DNA of 20,569 bases, taken from the IMG/VR virus record IMGVR_UViG_3300044834_000099, positions 1-20,569 of that record. One strand, given 5' to 3'. The notes under the pieces are model-generated. The model ran no database searches. It was not told the origin of the DNA and saw nothing but the letters and a program-made list of their open reading frames with translations. This DNA is from a virus. Of this stretch, positions 1 through 20,569 are shown piece by piece. The position numbers were made by a program, and so were the translations under genes. Each line of letters begins with the position of its first letter. Positions within the stretch are counted from its first letter, which is position 1.

Positions 1-504
1 ATGGGCGCTCGAGGTCCCGTGCCGAACCGATCGAGTCAGCGTCGGCGGACGAACAAGGAATCGACGCCGGATAAGGCCCCGGCGGGCGCGTCAGCGGGCG
101 TCGAGCACCGCACTCCTCCGCCGCCGGCCAAGCGGGGGTGGCACCCCGTCGCAAGGGCCTGGTACAAGGCGCTCTCCGAGTCGGGACAGAGCGCGTTCTA
201 CGAGGCCTCGGACTGGGCCACCGCCGTGCTGGTCGCCGAGGGCATGAGCCGCGACCTGAGGCCGAAGTTCGTCGGGATGGGCACGACGATCGACGCGGAG
301 GGCAACCTGTTGAGCGAGGCGGTGTTCGCCGAGCTCCCCGTCAAGGGAGCGTCGCTGGCCGCCTACCTGAAGGCGATGACCTCGCTGCTCGTAACCGAGG
401 GCGATCGCCGCCGGGCGAAGCTCGAGCTGCAGCGGCCGGCTAAGGGGCCGGCGGACCCGGACGTGCCGAGCCTCGATGACTTCCGCGATCGCCTCTCCGG
501 CTGA
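1..504 (+). CDS. Phage terminase small subunit (P27-like)
   Basis: This is the DNA-recognition subunit of the packaging motor. It binds phage DNA at the packaging site and hands it to the large terminase. The 167-residue protein opens with MGARGPVPNRSSQRRR, very close to the G-x-RGPxPxR basic N-terminus usual for P27-family small terminases. The middle is helical, with the W-x-PxAxAWYKALSESGQ pattern (about residues 47-64) also typical of the family, and the length fits. It overlaps the large terminase by 29 bases, as is common for this pair. The ATG is the first base of the window, so a longer upstream start cannot be excluded, but the recognisable N-terminus makes this start likely. The identification is by family resemblance. 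The DNA site it binds is not visible here. Confidence 0.85.
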   Translation: MGARGPVPNRSSQRRRTNKESTPDKAPAGASAGVEHRTPPPPAKRGWHPVARAWYKALSESGQSAFYEASDWATAVLVAEGMSRDLRPKFVGMGTTIDAEGNLLSEAVFAELPVKGASLAAYLKAMTSLLVTEGDRRRAKLELQRPAKGPADPDVPSLDDFRDRLSG

Positions 505-2116
505 TCGGCTCGACACCCTCCCGCCTGGCCAGCCGGAACTAACGCTCGGGTTCGAGGCGGCGTTCTGGGCCGAGTCGAACCTGATCCAGCCGAACGGGCC
601 GCGGGCCGGGCAACGGTTTCGGCTAACCAGTCGCCAACTCCGATTCTGGCTCTGGTGGTACGCCCTCGACGAGAACGGCCGCTGGCTCTTCAACCACTCC
701 GCGCGCCGACTGGCGAAGGGTTCTGGCAAGTCGCCGTTCGCTGCCGCGCAAGCGCTAACCGAGTTCTGTGGGCCGGTGCGGTTGCTCGACTTCGATCACC
801 GCCGGCCGGGCGGCGTCCGCGGCAAGCCCGTCGACATGCCGCTCGTCCAGATCGCCGCGACCGCCGAGTCGCAGACGGCGAACACGATGCGCATGGTCCG
901 TGCGTTCGCGTCGAAACGCTCCGCGCTCGTTGAGCGCTACCAGCTCGATCCGGGCAAGACCCGCTACTACAAACTGCCGGAGGGAACGCTTGAGGTCATA
1001 ACGTCATCGCCAACCGCGGCCGAGGGCGGCGAGGCGACATTCGTCGTCGGCGACGAGTCCGAGCACTGGAAGCCGGCGAACGGCGGCGTCGAGCTCGCGT
1101 CGACGCTCGAGGACAACCTCGCCAAGTCCGGCTCCCGGATGCTCGAGACCGCGAACGCGTGGGTCCCCGGCGCCGAGTCGGTCGCCGAGGCAACATGGGA
1201 CGGTTGGCTGCTCCAGGAGGAGGGCCGCACCCGCGGCGAAACACAGATCCTCTACGACGCCGTCATCGCCCCGGCCGACACCGACATGGCCGACCCGGAC
1301 TCGTTGCGCGCGGCACTCGAGCACGTCTATGCCGACTGTCCGTGGGTCGACATCTCGACGATCATGGAGCGGATCTGGTCGCCGAAGGCGAAGCCGGACG
1401 ACTCCAAGCGCAAGTACCTGAACCGGCCGACCGCGGCGCTCGACGCGTGGATCGAACCCGAGCAGTGGGCAGTGCTCTCACCCGGCACGCCGACGGGATG
1501 GCCCGACCCGGGCACCGAGATCGTCATGTTCTGCGACGGGTCGAAGTCGCGGGACACGACTTTCCTGGTCGGCTGCGAGGTCGACTCCGGGCGCGTGTTC
1601 AAGCTCGGCGGGTGGGAGCCCGACCCGAACGACGACGAGGACACTGTCGACCTCGCCGACGTCGACCGTGTCGTGATCAAAGCCTTTGAGACGTTCGACG
1701 TGCTCGCGTTCTTCTCCGACGTGCGCGAGCTCGAGTCGTTCGCGCTGACGACCTGGCCCAACCGCTACAAGGACGACCTGCTGATCTGGGCGGTCCCGTC
1801 AGGGAAGCCGCCGCAGCCGATCGCGTGGGACATGCGCTCGCACACGGGCGACTTCGCCAGGGCGGCCGAGGCGTGCCACGCCGAGATCGAAGACCAGGAG
1901 TTCACGCACGACGGCGATCCGGCGGTCGCGCGGCACATGGCGAACGCCCGCCGGCGGCCGTATCAGGCGTGGGTGTCGATCGGCAAGGAGTCGAAGGACT
2001 CGCCGAAGAAGGTCGACGCGGCCGTGTGCGTGATCGGCGCGCGGATGGTCCGGCGCCTGGTGCTCGCGTCCGGCAAGCGGAAGAAGAAGCGGTCAGGCAA
2101 GGCGATGTCCGTCTGA
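476..2116 (+). CDS. Phage terminase large subunit
   Basis: This is the packaging motor ATPase and nuclease that cuts concatemeric DNA and translocates it into the prohead at the portal. The protein has 546 residues, normal for the family. The N-terminal ATPase shows a Walker A-type loop LAKGSGKSP at residues 79-87 and a Walker B-like FVVGDESE at 189-196 (D193, E194 the likely magnesium and catalytic acids). The C-terminal RNase H-like nuclease has candidate metal-binding aspartates at D354 (MFCDGSK), D415 (FFSDVRE) and D514 (KKVDAAV). The N-terminal run PRAGQRFRLTSRQLRFW (42-58) is the usual adenine-pocket region of Terminase_1-like proteins. The C-terminus ends in a lysine-rich tail. The ATG at 476 lies inside the small-subunit gene, suggesting translational coupling. 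Confidence in the function is high. Confidence 0.93.
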   Translation: MTSAIASPADRLDTLPPGQPELTLGFEAAFWAESNLIQPNGPRAGQRFRLTSRQLRFWLWWYALDENGRWLFNHSARRLAKGSGKSPFAAAQALTEFCGPVRLLDFDHRRPGGVRGKPVDMPLVQIAATAESQTANTMRMVRAFASKRSALVERYQLDPGKTRYYKLPEGTLEVITSSPTAAEGGEATFVVGDESEHWKPANGGVELASTLEDNLAKSGSRMLETANAWVPGAESVAEATWDGWLLQEEGRTRGETQILYDAVIAPADTDMADPDSLRAALEHVYADCPWVDISTIMERIWSPKAKPDDSKRKYLNRPTAALDAWIEPEQWAVLSPGTPTGWPDPGTEIVMFCDGSKSRDTTFLVGCEVDSGRVFKLGGWEPDPNDDEDTVDLADVDRVVIKAFETFDVLAFFSDVRELESFALTTWPNRYKDDLLIWAVPSGKPPQPIAWDMRSHTGDFARAAEACHAEIEDQEFTHDGDPAVARHMANARRRPYQAWVSIGKESKDSPKKVDAAVCVIGARMVRRLVLASGKRKKKRSGKAMSV

Positions 2117-2138
2117 TCTGAAAGGGGGGGGGAGCAGC

Positions 2139-3503
2139 TTGCTCAGAGCCAGCGCAGCGATCGAGCAGGCTCAGCGCCTCCACGGCTACCGGATTGCCGA
2201 GCGCGACCAGCTCGACAACATCCGCCGGTACTGGAAGGGCCGGCAGAAGCTCCCCGCCGTCATCCCGACATCAGCACCGCACGAGGTAAAGGTCATGTCA
2301 CGCAGCTCGCGCGTGAACGTGATCCCGATCGTCCTCAACAGCCTCGTGCAAGCTTCGTTCGTCGACGGCTTCAGGGCTGGGAATGACGGCGCCGATCTCG
2401 ACGTGTGGGGCGTCTGGCAGGCGAACCGGATGGACGCTCACCAGACAGCGATTCACCGCGCCGCGTTCGCCTACGGTGCCGCATACGCGGTCGTCCTTCC
2501 CGGCGACCCACTCCCGGTGATCCGCGGGGTCTCGCCGCGGGCGATGACTGCCATGTACGGGGAGGATCCCGATTGGCCGATGTGGGCGCTCGAGCGCGCC
2601 GCGAAGGGCTCATGGCGCCTGTACGACGAGGAAGCCGTCTACTTCCTCAGCGGTGAGCCGGGCAGCTTCGAGTTCATCGAAGCGCGCAAGCATCCCGCCG
2701 GAGTGACGCCGGTGGTTCGGTACCTCGACGAGGACGACCTCGACGCCGACGACGAAGTTGAAGCGGGGTGGCCGCAAGCACAGAACGTGATCGACATCCC
2801 GACGCGCGGCCAGGTCGGCCCGCTCATGCCGATCCAGGACCAGATCGACCTCACCACCTTCGGCCTCCAGGTCACGCAGCACTACGGAGCCTTCAAGCAG
2901 CGCTACATCATCGGCTGGGTCGCCGAGTCCGAGAAGGAACTCGCCAAGCACGGCGCGTCGTACCTGATGACGATCGACGGCGACGCGCAGGAGATCAAGG
3001 CTGGCGAGTGGGACCAGAACAACCTCGACGGCTACATCAAGAGCCGCGAGTCCTCGCTGCGCCACGCCGCAACCCTCTCCCAGACGCCCGTCCACGAGCT
3101 GATCGGCGAGGTCGTCAACCTCTCCGCTGAAGCGCTCGCCGCCGCGGAGAAGGGGCACGAGCGCAAGGTCGACGAGCGGCACACCCTCATAGGTGAGTCG
3201 CATGAGCAGGTGTTCTGGCTCGTCGGGAAGTACACAGGGGTCGATGTCCCCGACGACGCCCAGGTCGTCTGGCGCGACACGTCCGCGCGCGCGTTCGCCG
3301 CAACCGTCGACGCGCTCGGGAAGCTCACGCAGATGCTCGGAATCCCGCCGCAAGAGCTGTGGGAGCGCGTCCCCGGCGCCACGAAGCAGGACATCGACCG
3401 GTGGAAGGCCGCCGCGGCGCAGGGCGACTCGTTCAAGGTGCTTTCGGATCTGCTCGAGCGGCAGGCTGCTGGCGGCAACGGCGGCGACCCAGTGCTCCAG
3501 TAG
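2139..3503 (+). CDS. Phage portal protein (SPP1 gp6-like)
   Basis: The portal forms the twelve-subunit ring at one capsid vertex through which DNA enters and to which the tail connector attaches. The protein has 454 residues, a usual portal length. Its N-terminus (QLDNIRRYWKGRQKLP, then RVNVIPIVLNSLVQASFVDGF) matches the pattern of actinophage portals of the SPP1 gp6-like family, followed by an alpha/beta wing region and a helical C-terminus with LSQTPVHELIGE and LSAEALAAAEKGHERKV. The start is a TTG at 2139, chosen because a very purine-rich ribosome binding site (AAA plus nine G and AG, 2121-2134) lies just upstream. The gene starts 22 bases after the large terminase, and its stop is one base before the GTG of the MuF-like gene. 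Confidence 0.9.
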   Translation: MLRASAAIEQAQRLHGYRIAERDQLDNIRRYWKGRQKLPAVIPTSAPHEVKVMSRSSRVNVIPIVLNSLVQASFVDGFRAGNDGADLDVWGVWQANRMDAHQTAIHRAAFAYGAAYAVVLPGDPLPVIRGVSPRAMTAMYGEDPDWPMWALERAAKGSWRLYDEEAVYFLSGEPGSFEFIEARKHPAGVTPVVRYLDEDDLDADDEVEAGWPQAQNVIDIPTRGQVGPLMPIQDQIDLTTFGLQVTQHYGAFKQRYIIGWVAESEKELAKHGASYLMTIDGDAQEIKAGEWDQNNLDGYIKSRESSLRHAATLSQTPVHELIGEVVNLSAEALAAAEKGHERKVDERHTLIGESHEQVFWLVGKYTGVDVPDDAQVVWRDTSARAFAATVDALGKLTQMLGIPPQELWERVPGATKQDIDRWKAAAAQGDSFKVLSDLLERQAAGGNGGDPVLQ

Positions 3504-3504
3504 G

Positions 3505-4254
3505 GTGGCCCGCACCGACGAAGGCGAGGCGCTGACCGAGCGCCACCGCCAAGGACAGATCGCCCTGCGCGCTGGCGCGCTTCGAGACTTCATCCGGCTC
3601 TGGCCGATCTGGCAGGGAGACGACCAGACCTTCGCCACGCTCGTCGCCGCGACCGTCCCACTCGTCACCGTCCACCGGCAGATATCAGCGACGTTCGCCG
3701 CCGCGTACTTTGACGCCTTCCGGCGGCTCGAGCAGGCCCCAGGCGACGCCGCCGCGCGGCTTCCCGAACCGCTCGACGTCGCCAAGCTCGAGGCGGCACT
3801 GCACGTCACCGGCCGGATCGCGACGCGCAACGCGATCGTCGCCGGCCAGGCGCCGCGCGCGGCGATGCAGACCGCGCTTGTCCGAACCTCCGGTGCGGTC
3901 GGCACGGACGTGCTCGACGGTGGACGCGAGACCCTGACCTTGTCCGCTGAGGGCGACCGCCACGCTCGCGGCTGGCAGCGGGTCGCGTCCGGCAAGGCGT
4001 GTGCGTTTTGCGCGCTCCTGGCGGCTCGCGGCCCGGTCTACTCCGAGTCGGGTGCCCGTTTCCAGGCCCACGGCCACTGTGCTTGTGGTGTCGAGCCCGT
4101 GTACGACGGCGCCGCGCTGCCCCCCACCTCAAGTCACTTCCGAGCGCTCTACCAGCAGGCGACGCGCGAGGCGTCCGCCAACGGCGACCTGACCCGCGGC
4201 ACGACGAATGACGCTTTGAACGCGTTCCGGCGCGCTCTGGCAGCACAGACGTGA
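3505..4254 (+). CDS. MuF-like minor head protein with Cys/His cluster
   Basis: This gene sits between portal and scaffold, where actinophages carry a MuF/VG15-type minor head protein that associates with the portal inside the capsid. With the GTG at 3505 the product has 249 residues. The same frame is open back to 3193, but that part lies inside the portal gene, so GTG 3505, one base after the portal stop, is the better start. The N-terminal half is helical. The C-terminal part holds a probable zinc cluster: C166 and C169 (CAFC), then H189, H191, C192 and C194 (HGHCAC), followed by GVEPVY. This C-x2-C ... H-x-HCxC arrangement with an intervening RGPVY is characteristic of the family. The detailed role in DNA ejection or head assembly is known only in part for relatives. 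No toxin-like fusion is visible at the C-terminus. Confidence 0.8.
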   Translation: MARTDEGEALTERHRQGQIALRAGALRDFIRLWPIWQGDDQTFATLVAATVPLVTVHRQISATFAAAYFDAFRRLEQAPGDAAARLPEPLDVAKLEAALHVTGRIATRNAIVAGQAPRAAMQTALVRTSGAVGTDVLDGGRETLTLSAEGDRHARGWQRVASGKACAFCALLAARGPVYSESGARFQAHGHCACGVEPVYDGAALPPTSSHFRALYQQATREASANGDLTRGTTNDALNAFRRALAAQT

Positions 4255-4305
4255 CCCAGCGCCCGTCCCAGGAGGGCGGCGACCACGAAGCCCCAGGAGG
4301 GCTAC

Positions 4306-4944
4306 ATGCACAAGACACCGTTCATCGACGGCGACCACGTCGTCTTCCCAAACGGCCGGCGGCTGCCGCGCGTACGTGGCGGCGACGGCACCGACGACCC
4401 GAAGCCCGACCCGCCGAAGGACGACCCGAAGCCCGAGCCCAAGAACGACCCAAAGCCGCCGTGGGGCTCGGACGCGGAGTTCGACCCCGAGAAGGCGTGG
4501 CAGCTCGTGCAGGGCCTGCGTGCCGACAAGGACAAGCTCAAAGGCGAGCGCGACGGCTTCAAGGGCAAGCTCGACGAGCGCGACCGAGAGAACGAGTCCG
4601 CCGCCGAGAAAGCACAGCGCGAGAAGGACGAGGCGCTGCAGCGCGCGACCACCGCCGAGGGCCAGGCGCTCCGGCTCGAGGTCGCGCTCGACAAGGCACC
4701 CGATGGCATGGCGCTCGGCCAGGTTCGGAAGCTCGCGAAGCGACTGACCGGCACCACGAAGGAAGAGATGGAGGCTGACGCGGACGAGCTGTTCGCCGAC
4801 TTCCAGCCCGTCCCGACGGACGACGACCCCAAGCCGGGGTCACGTCGTCCTCGGGAGCAGTTGCGGCCAGGTGCCGCGCCCTCCGCCGAGCCGGAGGAGA
4901 CGGACCCCAGAAAGCTCGCGGCGGCGGTCGAAGAGCGCTACTAG
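4306..4944 (+). CDS. Capsid scaffolding protein
   Basis: This is the likely internal scaffold that guides capsid protein into a closed prohead and then leaves. The 212-residue protein is strongly charged. A proline/aspartate/lysine-rich linker (about residues 29-51, with DPKP repeats) precedes a long helix predicted as coiled coil (about 64-125, DKDKLKGERDGFKGKLDERD and so on). A short helical region and a disordered acidic tail with another DDDPKP follow. Such composition directly upstream of the major capsid gene is typical of scaffolds; the family itself is poorly conserved in sequence. The start has a good Shine-Dalgarno, CCAGGAGGG, ending four bases before the ATG. The stop codon falls in the loop of a terminator-like hairpin (4931-4954). 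No protease motif is seen. Confidence 0.75.
   Translation: MHKTPFIDGDHVVFPNGRRLPRVRGGDGTDDPKPDPPKDDPKPEPKNDPKPPWGSDAEFDPEKAWQLVQGLRADKDKLKGERDGFKGKLDERDRENESAAEKAQREKDEALQRATTAEGQALRLEVALDKAPDGMALGQVRKLAKRLTGTTKEEMEADADELFADFQPVPTDDDPKPGSRRPREQLRPGAAPSAEPEETDPRKLAAAVEERY
4393..4458 (+). repeat. Short direct repeats in scaffold linker
   Basis: A 17-base block, GACGACCCGAAGCCCGA, occurs at 4393-4409 and again identically at 4420-4436, a spacing of 27 bases (nine codons). A degenerate third copy (AACGACCCAAAGCCG) lies at 4444-4458. At the protein level this gives DDPKPD / DDPKPE / NDPKPP. It forms the flexible linker between the N-terminus and the coiled coil of the scaffold. Confidence 0.85.
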
Positions 4945-4954
4945 GCGCTCTTTT
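4931..4954 (+). terminator. Intrinsic terminator-like hairpin at end of scaffold gene
   Basis: A perfect 8-bp stem is formed by AAGAGCGC (4931-4938) and GCGCTCTT (4945-4952) around a six-base loop, TACTAG, which contains the scaffold stop codon. The right arm runs into further T residues (TTTT at 4951-4954). This has the form of a Rho-independent terminator or attenuator. Its place between scaffold and capsid genes could set their relative expression, or it could be an RNA processing or stabilising element for capsid mRNA. The U tract is short, so termination is likely partial. Confidence 0.6.
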
Positions 4955-4995
4955 AGCCCCGGCGTCGCGCCCTCATCCAAGAAAGGGACGACCAC

Positions 4996-6192
4996 ATGTC
5001 CACGTTCATTAAGGCTGAAAGGGTCGTCTCGACCACGCTCGGCCTCCTGGAGCGGAAGAGCCGCCTCGCCAATCTGGTGTGGCGCGACGCCGGCGGCGAC
5101 TTCCGCGGCGCGAAGAACGAAACGATCACCGTCCGCCTGCCCGCGTATCTGCCCGCTCGTACTCGTGCGCTTCGCTCGGGTACGACCCGCACGAAGGACG
5201 CACTGTTCGAGCGCTCGATCGCGGTCACGCTCGACACCGACATCTACAAGTACCTCGGTGTCACCGACGAGCAGATGAACCTCGACGTCGAGAACTTCGA
5301 CCGGCAGATCACCGATCCGGTGGCCCGCGGGGTCGTCGACCAGATCGAGTCCGAGATCGCGACGGAGATCTCCGGCGCCACCTACGAGGTCACGATCGCG
5401 TACGTCTCCGGCACCGACGACCCCTACGAGGACGTCGTTGTCCCGGCCGGGATCGCGCTCGACAACGCCCACGTCCCCGACGAGGGGCGCGTCCTGCTCG
5501 TCGGGACCGAACTCCAGGCGGACCTCCTGCGATCGGACAAGTTCACCGACGCCTCGAAGTCCGGCACGACCGAGACGCTCCGCAAGGGCGTCATCGGTGA
5601 CATCAATGGCTTCACCGTCGTGAAGGGCGGCGCGTCGATCGCCCCGGACGCCGGCTACGCGTTCCACTCGACCGCATACGTGCTCTCAATGCACATCCCG
5701 GCGGTCCCGTCGTCGGCCGCGTGGGGTGCCTCGAAGTCGTGGAACGGCTTCGCGATGCGCATGGTGCGCGGCTTCGAAATCGCCGAGGTCGAGGAGCAGC
5801 TCGCCGCCGACGTGTGGGTGGGGACGAACGTCGTTAAGGACGACGGCTACTTCGACTCGAACGGGATCTTCATCCCAACGACGGAGCCGGGCGAGACGCT
5901 CGGCCGGTCGCTCGCGCCCGTCGGCGAGGCCGACGACGAGACGTTCACCCTGAACGGGCACGGGCTCGTCGCGGGCGACGAGGTCGAGTTCACAGCCCTC
6001 ACGGGCGGCACAGGTCTGGCGACGAACACGACGTACCACGTGATCGCGGCGGGGCTGACGGCGAGCACGTTCCGCCTGTCGGCCACCGCCGGAGGCGCTG
6101 CGGTGAACTTCACCACGGACGTGACGGCGAGCACGCTCCGCGAGCGCGCCCGCCCGCTCCTGATCCGTTCGGTGAAGATCGCCGTCTCCTAG
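4996..6192 (+). CDS. Major capsid protein (P22 coat-like, HK97 fold) with C-terminal add-on domain
   Basis: This is the shell-forming protein of the head. The 398-residue product begins MSTFIKAERVVSTTLGLLE, then SRLANLVWRDAGGDF and NETITVRLPAYLP. This matches the N-terminal arm and E-loop pattern of P22 gp5-type coat proteins. The central region (about 100-280) carries the expected DQIESEIATEI helix and the LVGTELQADLLRSDKF and NGFTVVKG elements. Residues about 311-380 form an extra beta-rich module (ETFTLNGHGLVAGDEVEF ... TTYHVIAAG ... STFRLSAT) of a type seen in phage surface and tail proteins. A short final strand (RPLLIRSVKIAV) follows it. A good ribosome binding site, GAAAGGGA, precedes the ATG. 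Hairpins lie on both sides of the gene. Without a separate protease gene, assembly probably does not involve cleavage. Confidence 0.9.
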   Translation: MSTFIKAERVVSTTLGLLERKSRLANLVWRDAGGDFRGAKNETITVRLPAYLPARTRALRSGTTRTKDALFERSIAVTLDTDIYKYLGVTDEQMNLDVENFDRQITDPVARGVVDQIESEIATEISGATYEVTIAYVSGTDDPYEDVVVPAGIALDNAHVPDEGRVLLVGTELQADLLRSDKFTDASKSGTTETLRKGVIGDINGFTVVKGGASIAPDAGYAFHSTAYVLSMHIPAVPSSAAWGASKSWNGFAMRMVRGFEIAEVEEQLAADVWVGTNVVKDDGYFDSNGIFIPTTEPGETLGRSLAPVGEADDETFTLNGHGLVAGDEVEFTALTGGTGLATNTTYHVIAAGLTASTFRLSATAGGAAVNFTTDVTASTLRERARPLLIRSVKIAVS

Positions 6193-6197
6193 CAGTA

Positions 6198-6233
6198 CGA
6201 GGCCGCGCCCGATCTCCGGGGTTTGCGGCCTCG
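6198..6233 (+). terminator. Stem-loop after the major capsid gene
   Basis: A perfect 9-bp stem, CGAGGCCGC (6198-6206) with GCGGCCTCG (6225-6233), encloses an 18-base loop that can itself pair CCC with GGG. It starts six bases after the capsid stop codon. No long T tract follows, so it would be a U-less terminator, a partial attenuator, or a 3' stabiliser that lets capsid mRNA accumulate above the downstream connector genes. The structure is clear from the sequence; the function is inferred from position. Confidence 0.5.
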
Positions 6234-6269
6234 CCGTTCTTCGCGAACCACGGACCCTGAGAGGGAAAC

Positions 6270-6755
6270 ATGCGACAGCTTCTCATCAACCCCGAGACGA
6301 ATCAGCGAGTGCAGGCGTCCATCGCGGGCGCCGAGGCGCTGCGCGAGAAGGGCTGGCAGGACGCCTCCAGCGGCAATGCCCCGTCGGTGAAGGACTTCGG
6401 CAGCTCCGGGATCATCGTCCAGAACCTGCGCGCCTCCGACTACGAGAGTGCGTCGATCGAACGAATTCACCGGTTCCTGCAGTCCGGTAACGAGGAGTAC
6501 GCCCGGGGCGTCCTCGCCTACGAGCGCAGCCACCAGGACCGCCCGGTCGTGGTCTCGCTCGCAACGGGGCGCCTCAAGGAGCTCGACGCCGAGCTGTCCG
6601 AGGACGCACCCGCCGACGGGTCCGAGCGCCCGGCGAAGAGCGCCAGCCGAGAGGACTGGGATCAGTACGCCGAGTCGATCGGCGTGGACCCTGAGAAGTT
6701 CTCCTCGAAGCAGGACCTGATCGACGCGGTCGACGAGGCCGAACAGGCGGCGTAG
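6270..6755 (+). CDS. Small head-associated protein with SAP/Rho-N-like C-terminus
   Basis: This 161-residue protein has no assigned function that I recognise with certainty. It begins MRQLLINPETNQRVQASIAGAEALREKGW, resembling the short NPxTGxxV ... AxxLxxxGW motif found in small proteins next to actinophage capsid genes. The C-terminal part (about 126-157, SREDWDQYAESIGVDPEKFSSKQDLIDAV) has the helix-extended-loop-helix pattern of Rho N-terminal/SAP/LEM-like domains, which often bind nucleic acid or protein. The two ends are joined by a helical region and an acidic linker. A clear GAGAGGG ribosome binding site precedes the ATG. It sits between capsid and adaptor genes, so a head-surface or head-tail connector role is plausible but unproven. 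Confidence 0.6.
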   Translation: MRQLLINPETNQRVQASIAGAEALREKGWQDASSGNAPSVKDFGSSGIIVQNLRASDYESASIERIHRFLQSGNEEYARGVLAYERSHQDRPVVVSLATGRLKELDAELSEDAPADGSERPAKSASREDWDQYAESIGVDPEKFSSKQDLIDAVDEAEQAA

Positions 6756-7190
6756 GTGGCGACCTACGCGACGCCCGACGCGCTGCGCGCCGAGCTCGGA
6801 GTCGACGAGTCCTCGCTCTCGGATGAGGACGCCAACCGGCTGATCGTCGCAGCCGAGGACCTGATCGACGCCGAGCTCAACCAGCTGCGTGACGAGAACG
6901 ACGACCCGCGCCCAATCGATGAGGCGACCGGACGCAAGGTAACTCAATCGCTCGTCGACGAGTGGCGGTGGATGAAGCTGGCGAGCGCGACCGTGCTGGT
7001 CGCTGCACTCCTATACCAGGAGCCCGACGCTGCTCGCGGCCGTCAGTGGAAGCGTGAGCGCGGTCCAGCCTTCGAGTTCGACGGACCGCGAGGGCACGAC
7101 CTTGGACGCCGCGTCGTGGCGCTGCTCGCCGCAACCGGCTGGTACAGGAGCCGACTCGGCTCAGTATCGATGTCCAACTGGACCGAATGA
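6756..7190 (+). CDS. Head-tail adaptor protein (HK97 gp6-like)
   Basis: This is the first connector after the capsid gene. Such proteins bind under the portal ring and begin the neck. The 144-residue protein starts with a GTG directly after the previous stop codon. It reads ATPDALRAELGVDESSLSDEDANRLIVAAEDLIDAEL, the usual opening of gp6/gp15-type adaptors (a short segment, then a long helix containing AxxLIDxxL). A second helix (SLVDEWRWMKLASATVLVAALLYQ) matches the helical bundle core. The C-terminus ends LGRRVVALLAATGWYRSRLGSVSM, where relatives have a tail that contacts the portal. Assignment rests on position and helix pattern. Confidence 0.72.
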   Translation: MATYATPDALRAELGVDESSLSDEDANRLIVAAEDLIDAELNQLRDENDDPRPIDEATGRKVTQSLVDEWRWMKLASATVLVAALLYQEPDAARGRQWKRERGPAFEFDGPRGHDLGRRVVALLAATGWYRSRLGSVSMSNWTE

Positions 7191-7214
7191 ACTGCGGCGC
7201 GGGGCGGTGACCAG

Positions 7215-7610
7215 GTGAGGGGAAACGCAGTACTGCTCGAGATCACCGGCCCGGGCCCGGCTGACGCGTATGGCGATGCCGGCACGGGCGCCGCCGTCTG
7301 GGTCGGCCGGCTCGCGGGCCACCTCGAGGAGACGAACCGTCAGGTGGTGTCTCGTGGATCACAGAGCCTTGACGGAGGCGCCGGCGGCCAGACGACGAAG
7401 GTCGAGACCACCGTGCTACACGTGATCGGGGGGCGCGTGTTGCCCGAGATCCAGCCCGGTGAGGCATCGGCCGCGGCCACCGTGCTGTTAGAGGACCGCC
7501 GCCCGCTCCAGCCGCGGGCGCGGCGTTTCCAGGTGATCGGCGTCGAGCGCTACGCGATGGGGGCGCGGGTCGACTCAATACGGCTAGAGCTCGGGAGTGA
7601 GACTCAATGA
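7215..7610 (+). CDS. Probable head-closure (stopper) connector protein
   Basis: This 131-residue protein begins at a GTG at 7215 and overlaps the next gene by four bases (ATGA). It lies between the adaptor and the gp10-like gene, the usual place of a head-closure protein that plugs the neck and joins head to tail. The sequence is beta-rich, with an N-terminal RGNAVLLEITGPGPADAYGD and later TKVETTVLHVIGGRVLP and FQVIGVERYAMGARVDSIRLEL. These fit the small beta-barrel of such stoppers. Sequence conservation in this family is low, so the call is positional. A more exact start is uncertain because no strong ribosome binding site is visible. Confidence 0.55.
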   Translation: MRGNAVLLEITGPGPADAYGDAGTGAAVWVGRLAGHLEETNRQVVSRGSQSLDGGAGGQTTKVETTVLHVIGGRVLPEIQPGEASAAATVLLEDRRPLQPRARRFQVIGVERYAMGARVDSIRLELGSETQ

Positions 7611-7951
7611 TGGAGCGCTATATCGGCCTCGCGGCCCTCGAGGGTAAGGCTCGCCGTGCACTGGTGCACGCGACGCTGCGGTCGGGAGTTCACCTGCTCG
7701 CGGAGATTGCGCCAGAGACTCCGGTCGACACCGGGGAGCTGCGGGGCTCGGAGCACCTCAGCGACATCGACCTTCGTGGCGACCGAGTAGAGCTCAAGGT
7801 CGTGGCGGCGGCTCCCCACGCGATCTACGTGCACGAACGCGACGAGTTGCAGCACGCGGTCGGCCAGGCCCATTTCGTTGAGGAGCCCCTGGTCCGCAAC
7901 CGGCGACGTTACCTCGACGACATCCGAGACGCCGCGCGGCGCGAGTTCTGA
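7607..7951 (+). CDS. HK97 gp10-like tail completion/neck protein
   Basis: This 114-residue protein matches the HK97 gp10-like pattern: APETPVDTGELRGS at about residues 38-51, a beta strand region, HAIYVHERDE, then VGQAHFVEEPL and a C-terminal helix. PxDTGxLRxS followed by YAxYVHE and a conserved F-x-E-x-P near the end is the family signature. Relatives help complete the tail or join it to the head. The start overlaps the stop of the previous gene (ATGA), and its own stop overlaps the next start (TGATG), so the four connector genes are translationally coupled. Confidence 0.82.
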   Translation: MMERYIGLAALEGKARRALVHATLRSGVHLLAEIAPETPVDTGELRGSEHLSDIDLRGDRVELKVVAAAPHAIYVHERDELQHAVGQAHFVEEPLVRNRRRYLDDIRDAARREF

Positions 7952-8424
7952 TGGCGGATCTCTTCCTCATCCGCGAGGTCCGCGCCTACCTGATCGCGCA
8001 GGGTGTAGTGCAGGCGGCCGAGACGGCGTCGACGGGCGACTACTCGCCGCCGCGATGTTGGCTCGACCCGAGAGATGGTGCCCCGGAGCCGAAGGTTGCG
8101 TCGGGTGAGGACGCCGTCGTCACGATCACCAGCACGCTGACGATCCCCGGCGAGTGGCTCGAGGGCAGGTACCTCGAGCAACGCATCGTCGAGATCACGA
8201 CGCGTGCTGGGTCGTCAGAGCGCGCGGAGCTCGTCCAGCGCCAGATCCGCAACGTCCTCGAAGAGCAGGTCAACACCTTCTTCGGCGACCTCCGCATCGA
8301 GTCGTCGAAGCTCTGGCGAGGCGACCAGAAGATCTCCTCCGACGCGACGTCCTATACCCGCAGCCAGAGCTTCGTCATCGCCGCACGAGTGAAGTCGCTC
8401 GCCGGGCTGCCGTACGCGTCGTAG
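7951..8424 (+). CDS. Probable tail terminator protein
   Basis: This 157-residue protein follows the gp10-like gene and precedes the tail tube gene region, the normal position of the tail terminator that caps the tube at the head-proximal end. It has an N-terminal helix (FLIREVRAYLIAQGVVQ), a beta region with AVVTITSTLTIPGEWLEG and YLEQRIVEITTRAG, a helix (ERAELVQRQIRNVLEEQ), and a final strand pair with the Y-x-R-x-QSFVIAARV pattern. This mixed alpha/beta order fits lambda gpU-like terminators and the actinophage minor capsid proteins at this locus. The last four codons and the stop lie within the first copy of a 23-base tandem duplication. Confidence 0.6.
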   Translation: MADLFLIREVRAYLIAQGVVQAAETASTGDYSPPRCWLDPRDGAPEPKVASGEDAVVTITSTLTIPGEWLEGRYLEQRIVEITTRAGSSERAELVQRQIRNVLEEQVNTFFGDLRIESSKLWRGDQKISSDATSYTRSQSFVIAARVKSLAGLPYAS

Positions 8425-8455
8425 GCCCCTGACCGTACGCGTCGTAGGCCCCCGA
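8410..8455 (+). repeat. 23-bp tandem duplication across a stop codon
   Basis: Two adjacent 23-base units, 8410-8432 and 8433-8455, both begin CCGTACGCGTCGTAGGCCCC and differ at one base (T against C near the end). The first unit contains the final codons and TAG stop of the tail-terminator-like gene. The second lies in the spacer. The near identity points to a recent duplication. No function is evident. Confidence 0.9.
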
Positions 8456-8526
8456 CCTGCCGCGCCCCCGGGGCGTGGCTCCCCTATCCCCGTCGTCACC
8501 CCGAGCCCTGGGAGGGGCTACACGTC
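8425..8526 (+). other. Spacer before the tail module
   Basis: This is one of the longer gaps in the window. It holds the second copy of the 23-base duplication, a GC-rich hairpin candidate around 8462-8476 (CGCCC / GGGCG with a very short loop), and a ribosome binding site, GGGAGGGG, at 8510-8517 for the next gene. The last element can be partly sequestered, because AGCCC (8504-8508) pairs with GGGCT (8515-8519). No promoter that I would call is visible. Confidence 0.45.
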
Positions 8527-8871
8527 ATGAGCGACCGCTACTTCAAGCTGAAGGACCACATCGGCGTCGAGCCCGACCTGATCGAGGAGGACGGGCAGCC
8601 GGTCGAGAACCCGAAGGCCGGCGAGCTTCAGCCGCTCGTCGAGGTCGGCCTCAAGGTAGAGGTTCCGACGATCGTGCAGGGCAAGGTCGCGAGCGCCACG
8701 GATTCGGTGACGCTCAAGCCGATCCCCGGCACCCGCATCCTCAAGGTCAACAAGGCCGCACACGCGAACGGCCTCCTGCAGTCGGGCAACTGGGACGAGG
8801 TCGACCCGCCCGACGAGAAGGCCCTCAAGGACGCGCGCGGCGAGACCGCGGCGTCTCGGGAGGTGAAGTAG
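8527..8871 (+). CDS. Small protein of unknown function preceding tail tube
   Basis: I do not recognise this 114-residue protein. It is acidic and probably soluble. A charged N-terminal part (MSDRYFKLKDHIGVEPDLIEEDG) is followed by a beta-rich centre (LVEVGLKVEVPTIVQGKVASATDSVTLKPIPG). The end reads GLLQSGNWDEVDPPDEKALKDARG. The LLxSGNWxEVDPP stretch resembles the end of small proteins near actinophage head and tail genes whose role is unknown. It has a strong ribosome binding site, and its stop codon directly abuts the tail tube ATG, so it is very likely translated. A role in tail tube assembly or as a tail or head accessory is a guess from position. Confidence 0.6.
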   Translation: MSDRYFKLKDHIGVEPDLIEEDGQPVENPKAGELQPLVEVGLKVEVPTIVQGKVASATDSVTLKPIPGTRILKVNKAAHANGLLQSGNWDEVDPPDEKALKDARGETAASREVK

Positions 8872-9909
8872 ATGAGCGAGGTCATCGAGTCCGGTGTCGG
8901 CACGATCAACTACGTGCCGCAGAGCGCCAAGGGCAGCGTCCCGACGGCGGCGAGCACCGCGGTAGGGACGAACCGGCCGAAGGCGGCCAACGGCACCGAG
9001 CTGAAGCCGAACAAGCGCGGCGACAGTGAGGAGTACGTCGACGGCAACGCGTGGGGCTCGCCGAGTCAGTACACGGTCGGCACCGGCGGCCAGGTCGGCC
9101 AGGTCGTTATCCAGCCGCAGCCCGAGAATGCCCCGCTGTTCCTCGCCCAGCTCGTCGCGACCGACGTCGTGACCGGTGCGGGCGACCCCTACACCCACAC
9201 GATCACGACGGGCGCGACATCCGGCAAGTACGGCGGCTGGTATCAGAAGACTGGTTCGGTGATCGGCCCCGCCCGCCAGCTCTACTGGGACTCGAAGATC
9301 GGCAAGCTCACGTGGGAGTGCGGCCAGGAGCAGTACACCGCGCACATGACGATGGAGATCATGGCGCTCAAGCCGAGCCAGGCGTTTGCAACCGACCCGG
9401 CGAAGACCGAGGACACCTCCGACCCGTACCTCTGGTCTGAGAGCGATGGTCAGGTTGTGTTCGACGCGACCACGCTCGGCGACGTCAACGGTGAGGTCTT
9501 CGAGTTCGACACGGGCATGGAGGCCTACTGGGGCAACAGCATGGAGCCCGCCCAGCTCGTCGCCAAGAAGGGCATCATCACCCGCACGCTGAAGACGGTC
9601 GTGACCGACGACACGCTGCTCAAGTTCAATAAGGCGGTCTACAACAACACGGCGCCGTCCGCCGGCGACCGGCCGGTCAAGGACGTTTTCTACGCGAGCA
9701 TCGTCAACAAGTACGCGCGGTCGGCGACGCGCTACTTCCAGATCACCACGCCGCGCGTCGCGATCAAGGCGGACGACCTCGCCGTCGGCCCGCGTGCCGA
9801 GGGGGGCACCGTCCCGATCGAGTTCGGCGGCCAGTGCCTCAAGAGCGGCGCCACGCCCGCTGCCACGATCGTGGCCCTGACCGGCGACGCGACGTCGTAC
9901 GCGGCATAG
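8872..9909 (+). CDS. Major tail tube protein
   Basis: This protein polymerises around the tape measure to form the tail tube. At 345 residues it is within the range for siphovirus tube proteins that carry an extra domain. The N-terminus (SGVGTINYVPQSAKGSVPTAAS) resembles that of actinophage tube proteins. Characteristic beta-strand stretches include GGQVGQVVIQPQPENAPLFLAQL, DPYTHTITTG, ARQLYWDSKIGKLTWE and AHMTMEIMALKPSQ. Another strand block (YFQITTPRVAIKADDLAVGP) precedes the end GGTVPIEFGGQCLKSG, typical of the last strands. It directly precedes the chaperone genes and tape measure, which is the conserved order. No signal peptide or membrane segment is seen. Confidence 0.85.
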   Translation: MSEVIESGVGTINYVPQSAKGSVPTAASTAVGTNRPKAANGTELKPNKRGDSEEYVDGNAWGSPSQYTVGTGGQVGQVVIQPQPENAPLFLAQLVATDVVTGAGDPYTHTITTGATSGKYGGWYQKTGSVIGPARQLYWDSKIGKLTWECGQEQYTAHMTMEIMALKPSQAFATDPAKTEDTSDPYLWSESDGQVVFDATTLGDVNGEVFEFDTGMEAYWGNSMEPAQLVAKKGIITRTLKTVVTDDTLLKFNKAVYNNTAPSAGDRPVKDVFYASIVNKYARSATRYFQITTPRVAIKADDLAVGPRAEGGTVPIEFGGQCLKSGATPAATIVALTGDATSYAA

Positions 9910-9910
9910 C

Positions 9911-10639
9911 GTGGCCGCCACGACGAGCGGGCGGCCCCGTGCCGCCCGCGTAACGCCCGTGCCCCTGCCGGTCGTCACGGTCGCCCGGATGGAGGAGTTC
10001 ACCCTGCTGATCGAGCGGGCCGTCTCAGAGAAGACGAGTGTCTTCATCGACGCGCAGAACGACTACCGGGAGAAGCACCGCGAGGCGACCGACCGGCCAC
10101 TGACCGCGCAGGAGGCGGCGCAGATCGCGGCGGCGATGACCGACGCGCTCGGCAAGAATGTCCAGGACGATCCGGGCGGCGCGGTCCGCCAGATCCAGGA
10201 GTCGGGGTTGCGCGCCTACGACGAGCCGACCGGCGTCGAGGTCCTGTTCGCCGCCGGCCTGGCCACCGCGCCCGCGATGCTCGACATCGCGCTGCAACTC
10301 GTCGCGTTGATCGAGCTGCCCGAGGATGCATTCGAGCAGGCCCGTGAGGCGGCCACTCTCGACGACTCGATCGCCGAGGCCCGGCGGGCGCTGTCGAAGC
10401 TCCCGGTCGCCGACGCACGCTCGCGTGCGATCAAGGCGGTCGACCACCTGACGAGCGCGATGGGAGTGGCGCCGGGGGAAGCGGTGCGCCTGGTCACGCG
10501 CCTGGTCGGTCAGGCGATGGGTCAGGCGCTCCAGATGAACCCGCAGCTCGGCTCAGCATTGTCGTCCTTGGTGGGCTCGCTCGACTCGGCTGGTCCCGGC
10601 GAGCCGTCCTCTACGACACCCCCTACCGAGACGCCGTAG
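9911..10639 (+). CDS. Tail assembly chaperone (gpG-like, unshifted product)
   Basis: This is the short product of the chaperone pair that binds the tape measure and helps tube proteins polymerise. The 242-residue protein starts with GTG one base after the tail tube stop. It has a variable N-terminus, a helical core (EEFTLLIERAVSEKTSVFIDA, LTAQEAAQIAAAMTDAL, VEVLFAAGLATAPAMLDIALQL) and a low-complexity S/T/P/G-rich end (SSTTPPTETP). Its position between tube and tape measure is the normal one for gpG homologues. The reading frame shifted by -1 remains open across the 3' end of this gene and runs to 10815, where the tape measure begins, as expected for gpGT production. Confidence 0.75.
   Translation: MAATTSGRPRAARVTPVPLPVVTVARMEEFTLLIERAVSEKTSVFIDAQNDYREKHREATDRPLTAQEAAQIAAAMTDALGKNVQDDPGGAVRQIQESGLRAYDEPTGVEVLFAAGLATAPAMLDIALQLVALIELPEDAFEQAREAATLDDSIAEARRALSKLPVADARSRAIKAVDHLTSAMGVAPGEAVRLVTRLVGQAMGQALQMNPQLGSALSSLVGSLDSAGPGEPSSTTPPTETP
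10474..10624 (+). promoter_or_regulatory. Candidate -1 frameshift region
   Basis: Both reading frames are open here and encode plausible protein near the 3' end. Two slippery candidates occur in the chaperone frame. One is GGGGGAA at 10474-10480 (reading CCG GGG GAA), where the P-site GGG re-pairs perfectly after a -1 slip but GAA does not. The other is CCC CCT at 10619-10624, where a proline tRNA on CCT can move back to CCC. Neither is a textbook X-XXY-YYZ heptamer, so the exact site is uncertain. Confidence 0.35.
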
Positions 10640-10815
10640 CGCTCCTTCGCATGTTCGAGCGCGACGACAGGGACACCCACCGGCGCATGATGCTCGCCGT
10701 CCACGGCATCGACCTGCCCGACGACGGGCCGCCCAAGCCGGGCCAGACCAAGCCCCGCACTGGGCTGCGGTCGTTCCACGACCGCATCGCGCGCAAGCTG
10801 AAGGGGCGCAGGTAG
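10624..10815 (+). CDS. -1 frame extension of tail assembly chaperone (gpT-like part)
   Basis: This short segment is open in the frame one base behind the chaperone and ends with TAG at 10813-10815, one base before the GTG of the tape measure. It reads YRDAVALLRMFERDDRDTHR, then RMMLAVHGIDLPDD, a proline/lysine linker, and GLRSFHDRIARKLKGRR. In the shifted frame the upstream codons also look protein-like (GWSRRAVLYDTP). The only ATG, at 10651, has no ribosome binding site, so translation most likely comes from -1 frameshifting on the 9911 gene, as in lambda gpG/gpGT and most siphoviruses. The fusion would have roughly 300 residues. The start given here is only the first codon after the downstream slip candidate. 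The basic C-terminus may be the part that contacts the tape measure. Confidence 0.65.
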   Translation, partial: YRDAVALLRMFERDDRDTHRRMMLAVHGIDLPDDGPPKPGQTKPRTGLRSFHDRIARKLKGRR

Positions 10816-10816
10816 G

Positions 10817-13800
10817 GTGTCGCTCGACGCCGGCTCGGTCTACGCCACGCTCGGAGGCCGGTTCAACCGCTCCGGGTTCGTCGCGTTCGACAGCGCGATG
10901 CACAAGTCGAGCCGCAGCGTCGACGTGTTCGAGCGCGGTATGGGCCGGTCGATGTCGCGCTCGTCGCGCGCTCTCCATTCGATGGGCCGTGCTGCGACCC
11001 AGGCCGCCGGGCTCGGCGCGGCTGGCGGGGTCCTGGCGCTCGGCTACGCGATGGTCGGGACGGTCAAGAAGGCCGCCGACTTTGAGGCTCAGCTGTCCTC
11101 GCTCGCGTCCGTGTCGGGCGCGAACGGACGGCAGATGGAGAGCTTCAAGAAGCAGGCGCTCGACGCCGGCGCGGCGACAAAGTACAGCGCCCTCCAGGCC
11201 GCCGAGGCGCAGACCGAGCTGGCCAAGGGCGGCATGTCCGTCAGGGACATCATCGGTGGTGGCCTAAAGGGAGCGCTCGGCCTCGCCGCCGCAGGTGAGC
11301 TCGACCTCGCCGCCGCGGCCGCCTACACCGCGAACGCGATGAATCTGTTCGGCCTGCAGGGCAACCAGGCCACCCACGTCGCCGACGCGCTCGCCTCTGC
11401 AGCGAATCGCACGACAGCAGACGTCGGCGACTTCGGGATGGCCCTCACCCAGGGAGGCTCGGCGGCGAAGGCGGCCGGCCTGTCGTTCGACCAGACGATT
11501 GCGGCGCTCGAGGCGCTCGCGTCGATCGGTGTCAAGGGCTCCGACGCCGGCACGTCGCTGAAGGCGGCCCTGACCCAGCTCGCGTCTCCGACGAAGCAGT
11601 CGGCCGGCCTGATGGAGGAGCTCGGACTCAAGTTCTTCGACGCGCACGGGAAGATGAAGCCGGTCGCCGACATCGCCGGGATGCTCCGCGAGCGGCTCGG
11701 CGGGCTGACGAAGGAGCAGCGCCTCCAAGCGGCCACCACACTGGTCGGCACGGACGGCATGCGCGCCCTGCTCGCGCTCTACGACGCGGGGCCGCGGAAG
11801 ATCAAGGACTTCGAGCAGGGCCTCGCCCGCCACGGCACCGCCGCCGAGGTCGCGGCGAAGAAGCAGGACAACCTGAAGGGCAAGCTCGAGAACCTCCAGG
11901 GGTCGCTCGAGACCGCGGCGATCGTCATCGGCACCGAGATGATTCCGGTGCTGCAGGACGCGGCGGTGGACCTGACGGACTTCGTCAACAGGGCAGCCGC
12001 GAGCGGCGACATCAAGCACCTCGGCGAGGACCTCGCGAGCGGGCTGCGCACGGCGATCGGTGCGGTCCCGGACATCGTCCACGGCATCGGCCAGATCGGC
12101 AGCACAGCCGGCGACGCGATCGGCACGGTCAGCGGCCTCGTCAACGCGCTCGGTGGGATCGACACAGTGGGCCCGGCTCTGCTCGGTGCCGTCGCCGGGT
12201 TCGCAGCCTTCCGCGTCGTGGCGGCGATCACCCCCACGGTCATCGGGCTTGCGACGGCGCTCGGCGATGTCGCACTGGCCGCGCGCGCCGGCGGGGCCGC
12301 GTTCGCCGCCTCCACGCTCATCTCGATGGTCAACCCGGTTACCGCGGTAGCGGTCGCGTTCGTCGCCCTCGGCGCCGCCCTCGCGCTGGCAGCAGGCCAG
12401 GAGAGCTACGAGGAGCGCATCGCCCGACAGTCCGCCGAGGCGAAACGCGCGCAGGCCGACGCGGTCCGGGCACTCGGGGAAGCGGAGCGGTCGTCGGCCG
12501 ACGCGACCCTGTCGGCACGACGCGCCGACATCGAGCACGAGCGGGCGGTAGCGCACTTCAACCAGGTCCGCAAGACCGCGACCAAGGGCTCACTCGAATA
12601 CCGCGACGCGCAGCTGCGCGTCCGAGAGACCGCCGCTCAGGCCGCCGAGGCGCACCGCCGCGAGGCCGGCGAGACCAAGAAGCGCGTCGACGCCGCAAAA
12701 GAGGAGGTCGGGGTCGCCGAGCGCCGCGAGCGGACAACCGCCAAGGAGCTGGCGCTCCAGCAGAAGCTCAACCGCACGAGCGGCGGCGACCGCAACCCGG
12801 CCGTGATCGACGCGACGAAGCGCCACGAGGAGGCGCTCCGGAGGCTCGAGTCAGCCAACCTCCGCGCCGCCATCTCCGAGATCAACTACCAGCGCGCACT
12901 ACAGGGCGCCGGCCCGGTCCACCGCAAGAACGCGGTCGCCATCCACGACCTGTTTGCCCTCTACAACCACCTTCCGAAGCGTGTCGTCACCGCCCTGATG
13001 GCGACCGACGAGAACGCGGTCGGGAAGATCGGCCGGCTGGCGGTCAAACTCGCCGGGCTCGGGAAGAGACGCACCGTGGCCAGGATCCTCGCGTCGTCGG
13101 ACACGGCGGAGGAGGCGATCAGGCGGCTTCAGCGCTATCTCAACAGCCTGCGCGACAAGAACATCACAGTCACGACGACCGAGCGGCGGGTCATCAAGGG
13201 ATCGCCGTCGATGCCGTCAGCACGCGGGCACGCGACCGGCCACAAGACGAGGGGTCCCGAGGTCGCGCTGATCGGCGAGGGTGCAGCGCCCGAGTACGTG
13301 ATCCCGACAGAGCCCCGCTTCAGGGGCCGCGGCGTCGAGCTGTGGATGCAGGCCGGCCACGACCTCGGTATCCCCGGCTTCCGCGCCGGCGTCCGCAAGC
13401 CCGGCGCCAAGCCCGCGGCGCCGGCGGCGAAGAAGAAGCCGCCCAAGCGCTTCATCCCGAAGCCGCGCGACCCACTCAGGCTGCCGGTGGAGGACATCGA
13501 GCACCAGGCCGAAACCGCGAAGGGCAAGTACCAGGACGAGCAGAACAAGGTCCAAGACCTCGAGCGCACCGCCAACCAGAAGCGCACGAAGTCCAACACC
13601 GCCGAGCGCGCCCGCGCACGGGCGAAGCTGCCCGCCGCCAAGCGCCTGCGCGACAAGCTCCACGCGATCTACAAGCAGCGCCAGAAGGAGGCGAAGGAGG
13701 CGCGCCGCTACCAGAACGCGATCAAGGAGCAGGAGCAGCTCGTCGAGATCGCCCGCGGGCAGATGGAGCTCGCCGACAAGAACGACGACCAACACGCCTA

Positions 13801-14518
13801 CGAAACGGCAAAGGGCCGGCGCGCCACCGCGCTGACGGCTCTCGAGACGCTGATCGACGACGCGCAGAAGCACGTCAAAAAGGGCTCCGACTACTACAAC
13901 CAGCTGCAGATCGAGCTGGGGCAACTCGCGCTCGACCAAAAAGACCTCGCCGACGCAGCCAATCAGCCGGAGCAGGCAGCGACCGACCCGTTCACCCTGA
14001 CGCCAGAGCAGCAGGCGCAGCTCGACCAGCTCGAGGCGGGCATCGCGCTCGCCGAGCTGACGCCGACACTCGAGGACGACAAGGCGGCGGTCGGCGCGCT
14101 CACCGTGTTCCGCGAGGGGATCCTCTCGTCGCTGCAGCAACGCGGCGCCCCGTCCGGCGCGATCCGCGACGCCGCCCGCGACGTGAAGTCCGCGCGCGAT
14201 GAGCTGGCCGGCTTGGCCGGCGGAGGCACGTCGAGCGCGAGCGTGGCCGACAACCCGGACCTCCAGGCCCAGCTCGATCAGGAGCGCCAGCGCCGCCAGG
14301 TGACAGACAACGCCCTGCGTCTCTCCGAGGCAGCCCTCGCGACCTTCGGCCCGGCCGGCTCGACACCGCCGGGCAGTAGCGGTAACGCGCTGACCGTCAA
14401 CGTGAACAGTCTCGTCCCGCCGAACCGACAGTGGATCGACGAGATCGGCCGGCTAGCCACAGACGGCCAGGGGTCGCAGGGCTACCGGCAAGCGCCGCGC
14501 GAACGGATCGGGGTCTAG
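10817..14518 (+). CDS. Tail tape measure protein
   Basis: This 1233-residue protein sets tail length and is ejected through the tube during infection. The N-terminal region (about 80-380) matches the PhageMin_Tail/TIGR01760 core: KKAADFEAQLSSLASVSG, YSALQAAEAQTELAKGG, SFDQTIAALEALASIGVKGSDAGTSLK, and LVGTDGMRALLAL. A hydrophobic stretch (about 449-525) can span membranes. A coiled coil follows (about 528-695). Near 803-845 is HATGHKTRGPEVALIGEGAAPEYVIP, a motif common in tape measures. A second charged helical region (about 892-1058) comes next. The C-terminus (ALTVNVNSL ... GQGSQGYRQAPRERIGV) is typical of actinophage tape measures. No lysozyme or peptidase motif was seen. At about 0.15 nm per residue the tail would be roughly 185 nm. 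The GTG start lies one base after the chaperone extension stop. Confidence 0.92.
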   Translation: MSLDAGSVYATLGGRFNRSGFVAFDSAMHKSSRSVDVFERGMGRSMSRSSRALHSMGRAATQAAGLGAAGGVLALGYAMVGTVKKAADFEAQLSSLASVSGANGRQMESFKKQALDAGAATKYSALQAAEAQTELAKGGMSVRDIIGGGLKGALGLAAAGELDLAAAAAYTANAMNLFGLQGNQATHVADALASAANRTTADVGDFGMALTQGGSAAKAAGLSFDQTIAALEALASIGVKGSDAGTSLKAALTQLASPTKQSAGLMEELGLKFFDAHGKMKPVADIAGMLRERLGGLTKEQRLQAATTLVGTDGMRALLALYDAGPRKIKDFEQGLARHGTAAEVAAKKQDNLKGKLENLQGSLETAAIVIGTEMIPVLQDAAVDLTDFVNRAAASGDIKHLGEDLASGLRTAIGAVPDIVHGIGQIGSTAGDAIGTVSGLVNALGGIDTVGPALLGAVAGFAAFRVVAAITPTVIGLATALGDVALAARAGGAAFAASTLISMVNPVTAVAVAFVALGAALALAAGQESYEERIARQSAEAKRAQADAVRALGEAERSSADATLSARRADIEHERAVAHFNQVRKTATKGSLEYRDAQLRVRETAAQAAEAHRREAGETKKRVDAAKEEVGVAERRERTTAKELALQQKLNRTSGGDRNPAVIDATKRHEEALRRLESANLRAAISEINYQRALQGAGPVHRKNAVAIHDLFALYNHLPKRVVTALMATDENAVGKIGRLAVKLAGLGKRRTVARILASSDTAEEAIRRLQRYLNSLRDKNITVTTTERRVIKGSPSMPSARGHATGHKTRGPEVALIGEGAAPEYVIPTEPRFRGRGVELWMQAGHDLGIPGFRAGVRKPGAKPAAPAAKKKPPKRFIPKPRDPLRLPVEDIEHQAETAKGKYQDEQNKVQDLERTANQKRTKSNTAERARARAKLPAAKRLRDKLHAIYKQRQKEAKEARRYQNAIKEQEQLVEIARGQMELADKNDDQHAYETAKGRRATALTALETLIDDAQKHVKKGSDYYNQLQIELGQLALDQKDLADAANQPEQAATDPFTLTPEQQAQLDQLEAGIALAELTPTLEDDKAAVGALTVFREGILSSLQQRGAPSGAIRDAARDVKSARDELAGLAGGGTSSASVADNPDLQAQLDQERQRRQVTDNALRLSEAALATFGPAGSTPPGSSGNALTVNVNSLVPPNRQWIDEIGRLATDGQGSQGYRQAPRERIGV

Positions 14519-16555
14519 ATGGACGGACTGAAGGTCGTCACGCTGTCCGCCGGCGGCCGCCCCGTGATGGTGGCGGACATCGAGGACGGGACCACCTACA
14601 CGCTGATCCGCGGCACTTTCAAGTACACGCCCGCCCAGCGGCGCCAGCAGACATCACAGCGCCCCGGCCGGTACGGCGGCGGGTGGATCGTCAGCGATGG
14701 ACAGGACAACGCCCAGGTGGGAGGCACATGGCTGGTCGCCGGCACGACCGCCGACCAGGTCAACGCCAACACGGAGGCGCTGCTCGCGCTCGTCGATTAC
14801 GCCGGCGTCGGCCGGCTGATCGAGTGGACCCCGGATGGCGCCACCCGCCCGGTCTACCCGGAGCTGCGCGGGCCCGGCACCTACACGCCGCAGTACGAGT
14901 GGGTCGAATACGCCGGCGCGCAGCTGATGAAGGTCGAGATCTCGTTCCCGTGCGCCCCGCTGCCGCTGCTCCTGCCGATGGACATCGGTGACGACTTCTC
15001 GGTCGACTCGCTCGCCGACTACACGGCCGACGCCGGCTCGAAAGCAGATCTGGCGATCGCGGGCGGAGTGCTCACGGCGACCGGCAACCTGACCGCCGAG
15101 AAGGCGCTCTACCACTCCGTGCGCGGTCACTCGGTCGGCGATCACGAGGAGACGCTGAAGTTCACGCCTGGCGCGACGATCACGAGCTTCAAGGCGGGCG
15201 TGCGGCTGAAGCGCACCGCCTCCAACCAGTACCTCGAGGTCTACGTCGACGACAACGGCACGAACAGTCGCCTCAGGATCGACAAACTCGTCGGAGGCGT
15301 CCGCACGAACCTCGCCTCAACCAACCTCGCCACGCGTCTATCGAACGGCACGGCCGGCTGGGTCCGTGGCCGGATCGAGGGCAATGTCGTTTCCTCCGAG
15401 TACTTCACCGCCGCGCCGACCCCAATGGGCGCGCCGACGCTGGCACCTGCCGCCTATACGCTGACGGGCGGCGAGATCGCCGCCTTCGGATCGGCTGCCA
15501 CCGGCGGGCGCGGGTTCTCATGGATCCCCCAACACGCCTCGGCGGCGCTCGACGACTACGCCTCGCTGCCCTACACGCGCCGCAACGTCACGCTGCCCCA
15601 GTCGATCCAGCTCGTCGGCGACGTACCCGGTCGAGCGCCCGCGCTCTGCGACATCGTGGTCACTCCGTCGGGCGGCGCAGCCGCGCCGATCTGGGCGCTC
15701 GTCGCCTGGTCGAAGCGGCCCGGCGCACCACTCGCCTCGTCGGTCGCCCCGTTCGGGATCATCGAAGCGGAGTCCGCCAGCGACCTGTCCGGCTGGGCGG
15801 TCCTCGCCGCGGGTGCCGCACGCGGCGGCAGCGTCCTCCAGTGGACCACATCGGGCGCCGGCGCCGCGACGGCCTCCTGGCTGATCGATCCGGCGACGCT
15901 CGTCGCCGACGAGTTCACCCAGGGTGAGCTAGACCTGGAAGTCTGGGCGCGTGTGGCGGTCGACGCCGCGGTCGTGTCGCCCAAGCTGACGCTGAGCGTC
16001 CGTCCCGAGTCGGGAACGAGCTTCGGCGCCGAGCGGTTCACCCACGAGTGGGGGTCGGCCGGCAAGCTGCTCGTCAAGCCATCGAGCGGAGTGCCGTGGC
16101 GGCCCGTGCGGCTCGGCACGCTGACCGTGGCGGTCAACCCGCTGACGCCGCGCCGGTGGAAGCTCTGGCTCGCCGGAGCGGTCGCGAGCGGCTCGAGTGG
16201 CGGCTTCTATCTCGACTACCTCCCCGTCGTGGTCGCCCGCCAGCGGGCGCTCGGGCCGACATCCGAGCCCAACGACTCGAGCTACCCCAAGTTCGTCTCC
16301 TCAACCTCCGAGACGACGAAGCGGGTCCGCTCCGACCTGTCCGCCGTCGTGGCCGCACCGCCAGCCTACGGCCACGCCGACCATGGGCTTGGCGGCTCGC
16401 TGCTTGAGATCCCGTCCGGGCCGGTCGACGCGCTCGTCAAGCTGTCGTCGGTCGTGCCAGACGACCCGACGGTTAACACGGCCGACGAGCAGCTCGCGCA
16501 CTCGGCCACCGTTCACTTCGCCGTCACCCCGCGGGTCCGTCTCCTCAATGGCTGA
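14519..16555 (+). CDS. Distal tail (Dit-like) minor tail protein with extra beta-sandwich modules
   Basis: This is the first tail-tip protein after the tape measure, the usual place of a distal tail protein that caps the tube and organises the baseplate. The 678-residue product is much longer than a minimal Dit. Residues about 1-155 (KVVTLSAGGRPVMVADIEDG, then TPQYEWVEYAGAQLMKVEISFPC) fit the Dit/gp17-like N-terminal domain. About 160-320 (DDFSVDSLADYTADAG, HEETLKFTPGATITSFKAGVRL, NQYLEVYVDDNG, WVRGRIEGNVVSSEYF) looks like a LamG/concanavalin-type jelly roll. About 355-400 contains LPQSIQLVGDVPGRAPALCDIVVT and IWALVAWS, common in actinophage tail-tip proteins. About 415-565 is another beta-sandwich. 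Carbohydrate binding is plausible for these modules but not shown. Its ATG directly follows the tape measure stop. Confidence 0.75.
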   Translation: MDGLKVVTLSAGGRPVMVADIEDGTTYTLIRGTFKYTPAQRRQQTSQRPGRYGGGWIVSDGQDNAQVGGTWLVAGTTADQVNANTEALLALVDYAGVGRLIEWTPDGATRPVYPELRGPGTYTPQYEWVEYAGAQLMKVEISFPCAPLPLLLPMDIGDDFSVDSLADYTADAGSKADLAIAGGVLTATGNLTAEKALYHSVRGHSVGDHEETLKFTPGATITSFKAGVRLKRTASNQYLEVYVDDNGTNSRLRIDKLVGGVRTNLASTNLATRLSNGTAGWVRGRIEGNVVSSEYFTAAPTPMGAPTLAPAAYTLTGGEIAAFGSAATGGRGFSWIPQHASAALDDYASLPYTRRNVTLPQSIQLVGDVPGRAPALCDIVVTPSGGAAAPIWALVAWSKRPGAPLASSVAPFGIIEAESASDLSGWAVLAAGAARGGSVLQWTTSGAGAATASWLIDPATLVADEFTQGELDLEVWARVAVDAAVVSPKLTLSVRPESGTSFGAERFTHEWGSAGKLLVKPSSGVPWRPVRLGTLTVAVNPLTPRRWKLWLAGAVASGSSGGFYLDYLPVVVARQRALGPTSEPNDSSYPKFVSSTSETTKRVRSDLSAVVAAPPAYGHADHGLGGSLLEIPSGPVDALVKLSSVVPDDPTVNTADEQLAHSATVHFAVTPRVRLLNG

Positions 16556-18620
16556 CGAAGACCTCACAATCTGGCTGAAGGCGCTCGACGGCCAGTGGGA
16601 GCGCTGCGGCTCAGACCGGCTCGCCGGCATCTACCCGGAGGCGTTTCAGGCGACCGCGAACAAGCGCGGCTCAGACACCTGCCGGTTCGTCCTCGCCCGC
16701 AACCCCGGTGCTATCCACCCCGACCTCTCGGCATTCACGCCGTGTCGGGTGTTCATCGCTGGCGTCAAGGTCTGGTCTGGTCGGGTGAAGGAGACACCGA
16801 CCCAAGACGGCGACGACGCCCAGATCACCGTCGAATGCCAGGGCATGCAATACCACCTCGACGACGACCAGTACGAGCGTCCGTACGTGCACACACGCCT
16901 GTCGGACTGGCGCGACACGAGGTCATTTCTGGGAGCGAACCTGCTCGCGAACGTCGTCACCCCGAGAGCCGAGGCGAGCGACGGCATCATCCAGATCGGC
17001 TGGGCGAAGGGCGATGTCGTCGCCACGACCGAACGCGTCGGTGTCAAGCTCGACCTCGGCCCAGACGCAAGCTGGAAGCGGATCGTCGTCGAGTGGGAGC
17101 GCAACGGCGCCGCGACCACCGACTTTCAGCTCTTCGCGCGCGGATCCTCTGGCGAAGAGGAGGACAGCACCTTCCTCGCCGACGCGTTCGGCTCCATGTC
17201 TCTTAACGGCGCGGCCAGCGGCACTGCGGCTGGCACGTTCGGGACGGCCAGTCGTTACGTCACGATCTTCCTATACCGCAACGGCGCTGCGGCCACACTC
17301 GCGGCGGACTTCACGGTCAGGATCAAGTCGGTCAAGCTGTTCCGCGACACGGCCTACGAGTCCGCCAACGCCTCCATCCTCAAAGCCGACACGGTCCTCA
17401 AGGACGCGCTCAACACGGCCACGGTCCTGCTGTCGACCGACCAATCGCAGATACAGGCCGGCACGTTCGACATCTCCGACCTGGTCCTCGACGGCGCGAA
17501 GACCCCGGGCGAAGTCGCGGACGCCGTGAACGCCTACGAGGACTACCTCTGGATGATTGACGCCGACGACCGGCCGGTGTTCAAACCCAAGCCGACTGCC
17601 CCACTGTTCGAGATCGGCGCTTGGTCCGGGGCCGACTTCAAGGACGCGTCCTCCAACAGCGGCGAGAACGTCTACAACAAGGTGAGGGTCGAGGCCGAGG
17701 GCCCGGACGGCAACAAGCTACGCGAGGAGCGGTGGTCCCAGGTGACGTCACCTGGGGCGATCGACATGGCCGGCTTCGCCCAGCCCGCCAACCCGTCAGC
17801 CGACGTCAACCTGAGCAATTGGACGGCGCTTGCCCTCGTGCGCGACACTGCGTTCTACGACAGCGCGCCCGCCTCGTTCAAGACCAGCGGCGGAACGAGT
17901 ATCGATACGCAGTGCACCGCCGTCACCCAAGCGCTCAGCAGAGGTCGTCGCTACGCGGTCGTGTTGGCCTACGACGGCACTGGGCTCTTCGACGACAACA
18001 ATCCGTCTCCCAATAGCCACGTGATTCTGAGCGTCCTGGATCCAACTGGGTCGACCACCTTTGCCTCGAAGGCTTTCCCTCGCGATCTGGTCACTTCATG
18101 GCCCACCTTCACTCTCGATTGGGTGCAGCCCGTAGCCGCCACTGGCTATGTGCTCAAAATCGCAGGAGGGTTCAACGTCGGCGCCTCTTTTGCGTTCGAT
18201 TCAATCCGTGTCGGGCCTGTCACCAGCACGCTCGCCGGCCGGCGTGGGTTCGTGCGCTCGAAGGGACTCCCAGTCAGCTCGGCGATGACGCCGGCTGGCA
18301 TGCGCCGCGTCGGAGACCTCTGGCTCGCCGACCACGTCACCACCCCGCTGAAGGGTGACCTGCAGATCACCGGACAGGGCGGCATCCGGCGCGTCCTCGG
18401 AGGGCAGGGGGTCCATCCCGCGCACATGCTCCGCTACACGAACGAGCTGCTGCGCCTGTCTCACCGCATCGACCCAGACAGCGGCGGTCAAGGACGCAAC
18501 GGCACCATCTCCTCGGTCAGCTACGACCACGACAACCGGCAGGCGCTCGTGTCGATCGACAACGAACGCGGCAACCTAGAGAGACTGCTCGCGCGCTATG
18601 CAGTCGTAGTAGGCGGCTAG
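16548..18620 (+). CDS. Tail-tip hub-like minor tail protein with inserted modules
   Basis: This 690-residue protein follows the distal tail protein and is the probable baseplate hub or tail-tip protein. I chose ATG 16548, which overlaps the previous stop by eight bases; the frame is open back to 16197, but that part lies inside the upstream gene and reads as noise. The N-terminus (LTIWLKALDGQWERCG, then FVLARNPGAIHPDLSAFTPCRVFIAGVKVWSGRV) resembles the first domain of gp27/gp44-like hubs. About 125-270 is a beta-rich insertion ending FTVRIKSVKLFRD. The hub fold seems to resume with ALNTATVLLSTDQSQIQAGTFDIS and YEDYLWMIDADDRPVFKPKP. About 417-557 is a second insertion with galactose-binding-like features and lower GC. 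The C-terminus returns to hub-like sequence (TNELLRLSHRIDP, VSYDHDNRQALVSID). No peptidase or lysozyme motif was found. Confidence 0.7.
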   Translation: MADEDLTIWLKALDGQWERCGSDRLAGIYPEAFQATANKRGSDTCRFVLARNPGAIHPDLSAFTPCRVFIAGVKVWSGRVKETPTQDGDDAQITVECQGMQYHLDDDQYERPYVHTRLSDWRDTRSFLGANLLANVVTPRAEASDGIIQIGWAKGDVVATTERVGVKLDLGPDASWKRIVVEWERNGAATTDFQLFARGSSGEEEDSTFLADAFGSMSLNGAASGTAAGTFGTASRYVTIFLYRNGAAATLAADFTVRIKSVKLFRDTAYESANASILKADTVLKDALNTATVLLSTDQSQIQAGTFDISDLVLDGAKTPGEVADAVNAYEDYLWMIDADDRPVFKPKPTAPLFEIGAWSGADFKDASSNSGENVYNKVRVEAEGPDGNKLREERWSQVTSPGAIDMAGFAQPANPSADVNLSNWTALALVRDTAFYDSAPASFKTSGGTSIDTQCTAVTQALSRGRRYAVVLAYDGTGLFDDNNPSPNSHVILSVLDPTGSTTFASKAFPRDLVTSWPTFTLDWVQPVAATGYVLKIAGGFNVGASFAFDSIRVGPVTSTLAGRRGFVRSKGLPVSSAMTPAGMRRVGDLWLADHVTTPLKGDLQITGQGGIRRVLGGQGVHPAHMLRYTNELLRLSHRIDPDSGGQGRNGTISSVSYDHDNRQALVSIDNERGNLERLLARYAVVVGG

Positions 18621-18629
18621 CTTGTGTTT

Positions 18630-19058
18630 TTACTCGTCTGCGGGGTCGTCGCGATCGCACGTCAGGCCGCCTGACATGAGCAGGAGACGGTTCCGCCTCG
18701 TCGTCCGAACGTCGATGATCTCGTCGCACATGTCACCGTCATTCATGTTGTAGGTGACCGCGCACTCCGCCCACGTCGCCGAAATGCGCTCGCAGGGGTC
18801 AAGGTCATAGGAGGCGATGTAGTAGGAGACGTACGGCTTGCCGTTGTCGTCGCTGTCGGCCGCCCACTCGGGGTTGTACTGCGCAGAGGTTGGGTCGTAG
18901 ACGGGGTCGTAATCCCTCGCCCAATCGCGAACCATCGCACGCGCCTCGCGATCGGCTGCACGGTCGGCACGATCAAGCGACAGAGACGGTCGCGCCTGAG
19001 CGGCTGAGGGAGCGATGAGGAGAAGCAGCACGGTTGTGGTGGCGGCGAGCTTGTACAT
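18630..19058 (-). CDS. Secreted four-cysteine protein, likely moron
   Basis: This is the only convincing gene on the minus strand. The 142-residue product begins MYKLAATTTVLLLLIAPSAAQA, a clear Sec signal peptide with a predicted cleavage after residue 22. The mature part is acidic and carries four cysteines (C89, C99, C111, C134) spaced as for two disulfides. Upstream in-frame codons extend into the oppositely oriented holin-like gene, so ATG at 19058, just before the signal peptide, is the real start. I do not recognise the family. The end pattern (CxRx... CxVxx ... CxxxIxVRTTRRNRLLLMSGGLTC) reminds me of small secreted proteins of soil actinobacteria. It faces the tail gene with nine bases between stops, and lies among late genes in the wrong orientation. 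That is typical of a moron expressed from the prophage. Its GC content looks lower than its neighbours. Confidence 0.75.
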   Translation of the reverse strand: MYKLAATTTVLLLLIAPSAAQARPSLSLDRADRAADREARAMVRDWARDYDPVYDPTSAQYNPEWAADSDDNGKPYVSYYIASYDLDPCERISATWAECAVTYNMNDGDMCDEIIDVRTTRRNRLLLMSGGLTCDRDDPADE

Positions 19059-19107
19059 GGACGCAACCCTAATCGACTGGGTGAGAGTCGTTACGCCGTC
19101 CGGATTG

Positions 19108-19136
19108 TCCATACACGCCGGGTTCCCGCGTGTCTC
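19108..19136 (-). promoter_or_regulatory. Candidate promoter with inverted repeat for the secreted protein gene
   Basis: Read on the minus strand, GAGACA (19136-19131) and TATGGA (19113-19108) are 17 bases apart and could be weak -35 and -10 boxes. Between and overlapping them is an inverted repeat with 6-base arms ACACGC and GCGTGT (plus-strand 19113-19118 and 19128-19133, nine-base centre). The position of the repeat in the promoter spacer would suit an operator. Match to consensus is poor, so only the repeat itself is certain. Confidence 0.3.
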
Positions 19137-19176
19137 GCTGTCGGAATCAAACCCCTCCAATCGGAGAAGAGAAATC

Positions 19177-19485
19177 ATGGCCGAGATCAAGGACCCGTCG
19201 CGCGTCGACGTCGACGAGGCGCTCCTCGCGGCGATGCAGACGGAGCTGTCACGTCTGGCCGACGCCGTCCACGGCCGCCCCGGCGAGCCTGGTGCGGTCG
19301 GGAAGCTCACGTCCCTGATGCATGCCGTCTTCGGCATCGAGGGTGCCGAAGAGCCAACCGGGATCCTCACCGACATCCGCAAGCTGCACGACAAGACCGA
19401 CCGGATCTACGGCGCGATCGTCGCGCTCGCCGGCAGCATCGCCCTGGCGGCCATCTCGGTGTCGCTCGCGATCGCCTCCTTCTGA
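19177..19485 (+). CDS. XhlA/holin-like small membrane protein
   Basis: This 102-residue protein has a soluble, largely helical N-terminal part (VDEALLAAMQTELSRLADAV, then PTGILTDIRKLHDKTDRIYG) followed by one strong transmembrane helix at about 78-101 (YGAIVALAGSIALAAISVSLAI). A helical head followed by a single C-terminal membrane span is the layout of XhlA-type lysis proteins that work with an endolysin, and the endolysin gene is next. It could act as a holin or assist one; no other candidate holin with two or more spans is present. ATG 19177 was chosen because GGAGAAGAGA lies just upstream; the frame extends back to 19015 but that overlaps the divergent gene. Confidence 0.65.
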   Translation: MAEIKDPSRVDVDEALLAAMQTELSRLADAVHGRPGEPGAVGKLTSLMHAVFGIEGAEEPTGILTDIRKLHDKTDRIYGAIVALAGSIALAAISVSLAIASF

Positions 19486-19496
19486 CCTAGCCGTCC

Positions 19497-19514
19497 GCGC
19501 GCGACGTCGCGCGC
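19497..19514 (+). repeat. 18-bp perfect palindrome between holin-like and endolysin genes
   Basis: The 18 bases are a perfect palindrome centred on GACGTC, able to form a 7-bp GC stem with a four-base loop in RNA. It lies 12 bases after the holin-like stop and is followed by TCTAAC, without a T tract. A second, 12-base palindrome (CGCGCCGGCGCG) lies at 19531-19542. They may attenuate transcription into the endolysin gene or be a protein-binding site; function is not shown. Confidence 0.6.
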
Positions 19515-19573
19515 TCTAACCCGTTCGCGCCGCGCCGGCGCGTCGTCATCCCCACCCGAGGAGGGGTGCTTCC

Positions 19574-20569
19574 ATGTTGAAGCGAGTCCCACCGCGCGTG
19601 CGCGCGGTCATTTCTGTCGTGCTCGCCGCGCTGGCGGCGAGCGGCGTCACGGTCGTCGTCACGAGCGACGACGGGCGCGTCATCGTCAACATCCCGCCGC
19701 GGGCGGCACCGCAGACGACGCCGCAGGGCGACCTCAACGCGCCGCTGCCGCTGAAGGACGAAACCCCGCCCGGGATCGACCAGTCAAAGCACGCCCAGAT
19801 CCAGGACCGGTCGAAGCAGATCGCCGACGACCAGCTCGTCACGCCGCGCAAGCCCGCCGGCGCGCAGACATGGTCGTGCAAGCAGGACTTCGGCGGCCAC
19901 CTCTGGAGCCAGCGGCGCGTCAAGCCGACCGAGTGGGTCGTCCACTACACCGCCGGCCCGGGCACGGCCGCGTCGACGGTCGCGTATTTCAAGCGCACGC
20001 GCGCGGCGAGCTCGACGTTCGTGGTCGAGCCGGACGGCACCTGCATCCAGATGATGCCGGTGCTGACCGCGGCGCCGTGGACGCAACTCGCCGCCAACCA
20101 AACCTCGATCAGCGTCGAGATCGTCACGACCGGCTACAACATCTCGCGCGCGCAGTGGCTCGCGATGCCGATCTTCAGCCAGGGGATCCTCGCGGCGATG
20201 ATGCGCGACAACATGCGTCTCGCCGGGATCCCGCTGCGGCACGTCGACCCGATCGGCTGCAGCTTCATCGTCGGTTGGACCGACCACAACGCGCTCGAGT
20301 GCGGCAACAACCACACCGATGTGCTGGCCAACTTCCCCTACGATGTGCTTCAGCGCCAGCTCGTCGACAGCGCGGCCGTGCCGCTCAAGCCGTCCGCGCG
20401 CGCGGTGCGGTCGTGCCGCGGCGTCGTTCGCTACTGGCGCTTGCGCGCCGGCGGGAAGCAGCCGAGCGCCGCGGCGACAGCGCTGTACCAGCGCCGCCGC
20501 CAGGTGCTCGAGAAGCACGGCTACAAGTGTGGCCGCCGCAAGGGCCGGATGGTGATCTACCGCAGCTGA
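19574..20569 (+). CDS. Endolysin: N-acetylmuramoyl-L-alanine amidase (Amidase_2-like) with N-terminal membrane anchor
   Basis: This enzyme cuts the amide bond between MurNAc and the peptide stem of peptidoglycan, ending the infection cycle. The 331-residue protein starts with a basic segment and a hydrophobic, A/V/S/G-rich helix (about 10-30), either a signal-arrest-release anchor or an uncleaved signal, then a P/T/D-rich linker (about 40-95). The amidase domain (about 100-265) has H124 in WVVHYTAGPG, H238 in GWTDHNALE, and H247/D249 in GNNHTDVLANFPYD, likely zinc ligands in the usual first-histidine and C-terminal ligand positions; E182 sits in SVEIVTTGYN. The final 55 residues are basic and contain two cysteines; they may bind the cell wall. 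A GAGGAGGGG ribosome binding site precedes the ATG. The window ends at its stop codon. Confidence 0.85.
   Translation: MLKRVPPRVRAVISVVLAALAASGVTVVVTSDDGRVIVNIPPRAAPQTTPQGDLNAPLPLKDETPPGIDQSKHAQIQDRSKQIADDQLVTPRKPAGAQTWSCKQDFGGHLWSQRRVKPTEWVVHYTAGPGTAASTVAYFKRTRAASSTFVVEPDGTCIQMMPVLTAAPWTQLAANQTSISVEIVTTGYNISRAQWLAMPIFSQGILAAMMRDNMRLAGIPLRHVDPIGCSFIVGWTDHNALECGNNHTDVLANFPYDVLQRQLVDSAAVPLKPSARAVRSCRGVVRYWRLRAGGKQPSAAATALYQRRRQVLEKHGYKCGRRKGRMVIYRS

Follow-up and report, generated by a model that had tools for sequence, protein, structure and literature searches.

A probable −1 frameshifted tail assembly chaperone in an uncultured actinophage-like virus

Introduction

Frameshifted tail assembly chaperones are already known from many phages, and the roles assigned to their two products, gpG and gpGT, come from work on lambda as summarised in PMC5009743. 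For one slip signal, the PRFect study reported a 'fivetwo' class whose roughly one thousand SEA-PHAGES cases all carry GGGGGAA, and offered G:U pairing as a reason why the A-site tRNA can re-pair on this heptamer (PMC10885494). In E. coli, C_CC.U is among the few shift-prone tetramers, although it is weak and needs a strong stimulator (Sharma et al., PMC4066793). Here we describe a locus from an uncultured virus in which the unusual feature is mainly the position of the likely slip site and its hairpin, 156 bases before the stop. The window analysed is an entire IMG/VR virus record (IMGVR_UViG_3300044834_000099; 20 569 bases), whose ends may make it a fragment; the tail tube, chaperone and tape measure genes, the extension, both slip candidates and the hairpin lie on its + strand.

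Results

The virus and its tail genes

The gene order in the window is small terminase, large terminase, portal, protease, scaffold, capsid, connectors, tail tube, the gene at 9911 and tape measure. The large terminase shares 57% identity with its counterpart in Corynebacterium phage Poushou, and with metagenomic contigs the figure reaches 74%; the virus is therefore called actinophage-like. Just 5′ of the portal start (TTG 2139) is a nine-G run (2121–2135), which is strongly Shine-Dalgarno-like, yet an error-prone homopolymer. The major tail tube protein (8872–9909; 345 aa) matches Pfam PF18906, Phage_tube_2, above the gathering cut-off (E 8e-8), and a search of phages and viral contigs yielded no close relative. 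The tape measure protein (10817–14518; 1233 aa) is of the TP901 type (PF10145, E 7e-48; TIGR01760, E 9e-62); it has relatives, and the chaperones next to these are unrelated to that of the window. The 678-aa protein encoded 3′ of it (14519–16555) has no Pfam, PHROG or NCBIfam family match, and its relatives were found in two viral contigs only (38–40%).

Between tail tube and tape measure lies a frame-0 gene of 242 codons (9911–10639), starting at GTG 9911 or ATG 9989, which would encode the short form of the tail assembly chaperone. It can be called gpG-like by position alone, with no family or homologue match. Homologues of chaperone and extension were sought in phages, plasmids, viral contigs, genome contigs and 37 related virus records, and none was found; neither part has a convincing match in Pfam, PHROGs or NCBIfam. 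Single-sequence AlphaFold2 modelling gave an all-helical, low-confidence short form (pLDDT 45), and the two models obtained (pLDDT 45 and 57) were discarded as too poor.

The −1 frame 3′ of the chaperone gene is very probably coding

Relative to the 9911–10639 gene, frame −1 is stop-free from 10348 to a TAG at 10813–10815, one base before the tape measure GTG at 10817. The first-pass annotation of this DNA had the end of the frame and its spacing from the GTG right, and had followed the frame back only to 10460. Openness alone is weak evidence, the genome being GC-rich: frame −1 stays open in 7815 of 20 000 shuffles of 10640–10812 (39%), and across the genes of the window 0.7% of −1 codons are stops. 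Third-position GC in frame −1 is 0.97 over 10640–10812, a value matched by none of 20 000 shuffles. Codon log-odds derived from the window's remaining genes prefer frame −1 in each 30-nt block from 10631 to 10810, and codon periodicity in this frame is clear from about 10600 to 10812. Given this clear change of codon composition in favour of frame −1, the extension (10480–10815; 111 codons counted from GGGGGAA, plus the TAG), gpT-like by position, is very probably translated.

There are three ATG codons in frame −1, at 10651, 10687 and 10690, with Shine-Dalgarno energies of +0.4, −4.1 and −1.7 kcal/mol, respectively, compared with about −9 to −16 for most (not all) other genes in the window and −9.7 for the tape measure. 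Thus none of the start codons in the extension has a good Shine-Dalgarno sequence; the earlier remark that no ribosome binding site precedes 10651 is borne out, although that ATG is the first rather than the only one. A coding extension that lacks such a signal makes recoding from the upstream gene the simplest route, and we consider it likely that the chaperone has a coding −1 extension reached by frameshifting.

GGGGGAA is the best candidate slip site

The two slip candidates named in the first-pass annotation, GGGGGAA at 10474 and CCC CCT at 10619–10624, are both present. GGGGGAA (10474–10480; codons CCG/GGG/GAA, phase G_GGG_GAA) is the sole copy over both strands of the window (1.8 expected). 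The probability that one would fall in phase within the 290-nt overlap by chance, estimated from the window rate, is approximately 0.4%, though such figures are optimistic given that several motif classes could have been chosen. Among 20 actinophage chaperones compared, 12 have GGGGGAA in the same phase and eight an X_XXZ_ZZN heptamer. Three metagenomic relatives located through their terminase (L066, L083 and L102) also carry the same heptamer in the same phase. GGGGGAA had been described as seemingly non-standard, with poor A-site pairing; it is instead the usual actinophage chaperone heptamer (12/20; PMC10885494). Counted from it, the extension is 111 aa long, against 110–147 aa in five relatives.

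The heptamer is followed by a predicted RNA hairpin (10483–10532; −32.3 kcal/mol), absent from the first-pass account of the slip site and a likely stimulator, whose long stem begins at 10486, 5 nt past the heptamer. The z-score is −2.75 for 55 nt and −3.3 to −4.1 for the 50-nt window from 10483, which ranks among the most extreme 0.15% along the contig by energy and z. The hairpin is more stable than 98–99% of synonymous recodings, although 4% of other gene windows are equally extreme in this comparison. A comparable strong hairpin occupies the same place after GGGGGAA in D29, L083 and L102, while in L066 and Bxb1 no significant hairpin accompanies the heptamer, so the structure is not obligatory. 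An Rfam search yielded no frameshift element. Within 10484–10532 the hairpin is made of near-repeated codons (RLV..RLV, GQA.GQA), such that direct and inverted repeats overlap within protein-coding sequence. Taken with its hairpin, GGGGGAA is the best candidate for the slip site, a choice that we favour with some reserve.

Position of the composition switch and competing explanations

The heptamer lies 156 nt from the frame-0 stop, whereas slip motif and stop are 3–42 nt apart in the 20 actinophage chaperones. In a change-point test based on codons, composition switches at 10604 (3-bit interval 10553–10610), about 70–130 nt 3′ of GGGGGAA; in five GGGGGAA controls it falls between −6 and +18 nt from the motif. 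If slippage occurs at GGGGGAA, both frames would be read over 10481–10636, a 52-codon frame-0 tail and a −1 linker. Frame-0 composition persists to about 10550–10610, and 10481–10585 has the look of coding sequence in frame 0 only. A synonymous-choice test of −1 constraint over 10481–10636 gave a weak signal, with 4.3% of control windows as high. The late switch is expected if frame 0 stays constrained for 52 more codons where frame −1 is merely a linker; it is also what a later slip site or a missing base would produce.

Such a later site, the chief competitor of GGGGGAA, is offered by C_CCT (10621–10624, within CCC CCT at 10619–10624), where tRNA-Pro would move from CCT to CCC and yield a 301-aa product (...SSTTPP/YRDAVALL...) that retains the frame-0 helices. 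The tetramer is 12 nt 5′ of the frame-0 stop, as is usual for such chaperone genes, and nearer the composition switch than GGGGGAA; CCT is a rare proline codon in the window (3.7%), and the shift-prone character of C_CC.U in E. coli (PMC4066793) also speaks for it. We nevertheless regard slippage there as unlikely: tetramers are weak without a strong stimulator (PMC4066793) and no structure is predicted downstream (z about 0), the resulting extension of 63 aa is below every control, and composition prefers a switch 18–36 nt 5′ of the tetramer by about 5–7 bits. None of the 20 control chaperones depends on C_CCT, which Constance and Seahorse carry only overlapping an X_XXZ_ZZN heptamer. Recoding might also be absent altogether, with an assembly short by one base (about 10550–10636, for example in the five-C run at 10619), in which case a single uninterrupted ORF would encode the chaperone, or with a decayed gene. 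The sharp composition switch with little overlap would fit a missing base, and the window stands as one metagenomic fragment for which a second assembly was not found. However, the in-phase GGGGGAA and its hairpin would then become a coincidence, and the end of the extension adjoins the tape measure start, as it does in frameshifted relatives, so we judge this explanation improbable. Least probable of all is a separate small gene, starting at ATG 10651 (54 codons) or 10687 and coupled to the stop at 10637. Although 10651 is 11 nt past the frame-0 stop, near enough for re-initiation to be possible, Shine-Dalgarno energies at both starts fall short of the −9 kcal/mol or lower of most genes here, and frame −1 composition begins 5′ of 10651 (a start there is 5.6 bits worse).

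With slippage at GGGGGAA as the favoured reading, the chances are roughly even that the slip signal lies well inside the chaperone gene, with approximately 52 codons read in both frames and short and long forms that have alternative C-termini.

Discussion

The following scheme is what we infer for slippage, its place at GGGGGAA and the roles of both products. The 9911 gene would encode a gpG-like tail assembly chaperone, with the majority of ribosomes yielding the 242-aa short form. A minority would slip one base back at G_GGG_GAA (10474–10480), aided by the hairpin at 10483–10532, and read frame −1 to the TAG at 10813. The resulting fusion would be 301 aa long, with 190 aa from the chaperone and 111 aa from the extension. 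If the two forms behave like lambda gpG/gpGT, the part common to both may bind the tape measure, whereas the rare extension may recruit tail tube subunits. If this is correct, the short form ends in a 52-aa, partly helical tail and the long form in a linker and gpT-like domain. The long chaperone would then replace the short form's tail rather than simply extend the short form, and the two could differ by more than one domain. Cases of this kind could then escape programs that take the distance to the stop into account, for example PRFect, whose training set had a mean of 26 nt.

The arrangement, with tail tube, chaperone, −1 extension and TP901-type tape measure in order, is supported as gpG/gpGT-like. 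An ORF flanked by tube and tape measure genes is overlapped by a −1 ORF that reaches the tape measure, the downstream ORF is coding and has no initiation signal of its own, and a recognised slip heptamer stands in phase within the overlap (GGGGGAA, 10474; PMC10885494). A slip site near the frame-0 stop, which is usual though not strictly defining, is provided only by the competing C_CCT, GGGGGAA being 156 nt away. The first-pass annotation had made the same comparison with gpG/gpGT; gene order and the coding −1 extension support the arrangement, which is a separate matter from membership by sequence.

As to sequence, none of the PHROG tail assembly chaperone families (393, 3656, 5813 and others) matched the window extension at E 5, while these families do recognise the extensions of L066, L083, L102 and D29. 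Alignment with the actinophage extension domain using hhalign gave P 0.057, and against a 19-sequence HMM the score is equalled by 7% of shuffles. The extension (LARLGWSRRAVLYDTPYRDAVALLRMFERDD) does look similar to that domain (LAELIDKFGGAILSDLSEYHGVDLRDLFRDED) by eye, which would place the slip near 10573. This likeness was rejected as evidence, as the profile tests are not significant and the sole nearby tetramer, G_GGC, is of a class with little or no shifting in E. coli (PMC4066793). Two contigs with related distal tail proteins were also noted. In L111 (4724–5495; distal tail protein 38% identical to that of the window), the frame that is open after the chaperone-like gene preceding the tape measure is +1 rather than −1 and includes a cysteine-rich stretch (CECGCGWTGADD); it may be reached by a +1 shift or have its own start. 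In L110 (4682–5217), a short −1 frame runs right up to the tape measure, like that of the window, and no clear slip heptamer was seen.

The locus thus adds a probable frameshifted chaperone of which both halves lack a known family. Like lambda gpG/gpGT, its site lies between the tube and tape measure genes and it is predicted to make a short and a −1-extended form; unlike lambda, it has another likely slip heptamer, placed far from the frame-0 stop, and the likeness observed is one of arrangement. With the L5/D29-type mycobacteriophage chaperones (PHROGs 393 and 3656) it shares G_GGG_GAA in the same phase and an extension that ends at the tape measure, and with D29 the strong hairpin that follows; in that type the frame-0 stop comes 18 nt past the heptamer rather than 156, and the window extension, by contrast, fits no PHROG family. 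L066, L083 and L102 agree with the window in heptamer, phase and gene order, and L083 and L102 also in having a significant hairpin, but their frame-0 tails are short (0–6 residues) and their extensions have a recognisable chaperone extension domain. In the window, then, the heptamer and hairpin customary in actinophages seem to work at a long distance from the frame-0 stop.
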